The notes under the pieces: model-generated
Seen by the model: the letters and a program-made list of their open reading frames with translations, nothing else
What the model was told of the DNA's origin: nothing
The model's database searches: none
Made by a program: the position numbers and the translations under genes
Part shown: one piece after another, positions 1-47,612 of the stretch
How positions within the stretch are numbered: position 1 is the first letter of the stretch
Layout of the letters: every line of letters starts with the position of its first letter
Source of the DNA: an uncultured Lachnospiraceae bacterium
GTDB lineage: Bacteria; Bacillota; Clostridia; Lachnospirales; Lachnospiraceae
Reading direction: 5' to 3'
Assembly (NCBI GenBank): GCA_951800685.1
Contig: CATOJY010000026.1
Span: 1 to 47,612 of the forward strand
Length of the DNA: 47,612 bases

Positions 1-1004
1 TTTATGAAAAGTACACCCGGCAGCGCGGGAATGTGCGGAAAGGAACCCAAAAGAGCCGCCAGCAGTTGATGAAACTTCTGTCCGAAGATAAGCTGGGCGC
101 GGCCAGCATTGACAGCGTGAAGCTGTCCGACGCGAAAGAATGGGCCTTGCGTATGCAGGAAAAGGGCGTTGCCTACAACACCATCTGCAACAGCAAGCGT
201 TCCTTAAAAGCCATCTTTTATATGGCCGTACAGGACGATTGCCTCCGCAAGAATCCCTTTGACTTCCAGATCAATGAGGTTATCAACGACGATACCGTAC
301 CAAAGGTGCCGCTTACCCCTACACAGGAAAACGAGCTTTTGGACTTCATGCAGAACGATCCCGTCTATGCCAAGTATTATGACGAGGTGGTGATCCTGCT
401 GGAAACCGGGCTTCGTATTTCCGAACTCTGCGGCCTGACGCCCACTGACCTGAATTTTGAAAAGCGCTTTGTGAATGTAGACCACCAGCTTTTGAGAAGC
501 ACCGAGGACGGCTACTATATCGAAGCGCCAAAAACAGAAAGCGGATTCCGTCAAGTGCCTATGAGCGCAGCCGCCTATGAAGCGTTTGAGCGCGTGTTGA
601 AGAAGCGCAGGGACGGCAGGTGCATTGAGGTTGATGGTTATAAGGACTTCCTGTTCCTGAACCGGGACGGCCTGCCCAAAACCGCCGTCAACTATGACGC
701 CATGTTCAAGTGCCTTGCCAAGAAGTACAACAAGTGCCACAAGGAGACGCTGCCCGATGTGATGACGCCGCACACCATGCGGCATACATTCTGTACCAGA
801 ATGGCAAACGCGGGCATGAACCCCAAGGCATTGCAGTACATCATGGGACACGCCAACATTGTAATGACGCTGAATTATTACGCCCACGCTACTTTCCATT
901 CCGCACAGGAGGAAATGGAACGGCTGCAAGCCAAGGCAAAAACCACCGCAGAGGCCAAGCCGGAGCCTGCGGCGGAAAGCGCCGAGGAAACCAAGGCGGC
1001 ATAA
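1..1004 (+). CDS. int: Tn916-type integrase (tyrosine recombinase), 5' end cut by window edge
   Basis: Site-specific recombinase that excises and integrates a conjugative transposon. The frame is open from base 3, so the GTG at 33 is internal and the arm-binding N-terminus lies outside the window. Visible parts are the SAM-like core-binding domain (with SDAKEWALRMQ and KRSLKAIFYMAVQDDC) and the catalytic domain: Arg in ETGLRISEL, HxxR in HTMRHTF, GHANI, and the Tyr region NYYAHATF. From memory the match to Tn916 Int runs along the whole length. The Ala/Glu/Lys-rich tail (about the last 25 residues) is longer than in Tn916. The gene normally lies at one end of the element, so the rest of the ICE should lie to the left. 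No excisionase is visible because it would be upstream. Confidence 0.93.
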   Translation, partial: YEKYTRQRGNVRKGTQKSRQQLMKLLSEDKLGAASIDSVKLSDAKEWALRMQEKGVAYNTICNSKRSLKAIFYMAVQDDCLRKNPFDFQINEVINDDTVPKVPLTPTQENELLDFMQNDPVYAKYYDEVVILLETGLRISELCGLTPTDLNFEKRFVNVDHQLLRSTEDGYYIEAPKTESGFRQVPMSAAAYEAFERVLKKRRDGRCIEVDGYKDFLFLNRDGLPKTAVNYDAMFKCLAKKYNKCHKETLPDVMTPHTMRHTFCTRMANAGMNPKALQYIMGHANIVMTLNYYAHATFHSAQEEMERLQAKAKTTAEAKPEPAAESAEETKAA

Positions 1005-1036
1005 GTAGTACGCAGAATTTACTACTGCTTTTACTA
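1004..1036 (+). terminator. Weak hairpin after the integrase
   Basis: AGTAGTA (1004-1010) pairs with TACTACT (1020-1026) and is followed by a T-rich stretch. TTACTACT recurs 12 bp later, so this could also be part of the element end rather than a terminator. Confidence 0.35.
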
Positions 1037-1099
1037 CTTTTGAGAGCGAAAACATGAGGGGTAATAAAAAGATTTGTGAGGTTCTTCCGATATGAAAAG

Positions 1100-1135
1100 T
1101 GCCGGAAAAGCCCGAAGTAACGGGCTATACCGGCA
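1100..1135. repeat. Two-tier inverted repeat near the ICE end
   Basis: TGCCGG (1100-1105) pairs with CCGGCA (1130-1135), and GCCCG (1110-1114) pairs with CGGGC (1121-1125), separated by AAAA/TATA internal loops and an AAGTAA loop. No T-run follows, so it is more likely a structural or end sequence than a terminator. Apart from this, 1037-1281 holds AT-rich sequence in which I see no gene. Confidence 0.5.
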
Positions 1136-1281
1136 TATAAGAACATCTAAAGAGATAATTAGAAATCTATTAAATGATTTAATGTTTAAAAATAATAACG
1201 AACAAAAGGACCACTTGCCGGAATTTCAGAGCCTCTCCTCCGTACAGGAAAGCATCACAAATAATTTTCCGTCCATTCTAT

Positions 1282-1887
1282 CTACTTTTTAGCTTTGAGA
1301 AATAATCCTTTATCTTTTCTATAGGTGTGTACTGTCTTAAATCCAGAGTAACTAAAAAATTTTACTAATTCTTTTTGGCTGTATACCCTAACATCTCCGC
1401 TTTTGGAAAAAGGAAACCAAAATTTATTTGCAAAAAATCTAAGGATTACTCCAAAATTAGGTTCGGCTATATATATTGTACCATTGTTCTTTAAAACTCT
1501 CCTACATTCATTTACAAATCCCTGCGGATCTTCGAAATGGTGAAATGCACAACATACTGTTATAATATCAATGCTCTCATCGCTCCATTCCAGGGGACAA
1601 CATGGTTTTACATCAAATTTTATATTAGGATAACGCATTTTTGCAGCGTGAATCATATTCTCTGATAGATCAATTCCATTTGCGTGAATCTTTGTTTTTT
1701 TCGATAGTTCCCCTAACAGGGTTCCATTTCCGCATGCAACATCAAGAATGATATCATCTTCAGTCAAATATATTATGTTAGACAACTCTTTGATATGAAA
1801 TTTGGTATATTGGCCTTCTTTTGATGTATCGTATTCAAACGCTATTTTATTGTATGCAATCCTTGATTTTTCTGTTTTCTTATTCAT
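1282..1887 (-). CDS. Class I SAM-dependent methyltransferase (Methyltransf_11 type)
   Basis: A 201-residue soluble methyltransferase of unknown substrate. Motif I is ILDVACGNGTLLGEL (about residues 47-61), motif II is ANGIDLSENMI, and later come ITVCCAFHHFEDP and VLKNNGTIYIAEP, the standard order of a Rossmann-fold methyltransferase. The ATG at 1887 has only a weak GGTGA site upstream. The gene is much more AT-rich than the operon that follows and sits beside the integrase, so it may be ICE cargo or a flanking insertion; the sequence does not show which. The family includes ubiquinone/menaquinone-type and small-molecule methyltransferases, and nothing here allows a substrate call. Confidence 0.85.
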   Translation of the reverse strand: MNKKTEKSRIAYNKIAFEYDTSKEGQYTKFHIKELSNIIYLTEDDIILDVACGNGTLLGELSKKTKIHANGIDLSENMIHAAKMRYPNIKFDVKPCCPLEWSDESIDIITVCCAFHHFEDPQGFVNECRRVLKNNGTIYIAEPNFGVILRFFANKFWFPFSKSGDVRVYSQKELVKFFSYSGFKTVHTYRKDKGLFLKAKK

Positions 1888-1951
1888 GTCATTTCACCAA
1901 ATTTCTATGTATCTTGCTTATGTCATTATAAAGTACGGTATGTAGTTCGTA

Positions 1952-1973
1952 AATAATTTAAGAATAATTTAAG
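1952..1973. promoter_or_regulatory. Tandem 11-bp direct repeat, probable OmpR-family regulator site
   Basis: AATAATTTAAG occurs twice with no gap (1952-1962, 1963-1973). Two hexamers at an 11-bp period on one DNA face is the usual form of OmpR/PhoB-type response-regulator boxes. It lies about 175 bp upstream of the ABC efflux operon and about 35 bp upstream of a TATTAT-like element near 2006-2011. Confidence 0.5.
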
Positions 1974-2009
1974 ATTTTGGTGTGTTTCTTTTAAGAAAGG
2001 ATTGATATT

Positions 2010-2084
2010 ATGATATCGATAAAAAATGAAGGCAATGGACAGTCTGTTTCGTTATATTTAAAGAAAGAGTACATATTGTTTTGA
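2010..2084 (+). CDS. Possible 24-residue small protein or leader peptide
   Basis: ATG at 2010 follows an AAGAAAGG ribosome site and runs 24 codons to TGA (2082-2084); the peptide ends in LYLKKEYILF. It lies directly ahead of the MacB-like operon. I do not recognise it. It could be a leader peptide, a small secreted peptide or chance. No signal sequence is visible. Confidence 0.3.
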   Translation: MISIKNEGNGQSVSLYLKKEYILF

Positions 2085-2126
2085 AGTAGGTTTCAATATA
2101 AGCATAGAAGAAAGGAACGTAGTATC

Positions 2127-2828
2127 ATGGGGACATTGGTGGAAATCCGGGATATCTGCAAGGTCTACAATCCCGGAGAAAATGAGGTGAAGGCGCTGGA
2201 TCATGTGAGCCTGACAATTGGGGAAGGAGAGTTTGTAGCGATCATCGGTCATTCTGGTTCGGGCAAATCCACGTTGATGAACATGCTCGGCTGTCTGGAT
2301 GTGCCCACAAGTGGCAGCTATTTTCTACACGGACACGATGTGGGCAGTATGTCGGATGATGAGCTCTCAGATATCCGTAATCAGGAGATTGGCTTTGTTT
2401 TTCAAGGGTTTAATCTGATTTCCAGTCTGACAGCAGTGGAGAATGTGGAACTGCCCCTGATTTACCGTGGAGTGGGAAAGAAGGAGAGGCTGGAGCTGTC
2501 AAAGAAAGCGCTTGATAAGGTAGGACTTGCTAAGCGTAAGAGCCATAGGCCTTCTGAGATGTCCGGTGGACAGCAGCAGAGAGTGGCCATTGCCAGAGCG
2601 ATTGCCCAGGCGCCTCCTATTATTCTGGCGGATGAGCCGACGGGAAATTTGGATTCTGGATCCACCAAAGAGATCATGGATATTTTACGGGGGCTTCACG
2701 AGGAAGGCAGGACGGTGATCTTGATTACCCATGATGATGAGATTGCAGCCCGGGCGAAACGGGTTATTAAAATTATGGATGGAAAAATAGAGGAGGATTA
2801 TGAAAATGTTTCGGAAGGTGAAGAATGA
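2127..2828 (+). CDS. ABC transporter ATP-binding protein, MacB/LolD type
   Basis: ATPase subunit of a three-gene MacB-like efflux system in the cytoplasmic membrane. It is 233 residues long, normal for the family. Walker A is GHSGSGKST (residues 41-49), the Q-loop is in FVFQGFN (about 90-96), the signature is MSGGQQQR (145-152), Walker B is IILADE (165-170) and the switch His is in LITHDD. The ATG follows GAAAGGAACG. The 3' end overlaps the adaptor gene by 29 bp, indicating translational coupling. Family members export peptides, macrolides, lipoproteins or antimicrobial peptides; the substrate cannot be read here. A regulator-like tandem repeat lies upstream. Confidence 0.95.
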   Translation: MGTLVEIRDICKVYNPGENEVKALDHVSLTIGEGEFVAIIGHSGSGKSTLMNMLGCLDVPTSGSYFLHGHDVGSMSDDELSDIRNQEIGFVFQGFNLISSLTAVENVELPLIYRGVGKKERLELSKKALDKVGLAKRKSHRPSEMSGGQQQRVAIARAIAQAPPIILADEPTGNLDSGSTKEIMDILRGLHEEGRTVILITHDDEIAARAKRVIKIMDGKIEEDYENVSEGEE

Positions 2829-4401
2829 GACACAAAACACGGACATTACGGAAAGAGTACCCAAAAAGGTAAAGGTTCCTATGGATAAGGAAAAAAAGAA
2901 AAAGATCCGCCGCCGGGTGATTGCAGGGATATTGGTCGTTTTGGTAGCCGGATTTTTTGTGAGGAATTCCCTGGTGGCCAAAAACGCAGTGCCTATGGTA
3001 TCAGCTGTTACGGCAGAAACAGGGGATGTGGAGAGGATTTTAAGCACTGGCGGCACGGTGAAGAGTGACGAGACACGGACTTATTTTGCGCCTGTATCCG
3101 TAGAGGTGGGTGAAGTAATGGTGAGTACCGGTGATATGGTAAAAAAGGGGGATGTGCTTCTTGTCTTTGACGAGAAAGCGCTGTCGGAGGAAAGACAAGA
3201 GGCGGAGTATAAGTTGGCTTCCAATGCGGGTGGTTATGAAAGTTCTGTGCACAAGAATAATGAATACATGGCGGATCTGTCCGAGGCAACCACGAATTTG
3301 GCCGTATTGGATCAGCAGATTGAAGATAACAAAAATCTGTTAAAAGAAATCAACCAGAAGATTGAGGATAAGAAGGCGGGCTGGTCATACAACGCAGCGG
3401 CTCTGCAGGCATCCATTTTGGAACAGCAGAAAAAAATTGAGGATGAAAAGCAGAGGCTGGAAGAGAGGCATGCATGGGAAGCAGAGCAGCGGATTGATTC
3501 CGATGATAAGGAAAAGCAGGAAAAGGATGAGGCGGCCAAGGCGCAGATTGCCTATGATGAGGAGACGCTTCTCAATCTGCAGCAACAGGCGCAGTACAGC
3601 AGCTACGAGGAACAGAACAACAAAGAAGTACGGGAACTGCAGAAGCAGGCGAAAGATGTGGAGGAACTGATAGCCTCCTATGAGGAATACAAAGCGGAGA
3701 TGAAATCGCAGAAAGAGTCTTCCGAGAATGGGGTTATGGATGCAGGAGGCAGAGCGAAGCTGGAGGCAGACACAGCGCTTGAAAAGTTGGCCAATCAGGA
3801 GAAGCTGGACGCCATTGCAGAAGTGGAGAACGGCTTAAAGGCTGATTTTGCGGGTGTAGTAACAGAACTGGAAGCGGTAGCTGGACAACCGCCCACGGAG
3901 AGCGGGAAGCTGGTGACCATAGAGAGTACGGAGAAGGTATTAGTGCGGCTGAGCGTCTCTAAGTATGATCTGGAAAAAATTGCCGTGGGACAGAGTGCTG
4001 ACGTGGATATTGCCGGGAAAACTTACAAGGGTACAGTGAAAAAGATTGATGGTATGGCGACTAAGAATGAAAGCGGCGCTATGGTAGTGGGTGTGGATGT
4101 CAATATTGAGAATCCTGATGAGAATATCTTCCTCGGCGTGGAGGCCAAAGTTTACGTACATATGGAAAAGGCTGAGGGAGCGGTCACAATTCCTTTAGAA
4201 GTGGTATGCAGTGACATGGAGGGTGACTTTGTGTTTGTGGAGGAGAATGGTGTAGTAGCGAAAAAACGGGTCACTGTAGGTATTTCCTCCGACAGTGTTT
4301 GTGAAATCAAAGAGGGGATTACCGTAGGCGAGAATGTGCTTTTGCCCGGAATGACAGGAATTGATCTGCAGGAAGGCATGGCGGTGATGGTGGCGCCGTA
4401 G
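2800..4401 (+). CDS. HlyD/MacA-type efflux adaptor protein
   Basis: Membrane-anchored adaptor of the MacB-like system, 533 residues. It has a Lys/Arg-rich cytoplasmic start, one transmembrane segment (about 40-55), a biotinyl-lipoyl-like half (TGDMVKKGDVLLVFDEKAL, about 107-125), a very long Glu/Lys/Gln-rich coiled coil (about 130-350), and a beta-barrel with membrane-proximal region (VRLSVSKYDLEKIAVGQSADVDI onward). The start at 2800 is fixed by GAGGAGG six bases upstream, inside the ATPase gene. In a Gram-positive cell there is no outer-membrane channel, so it presumably works at the membrane/cell-wall side. The coiled coil is long for the family. Confidence 0.92.
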   Translation: MKMFRKVKNETQNTDITERVPKKVKVPMDKEKKKKIRRRVIAGILVVLVAGFFVRNSLVAKNAVPMVSAVTAETGDVERILSTGGTVKSDETRTYFAPVSVEVGEVMVSTGDMVKKGDVLLVFDEKALSEERQEAEYKLASNAGGYESSVHKNNEYMADLSEATTNLAVLDQQIEDNKNLLKEINQKIEDKKAGWSYNAAALQASILEQQKKIEDEKQRLEERHAWEAEQRIDSDDKEKQEKDEAAKAQIAYDEETLLNLQQQAQYSSYEEQNNKEVRELQKQAKDVEELIASYEEYKAEMKSQKESSENGVMDAGGRAKLEADTALEKLANQEKLDAIAEVENGLKADFAGVVTELEAVAGQPPTESGKLVTIESTEKVLVRLSVSKYDLEKIAVGQSADVDIAGKTYKGTVKKIDGMATKNESGAMVVGVDVNIENPDENIFLGVEAKVYVHMEKAEGAVTIPLEVVCSDMEGDFVFVEENGVVAKKRVTVGISSDSVCEIKEGITVGENVLLPGMTGIDLQEGMAVMVAP

Positions 4402-4550
4402 AGCAGAGCATTTGCTGTACGAATTTGAGATTTTGTAAAGCGGAATCATAGCGGTGAGTGCAAGAAAAACAATGAGGAACTCTAAGGTGTCAGGAAACAT
4501 TGCCTGGGAGTTATTAAATGTTTGAGAGAAATTAGAGGATCGAGGGCAAA

Positions 4551-5774
4551 ATGGCACAGATATGGGAATACATTAAAATTGCGTTGATGAATATAAAGAT
4601 TAACAAGGGGCGTTCTGTTCTTACCATGCTTGGGATCATTATTGGTATTGCATCTGTGATCATGGTGATTTCCATAGGTAACGGCGTGCGGGGTTCCATC
4701 AATGAGGAGCTTGAAAATATGGCAGGAGGACAGATCGCTCTTTACACGAACAGCAATGTGGAAGGAAACGATGTGACATTCACAGAGGAGGACTTTGATC
4801 TGATTGAGGAGAAAGTGGAGCATGTCAAAGGCGTCACCTGTGAATATAGTTTCTGGGGTGCAACGGCGAAATCGCGCAAGGGAAATTTTGAGACCAGACT
4901 TTCTGGCGGTAACGAGGCGCTGCAGTATAGGATGGGGAGTGAACCTATTATCAAAGGCCGTTACTTTTCGGAGAATGAGGCCGACTCGGCGGCTATGGTC
5001 TGCGTGATCAATGAATCCAGTGCAAAAACCCTGTTTGGGACCACGGATGTGGTTGGCATGAGTTTTGAGATGAATCTCTGGGATGTCTCACAGGACATCC
5101 GCATCGTAGGGATCAGGCAGGACACTAAGGCTGGACTGATTTCTGCAATGAGTGGCGGCGGATATATACAGGTGGAGATGCCGCTGAGTGCTATGGCAGC
5201 AGGTTACGGGGTATGGATATCTGATTTTACTGATATGTATATTATGGCAGACAGCACGGAGAATATCACCCAGGTGGCAACGGATACTATTAATCTGTTA
5301 GAAAACAGACATCATGTGCGCGGGGAGAACAAGATACTGATGCAAAGTTTTGCGGATGTTTCGGCGCAATATGACCAGATTCTGAGCATGATCACTCTCT
5401 TTGTCTCCTTTGTGGCAGCAATCTCCCTGCTGGTAGGCGGTATTGGCGTTATGAATATCATGCTGGTGTCTGTGACAGAGCGGACGCGTGAGATCGGTAT
5501 CCGTAAATCGCTGGGTGCCAGGACAAAGTCGATTCTCTTACAATTTTTGGCGGAAGCGGCAATTATCACTTTGATTGGCGGTATCATAGGTATCATTTTG
5601 GGCGCGCTGGGGGCTGTTGCGGTTTGTGGAGCCATGGGTTTTACGGCGCAGATTTACGTTTCCACAGTGATCATTGCAGCGGCATTTTCTTCGGGCGTAG
5701 GTATTTTCTTCGGCATATATCCAGCGAGAAAGGCGGCACGTCTAAGTCCAATCGAGGCGCTGCGGCACGAGTAA
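4551..5774 (+). CDS. ABC transporter permease, MacB/FtsX type
   Basis: Permease subunit of the same efflux operon, 407 residues. Its start, NKGRSVLTMLGIIIGIASVIMV, is the typical first transmembrane helix of MacB_PCD proteins. A large extracytoplasmic domain follows (about 45-270). Three C-terminal helices of the FtsX domain come next, with the conserved GGIGVMNIMLVSVTERTREIGIRKSLGA region (about 298-325) and a final YPARKAARLSPIEALRHE. It lies 149 bp after the adaptor with no terminator between them, so one transcript is likely. Putative substrates are the same open set as for the ATPase. Confidence 0.93.
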   Translation: MAQIWEYIKIALMNIKINKGRSVLTMLGIIIGIASVIMVISIGNGVRGSINEELENMAGGQIALYTNSNVEGNDVTFTEEDFDLIEEKVEHVKGVTCEYSFWGATAKSRKGNFETRLSGGNEALQYRMGSEPIIKGRYFSENEADSAAMVCVINESSAKTLFGTTDVVGMSFEMNLWDVSQDIRIVGIRQDTKAGLISAMSGGGYIQVEMPLSAMAAGYGVWISDFTDMYIMADSTENITQVATDTINLLENRHHVRGENKILMQSFADVSAQYDQILSMITLFVSFVAAISLLVGGIGVMNIMLVSVTERTREIGIRKSLGARTKSILLQFLAEAAIITLIGGIIGIILGALGAVAVCGAMGFTAQIYVSTVIIAAAFSSGVGIFFGIYPARKAARLSPIEALRHE

Positions 5775-5878
5775 ACCGGATTTGAGATAAGGATAGGGAT
5801 CTGCGAGGGAGTGATAGAGCTGTTGATTTTGGGCGTATGGCTGTGACTATGGGATGATTTGAATATTGCTTAATTTAT

Positions 5879-5914
5879 AGAGCTTTCCGGAAAGAAACTG
5901 GAAAGCTCTTTTTG
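5879..5914 (+). terminator. Rho-independent terminator of the efflux operon
   Basis: AGAGCTTTCC (5879-5888) and GGAAAGCTCT (5900-5909) form a perfect 10-bp stem with an 11-nt loop, followed by TTTTT. Confidence 0.9.
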
Positions 5915-5976
5915 AAATTTTGCAGGAGTAAAAAATTAGAAGTAAGCGAAAGATAGATGAATATTGGTATACAGTG

Positions 5977-5985
5977 TGATATAAT
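5977..5985 (+). promoter_or_regulatory. Extended -10 promoter for the restriction-modification operon
   Basis: TGATATAAT is an extended -10 (TGn plus TATAAT at 5980-5985), about 50 bp before the restriction gene. No good -35 is seen, which fits an extended -10 promoter. Confidence 0.6.
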
Positions 5986-6037
5986 TTCTAGTTGAAAATA
6001 GTAAGAACAATACTCTCACCCAAGTAAGGAGAGAAAT

Positions 6038-7009
6038 ATGGATTTCGTACAGGGAAAACAGGCAAGGTTTAATTGCTTCATCACAGAGCCGAAAGACTTA
6101 GTGACGACACAGGAACAGACACGGGCTGGATTTCTAAGGATTGCTTTGGAAAAGAATGTGATTGGTGATCCATATGTCAAGAATGCGCTGGCATTTAAAG
6201 CTATGGCAGCTAATACACATGGACCCGATGATTTTCTTAAAATTTCGTCAGTACGTCCGTTTTTGCTTACCGCAGCTGGTTTGTCAGAGAAATCAATGCA
6301 GTATTTAGATAGAGAGGATCAAACGGCGGCAATTAGGGAATTAATAGAGAAATTTCTCAAACCTGCGGGTGAAAATTATATCGATGAGGTGGTTTATAGA
6401 TATTTGCTGATAAAAGGGGATGCGGTTGGTGGAACAATGAGAAACCGTATTGGCGTGTTAGGACAGGAAAAACTTATTCGCACCATACTTTCTTGTATGA
6501 ATGTTCAGGGAATTGTTTATGATTGGATGCCAAAAGAAAATACATGGACGCATAAAAGCGAGAATGATTTCGGGATCGAGAAAGCCATAAAAGCCATTTA
6601 TTGGAATTGTGGTTTTGGAGATAGAGTTCTGGCGTTTAATCTTAATATTCCAATTGTGAAGAAGAATGTAGATCTTTGTTTATTTGAAGGGACAACAGAG
6701 AACTATAACAGGGGCGGAATAGTTAAAGAGGCAGATAGAATACTTATGCTTGGGGAATTGAAGGGAGGTATTGATCCTGCAGGAGCCGATGAGCATTGGA
6801 AAACGGCAAATACAGCCCTTGGAAGAATTAGAACCAGTTTTGCGAATAAGGGTTATGCGGTTCAAACATCATTTGTAGGGGCAGCGATAGCAAATGCTAT
6901 GGCCTCTGAAATTTGTGAACAGTTACAAACAGGAGCAATGACAAATGCAGCTAATCTAACAAATAATAACCAGCTTGTGGAATATTGTAACTGGTTACTT
7001 AGAATTTGA
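6038..7009 (+). CDS. Type II restriction endonuclease, AvaI/BsoBI family
   Basis: Endonuclease of a type II system; characterised members cut C^YCGRG. The length (323 aa) equals that of BsoBI as I recall it, and the residues reported as catalytic in BsoBI fall at the same numbers here: Asp212 (in KKNVDLCLF), Glu240 and Lys242 (in LGELKGGIDPAG), and His253 (in DEHWKTAN). The N-terminal LVTTQEQTRAGF and the C-terminal NAANLTNNNQLVEYCNWL also match my memory of the family. The start follows AAGGAGAG. The cognate methyltransferase follows within 10 bp. The AT-rich composition and the position between a terminator and hisB suggest acquisition by transfer. The family call is firm; the exact specificity is inferred. 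Confidence 0.93.
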   Translation: MDFVQGKQARFNCFITEPKDLVTTQEQTRAGFLRIALEKNVIGDPYVKNALAFKAMAANTHGPDDFLKISSVRPFLLTAAGLSEKSMQYLDREDQTAAIRELIEKFLKPAGENYIDEVVYRYLLIKGDAVGGTMRNRIGVLGQEKLIRTILSCMNVQGIVYDWMPKENTWTHKSENDFGIEKAIKAIYWNCGFGDRVLAFNLNIPIVKKNVDLCLFEGTTENYNRGGIVKEADRILMLGELKGGIDPAGADEHWKTANTALGRIRTSFANKGYAVQTSFVGAAIANAMASEICEQLQTGAMTNAANLTNNNQLVEYCNWLLRI

Positions 7010-7017
7010 GGTAAGGT

Positions 7018-8532
7018 GTGGAAGAACAAGTATATGACCGGTTTTCATTTATAAAAATACCAGTTGATGATTTTTTGGTGGATCAATTTTCTGCTGACAG
7101 CTTTTGTCCTGAGGAAGCAAGAAAAGAAATAGAGAAAAGGTATGCAGAGATTCTTGAAATAACAGACAAGTTTAATCGACAAAGCGTTAGTTATCAGCTA
7201 AACAAAAAGGAAGTTTTACATAGTTGGTTGAAATATAAGGAGGGATTTTCTGCTAATCTTGTGAATCTGCTTCTTGATGAAATGGGGATCAAGCCGGGGG
7301 ATTGGGTTATGGATCCCTTTATGGGGTCAGGAACCACGGCATTAGTTTGCCAAATGAGAGGAATTAATAGTATAGGTTATGATGTTTTGCCCATTTCGTC
7401 TATTTCCATAAAAACAAAAGCAGCTATACAGAGATATGATATAGATGAGATTAGAGCTCTTATTAAGGAGGTGGAGGCGTTAAGGGTTCCCCATGATTAT
7501 AGTGGATGTACGCCTTATATTACAATTACGCGGGATGCGTATCCTGAAAAAAATGAAAAATTTCTTCACTACATTGCTGCATGGAGAGATAAGTCTGGAT
7601 ATTCTGAGGATGTTAAGGAGCTGTTAACGCTTTGCATTATAAATTCACTAGAGCGATGTAGCTATACAGCGAAAGCGGGACAGTATCTCGGATGGGACTG
7701 CAGATCAAAAAAGGTAATAAAGGCAAATAGAATCAGGACAGAAAAAGGACAGAAGTTATTGCCGGCAAAACAGGTTAGGCAGGTTATTCTTGATTCTAAG
7801 GAAACGATACTCGAAGAATTGCACCATGTGCTTGCCGATCTGGAAACCATACAAAATAATAAGAATGGGAATCAAAGTGCCGAAATTGAATTTATACCGG
7901 ACAGTGTGTTATATAAGCTGCCGGAAATGGAAGAAAACTTCCTGACAGGAGTAATAACTTCCCCTCCATATTGTAACAGATATGATTACACAAGGACATA
8001 TGCGCTTGAATTAGTCTATCTTGGATTAGGCGAGCAGGAAGTGAAAGATATGAGACAGAGTTTACTGTCATGTACGGTTGAGAGCCATTCTAAGATAGAC
8101 GAACTGAAGCGATATTATGAAAATATTGGACAAAAGGCCCGATTTGATTATATTTACAGTACTATAAAGGCGAATACCGCCTTTGAAGAGATCCTATTTG
8201 CACTTGAAAAGCGGAAGAAGAATGGGGATCTTAATAACAGTGGCGTTATTCGTATGGTTGAGGGATATTTTACAGAGCTGGCTTTTATCTATGCTGAGCT
8301 TTATAGAGTATGCAAGTCAGGAGCAATGGTAGCTTTTGTGAATGATAATGTCCGATATGGAGGAGAAGTAATTCCGGTGGACTTTTTGAGTTCATCGTTT
8401 GCCGAGCAATTTGGATTTAAGGTCCCCAAAATATACACCCTTAAACAGCAGAAAGGGAACAGCAGTCAGCAGATGGCCAAGTATGGACGGGTCGCATTGC
8501 GCAAAAGTATTACAATCTGGATGAAGGAGTAG
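7018..8532 (+). CDS. DNA methyltransferase of the AvaI/BsoBI-like system, probably N4-cytosine
   Basis: Modification enzyme protecting host DNA from the adjacent endonuclease, 504 residues. SAM-binding motif DPFMGSGTT is at 99-107 and catalytic TSPPYCNRYDY at about 314-324; SPPY is typical of N4-cytosine (and some N6-adenine) methyltransferases. The roughly 205 residues between the two motifs probably contain the target-recognition region. The start is GTG at 7018, with GAGGTAAG overlapping the stop of the nuclease gene, so translation is coupled. The window holds CCCGGG sites (for example 2749-2754 and 28971-28976) that fit CYCGRG and would need protection if the specificity is conserved. 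Confidence 0.9.
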   Translation: MEEQVYDRFSFIKIPVDDFLVDQFSADSFCPEEARKEIEKRYAEILEITDKFNRQSVSYQLNKKEVLHSWLKYKEGFSANLVNLLLDEMGIKPGDWVMDPFMGSGTTALVCQMRGINSIGYDVLPISSISIKTKAAIQRYDIDEIRALIKEVEALRVPHDYSGCTPYITITRDAYPEKNEKFLHYIAAWRDKSGYSEDVKELLTLCIINSLERCSYTAKAGQYLGWDCRSKKVIKANRIRTEKGQKLLPAKQVRQVILDSKETILEELHHVLADLETIQNNKNGNQSAEIEFIPDSVLYKLPEMEENFLTGVITSPPYCNRYDYTRTYALELVYLGLGEQEVKDMRQSLLSCTVESHSKIDELKRYYENIGQKARFDYIYSTIKANTAFEEILFALEKRKKNGDLNNSGVIRMVEGYFTELAFIYAELYRVCKSGAMVAFVNDNVRYGGEVIPVDFLSSSFAEQFGFKVPKIYTLKQQKGNSSQQMAKYGRVALRKSITIWMKE

Positions 8533-8610
8533 CACGCATTTGTGCAATGCTATGAAGATAAGTTCCTGGAAATCACTTGAAATGTTCAGTGTTTGGAGAA
8601 GGGGCATTTA

Positions 8611-8793
8611 ATGGAAAAAGTGCTCCGCTGTATTACAGACACTGCTGCGAACAGCGGTCTTGGTAATTTTGAGGAGAACTGTGCCAAAGCTTCTGGAATT
8701 GCAAAAGATATCACGGCGGCTTTATTAAAGGAACTGGCAAGAGACATGGAGGAAAAAAGTGCGGCAGAAACGACGGAAACAGACAAAATATAG
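8611..8793 (+). CDS. Small hypothetical protein, 60 residues
   Basis: I do not recognise this protein. It starts MEKVLRCITDTAANSGLGNF, is mainly predicted helical with two Cys in the N-terminal half, and ends in a charged EKSAAETTETDKI tail. The ATG at 8611 has GGAGAAGGGG upstream, better than the in-frame TTG at 8593. Base composition is closer to hisB downstream than to the AT-rich methyltransferase upstream. It has no membrane segment or signal peptide. It could be a real short gene carried with hisB. Confidence 0.5.
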   Translation: MEKVLRCITDTAANSGLGNFEENCAKASGIAKDITAALLKELARDMEEKSAAETTETDKI

Positions 8794-8814
8794 TTTCAGG
8801 TCGGGAGATAAATG

Positions 8815-8823
8815 TGCTATAGT
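8815..8823 (+). promoter_or_regulatory. hisB: Extended -10 promoter candidate for hisB
   Basis: TGCTATAGT forms TG-n plus TATAGT about 60 bp before the hisB ATG. A possible TTTCAG -35 lies 18 bp upstream. Confidence 0.4.
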
Positions 8824-8882
8824 AAATTTATATACGGGTTTATCAGTGTTTTAGAATATCTGGAAAGGTAGAGGGAAAATAT

Positions 8883-9476
8883 ATGGAGGCACGGATCGCG
8901 ACAGTAAACAGGGTGACGAAGGAAACACAGATTGGCTTGACGCTGAATCTGGATGGCAGTGGACAGTGCAGTATTGACACAGGGATTGGATTTTTTGATC
9001 ATATGCTGAATGGGTTTGCGCGTCATGGACTGTTTGACCTGACTCTGACTTGTAAGGGAGATCTGGCGGTAGACTCCCATCATACAGTAGAGGATTGCGG
9101 AATCGTTCTGGGAGAGGCCATCAAGCAGGCGGTGGGAGAGAAGAGGGCTATTAAGCGGTATGGAAGTTTTATTCTGCCAATGGATGAAGCGCTTATGCTG
9201 TGTGCAATAGATCTGTCAGGAAGACCATATCTTTCTTTCGAGGCCGCCTATACGGCACCGTTTATAGGAACTATGCAGACCGAGATGTTCCGCGAGTTTT
9301 TCTATGCAGTTTCTTATGCCGCTTCTATGAATCTGCATCTGAAAATGCTTTCAGGAACAAACGACCATCACATTGCGGAGAGTAGTTTTAAGGCATTTGG
9401 TAAAGCGCTTGATCTGGCCACTATGTATGAAGAACGGTTAAACGGGGCGGTGTGGTCTACCAAAGGAGTCTTATAA
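8883..9476 (+). CDS. hisB: Imidazoleglycerol-phosphate dehydratase
   Basis: Catalyses the manganese-dependent dehydration of imidazoleglycerol phosphate to imidazole-acetol phosphate in histidine synthesis. It is 197 residues, the normal length of the stand-alone bacterial enzyme. The two duplicated metal-binding signatures are DSHHTVEDCGIVLGEA (about 61-76) and NDHHIAESSFKAFGKAL (about 159-175), with FFDHML near residue 38. No other his gene is next to it, so the pathway genes are scattered or hisB stands alone. AGAGGG precedes the ATG. Confidence 0.97.
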   Translation: MEARIATVNRVTKETQIGLTLNLDGSGQCSIDTGIGFFDHMLNGFARHGLFDLTLTCKGDLAVDSHHTVEDCGIVLGEAIKQAVGEKRAIKRYGSFILPMDEALMLCAIDLSGRPYLSFEAAYTAPFIGTMQTEMFREFFYAVSYAASMNLHLKMLSGTNDHHIAESSFKAFGKALDLATMYEERLNGAVWSTKGVL

Positions 9477-9491
9477 CAAGGTGCCTGGGAA

Positions 9492-9540
9492 TCCGGCCAT
9501 TAGGAAACGAAAGCAGTCTGACTGGCCGGAATACGCAGCG
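9492..9540 (+). other. Hairpin after hisB
   Basis: TCCGGCCA (9492-9499) pairs perfectly with TGGCCGGA (9533-9540). No T-run follows, so it may stabilise the hisB mRNA end rather than terminate it. Confidence 0.4.
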
Positions 9541-9584
9541 CTGTCCATCTTCCTGAAAAGGAGAGGGATGCGGCATGCAGGATT

Positions 9585-9932
9585 TTATTGATTCATATGT
9601 TTTAGATAATCAAGGTATTTCAAAAGATATTTTCGATCATCCGGTTCTAATTTTTGAAGATCATATAGCACATCATGCATTGTCACTTGATCTACATAAG
9701 GATTTCTCAAATTTGTACTCCCAAGATAAGTGGAATCTGCGCCGAGAAGATAATCGGTGCTGACTTTATAAAATTTGGAAAGCTTGGACACTACCCACGT
9801 GGGAATTCCGCGTTTACCATTCTCATAATTGGAATAGCTTTGCTGTTCAATGCCAAGATATTTTGCAATATCTTCTTGTGTTAAATCATGGTCTACCCGC
9901 AGATCTCGTAGTATTTCACGCAGTTCTTTCAT
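9585..9932 (-). CDS. XRE-family repressor, paralogue 1
   Basis: A 115-residue DNA-binding protein. The helix-turn-helix occupies residues 1-58 (LTQEDIAKYLGIEQQSYSNYENGKRGIP is the recognition region), followed by STDYLLG and a C-terminal helical tail with DVLYDLQKLEPDDRKYLLKYLDYL. It is a clear paralogue of the protein at 11899-12243: both begin MKELR, share DHDLTQ and STDYLL, and have the same tail pattern. It is divergent from the sigma-factor operon at 10188. A motif shared by both paralogue promoters lies just upstream (9978-9995), which suggests autoregulation. More AT-rich than paralogue 2. Confidence 0.9.
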   Translation of the reverse strand: MKELREILRDLRVDHDLTQEDIAKYLGIEQQSYSNYENGKRGIPTWVVSKLSKFYKVSTDYLLGADSTYLGSTNLRNPYVDQVTMHDVLYDLQKLEPDDRKYLLKYLDYLKHMNQ

Positions 9933-9977
9933 GTGCCGTCCCCTTTTTAAACTGAAATATTGTCGAAATTATTATTG

Positions 9978-9995
9978 CACAACAAAAAATTGTGA
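9978..9995. promoter_or_regulatory. Putative XRE operator, copy 1
   Basis: CACAACAAAAAATTGTGA, 46 bp upstream of the XRE gene at 9932. The same string with one dinucleotide changed lies 37 bp upstream of the paralogous gene (12280-12297). It contains the inverted repeat CACAA-N7-TTGTG. Confidence 0.55.
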
Positions 9996-10034
9996 AACGA
10001 AAAACAAACAAAATGAATTAAAAATAATAATAGA

Positions 10035-10051
10035 ACAACAAAATGAAGTGA
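10035..10051. promoter_or_regulatory. Putative XRE operator, copy 2 (sigma-operon side)
   Basis: ACAACAAAATGAAGTGA keeps ACAACAAAA and GTGA at exactly the same spacing as the two sites ahead of the XRE genes. It lies between the XRE gene and the ECF sigma gene, so it could control the sigma operon. Confidence 0.45.
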
Positions 10052-10187
10052 AATAAATTGGGAAAATATATTTTTATATCTTTTTTGAATGAGATTAGTA
10101 GGAAGAATGATAAATTTTCGAACTAGTTATGTAGCTTTTGGGAAGGCTGCATTGTATTATCTGTGAAGGGAGGTAAGGAGAAAACTT

Positions 10188-10727
10188 ATGCATAAGGAAA
10201 ACCAATGTGAGGAAGTGATCATGCGTAATTCTGATCTTGTATACAGATTTGCTTACTCTCTGGTCAAGACCAGAATAGATGCAGATGACATTTATCAGGA
10301 GGTATTCATGCGTTATGTAAAGGCAGGACCAGTGTTTGCCAGCAAAGAACATGAAAAGGCATGGTTCATCCGTGTTACAGTGAACTGTTGTAAGAATTAT
10401 TGGAAGTCACCATGGATACGGCGCAGAGCTGTTTTCGATGAAGCGGCCATCATGCAGATAGAAAAACAGCCGCATAAGCAGCCACTGCGGAGAAGTACGG
10501 TTGTGATGCTCGAAGGAGCGGAGGCGGCGCAGGACGAGGAAGGCGAGCGTCTGATCAGGATAGTCAAGCAGCTCCCCGAAAAGTATAGAGTGGTACTCCA
10601 TTTGTTCTATTATGAGGAGATGTCAATCGAGGAGATCACAAAAGCTACAGGAATAAAGGCGTCCACGGTCAGAACAAGGCTGACGAGAGCACGGAGAAAA
10701 CTGAAAGAAAAGTTAGGAGGTTTTTGA
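10188..10727 (+). CDS. ECF-family RNA polymerase sigma factor
   Basis: Alternative sigma factor of 179 residues. Region 2 is SDLVYRFAYSLVKTRIDADDIYQEVFMRYV (about 15-44) followed by HEKAWFIRVTVNCCKNYWKS; region 4 is QLPEKYRVVLHLFYYEEMSIEEITKATGIKASTVRTRLTRARRKL (about 127-172). It is preceded by GAAGGGAGG. It overlaps the next gene by one base (TGATG), and that gene encodes a membrane protein of the anti-sigma type. Two XRE repressors flank the pair, with one operator-like motif at 10035-10051 in its upstream region. The signal it answers to cannot be read from sequence. Confidence 0.93.
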   Translation: MHKENQCEEVIMRNSDLVYRFAYSLVKTRIDADDIYQEVFMRYVKAGPVFASKEHEKAWFIRVTVNCCKNYWKSPWIRRRAVFDEAAIMQIEKQPHKQPLRRSTVVMLEGAEAAQDEEGERLIRIVKQLPEKYRVVLHLFYYEEMSIEEITKATGIKASTVRTRLTRARRKLKEKLGGF

Positions 10728-11860
10728 TGTTTGCAGAAGAGTATAAGAAAGCTTATGATTCCCTATCCCCTTCTTTGGAACTGCAGCAGAAAGTGGTGAT
10801 GAGAGCAGGGAGATTCTTTGATGAAAACGACAGTAGACAACGGAAAATGTCTGGTGGTCAGAAAGAGAATGGTATGGGGAGTAATGTGCTGCGTGTAAAG
10901 AGAATGGTAAGAGTGGCAGCGGCAGCTGCGATCGTAGGAGTGGGGGTTTTCAAGGTAATGCCGGTTGGGGCTATGAACATACCCGCTTTCTACCGGGTAA
11001 TAGAATATATTTCACCAGCGTTGGCGGAGCGTCTGGTTCCAGTGGAAAAGAGCTGTTCCAGTCAGGGGATTACGATGGAAGTGGAGGCAGTCGATCTTAG
11101 GGAAAAGGAAGCGGAGATTATTGTTTCTGTGCGGGATGATGAGGGAAGCAGTTCAGACCGGATTCATGGACAGATTGATCTGTTTGACAGCTATGGGTTG
11201 CTCTCGTATGGAAGCAATATAGTGATCGGAGGCTGCAGTTTTCTGAATTATGATGAGGAGACTGACAAGGCATATTTCAAAATAACAACGCAGGTAGATG
11301 GGCAATATCAGGCGGATAAGCTGCGTTTTACCGTCCGTGAAATCTTGTGTGAGAAGGATAGTGAGAGAAGGGAGATCGCACTGAAGAATATGATGGAATC
11401 TGTGGCGGCCAAAGTCGTGGAAATAAATGGAATGGGCGGCTGGCTGGAAGAACAGGAACTGCCGGAGGGGCTTAAGATGGCAGGCGAGACATCTGGGAGT
11501 TCACAGTGGTGTGGAGAGGTGCTGGATCTGTCGAACGGGGCAGAATGTGCAGCGGATGGATTTACGGTAGTGGGAGGCTCATACGCGGATGGCGTGCTGC
11601 GTCTGCAGATCTGCATGGGGGATAATCGTCATGCTGATAGATACGTGGAGCCGTTCTTAGTAGATGCCGCTGGAAAAGAACGGCGTGAAGATTATAGTGT
11701 GAGTTGGCAGGAAACGGTGGGAGATATAAGTTACCAGTTCTATGAATACTGGTTTATTGGGGAAATAGTAGATCCTGCAGACTATTCTATGTATGGTATT
11801 TTCCATAACAGTGCAGAAAGTATTGAGGGAGATTGGGAGGTTATCTTTCGGATAGAATAA
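10727..11860 (+). CDS. Putative membrane anti-sigma factor, DUF4179-like
   Basis: Probably holds the preceding ECF sigma factor at the membrane. It has a short cytoplasmic N-terminus (residues 1-60), one hydrophobic segment (VRVAAAAAIVGVGVFKVM, about 63-80) and a large extracytoplasmic part with EVEAVDLREKEAEIIVSVRDDEG, a pattern common in DUF4179 proteins of Firmicutes. The ATG at 10727 overlaps the sigma stop codon and has AGGAGG six bases upstream; the in-frame TTG at 10724 is not preferred. Coupling to the sigma gene supports the role. Length 377 residues. Sequence likeness to DUF4179 is moderate, so the anti-sigma role rests partly on context. Confidence 0.75.
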   Translation: MFAEEYKKAYDSLSPSLELQQKVVMRAGRFFDENDSRQRKMSGGQKENGMGSNVLRVKRMVRVAAAAAIVGVGVFKVMPVGAMNIPAFYRVIEYISPALAERLVPVEKSCSSQGITMEVEAVDLREKEAEIIVSVRDDEGSSSDRIHGQIDLFDSYGLLSYGSNIVIGGCSFLNYDEETDKAYFKITTQVDGQYQADKLRFTVREILCEKDSERREIALKNMMESVAAKVVEINGMGGWLEEQELPEGLKMAGETSGSSQWCGEVLDLSNGAECAADGFTVVGGSYADGVLRLQICMGDNRHADRYVEPFLVDAAGKERREDYSVSWQETVGDISYQFYEYWFIGEIVDPADYSMYGIFHNSAESIEGDWEVIFRIE

Positions 11861-11861
11861 G

Positions 11862-11882
11862 AATAAAGCGTGCAGCTTTATT
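11862..11882. terminator. Bidirectional terminator candidate
   Basis: AATAAAGC (11862-11869) and GCTTTATT (11875-11882) form a perfect stem with a GTGCA loop between two convergent genes. The T-run is short. Confidence 0.5.
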
Positions 11883-11898
11883 CCCTATGACGTCTGTG

Positions 11899-12243
11899 TT
11901 AATCAGGACGGCCCAGGAATTGGATAAACCGTAACAACTCTTTACGGGCGTCTTCTCCCAGCCCCTGGATATCGTACATGACGTCGTGCAGGGTAGTGCC
12001 CTCCAGGTAAGTGCTGTCCAGGTTCGTATTGCCGAGATAACCGCTGCCGGAATTGAGAAGATAATCGGTACTGACCTGATAGTATTTTGCCAAGGCTACC
12101 ACAGTACTGGTAGGGATTTCGCGGACTCCGTTTTCATAGTTGGAATAAGTCTGTTGAGAGACGCCGAGGTAGGAGGCTAGTTCCCGTTGTGTCAGGTCGT
12201 GGTCTTCCCGCAGATCGCGTATCAACTGTCGCAGCTCTTTCAT
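11899..12243 (-). CDS. XRE-family repressor, paralogue 2
   Basis: A 114-residue HTH_3 repressor. Residues 1-58 hold the helix-turn-helix (LTQRELASYLGVSQQTYSNYENGVREIP), then STDYLLNSG and a tail with LHDVMYDIQGLGEDARKELLRFIQFL. It is a paralogue of 9585-9932 with the same layout but higher GC. It converges on the anti-sigma gene and is divergent from the GH130 gene. The motif CACAACAAAAAAGCGTGA lies 37 bp upstream of its start, as it does near paralogue 1. The start follows GGAGG at the usual distance (12250-12254 on the minus strand). Confidence 0.9.
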   Translation of the reverse strand: MKELRQLIRDLREDHDLTQRELASYLGVSQQTYSNYENGVREIPTSTVVALAKYYQVSTDYLLNSGSGYLGNTNLDSTYLEGTTLHDVMYDIQGLGEDARKELLRFIQFLGRPD

Positions 12244-12279
12244 AGCATACCTCCATTTATGTTGTCACAGTCATTATCA

Positions 12280-12297
12280 CACAACAAAAAAGCGTGA
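12280..12297. promoter_or_regulatory. Putative XRE operator, copy 3
   Basis: CACAACAAAAAAGCGTGA, in the upstream region of XRE paralogue 2. Sixteen of 18 positions equal copy 1 at 9978-9995. It also sits in an ATCAC-N13-GTGAT inverted repeat. Confidence 0.55.
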
Positions 12298-12335
12298 TGC
12301 CGAAAGTAAATGAAAAGTGATATTTTGAGAGAATG

Positions 12336-12349
12336 CACAATATATTGTG
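12336..12349. promoter_or_regulatory. Perfect 14-bp palindrome, operator candidate
   Basis: CACAATATATTGTG is its own reverse complement. It lies between XRE paralogue 2 and the GH130 promoter, 57 bp upstream of the -35. Its CACAA/TTGTG arms equal the arms of the motif at 9978-9995. Confidence 0.5.
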
Positions 12350-12405
12350 GTGGAAAAACGCAGTTTTATGCACAAAGAATTTAGGTAAAGCCGGGAAGGG
12401 AAAAT

Positions 12406-12434
12406 TTGACAAGCCTTCCTGCGGTTGATAGAAT
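12406..12434 (+). promoter_or_regulatory. Sigma-A promoter for the GH130 gene
   Basis: TTGACA (12406-12411), 17-bp spacer, TAGAAT (12429-12434); a near-consensus promoter 36 bp before the ATG at 12470. Confidence 0.8.
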
Positions 12435-12469
12435 AAACCTATAATGAAGCGTAGAAATGGAGGGAAAAC

Positions 12470-13459
12470 ATGAGTAAAATTATTGGAAGATCGCTACCAA
12501 ACATTCCGTGGGAGGAGAAGCCTGAGGGGTATAAAATGCCTCTGTGGCGTTACAGTGGCAATCCGATCATTGGGAGAGATGGAAACAAGGTGTCTAACAG
12601 TGTGTTCAACAGCGCTGTTGTTCCTTTTGAGGATGGGTATGCAGGGGTATTCCGTTGTGACAGCCGTTCGATCAGTATGGATATTTTCGTGGGTAGAAGT
12701 AAGGATGGTATTCATTGGGAGATTGAGGATACGCCAGTGGTGTTTGAAGGGGCTGACAGCGAGATCCTAAAGAGGGAATACCGCTATGATCCGAGGGTGT
12801 GCTTTATAGAAGACCGGTATTACATTACATGGTGTAACGGCTATCATGGACCAACGATCGGTGTGGCATACACTTTCGACTTTAAGAAATTCACACAGCT
12901 TGAGAATGCTTATCTGCCGTTTAACCGTAATGGGGTTCTTTTTCCACGGAAAATAAATGGCATGTATATGATGCTCAACCGTCCAAGTGACAATGGACAT
13001 ACGCCATTCGGAGATATTTTCATCAGTCAGAGCCCGGATATGGAGTTCTGGGGCAGACACCGTCATGTGATGAGTCCGGTTGCGGGAGATTTATCTGCAT
13101 GGCAGTGTACGAAGATTGGACCAGGACCGATACCTATTGAGACAGATGAAGGCTGGCTTCTGATTTATCATGGCGTCATCAATACCTGTAATGGATTCGT
13201 ATATCGCATGGGAGCGGCATTGTTGGATAAAGAACAGCCATGGAAGGTACTTCTTCGTTCTAAAGATTATATTCTGGCTCCTTACGAGTATTATGAGTGT
13301 GTAGGAGATGTACCGAATGTGGTATTCCCCTGTGCAGCGCTCACAGATGCGGATACGGGACGGATCGCTGTTTATTATGGATGTGCGGATACCGTGACAG
13401 GAGTCGCATTCACGACAGTAGATGAACTGCTGGGGTATTTACAACAGCATCATATTTAA
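12470..13459 (+). CDS. GH130 beta-mannoside phosphorylase
   Basis: Inverting phosphorylase that splits beta-mannosides with phosphate to give alpha-mannose 1-phosphate. It is a five-blade propeller protein, here 329 residues with no signal peptide, so cytoplasmic. The family hallmark YDPRV (residues 106-110) carries the catalytic Asp107; FRCDSR (61-66), WCNGYHGP and the LLIYHGV segment near residue 226 are further conserved active-site parts. The length is closer to the mannooligosaccharide phosphorylases (GH130_2, RaMP2-like) than to the longer mannosylglucose phosphorylases (GH130_1). A GH3 gene follows 112 bp downstream, suggesting joint use on plant beta-glycans. Exact substrate is not certain. 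Confidence 0.88.
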
Positions 13460-13471
13460 TATGCGTATAGG

Positions 13472-13519
13472 GTGGGCGGTTGTATGGCAGCGGGATAGAA
13501 GCTGCTATGGAGCGCCCAC
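13472..13519 (+). other. Two-tier hairpin between the GH130 and GH3 genes
   Basis: GTGGGCG (13472-13478) pairs with CGCCCAC (13513-13519); inside it ATGGCAGC (13484-13491) pairs with GCTGCTAT (13501-13508, one wobble). No T-run follows. It is likely an mRNA stability or processing element between co-transcribed genes, or a partial terminator. Confidence 0.5.
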
Positions 13520-13571
13520 TCTGTAATAGAGTACGGTATTCGGATGTAGTATATTTTAAGAAATAGAAGAG

Positions 13572-15926
13572 ATGAATATGAGACAAGAGCAGGGAATGAA
13601 ATTCGTAGACGGGCTGCTGGCACAGATGACGCTGCGGGAAAAGATCGGGCAGTTGTGCCAGCGGTTGTATGGCTTTCAGATATATGAATGGGAGCAGGGA
13701 GAGCTTCGCTTTCGCGACGAATTCGTGAAGGAAGTAGAAGTTTGTGGGGGACTTGGGACTCTTTATGGGTTGTACAGGGCGGATCCTTGGTCCGGCAGGA
13801 CGTATGCAAATGGACTGACCGGAGAATTGGCAATCAGAACTTATAATAAAGTGCAGAAATATGTGTTGGAGCATTCCAGGCTTTCTATTCCTGTGATGAT
13901 GAGCAGTGAGTGTCCGCATGGGCATCAGGCACTCGATGGTTATATTCTGCCGGTAAACCTGGCAGTGGGAGCCTCCTTTGCGCCGGAATATGCGGGGGAG
14001 GCAGCCAGAGTCTGTGCCGGGCAGATGAAGAGTATGGGTGTAGATCTGGCTCTCGTCTCACTGTTGGATATTTTGCGGGATCCCCGCTGGGGGAGAAGCG
14101 AGGAATGTTTTGGGGAAGATCCATATCTTGCGGCCTGCATGGCGAAGGCTGTGGTAGAGAAGATGCAGGGGGAAGGGATCGGTGTTGTGGCGAAGCATTT
14201 CTGCGGACAGGGAGAGACGACAGGGGGTGTCAATGCCAGTGCAGCAAGGATTGGGCTAAGAGAGCTGGCGGAAGTACATCTTCCGGCGGCGAAAGCCTGC
14301 TGCGAAGCGGATGTTAAAGGGATTATGGCAGCTTATAATGAGATTGACGGAATTTACTGTCACGCCAACAGGCATCTGTTACAGAACATCCTCAGAGAAG
14401 AATTTGGGTTCCAAGGCGCTGTGATGGCGGATGGCGTGGCGATCGACCAGTTAGATACCATGACAGGGGACCGGGTAAGATCGGCAGCGGCAGCATTGAA
14501 TGCGGGGGTGGATATTGGACTTTGGGATGAAGCCTTCTCGCATCTGGACGAGGCACTGGAGAGAGGGCTGGTTTCTATGGAGACGGTCGATCGGGCGGTG
14601 AAGAGAGTGCTGTATCTGAAATGGGAGCTGGGTTTGTTTGACAGGCCCTATCTTACCAAGGAAGGCATGCGCACAGCGGAGTATAAAGATCTGGAGGCAG
14701 AGAAAGCAGTTGGGGGAGAGAAATTTGTCTGTGAAGATGAGCTGTTAGAATTCTGTGAAGCGGATGGAAAGAGAACTTATACATATGAGAACTATCCACA
14801 GTCTGAAAAACTGGCACAGGAGTCAGTCGTCCTTCTTAAGAACAAAGAACATCTCCTGCCACTGACCAGAGAGAAACAGAAGATCGCTGTTATCGGACCG
14901 AACGCGGATGACCTTTACCGGCAGATTGGAGACTATTCCCCGCCGTTTAGAGAGGGCGTGGGCAAGACAGTCTGGCAGGGCTTGGTGGAACAGGCGCAGA
15001 AGTGGCAGCGAGGGGAATCCTGTCAGCCAGAGCTTCGGTTTTCAGATGGATCCGATATACAGCAGGCGGCGGCATTGGCGGCATGGAGTGATGTGGTTAT
15101 TTTGGTGCTGGGTGGTTCTTCCAGTCGTTTTGGCACAGCGGCAGTGTTTGACCGGAATGGGGCGGTGTTAGGAAACGGGAGGATGGCGATGGACTGTGGT
15201 GAAGGAGTTGATGCCGCCGACCTTCGTCTGCCGGATGATCAGGATGTGCTTTTTGATGTGGTGCGGCGTAGTGCGAAAGCGCTTGTCACGGTGGTGATCG
15301 CGGGAAGGCCCTATGCGATCCCTGTGATTGCAGAAGGAACGGATGCGCTTCTCTATGCATTTTATCCGGGACCTATGGGAGGTGTGGCGATTGCCGATCT
15401 GCTCTATGGTAACAGATCTCCTATGGGTAGACTTCCGGTTTCCCTGCCAAGAAGCGCGGGGCAGCTTCCAGTGTACTATAACCATAAGAAATCCTATCGG
15501 GCGATGCATTATTGCAATGAGCAGGAAGGAGCGTTGTATACCTTTGGCGAAGGCTTCGGGTATGGGTCGGTTTCCTGCGATGATGTCAAGATCCAGGAGA
15601 GGAATGGAGGAGTATGTCTTACCTGCGTGGTGAAGAATGAAGGGCAGTGGGAAGAGGCTATGGTACTTCAGTGCTACCGTCGTGTGAACAGTTCACGAGT
15701 CGTACCGCGGGTGAGGGAGCTAAAGGCATTTCAGAAAGTGTATCTGCAGCCGGGCGAGGAAAAGACAGTAACGATACCGATTGGACGGGAGTTTTTCCAG
15801 ATTTATACAGAGAATGGCTGCTGGGAGGAAGAAGAAGGAAAGTATGGACTTCTTCTGATGGATAGCGGAAAAGTCTATTGGGAAGGTATGGTGGAATGTG
15901 GAGAATCCACGCAAAGCGGATCGTGA
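13572..15926 (+). CDS. Glycoside hydrolase family 3 beta-glycosidase
   Basis: Retaining exo-acting beta-glycosidase (beta-glucosidase or beta-xylosidase), 784 residues, no signal peptide, so it acts on imported oligosaccharides. Order: GH3 N-terminal barrel (residues about 15-350) with DPRWGRSEECFGEDP, the substrate-binding KHFCGQGET and the nucleophile Asp near residue 287 in VMADG; GH3 C-terminal domain (about 410-650) with SVVLLKN and IGPNAD; fibronectin III-like domain at the end with PGEEKTVTIPI. The nucleophile context VMADG differs from the common VSDW/VSDY. ATG at 13578 is better spaced from AGAAGAG than ATG at 13572; both are in frame. It probably shares a transcript with GH130. Confidence 0.93.
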   Translation: MNMRQEQGMKFVDGLLAQMTLREKIGQLCQRLYGFQIYEWEQGELRFRDEFVKEVEVCGGLGTLYGLYRADPWSGRTYANGLTGELAIRTYNKVQKYVLEHSRLSIPVMMSSECPHGHQALDGYILPVNLAVGASFAPEYAGEAARVCAGQMKSMGVDLALVSLLDILRDPRWGRSEECFGEDPYLAACMAKAVVEKMQGEGIGVVAKHFCGQGETTGGVNASAARIGLRELAEVHLPAAKACCEADVKGIMAAYNEIDGIYCHANRHLLQNILREEFGFQGAVMADGVAIDQLDTMTGDRVRSAAAALNAGVDIGLWDEAFSHLDEALERGLVSMETVDRAVKRVLYLKWELGLFDRPYLTKEGMRTAEYKDLEAEKAVGGEKFVCEDELLEFCEADGKRTYTYENYPQSEKLAQESVVLLKNKEHLLPLTREKQKIAVIGPNADDLYRQIGDYSPPFREGVGKTVWQGLVEQAQKWQRGESCQPELRFSDGSDIQQAAALAAWSDVVILVLGGSSSRFGTAAVFDRNGAVLGNGRMAMDCGEGVDAADLRLPDDQDVLFDVVRRSAKALVTVVIAGRPYAIPVIAEGTDALLYAFYPGPMGGVAIADLLYGNRSPMGRLPVSLPRSAGQLPVYYNHKKSYRAMHYCNEQEGALYTFGEGFGYGSVSCDDVKIQERNGGVCLTCVVKNEGQWEEAMVLQCYRRVNSSRVVPRVRELKAFQKVYLQPGEEKTVTIPIGREFFQIYTENGCWEEEEGKYGLLLMDSGKVYWEGMVECGESTQSGS

Positions 15927-15940
15927 GCCGGGAAGTGGGG

Positions 15941-15969
15941 ACCGCTGGGGCGTATGCTCCGGCGGTTTT
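15941..15969 (+). terminator. Terminator after the GH3 gene
   Basis: ACCGCTGG (15941-15948) pairs with CCGGCGGT (15959-15966, one wobble), then TTTT. Confidence 0.65.
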
Positions 15970-15980
15970 ATGATGAAGGG

Positions 15981-16008
15981 TTGACTCCTAAGGGACAGCG
16001 TGTAAAAT
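15981..16008 (+). promoter_or_regulatory. Promoter for the PF09818-type ATPase gene
   Basis: TTGACT (15981-15986), 16-bp spacer, TAAAAT (16003-16008), about 100 bp before the GTG start. Confidence 0.55.
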
Positions 16009-16109
16009 AGAGATGAAGCGACGGCAAAAAGAGCTGGCGGCAGAAGACGCTGCAAGGAAGAGGGACGGCAGAGGGCAGCTCTGGCATGCCGTAAAAACAG
16101 AAAGGTACA

Positions 16110-17894
16110 GTGGCAGACATGAATACAGCGACAGAATTACGGAACAGATTACGAAATATTGACCATAAAGGATATCCAGCCTACAAGGATTTGAAAGGAC
16201 AGTATCAATTTGGAGACTATGTACTTTCGATTGACTATGTGCAGGGAGATCCCTTTGCTTCGCCATCCAGACTTTCGGTGAGGGTAGAGAAGAGCAAAGC
16301 TGGTTTTCCGGCAGCGTATTATGATACGCCGGCGAAACGGATCACATTACAGGATCATCTGACCAGGCTGTTTGGCAGATGGGCGGCGGGCGGCAGTTTT
16401 CAGGCGAAGGGCTCTGGCAAGAGTGGGCTTTTGTCTGTATCGAGATGTGGGCAGCAGGTGTTAGAACGCACCGCATTGCGGGTGAAGGATGGGAACATCA
16501 TTCTGCGGTTTGAGGCAGGGTTTCCGGCCAATGGGCGTACCATCAACGCCAGGGAGCTGGAGAAGATGCTGTTCGAGATTCTGCCGGATTGTGTGCGTAA
16601 GAGTCTTTACTATGTCAAGATCGACCAGGAAAAACTGCGGAAGGCCATCTGTCTGTGCGAGGATCAGCAGTATATCAGAGAGCATTTGAAGGAGCGGAAG
16701 CTGTGTGCTTTTATCGCTGATGGTTCTATTCTGCCGCGGGAGAGCGGTGTGTCGGAGAAGCCGATGAAGAATGCAGTAGCTTTCCGGTCACCGGAGTCGC
16801 TGCAAATTACAATGAAACTGCCCAACAGGGGGGAAGTGACCGGCATGGGAATTCCTATGGGAATTACGCTGTTTGTGGGTGGTGGTTATCATGGTAAATC
16901 TACAATCCTGCAGGCGTTGCAGAATGGAGTATATGATCATATTGCAGGGGATGGCAGGGAACTTGTCATCACGGATGCTTCCGCTTTCAAACTGCGGGCG
17001 GAAGATGGCAGGAGCGTCACGGGAGTGGATATTTCTCCCTTTATCAAGAATCTGCCGAACAGAAAAGATACCACCCATTTTTCTACGGAGGATGCCAGCG
17101 GCAGCACTTCCCAGGCGGCGAATCTGATGGAGGCGTTGGAGAGCGGAAGTAGCCTGATTTTAATTGATGAGGATACGTCTGCGACCAACTTTATGGTGCG
17201 GGATGGGCTGATGGCGCAGGTGATCACGCCTGGTGAAGAGCCGATTACCCCTTTTATCAGCAGAGTCAGAGGAATGTACGAGGATCTGGGAGTGTCTTCT
17301 ATTATCGTGGCGGGAAGCTCAGGTTCCTTTTTCCATGTGGCAGATACGATTATTCAGATGAAGGAATATGTGCCGATCGATATTACACGGAAGGCGAAGG
17401 AAGCGGCAGAAGTCTACGAAGGCGGACATAGGGAGAAGTATGGTCAGTATGCCGTTGATGATAGCCGGGACACTGACAGAGCAGGTGTGGCTGGAATGAC
17501 AGGAAGCTATGGTATGGAAGTATTTCCAGCATTTAACAGGAAACGTTGTCCTGGGCCGGATATAGCCTTGCGTAAGGATGACAGGATCAAGATGAAGGCC
17601 ATGGGAACAAGCGAACTTTCCATATCGAAGGAAAATGTGGAACTGCGTTATTTAGAGCAGTTAAAGGATCAGGAACAGAGTATGGCCTTGGCGTATATTT
17701 TGAAATATGTACAGCTTAAGATGCTGGATGGCAGGAAGGACCTGTGCCAGATCGGGGACCTTCTGGAAGAACAGCTTGACGGAAGCGGCTTGGAGAGCCT
17801 GTTTGAAAGGGGAGATGTCTCCGCGCAGTTGGCAAGGCCAAGAAAGCAGGAGATTCTCGCGTGTATTAATCGGTATAGGAAATTAAAGATATAG
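16110..17894 (+). CDS. ABC-class P-loop ATPase, PF09818-like, function unknown
   Basis: A 594-residue soluble protein of the predicted ABC-class ATPase family (also found in eukaryotes, for example the trypanosome RNA-editing factor MRB1590, from memory). It has an N-terminal fold (about 1-240) starting RLRNIDHKGYPAYKDLKGQY, Walker A GGGYHGKST (about 257-265), the conserved TEDASGSTSQAANLMEAL segment in place of an ABC signature, Walker B LILIDEDTSATNFM (about 350-363), and IIVAGSSGSFF. Substrate is unknown; nucleic-acid binding is suspected for the family. The start is GTG at 16110 after GAAAGG; ATG at 16119 is a weaker choice. It has its own promoter and is not obviously tied to the glycosidases. 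Confidence 0.85.
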   Translation: MADMNTATELRNRLRNIDHKGYPAYKDLKGQYQFGDYVLSIDYVQGDPFASPSRLSVRVEKSKAGFPAAYYDTPAKRITLQDHLTRLFGRWAAGGSFQAKGSGKSGLLSVSRCGQQVLERTALRVKDGNIILRFEAGFPANGRTINARELEKMLFEILPDCVRKSLYYVKIDQEKLRKAICLCEDQQYIREHLKERKLCAFIADGSILPRESGVSEKPMKNAVAFRSPESLQITMKLPNRGEVTGMGIPMGITLFVGGGYHGKSTILQALQNGVYDHIAGDGRELVITDASAFKLRAEDGRSVTGVDISPFIKNLPNRKDTTHFSTEDASGSTSQAANLMEALESGSSLILIDEDTSATNFMVRDGLMAQVITPGEEPITPFISRVRGMYEDLGVSSIIVAGSSGSFFHVADTIIQMKEYVPIDITRKAKEAAEVYEGGHREKYGQYAVDDSRDTDRAGVAGMTGSYGMEVFPAFNRKRCPGPDIALRKDDRIKMKAMGTSELSISKENVELRYLEQLKDQEQSMALAYILKYVQLKMLDGRKDLCQIGDLLEEQLDGSGLESLFERGDVSAQLARPRKQEILACINRYRKLKI

Positions 17895-17921
17895 AAGTGG
17901 TGGGAAAGGCAGGGAGAAATG

Positions 17922-19223
17922 CTAGAGAGTGACAGTAAAGCAGCTCCCGCCTTTTTTGTTGTCCGTGACGGCAATGCTCCCATCGTGCGCTTTTATGATC
18001 TCATAGGCGATCGACAATCCAAGGCCAAAATGGTCTTTCCTGCTTCTGGATTTTTCTACCCGGTAAAAGCGGTCGAAAATCTTCTTCTTATCTTCGTCGG
18101 ATATGCCAATACCGGTGTCTTGAACTTGTATAGCGAAGCGTTCCCGCGACCGGGTAAGCGAAAGTGTGATCTGGCCGTGTTCTGGCGTATAGCTGATGGC
18201 ATTGTGAAGGAGAATGGCAATAACCTGACTGATCCGTTCTGGGTCAACAGTGCATAAAGGCAGCGCCTCTTCGGGGAACGCAATGGACAGCAGGATGGAC
18301 TTTTCCCGCGCCAGCGGTTCGAAGGCCTCATAGCAGTTCATCAACAATGTATCCAGCTCTGTCGGTTCCTTCTTAATGGGAAAATGGTGACTGTCTGATT
18401 GGGAGAGGGTGAGCATATCAGTGACCAGAGAGGAGACGCGCAGTCCCTCCTGATAAATAGTCCTGATAAATCCTTCTTGTGTTTCCGGCGCGGCGTCTTT
18501 GCAACATTCTGCAGCTGACAGGATGACAGACAAGGGCGTGCGCAGTTCATGGGAGGCAGCAGCAACAAACATAGCCTGCTTTTGCTGATTCTCGGCAATA
18601 GGTTTTAATAGAATTCCGGTAAAAAACCAAGAAAAAATACCCAACAGAAAAATAGCAGCGATATCAATCAACAGAAAGCGGACTCGCTGCTCGTTGATCT
18701 GCTGTTCCAGACGCTGCAGGGAAGACAGTACGATGATCTCCAGCATGGAGTCATCAGCTCCCGTTTGAATGACGCCGCAGTAATATTTCGTTCCTGCAGA
18801 GGGGGAAATAAATTCATATTCGTAATGGGAAAGCGCGCCGTTTCGGCTATCGCTTACGATGATAGAAGAGGAATGGCTGGGAAGCATATCCTTGGCTTCC
18901 CGGCTTTCCAGAAGAAGTTGGTTATTTTCTATGCTGTGGACTGGATCGGTCAATTGGTTGTAGAGAAAAGGCACACCATTATCCAGTACAAAAAAACGAT
19001 AATTCCCCTGTGCCTCCATCTTTGCCAGCCACTCCATAGAAATAACCGTCTGCTGCTCCAGATTGGTGGAAATGGTATTGATATCGTTTTTAAAAGCCTG
19101 AAATTGGTTGCGGTATAATCCCTGTTCCGACACATACAGATAGCAAAGGGACATAACGAGCATGATGATAGCGGTAATCCCGGCGCAAAGCAGTGTAAGA
19201 CGCAGGTGTACTTTTTTAAACAT
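17922..19223 (-). CDS. Sensor histidine kinase
   Basis: Membrane sensor of 433 residues that phosphorylates the response regulator encoded just upstream. It has transmembrane helix 1 (about 8-30), an extracytoplasmic sensor domain (about 31-180), helix 2 (about 183-203), H-box AASHELRTPL with His near 225, N-box HNAISYTPEHG, G1 DTGIGI, F-box FDRFYRVEKSRS and G2 FGLGLSIAYEIIKAHDG. No HAMP domain is evident. The frame extends to a TTG at 19253 overlapping the regulator stop; the ATG at 19223 is preferred because the helix begins right after it, though GGAGAGG is 13 bp away. It lies in a minus-strand cluster with an MFS exporter. Confidence 0.92.
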   Translation of the reverse strand: MFKKVHLRLTLLCAGITAIIMLVMSLCYLYVSEQGLYRNQFQAFKNDINTISTNLEQQTVISMEWLAKMEAQGNYRFFVLDNGVPFLYNQLTDPVHSIENNQLLLESREAKDMLPSHSSSIIVSDSRNGALSHYEYEFISPSAGTKYYCGVIQTGADDSMLEIIVLSSLQRLEQQINEQRVRFLLIDIAAIFLLGIFSWFFTGILLKPIAENQQKQAMFVAAASHELRTPLSVILSAAECCKDAAPETQEGFIRTIYQEGLRVSSLVTDMLTLSQSDSHHFPIKKEPTELDTLLMNCYEAFEPLAREKSILLSIAFPEEALPLCTVDPERISQVIAILLHNAISYTPEHGQITLSLTRSRERFAIQVQDTGIGISDEDKKKIFDRFYRVEKSRSRKDHFGLGLSIAYEIIKAHDGSIAVTDNKKGGSCFTVTL

Positions 19224-19249
19224 AGCAAAGCAGGTTCCTCTCCATATTC

Positions 19250-19930
19250 TCAAGTTGCATATCCTGTCAATACATACCCAATTCCGCGCACGGTCTTGAT
19301 CTGCAGGCAGCTTCCGGTATTTTGCAGACGGCGGCGCAGGAAATGGATGTAATTATCAAGATTTCCCTCCTCCACATTACTGTCTGGGCCCCAGACCTTC
19401 ATAAGGAGCATGCTCCGGGGCAGAGTCTGCCCTTTGGAATGGAGGAAGATCTCCAGCAGTGCTGCTTCTTTCTTGGAGAGGGTGCAACGGCCGGCGGGAC
19501 CTGTGAGGATGCTCTCAGAAGCCTGCCAGGTGATATCGTCTACCGTAAAGGAGTCGTCCACTGTAAGGGCGTGAGGTCTTCGGGAGACGCAGCGGATCCG
19601 GGCCATCAGTTCCTCAAAGGCAAAAGGTTTTACCAGATAGTCATCGGCGCCCAGGTCGAGACCAGTCACCTTATCGTTGAGTGTGCCCAGCGCTGTGATC
19701 AGGATAACGGGGGTCTTGATGCCCTTATGGCGGAGGGCAGTCAGGATATCCGTGCCTTCCATGCCGGGCAGCATCCTGTCAAGCAGGATTACGTCGTAAA
19801 TATTCTGCTCCCCAAGGTACAGCGCTTCCTCCCCGTCTAAACAGGAATCCACGGTGAAATGCTGTTGTTCTAACTGGTAAGTCAGCGTATCATTCAAATG
19901 TCTGTCGTCTTCGGCGAGTAAAATTCTCAT
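19250..19930 (-). CDS. OmpR/PhoB-family response regulator
   Basis: A 226-residue regulator: receiver domain with the acidic pocket AEDD (6-9), phosphoacceptor Asp51 (ILLDRMLPG), ITAL and the Lys in LVKPF; then a winged-helix DNA-binding domain (about 130-222) with the conserved LSKKEAALLEIF and VRGIGYVL. The ATG at 19930 has GGAG seven bases upstream and starts right at the receiver fold (MRILLAEDD); an in-frame ATG at 19948 is six codons earlier. Its stop lies directly beside the kinase gene. Proteins of this class bind tandem direct repeats, such as the one at 1952-1973, but no link is proven. Confidence 0.93.
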   Translation of the reverse strand: MRILLAEDDRHLNDTLTYQLEQQHFTVDSCLDGEEALYLGEQNIYDVILLDRMLPGMEGTDILTALRHKGIKTPVILITALGTLNDKVTGLDLGADDYLVKPFAFEELMARIRCVSRRPHALTVDDSFTVDDITWQASESILTGPAGRCTLSKKEAALLEIFLHSKGQTLPRSMLLMKVWGPDSNVEEGNLDNYIHFLRRRLQNTGSCLQIKTVRGIGYVLTGYAT

Positions 19931-19998
19931 GCTTAAGCTCCGTTCCATAGATAAGTTTGTCTGGCAGCCTGTTGTATTCTGTCTGCATCGAACAGCGG

Positions 19999-21225
19999 TT
20001 AGCTGCGTTCTGCTTCATATACCGGCCGGTTATCTGCGGCAGGAAGAACAATGAACAGGAAAACGCTTCCTACACCCATGCCGCCAAGCAGAACCGCCAC
20101 AGCGCGATAAGGGATGAGCTGCCCAAGTGCACCGGCCAGAAACTGGAAGGCCACCCCGCCCACGGCGAACAGTACATTGAAGAAGGCATTGACTCTGGCC
20201 CGCATCTGTTCCGGCAGATAGGACTGTACGGCGCTCTCCCGGATGGTAGCGCTGCAGATGCCCAGACTGCCGCAGAAGAAGCGGTTGGCCAGCATGGCCG
20301 GATAGGGAAGAAAAAGGAGCGCCATATCTGCCAGACTGTAGATAAGATAGACGGCTTTCGTGAAAGGGTATCTTTTATTTACGGGTACTTCCTTTTTATA
20401 TTGCAGCAGACCGCCGAGCAGTCTGCCGGCCATTTCCGAGCTGATCAAAAATCCCAGCATCGTTGCGCCAAGATAAGGCTGCGTCTGAAAATAAACCTGT
20501 GTGATGATGCTCAGACCGTTGGAGGTTCCCTGCATAACGCTCATGTTGGCGTAGATGTTGCGGATGCCTTTCTCTTTTTTCAGGAAGGAAAAACCTTCCC
20601 GGATGTCGGTACAGTACTGACGCAGTGTATAGGAAGAGGCGGCAGCTTTCTTTGCTTCCAGGATCAGGCTTTCCGTTATCACGGAGCAGAGCGTGATTCC
20701 CGTCACGAGAAAGAAGATTCGATCTATGGTCAGATTTTCATAGAGAAAAGCAGCGATCGGCGACATGACGATGATCACCGTTGGGTAGAGCGTGGAACTG
20801 ACTGCATAACCCTTCTGCTCCATGCCGCGGGGAATCAGGTCGGGATACCAGGACGCGTAGGCGAGACGGTAAATGACGGAGATGGTGCCGACCGTTAAGG
20901 TGAACAGCAGGTAGAGCAGAAAGTGAAAGGTGTGCCGTCCTACCCAGAACCCCATGCCCGCATAAACAACCGCCAGCATAAGATCCATTCCCAGGATCCA
21001 CTTTTTCTTGCCTGCCTTGTCGATAAAAGGTGCGATGAAGATCGGCAGCAGGACATCCGGAAGTATGCCGCAGACCATGACCAGTGAAGATAAGAAAGCC
21101 GACTGCGTCTCGTCAAAGACAAGCAGACTGACCGGCAGGGTCATAGCCTCTCCGCCGATAGCGGAAAGTACTGTGGCCAGTGTAATACAGGAAAAATCCT
21201 TTGTCCAGAGTTTTTTGCTTTTCAT
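19999..21225 (-). CDS. MFS transporter, drug-exporter type
   Basis: A 408-residue major facilitator protein with about 12 hydrophobic segments. The start MKSKKLWTKDFSCITLATVLSAIGGEAMTLP and the loop IDKAGKKKWILG (about 66-77) between helices 2 and 3 are typical. It resembles the macrolide/drug-efflux branch (MFS_1/MFS_3), but substrate is not known. GGGAGAAC precedes the ATG. It sits between an AraC regulator gene 73 bp upstream and the response regulator 68 bp downstream, all on the minus strand with no clear terminator, so the exporter and the two-component system may be one operon. Confidence 0.9.
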   Translation of the reverse strand: MKSKKLWTKDFSCITLATVLSAIGGEAMTLPVSLLVFDETQSAFLSSLVMVCGILPDVLLPIFIAPFIDKAGKKKWILGMDLMLAVVYAGMGFWVGRHTFHFLLYLLFTLTVGTISVIYRLAYASWYPDLIPRGMEQKGYAVSSTLYPTVIIVMSPIAAFLYENLTIDRIFFLVTGITLCSVITESLILEAKKAAASSYTLRQYCTDIREGFSFLKKEKGIRNIYANMSVMQGTSNGLSIITQVYFQTQPYLGATMLGFLISSEMAGRLLGGLLQYKKEVPVNKRYPFTKAVYLIYSLADMALLFLPYPAMLANRFFCGSLGICSATIRESAVQSYLPEQMRARVNAFFNVLFAVGGVAFQFLAGALGQLIPYRAVAVLLGGMGVGSVFLFIVLPAADNRPVYEAERS

Positions 21226-21298
21226 AATATTGTTCTCCCATTTTTACTTTCATTCCAAAGCGCTTTAAAAAAGCTCCAAATAACGTAAGGAATCGTAA

Positions 21299-21718
21299 TT
21301 ATGCTGCAATCTCCTTAATTTCTGCAATAAATTTATAGTATTTGAATATATAAGAACAGCTCATAGAAATTCTGACTTGTTTTGGCAAAAAGATTCCGAT
21401 ATCCCTATAAGTTTTAGGTGGATATAAATATACTTGTTTAAAAGCAAATGAAAATGATTGCTGTGTATCATATCCAGCTTCATAAGCAATTTGTGTTATT
21501 GGTTTATTTGATTTAACCAGTTTTTCAGCAGCTATTGTAAGTCTGCGGTTTTGTAAGTATTTATAGATTGTAATGCCTGTTTGCTCCGTAAAAACTCGAT
21601 TAAGATAAAATTTGGAATAACCAATATTTTTTGATATATTGTCTAAGTTAATTTTCTTCTCTAAATTTTTCTCAATATAGTCTATGACTTTCCCTACAAC
21701 TTCTTTTTGGTCTTTCAT
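21299..21718 (-). CDS. AraC-family transcriptional regulator, HTH domain only
   Basis: A 139-residue regulator made essentially of the AraC double helix-turn-helix (residues about 8-105): first helix pair with LDNISKNIGYSKFYLNRVFTEQTG, second with PITQIAYEAGYDTQQSFSFAFKQ, followed by PPKTYRD. It has no large ligand domain, as in MarA/SoxS-like and TetD-like regulators, but carries a 30-residue C-terminal tail. Much more AT-rich than its neighbours, so perhaps acquired. AGGAGG precedes the start. It probably controls the MFS exporter downstream or the divergent transport cluster. Confidence 0.9.
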   Translation of the reverse strand: MKDQKEVVGKVIDYIEKNLEKKINLDNISKNIGYSKFYLNRVFTEQTGITIYKYLQNRRLTIAAEKLVKSNKPITQIAYEAGYDTQQSFSFAFKQVYLYPPKTYRDIGIFLPKQVRISMSCSYIFKYYKFIAEIKEIAA

Positions 21719-21787
21719 GGTACACCTCCTTGCACGCTTAATTATTATAGCAAGTTTAGACGTATGTGTCTTAATAAAAAGTGCTAT

Positions 21788-21799
21788 TTTGGCGCCAAA
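21788..21799. promoter_or_regulatory. Perfect 12-bp palindrome in a divergent promoter region
   Basis: TTTGGCGCCAAA lies between the araC-type gene (minus) and the solute-binding-protein operon (plus), in an otherwise AT-rich gap. It is an operator candidate for a dimeric regulator. Confidence 0.45.
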
Positions 21800-21909
21800 T
21801 TTATGACTCTCTTTAAATTTTTTTGATTTTAGAGATTAAATAGAGAAAAGGCTGTTAGGATGAAATAGTGAAGAAGATGATCAAACCGTGCAGGGAGGTA
21901 TATGGTTTC

Positions 21910-24615
21910 ATGAGATGGAAGGGATATGAAAAGAGGAGACAAAAGAGCAGATGGCTGGCAGCGGGTTTGGCAGCGTTTATGACGATGGCAGCGGTGTGCG
22001 GCTGCGGCGGTGGAGAAACCGAGAGGAGCAAAGGCGGTAAAGCAGACGGATCGGAGGGCACCGTGACTGGCGAAAACGTCCAGTCGGCGAAGTACGGCGG
22101 AGACGGTGAGGCCATGGGCAGGTATCTGGAAGAGGAGAGTGACCTGTCGGAGTATCTTGAGGGGTATCGGAATCATCTTTTCAGGCTGCAGGACGGGAAG
22201 CTGGTCATTGCCGAGCCGATGCAGCATCTTCTGGTGTCGGAAGATAACGGTGCAACCTGGACATGGGAAGAGAATGACTGGCTTTCACCCCTGATCGAGG
22301 AGGGCAATTATATCCAAAGCATCGCGATCGGGGCGGACGGAACGAAGGGTGTTGTCTATACGCTTATGGATGCGGCCGGGGGCATGGCAGGTGACGGACA
22401 GGACGAGGATGAGCCGGAAAGTGGCGAAGACCAGGACGGGGATCAGCAGGAAAGTAACGGAAAACAGAACGAGAATAAGACAGAAAGTAGCGAAGAACAG
22501 GGCGAAGGTAAACCGGAAAGTGACGACGGACAGGACGAGGACAAACAGGAAAGCGGCGAAGACCAGAACGAATCAGACAACGGGCAGTCGGCACAGGATA
22601 CCGATGCGGCAGCCGGAGGAGCCGGTGCAGAAACGGCAGATGATGCAGCGGACCCGGATGCGTCAGGAGATGAGCCGGAAGACAGCTTTCAGGAATCAGC
22701 CGGCAATGAATGGTGGATTTCGCCGAAATCCTCAGTGCTCGTCGTGAAACCGGACGGCACGCAGCTTCCGGTGGAATTTCCGGCAGCGGAGGAGGAGTAT
22801 CCGGAGCATATCTGGATCGCGGACAACGGACGCATCTTCCTTGGCACTTACGGCGATGTGCTCTATGAGGTGAAGGAGGATGGCAGTTGTGAGAGTTTTC
22901 TGACACTGGAAAACAGTCCGCAGATGATCGCTTTTCAGGGAAGCCGTATGATCATAGACGGTTACGAGTTTGAGGGTCTTTTGATTTACGACATGGAAAC
23001 GCAGGAATATATCAGTGATGAGGTGCTGGATACTTTTGTGAAAGAGAATTACAGGGACCGCACTTTTAACGGCGGCAGCTGGTTCGATCTGTATTGTTTT
23101 CCGGGCGGGGAGGATGTGATCTATCTGGCCGGGAAAAAGGGAGTGCACCGTCATGTGATCGGCGGCGGCGCCATGGAACAGATCATTGATGCCAGCCTTT
23201 CTTCCTTCGGCAATCCGGCCAGACATCTGCTGGGTATGGTGACGCTGGACAATAACGAGTTTATGACAGTTTTTACAGATGCGCGTCTGGTTCGTTACGT
23301 CTACGACACCACAGTGCCCACGGTACCGAATGAGACGGTGCGGGCATACAGCCTGACGGATAATGTTTCGCTGCGGCAGGCAATCTCGCTGTATCAGGCG
23401 CAGAATCCGGAGGTGTACGTGGAATATGAGATCGGTATGGAGGAAGGAAGCGCCGTCACGAGGGAGGATGCGTTGAAGAAGCTGAATACCCAGATTATGG
23501 CGGGACAGGGACCGGACTTTCTGATCCTCAGTGATCTGCCGGCAGACTCTTATATAGAAAAAGGGCTTCTCGCAGATCTTGGCCCTTTGATCGACAGTCT
23601 GGAAGGGGAGGAAAAGTTGTTTGACAACGTTGTGGATGCATTCAGGAAAGACGGCAGTCTCTATACCGTCCCCTGTGATGTGAACCTGCCGACGATTCTA
23701 TGCCGGGAGAAGTATATATCGGACGTTCAGGATTTGGAAGATATCGCGGATGTGATGGAAAAGCTGCGGGCCGACAATCCGGGGAAAGATCTGCTGCGGG
23801 TCTGCTCGGAAGAGGGCGTCATGAAGACTTTCAGTGTAGGCTATGCCCCTTTCTGGAAGACGGAAGCGGGAGAGATAGATCTACAGGCGGTGGAGGAATT
23901 TCTGACACAGACGAAGCGGATCTATGACGCGCAGATGGACGGCCTGCCGCAGGAGATCGTGGAGGACTATGAGAGACGGAATGAGGAGTATATAGAATAT
24001 ACCGGAATGCGCTATGAGGATGATACATATTTTGCCTACGGCATGGACGATATGAACTATACGATGGGATACCGGCAGTTTTTGGCCGGAACGCTGGGCG
24101 GCCCTTACGGCTATGCGGAGCTGACAAGCGTACCGCGGACGAAGCAGTTTGCGGACTGCATAAACGTTCCCATGGACGGAAAAGACGGCAGCGTGTTCTG
24201 TGTACATACGCTGGCAGGGATCAGCGCGGTATCGGAGTATCAGGAACGTGCGGAAGGCCTGCTTAAGGTGCTGCTGGGCCCGGAAAGTCCGGCGGACGGT
24301 TTTCCGGTAAATCAGGCGGCTTTTGAGAAGGAGCTCTATCCGGATGACTATGAATCGCCCGATGTGCCTTATTCGGATATGGCTTATGTGGAGGAAGACG
24401 GAAAAGCATATACATGGACAATCTACTGGTTCGACGAAGCCGCGGCGGATGTGCTCCGCAGCCGAATCGGATCGGTGAACAGGGCTTATGTGGAGGACAA
24501 GGCGCTGGAAGAGGCAGTCTATCAGGCCGGGACCGCCTACATGCGCGGCGAGATGAGCGTGGAAGAAGCGGTTGCGGATGTGGAGAAGAGCATGTCAATC
24601 TATATGGCGGAATAA
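21910..24615 (+). CDS. Lipoprotein with BNR-like sensor half, acidic repeat linker and sugar-binding domain
   Basis: A 901-residue surface lipoprotein. The signal peptide ends in the lipobox VCGC (about residues 29-32). A first segment (about 60-160) contains an Asp-box-like SEDNGATW; it is followed by a linker of Gln/Glu/Asp/Ser/Gly repeats (about 162-263), then more propeller-like sequence (264-475), and from TVRAYSLTDNVSLRQAI (about 476) to the end a family 1-type extracellular solute-binding domain. The usual ABC substrate-binding protein is 400-450 residues, so half of this protein is extra. ATG at 21910 follows GGGAGG by 11 bases and opens the signal peptide; a GTG at 21868 would put 14 residues before it. 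Two sugar-type permeases follow. Substrate is unknown. Confidence 0.85.
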   Translation: MRWKGYEKRRQKSRWLAAGLAAFMTMAAVCGCGGGETERSKGGKADGSEGTVTGENVQSAKYGGDGEAMGRYLEEESDLSEYLEGYRNHLFRLQDGKLVIAEPMQHLLVSEDNGATWTWEENDWLSPLIEEGNYIQSIAIGADGTKGVVYTLMDAAGGMAGDGQDEDEPESGEDQDGDQQESNGKQNENKTESSEEQGEGKPESDDGQDEDKQESGEDQNESDNGQSAQDTDAAAGGAGAETADDAADPDASGDEPEDSFQESAGNEWWISPKSSVLVVKPDGTQLPVEFPAAEEEYPEHIWIADNGRIFLGTYGDVLYEVKEDGSCESFLTLENSPQMIAFQGSRMIIDGYEFEGLLIYDMETQEYISDEVLDTFVKENYRDRTFNGGSWFDLYCFPGGEDVIYLAGKKGVHRHVIGGGAMEQIIDASLSSFGNPARHLLGMVTLDNNEFMTVFTDARLVRYVYDTTVPTVPNETVRAYSLTDNVSLRQAISLYQAQNPEVYVEYEIGMEEGSAVTREDALKKLNTQIMAGQGPDFLILSDLPADSYIEKGLLADLGPLIDSLEGEEKLFDNVVDAFRKDGSLYTVPCDVNLPTILCREKYISDVQDLEDIADVMEKLRADNPGKDLLRVCSEEGVMKTFSVGYAPFWKTEAGEIDLQAVEEFLTQTKRIYDAQMDGLPQEIVEDYERRNEEYIEYTGMRYEDDTYFAYGMDDMNYTMGYRQFLAGTLGGPYGYAELTSVPRTKQFADCINVPMDGKDGSVFCVHTLAGISAVSEYQERAEGLLKVLLGPESPADGFPVNQAAFEKELYPDDYESPDVPYSDMAYVEEDGKAYTWTIYWFDEAAADVLRSRIGSVNRAYVEDKALEEAVYQAGTAYMRGEMSVEEAVADVEKSMSIYMAE

Positions 24616-24838
24616 TAGGACATAAAGTTATACTAAGGAATCAAGAACAATGCCCAACCGTATGAAGGCATAGTGCACATATGTTTGTAGGCATCCATTT
24701 CTATTGATGTTGGTATGATGAGGAAAGATATAGGCGGTTAGAAAAGTTGATGAGATTCTGGGACAGAGTTAAAGATGGTGGGCAGGGAAAAGAAACACGG
24801 AGCAGATGACAGCATAGGGCGGAGGAGATGTTTGATCA

Positions 24839-25741
24839 ATGAGTGTGACAAAGCGTAGAAAAAGGCAAAAGGGCGGCTTGCGGGCACATAAGGATATGCG
24901 GGCATTTCTGGTGTTTTTGGCGCCGAGTCTTGCGGGGGTGGCGGTGTTTGTGCTGATGCCGTTTCTGGATGTGTTTGGCCGGTCTTTCAAGACGGTGGTG
25001 ACGGGGCAGTTTGTCTGGTTCGAAAATTATAAGACCATCTTTGCAAACCAGGCATTCCAACTGGCGGTGAAGAATACATTCCGGTTTACACTGGTCTGTA
25101 TTCCGCTGCTGGTGGTGATCGGGCTGATGATCGCCATGTCCGTCAGTAAGCTAAAGAGTATGGGGACGATCAAATCGTTGTATCTGTTTCCGCTGGCAAT
25201 GCCTACGGCCACCATTGTGATCGTGTGGAAAATGGTCTTCTATAAACAGGGATTCTTAAACCTGTTCCTGACGAAGCTGGGAGCATGGACAGGGCTGTGG
25301 GGTGAGTTCCATACGGATTACCTGGGGACGAGGGCGGCCTTCTGGGTGCTGGTTTTCAGTTATATCTGGAAAAATACAGGCTATACGGTAGTGCTCTGGC
25401 TGGCGGGGATTCTGGGGATTCCCAATGAATATCTGGAGGCGGCCAGAGTGGATGGGGCCACGCAGCGGCAGTGCTTCTATCGGATCATTCTGCCGAATCT
25501 GAAAGGGAGTCTCTACACTATCGTAATCCTCTCTTTCCTGAATTCTTTTAAGATTTACCGGGAGGCTTATCTGGTGGCGGGTGCTTACCCACAGCAGGAT
25601 ATGTATCTGCTGCAGCATCTTTTTAACAACTGGTTCGTCAATCTGGATTTCGATAAGATGGCGGCGGCAGCAGTCTGTGTGGGCGGATTTTTGTTTGTGG
25701 TGATCATGCTGCTGCAAAGAATGTGGGACAGCAGGACATGA
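24839..25741 (+). CDS. Carbohydrate ABC permease, MalF/UgpA type
   Basis: First membrane subunit of a CUT1-type importer, 300 residues with six hydrophobic segments. The inner-membrane permease signature (EAA loop) is EYLEAARVDGATQRQCFYRIILPNLKG (about 199-225). The start LRAHKDMRAFLVFLAPSLAGVAVFVLMPF is typical of the family. The upstream gap from the binding-protein gene is 223 bp and shows no gene. GGAGGAG lies about 11 bp before the ATG. No ATPase gene is nearby, so a shared MsmX-type ATPase from elsewhere is likely. Confidence 0.93.
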   Translation: MSVTKRRKRQKGGLRAHKDMRAFLVFLAPSLAGVAVFVLMPFLDVFGRSFKTVVTGQFVWFENYKTIFANQAFQLAVKNTFRFTLVCIPLLVVIGLMIAMSVSKLKSMGTIKSLYLFPLAMPTATIVIVWKMVFYKQGFLNLFLTKLGAWTGLWGEFHTDYLGTRAAFWVLVFSYIWKNTGYTVVLWLAGILGIPNEYLEAARVDGATQRQCFYRIILPNLKGSLYTIVILSFLNSFKIYREAYLVAGAYPQQDMYLLQHLFNNWFVNLDFDKMAAAAVCVGGFLFVVIMLLQRMWDSRT

Positions 25742-26095
25742 TGAGGATGGTTTCTGTGACAGTTCACAGAACAAGGCCGGGCGCGTCCGGCTTAACTAAC
25801 TGACATTGATTCACAGACGAAATGTGCATAAACGACAGGTTTAGGATTTGATACAGTAAAATAGGAGCGCATTTGTACCTTGCCGCAAACGGCAGTAGAA
25901 CATATTGTTATGATTTATGGTGTCCTGCGCTCTGCTGCAGGGTATCCGGACGGTAACTTTACGGTTTCAGACATTCAGTCCTTCGCCGAAGGCGGCTTTT
26001 AATGGGCTGGATGTGTTACAGGTTGTGGCCGGTTGGGCCGTGAACTGTAACAACATAGTGGATATAGGAAACAGATCAGATTGTAACAGAAAAGG
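25742..26095 (+). other. Structured intercistronic region between the two permease genes
   Basis: No gene is seen. Several stems are: TTCTGTG/CACAGAA (25753-25772), GCCGG/CCGGC just after it, TGCCG/CGGCA (25881-25894), GAGCGCA (25865-25871) with TGCGCTC (25926-25932), CCTTC/GAAGG (25980-25992) and TGTTACAG (26014-26021) with CTGTAACA (26045-26052), the last extended by ATG/CAT around one bulge. A gap of 354 bp between MalF- and MalG-type genes is unusual. Confidence 0.5.
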
Positions 26096-26986
26096 ATGTG
26101 GCAAAGAGATATGGATTTTAGAAAATTGGGAGCAGGAGGGAAGGACCTCAGGCGGGGGATTACGATTTGTCTGTTGTTTGTGCCGACGCTGCTTGTCTGT
26201 CTGCCGATCATACTGCTGGTGACAGGATCAGTGATGGGGAATGGAGAACTGCGGCAGTATTTGGCGCCGGTGTTTTCGGATGCGCTTACCTATATCAGCT
26301 GGAAGCTGGTGCCGGATTATCCTACCTTTGAAAGCTACGGAAAATTGCTTTTTATGACGCCGCAGTTTTTTGTGCTGTTCTGGAATTCCATGAAAATGGT
26401 AGGCTGTATCCTGCTTGGGCAGTTGGTGATCGGGGTGCCGGCGGCGTGGGCGTTTGCGGTTTATGAGGTGCGGGGGAGCAGAGCGTTGTTTGCCCTTTAT
26501 GTGGTGTTGATGCTTCTGCCTTTTCAGGTGACTATGCTGTCCAGTTATCTGGTTTTAAACCGGCTGGGGATGCTGGACACGCAGGCAGCGGTGATCCTGC
26601 CGGCGGTGTTTTCCACGTTTCCGGTGTTCCTGACCTATGGCGGATTCCGTTGCATTCCTGTGCAGCTGTTCGAGGCGGCGCGGATCGACGGTGCAGGGGA
26701 GTTGCGCATCTTCTGGAAGCTGGGGCTGCCGCTGGGCAAAAGCGGCCTGTTGTCGGCAATGGTGCTGGGCTTTCTGGAGTACTGGAACATGATGGAACAG
26801 CCGATGGCATTTCTGGAAAACAAGGCGTTGTGGCCGCTGTCTCTGTATCTGCCGGAGATTACCTGGGCGCAGGCGGGATATGCCTTTACGGCATCCATCA
26901 TTACACTGATCCCGGCGGTATTCGTGTTTGTCTGGGGCCAGGATTATCTGGAGCAGGGGATTATTTTTTCCGGTTTGAAAGAATAG
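26096..26986 (+). CDS. Carbohydrate ABC permease, MalG/UgpE type
   Basis: Second membrane subunit of the importer, 296 residues, six hydrophobic segments. The EAA loop is QLFEAARIDGAGELRIFWKLGLPLGKS (about 193-219), and LPFQVTMLSSYLVLNRLGMLDT is the conserved helix-3/4 region. The protein extends to an unusually polar N-terminus (KLGAGGKDLRRG). ATG at 26096 has GG directly before it and no clear spacing; ATG at 26111 with AAAGAG is an alternative. It is separated from the first permease by a structured 354-bp gap. Confidence 0.92.
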   Translation: MWQRDMDFRKLGAGGKDLRRGITICLLFVPTLLVCLPIILLVTGSVMGNGELRQYLAPVFSDALTYISWKLVPDYPTFESYGKLLFMTPQFFVLFWNSMKMVGCILLGQLVIGVPAAWAFAVYEVRGSRALFALYVVLMLLPFQVTMLSSYLVLNRLGMLDTQAAVILPAVFSTFPVFLTYGGFRCIPVQLFEAARIDGAGELRIFWKLGLPLGKSGLLSAMVLGFLEYWNMMEQPMAFLENKALWPLSLYLPEITWAQAGYAFTASIITLIPAVFVFVWGQDYLEQGIIFSGLKE

Positions 26987-27090
26987 AAAGAGAAAAGACA
27001 GCCTGACGGGAGGCACGGTGTTACGGAATGACGGCCCCTTCCTGGAGGACAAAATATAGCGATAAATGACAGAACAAGGAGGAGATAACG

Positions 27091-28440
27091 TTGGAGGATA
27101 AGAGGAAGAAAAAAATCGTGACGGGTTTCATGGTATTTCTGGCGGCTATGTGGCTGTGCACTGTGATCTCGAAAAGCATTTATGCGTCAAGGCTTCCGAT
27201 TGTTTCGACGGAATCGATTGAGAGTAAATATGTAGAGCATGTCGTGAAAGTGGATGGTATCGTGGTGGCGGGAGAGAAGAATCCGGTCACGACTCTTAGT
27301 GGACTACGGGTGGAGAAGCTTATGGTGCAGACAGGCGACCGGGTGGAAGAAGGAGAGACACTTTTTACTGTGGATATGGAAGATCTGGATTCTATTATGG
27401 AAGAAAAACAGACATCGATTGCTAAGATAGAGACACAGATTGATACGATCCTGGCAAATCAGGAGCTGGAAGAACAGAAGAGAGCGTTGGAAGAGCAGCG
27501 TGCCAGAGAAGATTATGATGAACTGGCACGGCATGAGGATACACTTGTAGGCAGAGCGGCGGAAGAATACAGCCAGATTAAAGATGAGATAGGAGAACAG
27601 CGGGAAGGAGCATTTACCGAAGATGGTGAGTATATCAGCGGATCGGTAGATGAGGCGATGGAGGATGCATTGCAGAAAGCCGCTTATGCGGAGGCGGATG
27701 CCAAGTGGCAGCGGGATGCGGCAGTGAAAGAAGCGGGGAGAAAGGTGGAGGATATTCTTGCCCCAGAGAAGGAAGATGCTACCTTGGAGTTGAACCGGTT
27801 AGAACTTTCAGAGTTGCGGGCTGATCTTGCGCTGTATCAGGAGATCAAGAAAGAAAATGGAGAGATTAAGGCGAATCGCGCGGCTATGGTCACAGATATT
27901 TTTGTCACTACAGGAGGCAGAACGTCAGACTCGGCGGTCATGCTGCTGGCAGATGATTCTGTGGCTTGTCAATTTAAAACGACACTTACACAGGAGCAAA
28001 AGAAATATGTTGGCCTGAATGATACAGTATCGTTGAAGCTGGACGGAAGCAGCAAAGAAAAGGAAGCGACGATTGATTATCTTGCCGAGAGTGTCTCAGC
28101 GCCAGGCAGTTATGAAGTCTATATTAACCTGCCGGAGGGGACAGGGATACCTGGGATGTCAGGCACAATGAGCCATACGGAATCGGGAGAGAAGCAGTCC
28201 TGCTGTGTAACGCCTGCCGCGGTGACGACGGTGGAAGGGCGCAGCCATGTGTATGTGGTCAGGGAACGGGAGGGTATTCTGGGTATGGAATACTACGCGG
28301 AGCAGGTCAGCGTGCGGATCGCAGATCAGAACGACTATTTTGTGGCGCTGGAACATGCACCGCTTGATAAGGAGGACAGGATCATCATATCTTCCACGAA
28401 GGCGCTGGAAAATGGGGAGATCGTCAGATTATCAGAATAG
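27091..28440 (+). CDS. HlyD/MacA-type adaptor protein in an importer cluster
   Basis: Membrane-fusion-type adaptor, 449 residues: one N-terminal transmembrane helix (about 7-25), a lipoyl-like half (LMVQTGDRVEEGETLFTVDMEDL, about 75-97), a coiled coil rich in Glu/Gln/Arg (about 97-260), then a beta-barrel part with ACQFKTTLTQEQKKYVGLNDTVSLKL. The start is TTG at 27091, fixed by AAGGAGG at 27076-27082. Adaptors normally work with an exporter ATPase/permease, yet the genes before it are importer permeases and the gene after it is a 10-codon stub. It is related in architecture to the adaptor at 2800, but has a shorter coiled coil. Confidence 0.9.
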   Translation: MEDKRKKKIVTGFMVFLAAMWLCTVISKSIYASRLPIVSTESIESKYVEHVVKVDGIVVAGEKNPVTTLSGLRVEKLMVQTGDRVEEGETLFTVDMEDLDSIMEEKQTSIAKIETQIDTILANQELEEQKRALEEQRAREDYDELARHEDTLVGRAAEEYSQIKDEIGEQREGAFTEDGEYISGSVDEAMEDALQKAAYAEADAKWQRDAAVKEAGRKVEDILAPEKEDATLELNRLELSELRADLALYQEIKKENGEIKANRAAMVTDIFVTTGGRTSDSAVMLLADDSVACQFKTTLTQEQKKYVGLNDTVSLKLDGSSKEKEATIDYLAESVSAPGSYEVYINLPEGTGIPGMSGTMSHTESGEKQSCCVTPAAVTTVEGRSHVYVVREREGILGMEYYAEQVSVRIADQNDYFVALEHAPLDKEDRIIISSTKALENGEIVRLSE

Positions 28441-28491
28441 AGCTTATGAGAGCCGATCGAAAAACCCCGGATAATTAGGAGGAAGCTTCTG

Positions 28492-28524
28492 ATGTTTACG
28501 GTGATAAGGAAGTATAGAAACTAA
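28492..28524 (+). pseudogene. Ten-codon stub with a strong ribosome site, possible remnant of a lost permease gene
   Basis: AGGAGG (28477-28482) precedes ATG at 28492, which reads MFTVIRKYRN and then TAA. A strong ribosome site directly after an adaptor gene is where an exporter permease or ATPase would start, so this looks like the start of a gene whose body was deleted. It could also be a short leader peptide. Confidence 0.35.
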
Positions 28525-28555
28525 CTTATCATTAACGCTGACAAACAGGGTACGA

Positions 28556-28600
28556 AAAGCAGAGAATACATCACTCAATCAGGGATCAATTCTCTGCTTT
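28556..28600. terminator. 12-bp perfect inverted repeat, bidirectional terminator candidate
   Basis: AAAGCAGAGAAT (28556-28567) and ATTCTCTGCTTT (28589-28600) match perfectly around a 21-nt loop, with A- and T-tracts on the outside. Confidence 0.6.
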
Positions 28601-28690
28601 GGGACGGGCCCTGGATCCGAAGTCCGGCACCCGCCCCTTAAGTGAGACTATGAAAAAAGTCTGTAAATACAGATCTTCTGTGATAGTGAT
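28601..28690. other. Hairpin series, possible non-coding RNA
   Basis: GGGACGGG (28601-28608) pairs with CCCGCCCC (28630-28637, one mismatch), then AGACT/AGTCT (28645-28662) and CTGT/ACAG (28661-28672). Together with the flanking terminators this makes a roughly 170-nt structured unit in a gap with no convincing gene (28525-28878). I do not recognise an RNA family. From 28729 to 28878 I see nothing else. Confidence 0.4.
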
Positions 28691-28728
28691 GGGCGAAAGG
28701 CTTGAGAATAAGCTTTTCGCCCTTGCTT
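28691..28728 (+). terminator. Strong rho-independent terminator
   Basis: GGGCGAAAGGCTT (28691-28703) pairs with AAGCTTTTCGCCC (28710-28722, one wobble) over a 6-nt loop, followed by TTGCTTT. Confidence 0.8.
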
Positions 28729-28878
28729 TATGGATAGCAGTTACAGCCAGGGATGCGAAGCACAGCCGGCGTCACCCCTGAACGAATTTTTCCCTGGGTT
28801 ATAGCGTTTCTTCGATTTACCAACGCATCAATAGCACTTTGATAATCATCATTTGCAATTTAGGAAACATTTATATTT

Positions 28879-30039
28879 TTATTTTGAAATCGGTATCTCT
28901 AGTGTCTCAACATTTTCATTTTCATACGATGTCAAAACGATTAGTGCAGCCATCTCATCAATATTAAGAACCCGGGCAAAACCTGCTATTTGATACGCAT
29001 TTGACTTGCTGCTGTCTGTATATCCCAATCTGCCGGGATTCGTTAAGTAGGGAATTCTTGTTCCGTCTTTTAATACAACGCCCTTGACTTCGGGAATGCC
29101 AAGATCATCATCCTTTTCTGCCGGAGCCGCACTGACAGAATAATTCACTTTGATGGAAATCGGTGAGATATTGATATCCTCCATTGTGAAACCCGTTCCT
29201 TCCACTTTCTGTCCTACCCTTATATTTTGAGTCGAACTGACAGCGGAAAGGTTTATTTCAAAATTCCAGTTCCCATCCACTGCAGATGTAAACGCTCCTT
29301 TTGAGAATGTTCCCAAATTTTTGAATTCAACATGCAGTGTCTTGCCGAGAAATGAATCGTTCTTGTCCACAACACTTGCCTGAATCATGTATTCCATATT
29401 TCCATTATCATCAGTATAATGAGAGATAATACTTCCATCTTCATAATTTTCTATGGGTGTTCCATCTTCATATACCGGTTTACCGTTTTCATCAAGGATA
29501 ATTCCATCATACATGGTTCCGTTCATATTAACCCATGCGCTTTCATCCTCAGGATTATCTCCCTGGTACACATTTACCATATCAAATCCCGGCTCCATCC
29601 TATCCGCTACGCTATAACCAGAAATACGAAATGCCATATATACAAATCTCTCATCCACAATAACGGTATCCGGCTCTATTGTAACACCGTTATTTGTTAC
29701 GGCAAGTGACGGACGATCCGGCTCTTCACTGTACACCTTTGCTATATTCTTTTCTGTAAGCACTCGCTGCTGTTCATCGGATGCCTGAATATTTCCGTTC
29801 ATGCCTCTCCCCCAATAATGATGAATTGCGGCAGCGGCGCTTATACTGCTAACGGCTAATATGCAGACACCTGCGATAGCGGCAGCCTGCGTTTTAAACA
29901 TTTTTTTACTTCTGGTATGTGTTTTTTTCATACAAACGGTATCCTCCTGCTTAATCATTGCAAAGGCCTGATTTGTTTTTTTCAACACAATTTCCGATAA
30001 CTCTATTTCTTCAGAAAGTATAGTTTTTTTATTTGCCAT
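28879..30039 (-). CDS. DUF4179 membrane protein, probable anti-sigma factor
   Basis: A 386-residue protein: cytoplasmic N-terminus (1-50), one transmembrane helix (AAAIAGVCILAVSSISAAAAI, about 52-72), and a large outside domain with the DUF4179 pattern beginning near NNGVTIEPDTVIVDERFVYMAFRI. Such proteins are usually paired with an ECF sigma gene, which here ends 11 bp upstream. AGGAGG lies before the ATG. This is the second such pair in the window; the first (10188-11860) is only distantly similar. It is more AT-rich than that pair. Confidence 0.85.
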   Translation of the reverse strand: MANKKTILSEEIELSEIVLKKTNQAFAMIKQEDTVCMKKTHTRSKKMFKTQAAAIAGVCILAVSSISAAAAIHHYWGRGMNGNIQASDEQQRVLTEKNIAKVYSEEPDRPSLAVTNNGVTIEPDTVIVDERFVYMAFRISGYSVADRMEPGFDMVNVYQGDNPEDESAWVNMNGTMYDGIILDENGKPVYEDGTPIENYEDGSIISHYTDDNGNMEYMIQASVVDKNDSFLGKTLHVEFKNLGTFSKGAFTSAVDGNWNFEINLSAVSSTQNIRVGQKVEGTGFTMEDINISPISIKVNYSVSAAPAEKDDDLGIPEVKGVVLKDGTRIPYLTNPGRLGYTDSSKSNAYQIAGFARVLNIDEMAALIVLTSYENENVETLEIPISK

Positions 30040-30049
30040 TTGTATCCTC

Positions 30050-30556
30050 CTAACAATCGCGATAATACTTTTCCACTTGTTTTCTTCCTCTTGAAATCCT
30101 CGTCTTGATGGTATTTAATGGTAATGACAGCATTTCAGCGATTTCTCTCATCTTGAATCCCTGACTGTAGTACAATTCCATAGGCAGTCGATAACGTTCG
30201 TCTATAGAAGCATATGCCTCCTTCAATTCAAGATTATACTCATCACATTTTGACGGTTCCTCATAAGATTCTATATTCTTGTAAGCTGTATTATCTCTTA
30301 TGATATCATAGCAATGGTTTATAAGTATTCTTGTCATCCATGTCTTAAAGAACTCCGGTTTCTTAAGTGTATATAACTTTTCCCAACAAGTGAGAATTGT
30401 ATCCTGAAGAGCATCTGCAGCATCTTCTTCATTCATTAGAATTGCAATGGCAGTTCTATACATATCCTTCATATATAACTGCATGAGTTCAGTAAATGCG
30501 TCTTTATCATGCCTCTGCGCCTTCTTTACATAAAACTTTGTTTCAATGCTTTTCAT
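30050..30556 (-). CDS. ECF-family RNA polymerase sigma factor (second pair)
   Basis: A 168-residue sigma factor: region 2 with AFTELMQLYMKDMYRTAIAILMNEEDAADALQDTILTCWEKL (about 18-60), KTWMTRILINHCYDIIR, then region 4 with DERYRLPMELYYSQGFKMREIAEMLSLPLNTIKTRISRGRKQVEKYY (about 118-164). The start is the ATG at 30556 after TAGGAGA; the frame runs open upstream to 30724, but that part is Lys/Arg-rich, lacks sigma features and has no ribosome site. A 14-bp inverted repeat lies about 25-60 bp upstream. Confidence 0.93.
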   Translation of the reverse strand: MKSIETKFYVKKAQRHDKDAFTELMQLYMKDMYRTAIAILMNEEDAADALQDTILTCWEKLYTLKKPEFFKTWMTRILINHCYDIIRDNTAYKNIESYEEPSKCDEYNLELKEAYASIDERYRLPMELYYSQGFKMREIAEMLSLPLNTIKTRISRGRKQVEKYYRDC

Positions 30557-30578
30557 TAACTTTCTCCTACGCGCGTAT

Positions 30579-30619
30579 GATTGTAAAACAAACAAGCGTT
30601 TTTCATTTGTTTTACGATC
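30579..30619. promoter_or_regulatory. 14-bp inverted repeat upstream of the second ECF sigma gene
   Basis: GATTGTAAAACAAA (30579-30592) pairs with TTTGTTTTACGATC (30606-30619), one wobble, 13-nt spacer. It is an operator or leader-hairpin candidate; the GTAAAAC arm could also include an ECF-type -35. Confidence 0.45.
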
Positions 30620-30726
30620 ATTAGACGTCAGATATTGTCTTTTGGTTTCAAAATATTTATTCTTCTTTTTTGTCCTAAATTTCCTCCAATTTATATATCG
30701 GAACCACACAATTCTATCTAGCATTT

Positions 30727-30915
30727 TCAGATTTTGCGCTCATTCATTATTGAGTGTTTGGCGGTACATAAATAGATGAATAAGGAGTTTGGATTCCGTT
30801 CAATCGTGCGTCCCAAAAAGCTTGCGCACAACATAGACAGCTTATGTAGAAGGGCATACTGTTCACTTCCCTTTGTCCGGTACAACATCCGTTATTCCAT
30901 CTCCGTAAATTCCAT
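30727..30915 (-). pseudogene. Small gene broken by an in-frame TAA at codon 8
   Basis: A strong AAGGAGGGG ribosome site precedes ATG at 30915. The frame reads MEFTEME, stop, then RMLYRTKGSEQYALLHKLSM and continues open to TGA at 30727-30729 (63 codons in all). The residues after the stop look protein-like, and one base change (TAA from CAA) would restore a 62-residue protein. I do not recognise the family with confidence. Two terminators and a hairpin leader precede it on the same strand. Confidence 0.5.
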
Positions 30916-30941
30916 AAGAGCCCCTCCTTATTTATTCCGTC

Positions 30942-31125
30942 AAAAAAGCCACAACATTGCACCGTGGCGAAAGAGTGGCAACAAAAAAGCCTGACCGTAA
31001 AAGTATTGTTTACTATCAGGCAATTATAATTGGAATACGAAATGCAGTGCCATCCCGGTTCATTTTTCGGTTAACTCACATGCCTGCTTTTGCAGGCATG
31101 CGATCTATTGTGCCTCTTCCGAGGC
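30942..31125 (-). ncRNA. Hairpin-rich leader with two tandem terminators (attenuator-like)
   Basis: Read on the minus strand: GCCTC-GGAA-GAGGC (31125-31112, GNRA-type loop), CATGCCTGC-AAAA-GCAGGCATG (31100-31079), then terminator 1 (GCCTGA/TCAGGC, 31021-30989, followed by TTTTTT) and terminator 2 (GCCAC/GTGGC, 30968-30948, followed by TTTTTT), then the ribosome site of the broken small gene. Two terminators between perfect hairpins and a start codon are the layout of a riboswitch or attenuator. I cannot assign it to a known class. Confidence 0.5.
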
Positions 31126-31142
31126 TTGACATTTATACAAAT

Positions 31143-31174
31143 AAAACCCGCAAACCTTGATTTCCCAGGGTTTT
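31143..31174 (-). terminator. Terminator of the helicase-fusion gene
   Basis: On the minus strand AAAACCC (31174-31168) pairs with GGGTTTT (31149-31143), followed by ATTTGT. Confidence 0.55.
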
Positions 31175-31178
31175 GCAC

Positions 31179-34100
31179 TTATAGCTTTCCGCAGAGATAG
31201 GCATAAGCATTTAAGATCGTGTTCGGCCGCTTCCCGGCAATGAAATAGTAATCCATCTGTAGCTCGCTTTGCGCATAGAGGTAAGTGCCATAGGCAGGCA
31301 GATCGCAGCAGATTACCGGACTGTCAGCAGCCAGAACGATGCCATATCCTTTTTCTGAGAGAAGAAAGGGCAAAGCGGCAGTCGTTTCTGCCAGCCCCTG
31401 GACGGAGTCTGTACATTGGTGCGTCAGGGAGCGGGATGCTGTGAGGTCAGAAAGGATTCTGCCGGATGGCTGGCCAGTGCAGGCGGCTTGGATGCTGTGT
31501 GAGATATACCGGGCAGTCTTGCGGATGTTCATACCCTTAGTCTCGCCGGCACCCATGGCGTAGATCGTCTCGTTTTTGGGCCAGTCAGGATAGAGCCAAA
31601 TTTTCATATGGCCGTCTGGGGAAGCTTCCAGCTGACGGCATTCTTTATTTCGTTCTGCAAAGAGAGGTTTCTTATCCCGCGTCATAAAGTGGATAGAGCC
31701 ATTTGCCTTATCGGTCTGTACAAGAAGTTCATCTGTCATCAGGTCTATTGTAGAGGAGGATTCCTTGTACATCCATGAGCGTTCTGTTCGGTGAACGGCG
31801 ATGGCAGGATGGAAACGGTCTATGATCTGCCCATTTTTTGCAAAAGTGACGCGCACAATGGCACTGCCTACGGGACTTAAACGCAGGACGCCGTAGCGGC
31901 TGTGAAGATAGAGCCCGTCTGCCTGTTTTGCACTCCAACGCACAGCTAAATCGATTTTACCGTGGCCTGCAGGGCGCAGGAGTTCCGTGGCGGGCATGTC
32001 GCCAAATTCCGGTTTAGCCGGATACCCCTTTTGTGTGCTAGTCTGGCGCATAGGAAGAGCATTTTGAGCGGATGACATAGTCATGTCGGGGCTGCTGGCG
32101 CTGCTTGACCGGGTTTTATGGTTTATGGGGAGCGTGTGTTCTACGGCAGGCTTTGGTGGTGTCGGTTTTGGTTCAGATGGCCGGTTTTGTACGATGGAAA
32201 TTTTCTTTTTCAAGGGCTTGCCAGAAGCAGGCGGTTTCGTTTCTGTTATGGCGGGTTTAGCCGTGACTCTTATGTTATCTGGAACAGTAGACTCAACTGT
32301 ATAGTGTGTATGCTCCGGAACAGGATCCGTGATCAGTCTGGTCAGACTTCCGGTGTGAAGTACACACAGTTCGTGCAGGGCGCGTGTTGCGGCCACGTAG
32401 AGTAGTTTTGCATGGCCGTCTTCTACAGGATAGTCTTCCTGTGTCGGATCTAAGATCAGTACGGCGTCAAATTCAAGCCCTTTGGTGTAGTCCACCGGCA
32501 GCACCATGACACCATTACCAAAGACGGCTTTTTCTGGATTACTCTCAATATGATCGAGGAATTGGGATAGGTCTTTGGCTGTTTTTGCGGCGGATGCAAG
32601 ATCACGGCAGATCACAGCGATGGTATCCCAACCCTTTTGCAGCCATTCCTGGCAGGTATCGGCGGCAGCTTTGACGAGAGACTTCCGATCTGGCAGATGT
32701 CTTGTCTGTACGGCATTGCCGTGACGGAGAATCGGTTCCACTGGGTAGACGAAGAAACGTCCATGCCGCAGAATATGGGTAGCGAAATTGGAGATTTCCA
32801 CCGTGTTGCGGTAACTTTTTTTCAGAAGGCCGAAGGTATCAGCAGGATCAGGCAGCAGCAGGCTGCGCAGAGCCTCCCAATCGTTTAGGCCATAGCCAAA
32901 GTGGATGTTCTGGGAGACATCGCCCATCACTGTATAGGTACAGCCACGAATGCAGAAGTTTAGGGCATAGTAGGCCATCATGCCGAAATCCTGTGCTTCA
33001 TCGATGACAATATGATGTGCTTCACTGATGACTTCTGTCTCCTTGACCCGCTTGTAGAGATAAGCCAATGCGGCCAGGTCGTAAACGTCAAAGGCGGTAT
33101 CCGGGATAGTGACCATAGCGCCGCTGGCATTCTGTTTTATCAGGAAATCATGGTAAAGCGCATAGATTGACTTTTTCCAGATCCTGGGACCGTAATGCTG
33201 CCGGTAGGCTTTGAGAATCGCTTTTTTCTCAGCATCTGTATATTTGATGCCTTTTCCCAGAAATTCTTCTTTGATCTTATTGCGCAGGCGCTCGTTTAAC
33301 ATGTTGATCTTACTCTGGATGGAGATGGCTGGATTCTGTTTCAGGTAGCGTTCGATAGCATCGCCTTCCAAAAGACAGACAAGGTTGCGGAGGTCTGTTT
33401 TCCCTTCGGTGGTGTCAAATACACCGAACTTGCCGTCACGGAGACCCTCTACGAACTGCTTTGGGTTCAGATAGACGGATTTACAGGAGATGGTGAGCTC
33501 CTCCAGTCTGCGGCAGTAGTTTTCTAACGCCCGGAACCAGGCGGCGCTGCCTTTTACGCTGTCTCCTTCTGGTTTACTCTGGTGCAGAGTGTCTGTTTCC
33601 AGCAGAGTATGTTTTGGCAGGGGGTTTGGAGCTTTTGCAACGGGTGCAGGGGTTTGTGTCTGCGTAGTACTGACTGCCGGTTGAGACCTTACATTTCTGA
33701 TTGTGTATTTCTCAGGATCCCAGTCTTCATACAGAAGCCTTACAAAAAGCTGCTCCATAGTCATCTGGCGCACGCCGTAGACGTCCAGATCTGGAAGGAC
33801 TCCTGTAATATAGTCTAGCAGGATGCGGTTGCTGCCTACGATATAGAAGTCGTCAGGACGGAAGCGTTCTGCGTAATTATAGAGAATGTAAGAAATCCGG
33901 TGCATGGCCACGGTGGTCTTGCCGGAACCTGCCACCCCTTGCACAATGATATTGTGGAAGGGGGATTTGCGGATGATCTCGTTCTGTTCTTTCTGGATCG
34001 TGGCAACGATTTCACTTAAGACGGCCTGTTTATTTTTGGCCAGATATTTGGTGAGAAGATCGTCATTGGCGATCACTTCACTGTCAAAATAGTCAAGCAG

Positions 34101-34601
34101 TTCTCCTGATTCAATTTCGTAGGTGCGTTTCAGCTGCAAATCGATGGCGATCTCTGCTTCACCGGGAGCTTTGTAAGTGCATTTACCAAGGCCGTTTTCA
34201 TAATAGGCGTTGGCTACAGGGGCACGCCAGTCGATGACGATCTGATGGGTGGAGTCTTTGGAGATACCGCCCTTGCCGATGTAAAGAGATTCTGTCTTGT
34301 CAAGAGACTCGTCATGAAAGATAATCCTGCCGAAGTAAGGTTTGCTCTGTGCCTTTTCATTCCGCAGAAGGGCACGCTTCATGTGGTCGTGCAGAGTCAC
34401 TGTGTTGTTTAAGATGGTGAGGACTTCTACGTCATTGTCGTGATAGTGGGCCAGCATTTCGTCTATATCCTCCTGCATCCTTGCAACTTCTTTTCCATAG
34501 TGGGAGAGGTTGTCTTTCACGACAGCAAGCGTCTTTAGCAGGTAGGTTTCTTCGGCCTGCCTTGAGGTGGACGAGGAAATTTGGTTTGGTTGTGTACTCA
34601 T
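31179..34601 (-). CDS. helD: HelD-like helicase fused to a GH31-type N-terminal domain
   Basis: A 1140-residue protein. Residues 1 to about 760 are a HelD/UvrD-like superfamily 1 helicase; HelD proteins free stalled RNA polymerase. Parts: N-terminal coiled coil (about 10-60), the VIDWRAPVANAYYE motif, Walker A GVAGSGKTT (about 222-230), a Thr/Pro/Gln-rich insert (about 295-345), Walker B VIDEAQDFG (about 535) and the C-terminal VAATRALHELCVL. A Pro/Lys/Ser linker (about 765-860) leads to about 275 residues resembling the galactose-mutarotase-like N-terminal domain of GH31: GAGETKGMNIRKTARY, PFLLSEKGYGIV, DYYFIAG and a final AYLCGKL. It stops where the GH31 barrel would begin. ATG at 34601 has AGGAGGT; the extension to 34748 is not preferred. 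Confidence 0.9.
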   Translation of the reverse strand: MSTQPNQISSSTSRQAEETYLLKTLAVVKDNLSHYGKEVARMQEDIDEMLAHYHDNDVEVLTILNNTVTLHDHMKRALLRNEKAQSKPYFGRIIFHDESLDKTESLYIGKGGISKDSTHQIVIDWRAPVANAYYENGLGKCTYKAPGEAEIAIDLQLKRTYEIESGELLDYFDSEVIANDDLLTKYLAKNKQAVLSEIVATIQKEQNEIIRKSPFHNIIVQGVAGSGKTTVAMHRISYILYNYAERFRPDDFYIVGSNRILLDYITGVLPDLDVYGVRQMTMEQLFVRLLYEDWDPEKYTIRNVRSQPAVSTTQTQTPAPVAKAPNPLPKHTLLETDTLHQSKPEGDSVKGSAAWFRALENYCRRLEELTISCKSVYLNPKQFVEGLRDGKFGVFDTTEGKTDLRNLVCLLEGDAIERYLKQNPAISIQSKINMLNERLRNKIKEEFLGKGIKYTDAEKKAILKAYRQHYGPRIWKKSIYALYHDFLIKQNASGAMVTIPDTAFDVYDLAALAYLYKRVKETEVISEAHHIVIDEAQDFGMMAYYALNFCIRGCTYTVMGDVSQNIHFGYGLNDWEALRSLLLPDPADTFGLLKKSYRNTVEISNFATHILRHGRFFVYPVEPILRHGNAVQTRHLPDRKSLVKAAADTCQEWLQKGWDTIAVICRDLASAAKTAKDLSQFLDHIESNPEKAVFGNGVMVLPVDYTKGLEFDAVLILDPTQEDYPVEDGHAKLLYVAATRALHELCVLHTGSLTRLITDPVPEHTHYTVESTVPDNIRVTAKPAITETKPPASGKPLKKKISIVQNRPSEPKPTPPKPAVEHTLPINHKTRSSSASSPDMTMSSAQNALPMRQTSTQKGYPAKPEFGDMPATELLRPAGHGKIDLAVRWSAKQADGLYLHSRYGVLRLSPVGSAIVRVTFAKNGQIIDRFHPAIAVHRTERSWMYKESSSTIDLMTDELLVQTDKANGSIHFMTRDKKPLFAERNKECRQLEASPDGHMKIWLYPDWPKNETIYAMGAGETKGMNIRKTARYISHSIQAACTGQPSGRILSDLTASRSLTHQCTDSVQGLAETTAALPFLLSEKGYGIVLAADSPVICCDLPAYGTYLYAQSELQMDYYFIAGKRPNTILNAYAYLCGKL

Positions 34602-35277
34602 GTGGGACCTCCTGTGTTGTGATACCATGGTATAGTTGTTGTATATGCAGTTATTGTAAGGAAAAAAAGAAAATATTACTAGACTTTTATTTTTTGATAT
34701 GTTATAGTGGACATTAGAGTATCGCTTAAAAATAATATTTGATTTCAAACATAAATCTATACGTTTTGTCGAACTTCATTCTGTATTCTCCAAATACCGG
34801 AATGTTTTATAATTATTTTTTGTCTAAAGCAGGTCTTTCTGTTATGCGCTGCCTTTTCAAAGGAGCTGATCAACAACGTACCCCCCGAACAAAAATATTT
34901 TTTACTTTGGTCTTTGAGCTGCGTTTTTTATTGTAGCACAAACACAGGAGTGGAACAACAAAGCAGCAGCTTGAAGAGGAACGTCTAATGTTTCTGATCG
35001 GGATATTGCCCATCAGGGGAGTGAAATCCCTGTTTGGGTGATTGGAACCAGGAAATATTCCATTTACAATAGATTCATGGGATACAAAAGCGAGTGACTA
35101 TATGTGTATTTAGAGACAGAGTGCTTGAGCTTATCATGACAATTATGTGGCAGAAGCCTTCCGCTGGGGTCTGGAGCTTGCCTGTGAAGAAGAGGGAGGT
35201 ATCTATGGCTACAAGGACAGAGTGTCGGATGCTTTGGCATGCGTGGAAGAGACTGTGAAAAGGAGAGGGATGTGTGA
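34602..35277. other. Long intergenic region with coding-like scraps
   Basis: From 34602 to about 34940 it is AT-rich and should hold the minus-strand promoter of the helicase fusion (a TTACAA/TATACC pair is possible but weak). From about 34945 coding-like fragments appear on the plus strand: one around 34990-35094 with VWVIGTRKYSIYNRF, and one open from 35129 to 35311 with YVAEAFRWGLELACEEEGG and YGYKDRVSDALACVEETVK. Each is cut by stops, which suggests decayed genes. I do not recognise them. Confidence 0.35.
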
Positions 35278-36408
35278 ATGGCATCGATCAGACTTAGAAT
35301 TTATGATTTGAGAAAAGCGAGGCAGATGAGTCAGAAAGAGCTGGCGGATGGGGTTGGCGTTTCCGTACAGACAGTCAGTAAATGGGAGAACAATGTCTGT
35401 ATGCCGGATATTGCGCTGCTGCCGGATATCGCGAAGTTTTTCCAAGTGACGGTGGATACGCTTCTGGGACTTACGCCGCTGGCGGGGGAGGAGTATATAC
35501 CGATCCGGAGCGGGGAGAGGGATTACTGGGAGGACAGACTGGACTATCTGAAAGCCAGCAGACGAACGATGTGGAATGCGGATTACTTAAGGTTTCTGGT
35601 TGAGCAGGTGTGGAAGATCGATAGACCGGTGGACGTGCTGGACTGCGGTTGTGGGTTTGGATATATGGGGAAAATGCTATGTCCCCTTCTGCCAGAAGGA
35701 AGTACTTATACGGGCATTGATTTCAGTGCCAATCTTGTGCAGGAGGCGAAGAAACTATTAGGGGGAGAGCGTTGGCAGACTGAGATTATCTGTGACGACT
35801 TTCTGTCTCATGGATTTCGGAAGCACTATGATATGACGCTTAGTCAATGTGCCATGCGGCATGTGAATGATCCGCGGGCTTTCTTGCAGAGGATGATCAT
35901 GCAGACGAAGCCGGGTGGTTTGGTGGTGGCAATCGATGTGAACCGGGAATTGGAGAGTGACGGTCTGTATATAGAGGGTCTTGCATATACGCAGTTGTGT
36001 GACCGTATGGGATTTCGCAAGATGTGGGAGAAAGAGCGGCAGTGCCAGGGCAGGGATTACGCCATCGGAATGCGGCTTCCGTTGATGATGCGGGAGGAGG
36101 GGCTTGTAGATGTGGATGTGCGGATGAATGACAGAGTGTCGTTGATCTGTCCAGAGCGGGAGGACTGCAATGAAATGCTGGAATGTCTGCTGGAGGAAAA
36201 AGACTGGAAGGAGAGGATCAGTGGGGAGGAAGAGGAAGAGATTGTGCACAGATTCTTAAACCACGGTTTGGACAGGAAGGAGGCGGAGAGCTATTGCCGC
36301 AGGCAGAGGAAGATACAAGGATATGTGAAAGAGAACAGGGCAGATTTAAAATGTCTGCATTATCGTGGTTTGATGGTGAGCTTTGGGTGGAAAAAAGATA
36401 AGGTGTGA
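35278..36408 (+). CDS. XRE helix-turn-helix fused to a SAM-dependent methyltransferase
   Basis: A 376-residue fusion. Residues 1-65 are an HTH_3 domain (MSQKELADGVGVSVQTVSKWENNVCMPDI), ending LLGLTPL. Residues about 115-230 are a class I methyltransferase with motif I VLDCGCGFGYMGKML, YTGIDFSANLV, and CAMRHVNDPRAFLQRMIMQTKPGGLVVAIDV. A C-terminal helical part (about 240-376) has WKERISGEEEEEIVHRFL. The substrate is unknown; a protein joining DNA binding to methylation of a small molecule could sense or modify its own inducer. GGAGAGGG lies about 8 bases before the ATG. An upstream decayed fragment overlaps its start. Confidence 0.88.
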   Translation: MASIRLRIYDLRKARQMSQKELADGVGVSVQTVSKWENNVCMPDIALLPDIAKFFQVTVDTLLGLTPLAGEEYIPIRSGERDYWEDRLDYLKASRRTMWNADYLRFLVEQVWKIDRPVDVLDCGCGFGYMGKMLCPLLPEGSTYTGIDFSANLVQEAKKLLGGERWQTEIICDDFLSHGFRKHYDMTLSQCAMRHVNDPRAFLQRMIMQTKPGGLVVAIDVNRELESDGLYIEGLAYTQLCDRMGFRKMWEKERQCQGRDYAIGMRLPLMMREEGLVDVDVRMNDRVSLICPEREDCNEMLECLLEEKDWKERISGEEEEEIVHRFLNHGLDRKEAESYCRRQRKIQGYVKENRADLKCLHYRGLMVSFGWKKDKV

Positions 36409-36427
36409 ACCGGAGGCAGAAAGCACA

Positions 36428-36457
36428 TTACACGATGCAGGAGATTTATGGTATTAT
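36428..36457 (+). promoter_or_regulatory. Promoter candidate for mtaD
   Basis: TTACAC (36428-36433), 18-bp spacer, TATTAT (36452-36457), about 87 bp before the ATG. Confidence 0.4.
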
Positions 36458-36543
36458 AGAGGGAAAAGATTAAGGAAAGAAGAGGCTGACAGGTCACAAA
36501 GTGCAGCATACGTAAATTTGATATTAATAAGGAGGAAAAGAAC

Positions 36544-37836
36544 ATGGGAATTGTGATCAAAAATGCACTGGCAATCTTGCCGGAAGGAGCAGAGGATGTG
36601 GTACGGGAGACAAGTATTTACATCGAACAGGACAGGATTACAGGAATCGGACAGGCACCGGAAGGATTCTGTGAGGAGAAAGTGATCGACGGGGTAAACA
36701 AGCTGGTGATCCCTGGGTTAGTCAACTGCCATACACATTCTTACATGGCTTTTATGCGGAATGTGGCGGATGATGTGTCTTTTATGGATTGGCTGTTTGG
36801 AAAAATCGATCCGATCGAGCAGCAGATGACGGACGAAGATACATACTGGGGAGCGAACCTGGCAATCATCGAGATGATGAAGAGCGGGACGACCTGCTTT
36901 AACGATATGCAGATGAATATCCATCAGACCACGCGTGCGGTTAAGGAGTCAGGAATGCGTGCAGTGATCAGCCGTGGACTAGTGGGCAGTGGTAATGATG
37001 AGGGGGGACAGATGCGGCTGCGGCAGGCTTATGAGGAGCGGGATGCAGCGAAGGACTGTGATAGACTGTCGTTTGTGTTGGGGCCTCACGCGCCTTATAC
37101 CTGTGATGAAGCCTATCTTAAGATTGTGGCAAAAGAGGCGAAGAAGAATGGAATGGGAATCCATATCCATCTGTCGGAGAGTGAGAGCGAGATCGGCCAG
37201 ATCAAGGAGAAATATGGATGCAGTCCGATTGCGCTGGCGGACAGGTGCGGATTGTTCGATGTGCCAGCCATTGCGGCTCACTGTGTACAAATCGATGAGG
37301 CTGATATGGATATCCTGAAAGCGAAGAATGTCAGTGTAGTGACCAACCCGGCAAGTAATATGAAGCTGGGCAACGGCTTTGCGCCTGTGGCGGGAATGCT
37401 TGAGAAGGGAATCAATCTATGTCTCGGTACGGACGGTGCAGCCAGCAATAACTGTCTGAACATGTTCCACGAATTGAGTCTGCTTACGCTGATCCATAAG
37501 GGGACAGGCAGGACGCCGCAGTGTGTGAGCGCCAGGGAAGGGTTCCGTATTGCCACACTGAATGGGGCCAGGGCGCTTGGCATGGAGCAGGAGATCGGCA
37601 GCATTGAGGTGGGCAAGAAGGCGGATCTGGCAATCCTTGACCTGAATACTCCATCCCTGACACCTAGGAATAACCTGATCGCAGGACTGGCTTATTCGGC
37701 AAATGGGTCGGAGGTGGATACGGTCATCATTGATGGCAAAATCACCATGGAGAACCGGAAGCTGCTGACGATCGATGAGCAGCTGGTATACCAGAAGATC
37801 CAGGAGATCGTCGCACGCATGGGAATCAACAGTTAA
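36544..37836 (+). CDS. mtaD: 5-methylthioadenosine/S-adenosylhomocysteine deaminase
   Basis: Zinc amidohydrolase that deaminates MTA and SAH to the inosyl forms, part of SAM by-product recycling. It is 430 residues, the normal length. Metal ligands and motifs are NCHTHSYM (His63, His65), GIHIHLSE (near 205-212), AAHC (about 240) and GTDGAASNN (about 295-303), with the typical GSIEVGKKADLAILDL toward the C-terminus. Closely related cytosine/chlorohydrolase-type deaminases share these motifs, so the substrate call is by overall resemblance. A clear AAGGAGG precedes the ATG. It lies after a methyltransferase gene, which is consistent with SAH removal but not proof of a link. Confidence 0.9.
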   Translation: MGIVIKNALAILPEGAEDVVRETSIYIEQDRITGIGQAPEGFCEEKVIDGVNKLVIPGLVNCHTHSYMAFMRNVADDVSFMDWLFGKIDPIEQQMTDEDTYWGANLAIIEMMKSGTTCFNDMQMNIHQTTRAVKESGMRAVISRGLVGSGNDEGGQMRLRQAYEERDAAKDCDRLSFVLGPHAPYTCDEAYLKIVAKEAKKNGMGIHIHLSESESEIGQIKEKYGCSPIALADRCGLFDVPAIAAHCVQIDEADMDILKAKNVSVVTNPASNMKLGNGFAPVAGMLEKGINLCLGTDGAASNNCLNMFHELSLLTLIHKGTGRTPQCVSAREGFRIATLNGARALGMEQEIGSIEVGKKADLAILDLNTPSLTPRNNLIAGLAYSANGSEVDTVIIDGKITMENRKLLTIDEQLVYQKIQEIVARMGINS

Positions 37837-37953
37837 GACGTTAAGACAGGGCGTGGAATAGCTCCTGGAAACAGTTGGCTGTATGCAGCGTGCAGGAAAG
37901 ATGGCTGAATGGTATATGCAGCCAGATAGGATGGAAAAGAAGACAGATAAGGG

Positions 37954-37999
37954 TGCGCTTTGCGTGTGGCAATAAAAGCTGCGTGCGAAGCGCATTTTT
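37954..37999 (+). terminator. Terminator after mtaD
   Basis: TGCGCTTTGC (37954-37963) pairs with GCGAAGCGCA (37985-37994, one wobble), then TTTTT. Confidence 0.75.
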
Positions 38000-38072
38000 A
38001 CTAGAAACTGCCTGGCCGTAGATGTAAAAGTATGGGATGCAAAAGCGCCATGAGCGGAATCGAAATCAAACG

Positions 38073-38101
38073 TTGTTTTTTTGGGAAAGAAATGATATAC
38101 T
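38073..38101 (+). promoter_or_regulatory. Promoter for the ROK gene
   Basis: TTGTTT (38073-38078), 17-bp spacer, TATACT (38096-38101) with a TG extension at 38093-38094; 34 bp before the ATG. Confidence 0.6.
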
Positions 38102-38135
38102 TATGAAAATACTTTAATAAAGTTTGGATGGCTAA

Positions 38136-39260
38136 ATGGACAAAAAAATAACGAATATCGAAGTAAAAAAGAAAAACAGAAATAAGGTTTTCCGTTATAT
38201 CTGTAGCCAGGGAACGGTTTCGAATCCGGATATTGCATACAATCTGAAATTGAGCCTGCCTACAGCTACACAGATCACGAAAGAACTGATCGGGAAAGGG
38301 CTGGTAGAAGAGCAAGGAGAACTGGAGTCTACTGGAGGGCGGAGAGCGAAGGCGCTGACAGCAGTTGTGAATGTGAGAATGGCCGTTGGTTTAGATATCA
38401 CAAAGAATCATATCACCTTGATCTTGACTAATCTTGTAGGGGAAATACTGCGCTATGAGCGCATCAGTCAGCCATACAGTGCAGAAGACACCTATTACCA
38501 GAAGGTCAATGAGATACTGGAGGCTTTTTTGGAGGAGGCTGATGTGGATGTAAGTAAGATTCTTGGGATTGGGATCTCTTTTCCTGGTATTATCGACCTA
38601 AGCCGGAAGATGATCCCTTATTCCCATGTGCTGGAAGTGGAAGAAATATCGTTGGACAGGCTGGGGAAATTCTTTCAGTACCCTTGTTTCTTCTTGAATG
38701 ATGCCAATGCAGGCGCATTTGCGGAAGGCTTCTGTGGGGAAAAACGGGAACGGTTCTTCTACTTATCTTTGAGCAACACGGTGGGAGGTGCAGTCTATAG
38801 CAGGAATGAACTGGTGCAGGGCAGTCATTTCCGATGTGGGGAGGTGGGCCATATGACCATTGTTATGAATGGCAGGCGCTGCTACTGTGGCAAGGAGGGC
38901 TGTCTGGATGCGTATTGTGCTGCAGGCCGCCTGGCAGATTTAGCTGATGGGAAATTGGAACGGTTTTTTGAATTGCTGGATCAAGAGGAAGAAGAAGCGG
39001 TCAGTATATGGAGTGCATATACAGATTATCTGGCGGTAGCGGTGAACAATATTCATATGATCCTGGATTGTGACGTCGTCTTGGGTGGATATGTAGGCAA
39101 CTATATGGGCACGCATCTGCAGGATGTGTGGGAGAAGGCATCTGCAAGGAATACTTTTGAGGAAAGAGAGTCTTATGTGAGCGTCTGCCACTATAAAGTT
39201 GCGTCGGCGGCGCTGGGGGCAGCGCTGAAAGTGATTGAAGATTTCATCAGCCAGATCTGA
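38136..39260 (+). CDS. ROK-family transcriptional regulator
   Basis: A 374-residue NagC/XylR-type protein. Residues 1-75 form a winged helix (SNPDIAYNLKLSLPTATQITKELIGKGLV), and the rest is an ASKHA sugar-kinase-like fold: GLDITKNHITLILTNLVG, the ILGIGISFPGIID segment (about 147-159) and the ROK zinc motif CYCGKEGCLDAYCAAGRL (about 249-266). Usually a repressor relieved by a sugar or sugar phosphate. It is followed by its own terminator and by a polyol-type dehydrogenase with a separate promoter, near which a GTCG/CGAC palindrome lies (39339-39350), a natural target. Ligand cannot be read. Confidence 0.9.
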   Translation: MDKKITNIEVKKKNRNKVFRYICSQGTVSNPDIAYNLKLSLPTATQITKELIGKGLVEEQGELESTGGRRAKALTAVVNVRMAVGLDITKNHITLILTNLVGEILRYERISQPYSAEDTYYQKVNEILEAFLEEADVDVSKILGIGISFPGIIDLSRKMIPYSHVLEVEEISLDRLGKFFQYPCFFLNDANAGAFAEGFCGEKRERFFYLSLSNTVGGAVYSRNELVQGSHFRCGEVGHMTIVMNGRRCYCGKEGCLDAYCAAGRLADLADGKLERFFELLDQEEEEAVSIWSAYTDYLAVAVNNIHMILDCDVVLGGYVGNYMGTHLQDVWEKASARNTFEERESYVSVCHYKVASAALGAALKVIEDFISQI

Positions 39261-39273
39261 GTTTATGTTTAGA

Positions 39274-39307
39274 AAAGAAGTTTCAAAGATGAGACTTCTT
39301 TTTTTGT
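39274..39307 (+). terminator. Terminator after the ROK gene
   Basis: AAAGAAGTTTC (39274-39284) pairs with GAGACTTCTTT (39291-39301, one wobble), followed by a T-run. Confidence 0.85.
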
Positions 39308-39338
39308 GTAGTTTATCCAAAAGGGAAAACGTAATTTT

Positions 39339-39350
39339 GTCGATAACGAC
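39339..39350. promoter_or_regulatory. Palindromic operator candidate
   Basis: GTCGATAACGAC (GTCG-N4-CGAC) lies 28 bp upstream of the dehydrogenase -35 element, a plausible site for the neighbouring ROK regulator. Confidence 0.4.
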
Positions 39351-39377
39351 GATAATGGAATATTCCAGTAAAACGGG

Positions 39378-39406
39378 TTGACAAGGACAGTATAGAGTCA
39401 TAAAAT
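39378..39406 (+). promoter_or_regulatory. Sigma-A promoter for the dehydrogenase gene
   Basis: TTGACA (39378-39383), 17-bp spacer, TAAAAT (39401-39406), 76 bp before the ATG. Confidence 0.8.
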
Positions 39407-39481
39407 CAATAACATAATAAAATAAATTAATAAAGTATACAATAAATAAAAACAAAGTCTCAATGTAAGGAGGAAAGTACC

Positions 39482-40531
39482 ATGGAAGGGAAAATGAAAA
39501 CGGCAGTCATGCTGGGAATTGGCAAAATGGGTTTTGAGGAAAGGGAGATCCCGAAGGTAAAGGACAACGAGGTGCTTGTCAAGCTGGAGTATGTGGGCAT
39601 TTGTGGCAGTGACCTGCACTACTATGAGAGTGGCGCGATCGGAGATTATGTTGTGGAGCCGCCTTTTGTACTCGGACATGAACCGGGAGGAACGGTCGTG
39701 GAAGTTGGCAGGGATGTAAAGCATTTGAAAGTAGGCGACAGAGTAGCGCTGGAACCAGGAAAGACTTGCGGACACTGTGAGTTCTGTAGGACAGGACGTT
39801 ATAATCTGTGCCCGGATGTTGTCTTCTTCGCAACGCCTCCGGTGGATGGTGTATTTCAGGAATATGTGGCCCATGAGGCAGATCTGTGTTTTAAACTGCC
39901 GGACAATGTGAGTACGTTAGAAGGTGCGCTGATCGAGCCGTTGGCGGTAGGATTCCATGCAGCGATGCAGGGCGGTGCAAGAGCGGGACAGACGGCAGTG
40001 GTCACAGGTGCGGGCTGCATCGGTCTTGTGACTATGATGGCGTTAAAGGCTATGGGAGTTTCTAAGGTATATATGGTGGACATCATGGAGAAACGTCTGC
40101 AGAAAGCGTTGGAACTTGGCGCTGACGGAGTCATCAATGGCAGCCAGACGGACGTTGTGGAAGAGGTTAAGAAACTGACGTCCGGCAAAGGATGTGATCT
40201 TGCAGTGGAGACTGCAGGTACCCAGGTGACAACAGTGCAGACGATCCACATGACGAAGAAAGGTGCGACGGTTGTATTGGTAGGATATAGCAAGAGCGGT
40301 GAGATGACACTGCCTATGAGTCTTGCATTGGATAAGGAACTTACCTTTAAGACGGTATTCCGTTATCGTCATATCTATCCGATGGCGATCGAGGCAGTCG
40401 CAGCGGGGAAAGTAAACCTGAAAGGGATTGTGACAGATATCTTTGGTCTTGATGAGGTGCAGAAGGCGATGGATTATAGCGTGAACAACAAGGCTGATAT
40501 TGTGAAGGCGGTCATCCGGATCGCAGAGTGA
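39482..40531 (+). CDS. Zinc-dependent medium-chain dehydrogenase, sorbitol/xylitol type
   Basis: NAD-dependent polyol dehydrogenase of 349 residues. Catalytic zinc ligands: Cys in [13 protein letters not shown] (about 41), His-Glu in LGHEPGGTV (about 66-67). The structural-zinc loop has Cys at [18 protein letters not shown] (about 98-115). The nucleotide-binding motif is GAGCIGLVT (about 175-183) with VDIMEKRL after it. [10 protein letters not shown] is typical of sorbitol and xylitol dehydrogenases, but related threonine and alcohol dehydrogenases share most motifs. AGGAGG precedes the ATG. It has its own promoter and terminator and probably answers to the adjacent ROK regulator. Confidence 0.88.
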
Positions 40532-40584
40532 GTTTTCACTTGCACTTCCTGTGATTTTTTGTATAATAAGATATAGGTAAAGAG

Positions 40585-40610
40585 AGCACCTACAGTGTAG
40601 GTGCTTTTTT
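40585..40610 (+). terminator. Terminator after the dehydrogenase gene
   Basis: AGCACCTAC (40585-40593) and GTAGGTGCT (40597-40605), loop AGT, then TTTTTT. Confidence 0.93.
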
Positions 40611-40715
40611 AGGGTATAGGAAAGCGTTTGGTTTATCCGAGTTCGCAAAGAGAATCTCCTAAACGCGCTTTGTTCGTAAGAGGATCGGTATGCGGAACAG
40701 GAATGGAGGACTACC

Positions 40716-41195
40716 GTGGAAATAGAATTTGACGTCAAGATCACTTCTAATATACTATATGATTACATGCTGCGGCATACATACAGCAGCCTGCCAGGGT
40801 TAATGGGATCCTTGGTGGGGGTTTTGATGTTAATGCTGTTTGCCTCTAACAGGCAGCCCGTCTGCCTGATCATCGGAGTAGTGATTCTGCTGTACCTTCC
40901 CTGGACGCTATTCATCCGATCAAAGCAGCAAGCGCTCAACACGCCGGCTTTCCGAAAGCCGCTGCATTACCGTCTGTCGGAGGAAGGGATTGAGGTGTCC
41001 CAGGACGAGGTGTCGGAGCAGATGGGGTGGGAAGGCATGTATAAAGCGGTCTCTACTTCACGCAGCATTATTGTGTATACGACACGCACCAATGCCTGCA
41101 TTTTTCCGAGACAGGATCTGGGGGAGAATCTGTATAAGGTGATCGAGATCATCTCCACACATATGTCCCCGAAGAAAGTGAAGATCCGAGGTTAA
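40716..41195 (+). CDS. YcxB-like membrane protein
   Basis: A 159-residue protein of unknown role. It has an N-terminal EIEFDVKITSNILYDYMLRH, two hydrophobic segments (about 28-42 and 48-64), then a cytoplasmic domain with HYRLSEEGIEVSQ, WEGMYKAVSTSRSIIVYT and a CIFPRQDL ending. This is the layout of YcxB-like proteins (PF14317). The start is GTG at 40716, set by GGAGGA five bases upstream. It is 21 bp before tsaE and probably co-transcribed with the tRNA-modification genes, though no function in that process is known. Confidence 0.8.
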   Translation: MEIEFDVKITSNILYDYMLRHTYSSLPGLMGSLVGVLMLMLFASNRQPVCLIIGVVILLYLPWTLFIRSKQQALNTPAFRKPLHYRLSEEGIEVSQDEVSEQMGWEGMYKAVSTSRSIIVYTTRTNACIFPRQDLGENLYKVIEIISTHMSPKKVKIRG

Positions 41196-41216
41196 GGGAA
41201 AGGCAAGGATATAGAA

Positions 41217-41654
41217 ATGAAAGTAATAGATACCTATAGTGCCAGGGAGACCTTTGAGCTTGGCCGGCAGATCGGGCAGCAGGCGAAGGCTGGGGAGGTT
41301 TATACCCTGATCGGTGATCTTGGGGTTGGAAAGACTGTCCTGACCCAGGGAGTCGCCGCTGGCCTGGGGATAGAGGAACCAGTGAACAGCCCGACGTTTA
41401 CGATCGTACAGATTTACGAAGAAGGCCGTCTGCCCTTCTACCACTTTGACGTGTACCGGATCGGAGATGTGGAGGAGATGGAAGAGATCGGATATGAAGA
41501 CTGTTTCTATGGAGAAGGAGTCTGTCTGATCGAGTGGGCGGAGCTGATCAGGGAGATTCTGCCGCCGGAATACCGGCAGATCACGATTGAGAAGGATCTG
41601 GAGAAGGGATTTGATTACCGGAGAATCACGATCGAGGATCGGCAGGCAGGTTGA
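41217..41654 (+). CDS. tsaE: tRNA t6A synthesis ATPase TsaE
   Basis: ATPase needed for turnover of the TsaB-TsaD-TsaE complex that adds threonylcarbamoyl to A37 of ANN-decoding tRNAs. It is 145 residues, normal length. Walker A is GDLGVGKT (about 33-40), NSPTFTIVQIYE follows (about 58-69), and HFDVYRI (about 76-82) and LIEWAE (about 103-108) are family signatures. The gene is followed by tsaB, and tsaD lies 3.5 kb downstream on the same strand, so the partners are in one cluster interrupted by unrelated genes. Confidence 0.97.
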   Translation: MKVIDTYSARETFELGRQIGQQAKAGEVYTLIGDLGVGKTVLTQGVAAGLGIEEPVNSPTFTIVQIYEEGRLPFYHFDVYRIGDVEEMEEIGYEDCFYGEGVCLIEWAELIREILPPEYRQITIEKDLEKGFDYRRITIEDRQAG

Positions 41655-41682
41655 ACGGAGACCACTAAAGTGGAGGTTTGCA

Positions 41683-42468
41683 GTGAAGATATTAGCGTTA
41701 GACAGCTCTGGACTGGTTGCTTCTGTTGCGCTTGTGCAGGATGACAATCTGATTGCAGAGTATACCGTACAATATAAAAAGACACATTCCCAGACATTAC
41801 TTCCGATGTTGGAGGAGATCAGGAGGATGGTGGATCTTGATCTGGGGGAAGTGGATGCTATTGCTGTAGCATCAGGGCCTGGATCTTTTACCGGGCTGCG
41901 AATCGGTTCAGCCACTGCCAAAGGGCTTGCGTTTGCCCTGGAGAAACCGATTATTCCGGTGCCGACGCTGGACGGTCTGGCTTATCAGATGTATGGCACG
42001 GACGCTTTAGTGTGTCCGATCATGGATGCCAGAAGGAGTCAGGTTTACACAGGTATTTATGAGTTTGTCTGCAGCGGCAGTGGCCGATTAGATGATCCGG
42101 CAGGAGAGGCGGCGGATAGAAAGGCGAGAAATGTTTACAGCAGGGAACAAAAGTATGACATGCGTGTCATAAAGAAACAGTGTGCAGTTTCTTTTGACGA
42201 GATCGCACGAACGATGAATGAACTGGATAGGAAAACAGTTTTCGTGGGGGATGGTATTCCGGTCTTTCAGGACAGGATGGCGCAAGTCATGGAAGTACCC
42301 TACACATTGGCGCCAGCGCACTGCAACAGACAATCTGCTGCCTGTATCGCTGCACTGGGCAGGATTTATTATGAACAAGGACTGGCTGTGAAAGGTGCAG
42401 AACATGTACCGGAATATTTGAGACTGTCTCAGGCGGAACGGGAACGGAAGGAAGCAGAGAATACATAG
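41683..42468 (+). CDS. tsaB: tRNA t6A synthesis protein TsaB
   Basis: Non-catalytic partner of TsaD in threonylcarbamoyl-adenosine formation. It is 261 residues with an ASKHA fold: VKILALDSSGLVASVAL at the start, then HSQTLLPML (about 34-42), AVASGPGSFTGLRIGSATAKGLA (about 64-86) and MDARRSQVYTGIY. The GTG at 41683 is set by TGGAGG at normal spacing; the frame runs open to 41587 inside tsaE, but that part overlaps tsaE and shows no TsaB features. The middle (about residues 130-160) has an extra charged stretch (GEAADRKARNVYSREQ) compared with short TsaB proteins. Confidence 0.95.
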   Translation: MKILALDSSGLVASVALVQDDNLIAEYTVQYKKTHSQTLLPMLEEIRRMVDLDLGEVDAIAVASGPGSFTGLRIGSATAKGLAFALEKPIIPVPTLDGLAYQMYGTDALVCPIMDARRSQVYTGIYEFVCSGSGRLDDPAGEAADRKARNVYSREQKYDMRVIKKQCAVSFDEIARTMNELDRKTVFVGDGIPVFQDRMAQVMEVPYTLAPAHCNRQSAACIAALGRIYYEQGLAVKGAEHVPEYLRLSQAERERKEAENT

Positions 42469-42482
42469 GATAGATAGACATG

Positions 42483-42527
42483 CAGCCTGCCAGCAGATAA
42501 TCGCGCATAGCAGCTGGCGGCAGGCTG
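42483..42527 (+). other. Hairpin between tsaB and rimI
   Basis: CAGCCTGCC (42483-42491) pairs with GGCAGGCTG (42519-42527), and an inner CCAGC/GCTGG pair competes. No T-run follows, so it is probably an mRNA processing or stability element. Confidence 0.4.
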
Positions 42528-42547
42528 GGGAAGGCAGAACGACAGTT

Positions 42548-42982
42548 ATGGTTATCTATAGAAACATGACTCCTGAGGATGTGCCTTGTATCAGCAGACT
42601 GGAAGAAGAAACGTTCTCCATGCCTTGGTCACCGGAATCCTTTCTGGAAATGATTGGGAAGGAAGATGTCAGATACTATGTGGCAGAGGAAGAGGGGCAG
42701 ATTCTGGGAGGATGCGGGGTTTGGATGATCGCAGGGGAAGGCAATATCACCAATGTGGTCGTAGCGCCAAAGGCAAGAAACCGGGGAATCGCAACGGCGA
42801 TGCTGCGCCATCTGATGATGGAAGGAGACCGGGAGGGGCTGACCGCTTATACGTTAGAAGTCAGAGTCAGTAACGCGGCAGCCATCCATGTGTATGAGAA
42901 GCTGGGTTTTGTGTCAGCAGGGATACGTCCGGGGTTTTATGAGAAACCGGTGGAGGACGCTATGATCTTCTGGAAGAGATAG
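42548..42982 (+). CDS. rimI: Ribosomal protein N-acetyltransferase RimI
   Basis: GNAT-family enzyme that acetylates the N-terminus of ribosomal protein S18. It is 144 residues. Motifs: PEDVPCISRLEEETFSMPWS (about 9-28, typical of RimI), acetyl-CoA site NVVVAPKARNRGIATAML (about 69-86), and LEVRVSNAAAIHVYEKLGF (about 100-118). It is commonly found beside tsaB and tsaD in Firmicutes, as here. GNAT enzymes are broad in substrate, so the RimI call rests on motif and context. Confidence 0.92.
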   Translation: MVIYRNMTPEDVPCISRLEEETFSMPWSPESFLEMIGKEDVRYYVAEEEGQILGGCGVWMIAGEGNITNVVVAPKARNRGIATAMLRHLMMEGDREGLTAYTLEVRVSNAAAIHVYEKLGFVSAGIRPGFYEKPVEDAMIFWKR

Positions 42983-43077
42983 GCACAGCATGGAACAATT
43001 ACCACTATTGTTACACGTTTTGTCTGATAAAATGAGATGGAATGAAACAGTTTGTGTAACAGTACAGGAGGTTTGTC

Positions 43078-43326
43078 ATGCGCACATATACAGAACAAAA
43101 AGAAAAAGAGTTGACTGGAGCAGTCTGTAACTGCTGTGGTAAAAATTTATTAGTAGAAAATGGATTTCTCAAAGAAGAGTGCATTCATGTTGTACACGAT
43201 TTCGGTTTTTTCGGGAAAAAGGATGGTATGACCCATACATTTGATCTGTGTGAGGAATGTTATGAGAAAATAATTGCCAGATTTGCAATTCCCGTAGAAA
43301 TCCATGAACGTGAAGAACTGGTCTAA
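43078..43326 (+). CDS. Small Cys-rich probable zinc-binding protein
   Basis: An 82-residue protein of unknown function. VCNCCGKNL (about 16-24) and LCEECYEKI (about 57-65) form two CxxC pairs of a likely zinc ribbon, with two His residues (HVVHDF) between them. AGGAGG precedes the ATG. The 20 residues after the second pair include an IPVEIHEREEL tail. Position between rimI and RNase Z suggests a housekeeping role, but nothing proves it. Confidence 0.8.
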   Translation: MRTYTEQKEKELTGAVCNCCGKNLLVENGFLKEECIHVVHDFGFFGKKDGMTHTFDLCEECYEKIIARFAIPVEIHEREELV

Positions 43327-43411
43327 ACATCCATGCCGTAACTTTCTGATTATATCATGAACAGAAAGGAAGGTTTGGGGAGACAGAGATTTCTACGGAA
43401 CAGGAGCAGAC

Positions 43412-44323
43412 ATGTTAGATATTTGTTTATTAGGAACAGGGGGTATGATGCCTCTGCCATACCGGTGGCTTACGTCGCTGATGGCGCGTTATAATGGGAC
43501 GGGCATATTGATTGACTGCGGAGAGGGGACTCAGATTGCCCTCAAAGAAAAGGGATGGAGTCCCAAGCCGATCGATGTCATCTGTTTTACGCATTATCAT
43601 GCAGACCATATCAGCGGCCTGCCGGGTATGCTGCTTACAATGGGAAATGCAGAACGCACACAGCCGCTTTTGCTCATTGGACCGAAAGGACTTACAAAAG
43701 TAGTGAATGCTTTGCGTGTGATTGCGCCGGAACTGCCTTTTGTAATTAACTGCCTGGAGCTGACACAGCCGGAGCAGGAGATATCTTTTGACGGATTCCG
43801 TATCGAGGCATATAGAGTCAATCACAATGTGCTTTGCTATGGCTATAATATAGTAGTAGAGCGAAGTGGAAAATTCGATGTACAAAGAGCTATGCAGCTT
43901 AATATTCCCAAAAACTACTGGAATCGTCTTCAAAAAGGTGAGATAATAGAAGCAGAAGGAAACACCTTTACGCCTGATATGGTTTTGGGAGAACCCCGTA
44001 AAGGGATCAAAGTGACATACTGCACAGATACAAGACCAACAGAAAGCATTGTTAAGGGCGCTGCAGGAGCGGATCTTTTTATCTGTGAAGGCATGTATGG
44101 GGAGCCAGAGAAGCTGCAGAAAGCAAAGGAATATAAACATATGACTTTCTATGAAGCTGCAGAACTTGCGAAGAGAGCGGCCGTCAAGGAAATGTGGCTG
44201 ACACATTATAGTCCGTCGTTGATCCATCCGGAGGAGTATATGCGGGAGGTGCGTAAGATTTTTCCTAATGCAGTCGCTGCGAAAGATGGCAGAAGTGTTG
44301 ATCTCATGTTTGAAGAGAAATAG
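43412..44323 (+). CDS. rnz: Ribonuclease Z-type metallo-beta-lactamase-fold nuclease
   Basis: Endonuclease that matures the 3' ends of tRNA precursors lacking CCA. It is 303 residues, normal for the short form. The metal-binding core is THYHADHISG (His ligands, about 53-62); further ligands appear as NHN (about 138), D in CTDTRP and H in LTHYSPS near the C-terminus. FLLGTGG-like start ICLLGTGGMMPLP fits the family. The expected long exosite (about residues 150-190) is present but reduced. Other beta-lactamase-fold nucleases share these motifs; tRNA-Ser genes and t6A genes nearby fit the RNase Z role. Confidence 0.9.
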   Translation: MLDICLLGTGGMMPLPYRWLTSLMARYNGTGILIDCGEGTQIALKEKGWSPKPIDVICFTHYHADHISGLPGMLLTMGNAERTQPLLLIGPKGLTKVVNALRVIAPELPFVINCLELTQPEQEISFDGFRIEAYRVNHNVLCYGYNIVVERSGKFDVQRAMQLNIPKNYWNRLQKGEIIEAEGNTFTPDMVLGEPRKGIKVTYCTDTRPTESIVKGAAGADLFICEGMYGEPEKLQKAKEYKHMTFYEAAELAKRAAVKEMWLTHYSPSLIHPEEYMREVRKIFPNAVAAKDGRSVDLMFEEK

Positions 44324-44423
44324 CAGCAGGGTGTGCAGGACTGGCGTGAGAGTTTCTTGGATGATCTCTTGAACGAGGAGAGAAGACAGGAAGGTCCGCA
44401 GTGCGCGCAGGGAGGAGGAGAGT

Positions 44424-44993
44424 ATGAAACGTTCCGGAGTAATCAGTATTATCATCACATGTGTGATCCTGGTGGCAGTCATTGGAGGATTCGCTTTCTA
44501 TCTTGGGCATAAATCCAAGACAGGCGGAGAGGAGGCGGTGGAATCTACAGCAGTGCAGAAGATTCTGCAGAAGGATCTTGCGCGCAATTATCCGCCTACG
44601 CCGAAGGAAGTGGTGAAGTATTTTGCCGAGATCACGAAATGTTTCTATAATGAGGAATATTCAGAGGAAGACCTGGAGAAACTAGCGGTTCAGATTCAGG
44701 GATTGTATGATGAAGAATTGATTGCCAACAAATCCCAGGAAGATTATTTACAGGATCTACGCGCTGAGATTGCAGACATGAAGGAGAAGAAATATACTAT
44801 ACACAGCTACGAAGTTTCGGCTAGTACAGATGTAGAATTCTTTACAGAGAATGATCTTTCCTGTGCAAGACTGTATTGTAATTTCTATGTGAAGCAGGGG
44901 GCTGGCAATGTGCCCTCCTTAGAGCAGTTTATCCTGCGCAAGGATACAGAGGGACATTGGAAAATATTAGGCTGGGATTTGGTGAATGAGTGA
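44424..44993 (+). CDS. Membrane-anchored protein of unknown function
   Basis: A 189-residue protein with one N-terminal transmembrane segment (about 7-27, IISIIITCVILVAVIGGFAFY), a charged linker, and an outside domain (about 48-189) with EVVKYFAEITKCFYNEEYSEEDLEKLAVQIQGLYD and a C-terminal WKILGWDLVNE. The domain resembles an NTF2-like or lipoprotein-like fold but I cannot name the family. GGAGGAGAG precedes the ATG. It lies between RNase Z and tsaD and seems to belong to the conserved Lachnospiraceae gene order, which I infer from memory only. Confidence 0.75.
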   Translation: MKRSGVISIIITCVILVAVIGGFAFYLGHKSKTGGEEAVESTAVQKILQKDLARNYPPTPKEVVKYFAEITKCFYNEEYSEEDLEKLAVQIQGLYDEELIANKSQEDYLQDLRAEIADMKEKKYTIHSYEVSASTDVEFFTENDLSCARLYCNFYVKQGAGNVPSLEQFILRKDTEGHWKILGWDLVNE

Positions 44994-45124
44994 ATAATGG
45001 AGCCCTGTGCGGATTGGTTCCTGTGTGGGAATAGACAGGCACGCTGCAAGTGAGCTGGTCTGCTCTGTTACAGTGCAGAAGAAGGACAGTATTGTCGATG
45101 TAATACTGTATCAGATGTAAGGGA

Positions 45125-46240
45125 ATGTCTGGCAGCGTTTATGATTTAGAAGAAAGGCAAGACGATAAAATGCAGAGAGAAGGATCAGGCAGTGGGGAAG
45201 ATGTGACGATACTGGCGATTGAGAGTTCGTGTGATGAGACGGCAGCTGCGGTGGTCAGAAATGGCAGGGAAGTTTTATCTAATATTATAGCTTCCCAGAT
45301 TGATTTACATACAGTTTACGGTGGTGTAGTTCCAGAGATTGCGTCCAGGAAACATATTGAGAAGATTGATCAGGTGATCGCAGAAGCACTGCGGACGGCG
45401 GATCGGACACTGCAGGATATGGATGCGGTGGCTGTAACTTATGGTCCCGGTCTGGTGGGGGCATTGCTGGTGGGGGTGTCGGCGGCCAAAGCAATCAGCT
45501 TTGCATCAGGCATTCCACTGATCGGGGTACACCATATCGAAGGACATATCAGCGCAAATTACATAGAGAATAAAGATTTAGAGCCGCCCTTCGTATGTCT
45601 GGTCGTGTCGGGCGGTCATTCTCATTTGGTGATTGTCAGGGATTATGGTATCTATGAGATTCTGGGACGAACCAGGGACGATGCAGCAGGGGAGGCCTTC
45701 GATAAAGTGGCACGTGCCATAGGGCTGGGATATCCTGGGGGTCCAAAGATTGATAGAGTTTCCAGGGAGGGGAATCCAGATGCGATCAAGTTTCCCCGTG
45801 CCAAAGTGGCGGATGCGGTCTATGATTTCAGTTTCAGTGGCTTAAAATCAGCGGTACTGAATTATCTGAATTCATGTGAGATGAAAGGGATTCCTGTCTG
45901 TCAGGCTGATGTGGCGGCCTCCTTCCAGAAAGCGGTAGTGGATGTATTGGTAGAGCACTCTATGCTTGCTGTAGAGACTTGTGGATTGCATAAGTTCGCG
46001 ATTGCGGGCGGTGTTGCTTCCAATTCCGCATTGCGGAGTGCTTTAGAGAGAGCATGTACTGAGCGGGGAATAGCCTTCTATCACCCGTCACCTGTTATGT
46101 GTACTGACAATGCCGCAATGATCGGTGCTGCGGCATATTACGAATACCAAAGCGGCGTGCGTCATGGCTATGACTTGAATGCTGTGCCGAATCTGAAACT
46201 TGGAGAAAACCTGCATTCTTTGCTAGATTCGTGTGGCTAA
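45125..46240 (+). CDS. tsaD: tRNA N6-adenosine threonylcarbamoyltransferase TsaD
   Basis: Catalytic subunit that transfers threonylcarbamoyl from its AMP adduct to A37 of tRNA. It is 371 residues with a normal core after a longer N-terminus. Motifs are [16 protein letters not shown] (about 29-44), [12 protein letters not shown] (about 66-77), the metal site [11 protein letters not shown] (about 136-146), [31 protein letters not shown] and [13 protein letters not shown] at 45125 has AAGGG directly before it; an in-frame ATG at 45170, after AGAAAGG, would remove 15 residues and may be the true start. It completes the t6A set with tsaE and tsaB. Confidence 0.96.
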
Positions 46241-46290
46241 TATTTTATAGGAGTGGGAAAAGTACTGGAGTTGGGAGAAATGTGTTTAAC

Positions 46291-47025
46291 ATGGAGAAAA
46301 GAAGATGTACCGCAATAGTCCTTGCGGCAGGAAGCGGCAGCAGAATGAAAAGCGATGTGGCGAAACAGTTTATGATGCTGCGGGAGAAGCCCTTGATCTG
46401 GTATGCATTGCATGTGATTGAGGTATCGGCGGTGATCGACGACTGCATTCTGGTTACCGGGGCGGAGGACATCTCTTTCATGCAGGAAGAAATTGTGGAG
46501 CGATATGGATTTCACAAGGTAGATACGATTGTGGCTGGCGGCAAAGAGAGATATGATTCGGTGTATCAGGCGCTTAAGGTGATTGCGAGTGGGGATATGC
46601 ACATACCGAATGTGGGAGGATATATTTTTATCCATGACGGGGCCAGGCCGTTTTTGACGGAAGAAATTCTGTGCCGGAATTATGAGGCGGTGCAATCAGT
46701 TCATGCTTGTGTAACAGGAATGCCTGTGAAAGATACGATCAAAATTGTTGACCCGGATGGCTATGCCTCAAGAACGCCTGACAGAAGCCTGTTATGGCAG
46801 ATCCAGACACCACAGGTATTTGACAGCGCACTCATTATAGAGGCTTACCAGAGACTCATGAGGGAACAGGACAGAACAGGGACAGGAAGAATACAGATCA
46901 CAGATGACGCTATGGTAGTCGAAACTTTTATGGAATGTCCAGTCAAACTGGTGGAAGGCTCCTACGAAAATATTAAGATTACGACGCCGGAAGATTTAAA
47001 GATTGCAGAGTCTTTTTTGGTCTAA
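46291..47025 (+). CDS. ispD: 2-C-methyl-D-erythritol 4-phosphate cytidylyltransferase
   Basis: Third step of the MEP isoprenoid pathway: CTP plus methylerythritol phosphate gives CDP-ME. It is 244 residues from ATG at 46291, near the usual 230. Motifs: VLAAGSGSRMKSDVAKQF (about 10-27), VAGGKERYDSVYQAL (about 77-91), IHDGARPFLT (about 107-116), VKDTIKIV and LLWQIQTPQVF (about 157-167), and ENIKITTPEDL near the end. GTG at 46282 is closer to GGGAGA and could be the start. The frame runs open into the tsaD 3' end, but that part is not conserved. Confidence 0.95.
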   Translation: MEKRRCTAIVLAAGSGSRMKSDVAKQFMMLREKPLIWYALHVIEVSAVIDDCILVTGAEDISFMQEEIVERYGFHKVDTIVAGGKERYDSVYQALKVIASGDMHIPNVGGYIFIHDGARPFLTEEILCRNYEAVQSVHACVTGMPVKDTIKIVDPDGYASRTPDRSLLWQIQTPQVFDSALIIEAYQRLMREQDRTGTGRIQITDDAMVVETFMECPVKLVEGSYENIKITTPEDLKIAESFLV

Positions 47026-47068
47026 AAGACTGCACATGAAAAATTTTTAAAATTTGTCAAAAAATGTG

Positions 47069-47097
47069 TTGACATTGAAAATCTTTTTTGCTAGAAT
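47069..47097 (+). promoter_or_regulatory. Strong promoter for the tRNA genes
   Basis: TTGACA (47069-47074), exactly 17-bp spacer, TAGAAT (47092-47097), 42 bp before the first tRNA-Ser. Confidence 0.9.
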
Positions 47098-47138
47098 AAC
47101 TTTTGCGCTGATCGAGAGAGCAGGCGCGAGATAAACCT

Positions 47139-47224
47139 GGAGAGGTATCGAAGTGGTCATAACGAGGCGGTCTTGAAAACCGTTTGTCCGCAAGGGCGCG
47201 TGGGTTCGAATCCCACCCTCTCCG
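47139..47224 (+). tRNA. tRNA-Ser (anticodon UGA)
   Basis: Class II tRNA: acceptor stem GGAGAGG/CCTCTCC, D stem TCG/CGA, anticodon loop CTTGAAA with TGA, long variable arm, and T-arm GTGGG-TTCGAAT-CCCAC. Discriminator G; CCA is not encoded. Confidence 0.95.
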
Positions 47225-47354
47225 CTGGAGGCACCTCTCCGACCGGGCCGCCTTTGCTGGTGAGATACAGAGTGGCGGAACGGGATTGTTAACAGATTCT
47301 AGGAATGAAATCTCGAATGGAGAGTCATAATGAATAGCATGGTTAGCTATATTT

Positions 47355-47444
47355 GGAGAAGTACCCAAGATGGCTGAAGGGACACCCCTGGAAAGGGTGC
47401 AGGTCGTTAATAGCGGCGCGAGGGTTCAAATCCCTCCTTCTCCG
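47355..47444 (+). tRNA. tRNA-Ser (anticodon GGA)
   Basis: Class II tRNA: acceptor stem GGAGAAG/CTTCTCC, anticodon stem CACCC/GGGTG around CTGGAAA with GGA, long variable arm, T-arm GAGGG-TTCAAAT-CCCTC, discriminator G. CCA is not encoded. The 130-bp spacer after the first tRNA has no gene. Confidence 0.95.
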
Positions 47445-47612
47445 TTCGTATCAGAGGAATTAACAAGATGTTTTGATACGAAATTGAACCTTGACAAATA
47501 AACAGTAATGCAACCCTGAAAATTCAAGAGAAAAAATTCTTAAAGATTTTTCAGAGAGTATCGGACAGATACAAACCAAACAGTAAATGTTTAGGGGAAA
47601 CGGATACGAAAG
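47445..47612 (+). other. Probable leader of an rRNA operon at the right edge
   Basis: TTCGTATCA (47445-47453) and TGATACGAA (47474-47482) form a perfect hairpin right after the tRNA. Then comes AACCTTGACAAATAAACAG, a phrase I associate with Clostridia rRNA leaders and spacers, followed by GA-rich sequence. No 16S start is inside the window, so this is inferred. Confidence 0.4.

Follow-up and report, generated by a model that had tools for sequence, protein, structure and literature searches.

The locus raises the question of what half of a catalytic architecture, the N-terminal domain of GH31 enzymes, does without its barrel on a member of the factor family that frees stalled RNA polymerase in B. 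subtilis. The window analyzed here, by which we mean the whole stretch of 47,612 nucleotides of Lachnospiraceae DNA, carries a gene in which a HelD-type helicase and a barrel-less GH31 N-terminal (GH31N) domain share one frame. This architecture had been put forward in a preliminary description of the sequence, and it was borne out: the shared frame was confirmed, and neither outcome named there as refuting was seen, since the predicted fold matches and the fusion is conserved. The gene and the parts of its product were located as follows.

31179..34601, minus strand: HelD-GH31N fusion gene, a single frame of 1140 codons plus stop
34608..34613, minus strand: ribosome binding site AGGAGG, read from the sequence; an AGGAGG-type site is aligned across nine upstream regions
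34017..34601, minus strand: residues 1-195, region matching the secondary channel arm, with predicted helices 14-51 and 58-85 in a model of low overall quality
33912..33938, minus strand: residues 222-230, Walker A GVAGSGKTT, from the alignment with the offset counted by hand
33087..33731, minus strand: residues 291-505, clamp arm position between the two halves of domain 1A, a gap between aligned pieces with approximate bounds
32985..33008, minus strand: residues 532-539, VIDEAQDF, read from the sequence
32322..32810, minus strand: residues 598-760, domain 2A (head), by PF13538 and the match to 6vsx
32016..32303, minus strand: residues 767-862, variable linker of low pLDDT
31182..32015, minus strand: residues 863-1140, barrel-less GH31 N-terminal domain, by sequence and structure comparison
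31377..31496, minus strand: residues 1036-1075, insertion of low pLDDT that is missing in most relatives

We considered whether two genes had been run together by assembly or gene calling. Many of the records are metagenome assemblies and the contamination of the window's assembly is 5.32%, both of which would favor such an artefact. However, the same architecture was found in Eisenbergiella tayi DSM 26961, E. porci, Acetatifactor muris DSM 23669 and Parablautia intestinalis D8-82, and also in a complete genome (L088). Both parts were in one frame in all 80 loci kept from the named collection, which were the best 80 of 339 relatives and hence biased toward close kin; L118 and L128 had only part of the domain. 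These observations refute the artefact, to which we give practically no chance, and the recurrence of the fusion in Lachnospiraceae relatives also rules out a local accident. When the entire fusion protein was used as a query against the window's assembly, the fusion gene was the sole match.

The helicase part aligned with B. subtilis HelD (6wvk) over residues 65-286 and 506-767 with an E-value of 1.6e-71. By alignment, with the offset counted by hand, the Walker A lysine K228 corresponds to K239 of B. subtilis HelD and W125 to its conserved W137, and both were invariant in 63 rows; the tryptophan was termed absolutely conserved by Newing et al. (PMC7749167). The N-terminal helices were predicted, in a weak model (pTM 0.37), to form a hairpin (14-51/58-85) whose turn holds D55 and D57, each more than 90% conserved. 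The NCBIfam equivalog model HelD_BACSU scored 328.6 bits, below its cut-off of 419, and we therefore name the protein a HelD-family member and not an equivalog of B. subtilis HelD. By analogy, this HelD-family motor likely frees stalled RNA polymerase. An anti-phage system was rejected as an identity for the gene, as PADLOC gave only UvrD-type matches, the best being GajB at 42.2 bits. A different fusion was seen in one genome (G024, contig C53, 1757-4798, minus strand; L179), where a ketopantoate reductase (PF02558, PF08546) and a UvrD-type helicase share one 1014-codon frame and the helicase part matches the HelD of the fusion gene.

The C-terminal part was predicted to have the GH31 N-terminal fold, as the preliminary description had proposed. 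The gathering score of PF13802 (27) was missed both in the whole protein (24.3) and in the isolated domain (26.3), and a PF13802 search of the window's assembly did not report the fusion gene itself; 50 of the 96 fused domains matched PF13802 at E 0.001. A PF01055 TIM barrel was sought in the protein without a match, the protein ending where the barrel would begin, and no ORF behind the stop of the gene encodes one. The earlier claim that the downstream sequence lacks a barrel was thus borne out, and an autonomous enzyme is ruled out. In the compared GH31 enzymes the next strand comes after a segment of the form N-x(4-6)-PF or N-x(4-6)-P. The fused family has a short and variable loop at the position aligned with N-x(4-6)-PF. 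A conserved lead segment, FGDMPxTExLRPxGHxKIDL, lies ahead of the sandwich.

At E 0.001, 1023 proteins were obtained in a first protein search. The preliminary description had called for HelD homologues of more than 1000 residues, and the best 120 of the 1023 were 1010-1219 residues long, all with helicase Pfam domains; the proteins beyond these may include GH31 enzymes. The fusion protein was matched in 75 of 200 sampled genomes of the same bacterial family, its own included. Thirty family loci were returned, with the domain present in 14 and absent in 16. The domain lay in the helicase frame in 13 of the 14 (one cut by a contig end) and in another frame in L013. A class sample gave matches in 152 of 393 genomes, and the domain was absent in all 29 class loci returned besides the window's own. 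One same-genus genome in the sample (G049) had no match to the fusion protein, so the gene is patchy even among close kin.

In a tree of the helicase parts, 55 fused rows fell on one side of one branch with a support of 99, and five unfused Lachnospiraceae HelDs were placed directly outside that side. The tree was built by a quick method from 79 of 139 rows with a midpoint root, long branches being flagged and L013 counted as fused; we omitted rows shorter than 550 residues, two of every three other-family rows and, from L064 onward, the loci with even numbers except L066. With the root at this midpoint, one capture of the domain would be the simplest account. In G137, a genome with an unfused HelD (L019), the N domain of a GH31 gene scored 106 BLAST bits against the fused domain compared with 34 for the next of the four GH31 N domains compared. 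This gene (L178, 1160-3583, minus strand) was the closest full-length relative among the GH31 genes that we found. Its N domain has a net charge of -8 and leads straight into a barrel match, and the reading frame of the gene is interrupted in the barrel, which is split over two overlapping-region ORFs. A segment of a GH31 gene may have been captured behind helD and then have lost its role in catalysis. A GH31 gene lies near the fusion in 1 of the 80 named loci (L083, about 5 kb away) and is weakly alike. A separate gene for the domain was not supported by a second search, which yielded 64 shorter proteins; the ten inspected look like fragments of the fusion protein, and several more have 'partial' in their names.

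The charge of the fused domain differs from that of the enzymes. The fused domains had a median net charge of +5 (0 to +10, 96 rows), the linkers +7 (-4 to +19, 93 rows) and the fused helicase parts -19 (93 rows). The control PF13802 domains, which were assumed to be GH31 enzymes, had a net charge of -8 (-18 to +1, 30 domains); they came from 30 of 32 fetched PF13802 family loci (L002 and L177 left out, L176 partial) and were cut with a fixed margin. The p-value for fused versus control domains was 1.6e-16, which overstates the difference since the rows are related. The basic charge, unlike that of the enzymes' N domains, suggests a likely grip on nucleic acid or polymerase.

We compared dN/dS in three pairs, most of them with dS above 1 (undefined in parts of L066, L067 and L069), and obtained 0.065-0.086 for the helicase, 0.066-0.083 for the GH31N domain and 0.38-0.47 for the linker. 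The linker ranged from 58 to 181 residues in 93 loci and was otherwise unconserved, and a KKxISIV-type basic-hydrophobic motif, a pattern picked after the linkers had been viewed, occurred in 45 of the 93 against a shuffled mean of 6.6 and a highest value of 13 in 300 shuffles. The window has this motif at about 32200. Two shorter database proteins, P0121 and P0137, start in the linker. In L013 (genome G127) the frame is broken within the linker, around 2546-2658, by what may be a mutation, a sequencing error or a switch. Such a break would fit a domain that is a passive relic, or a cap for folding or stability without a function of its own, as would the shorter domain-bearing proteins in the database, most of which are on short contigs. 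However, the domain is kept across the fused clade of the tree and its dN/dS equals that of the helicase, which points to selection on the domain even though dS exceeds 1 in most comparisons; we consider a relic or cap improbable.

Clustering of the neighboring genes at 80 loci gave no recurrent neighbor in more than 21. Eighteen clusters reached at least 8 of the 80 loci, with at most 9 members per cluster within 1.5 kb, and two clusters (17 and 14 loci) resemble, by eye, sugar-type transport permeases. An operon with sugar genes was rejected on the widest cluster and the members within 1.5 kb. In the window, the next genes downstream on the minus strand encode an ECF-type sigma factor (30050-30724) and a DUF4179 protein (28879-30039), probably a sigma/anti-sigma pair. 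Upstream, a plus-strand gene at 35278-36408, divergent from the fusion gene, joins an HTH_3 DNA-binding domain and a methyltransferase domain in one frame.

The region between this divergent gene and the fusion gene contained promoter-like sites on both strands.

34680..34708, plus strand: antisense promoter-like site TAGACT-N17-TATAGT, its second hexamer preceded by TG, read from the sequence
34653..34658, minus strand: sense -10-like TACAAT, read from the sequence, its -35 position overlapping that of the antisense site
34653..34727, minus strand: upstream block common to nine aligned relatives, window included, from the alignment

The strict antisense pattern, derived from the very loci in which it is counted, was present in 72 of the 93 fused loci with enough upstream sequence and, among the family's 15 unfused loci, in 9. 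None of 27 loci from other families had it, and it did not occur in the 3.43 million strand-bases of background taken from the loci examined. A sense hexamer TANNNT begins 19-22 bases on in 78 of the 81 pattern-bearing loci. The window's assembly has the strict pattern twice, once at the fusion gene, and the reversed pattern five times, so that a single genome is no proof by itself. The 19-base core has one perfect occurrence in this assembly and three occurrences with three mismatches. Of the 69 loci with an upstream gene within 2 kb, 43 have this gene in the same direction as the fusion and 26 have it divergent, which makes it unlikely as a rule that the antisense promoter serves a divergent gene. 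In B. subtilis, a strong antisense promoter represses helD, and rifampicin lifts this repression (PMC12802891). By analogy, an antisense promoter overlapping the sense promoter would keep expression low and yield upon inhibition of RNA polymerase.

The reading that we prefer, at a probability of roughly 40%, is that the GH31N domain and the linker serve as a basic hand, keeping a grip on nucleic acid or RNA polymerase as the motor likely empties a stalled polymerase. If the protein acts as B. subtilis HelD does, two arms would enter the channels of RNA polymerase and release DNA and RNA, and a basic module tethered to the HelD head could add to the motor's hold. HelD lies on the downstream side of RNA polymerase, where a positive patch of the clamp arm could meet downstream DNA, according to Newing et al. 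(PMC7749167). Nucleic-acid contact in B. subtilis HelD is ascribed to the clamp arm, so an extra hand is not required. The positions with charge conserved at 70% or more are also nearly balanced (24 basic versus 21 acidic), 5 of the 96 domains have a net charge of 0, the linkers reach down to a charge of -4, and a basic surface suits an acidic protein partner equally well. Against the competing-promoter part stand the 21 of 93 fused loci that lack the strict pattern, ten deep-branching ones (L008-L013, L015-L017, L021) among these.

A second reading, which we consider possible but tentative, is that the domain is a protein-docking module, in line with the protein-binding option of the preliminary description. 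It would bind either the head of HelD or a partner besides nucleic acid and the polymerase core, and would thereby recruit the motor or restrain it. In GH31 enzymes the N domain packs on another domain, and both the conserved lead segment and the linker motif, post hoc as its pattern is, would suit docking. On the other hand, no recurrent partner gene lies alongside, and the charge difference would be accounted for only if the partner were acidic. The preliminary description had inferred a sensor of a sugar or glycan-like ligand; a ligand, either a sugar or a glycosylated RNA polymerase inhibitor, would then switch HelD. The GH31 ancestry of the domain, the role of HelD proteins in countering RNA polymerase inhibitors (PMC12802891 and PMC10719064) and a promoter pair reminiscent of an inhibitor alarm favor it. 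We nevertheless found no support for the inference itself: the short, variable loop, a charge reversed relative to the acidic GH31 N domains and the neighborhoods, most loci being without a recurrent neighbor, speak against it, and we regard a sensor as unlikely. The fuller version, in which the domain recognizes the sugar moiety of such inhibitors, or a sugar signal of the cell, and turns HelD on, with expression under a promoter pair responsive to polymerase inhibition, is more doubtful still. The basic hand remains our preferred reading. The apparent single capture of the domain, the selection on it and its charge make it testable whether a GH31 N domain is able to bind polymerase or nucleic acid, and also what HelD requires where the delta subunit is missing. 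The upstream element poses the question of whether Lachnospiraceae sense RNA polymerase inhibitors via competing promoters.

We take DUF4968 to be an older name of the GH31 N-terminal domain, and two database records of the fused family (P0042, P0051) bear this name. The preliminary description knew of no such protein; this holds insofar as we found no study of the domain, but the category is named in the Methods of Newing et al. 2020 (PMC7749167), with 74 + 37 'DUF4968 domain-containing' hits from which sequences were selected for the HelD-like part. A full-text literature search for the combination of HelD and the GH31N domain gave no other paper. By word search, the main text of the HelD classification paper PMC8655204 is without 'C-terminal', 'extension', 'fusion' and 'glycos'; PMC7749165 was searched in the same way. 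As far as these searches reach, the fusion was noticed before but not studied.

Compared with known systems, the fusion shares by name the architecture of the DUF4968 HelD-like proteins, which appear in PMC7749167 as a hit category, with no analysis of domain, origin or role found in the sections consulted. With GH31 alpha-xylosidases, dextranases and their kin (FjDex31A, BoGH31A, MeXyl31) it shares the N-domain fold up to the barrel; it differs in having no barrel, no N-x(4-6)-PF segment and a positive net charge, opposite to that of the enzymes' N domains. With B. subtilis class I HelD (6wvk, 6zca) it shares the SF1 core, the Walker A lysine, the tryptophan and the split domain 1A with its insertion. 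The B. subtilis protein has 774 residues and the fusion 1140, the linker and the GH31 N domain being added, and a delta subunit was sought and not detected in the window's assembly. An antisense promoter with an extended -10 upstream of helD, here a candidate recognized by sequence, is common to the fusion gene and the dual-promoter rifampicin alarm described for helD in B. subtilis (PMC12802891). There the promoters converge, the search criterion being a distance of 45-100 bp, whereas here they stand back to back with overlapping -35 positions, the conserved sense -10 lying on the other side of the antisense site; an additional sense promoter may lie further upstream. The promoter logic may be the same as that of the B. 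subtilis alarm, while the geometry is not.
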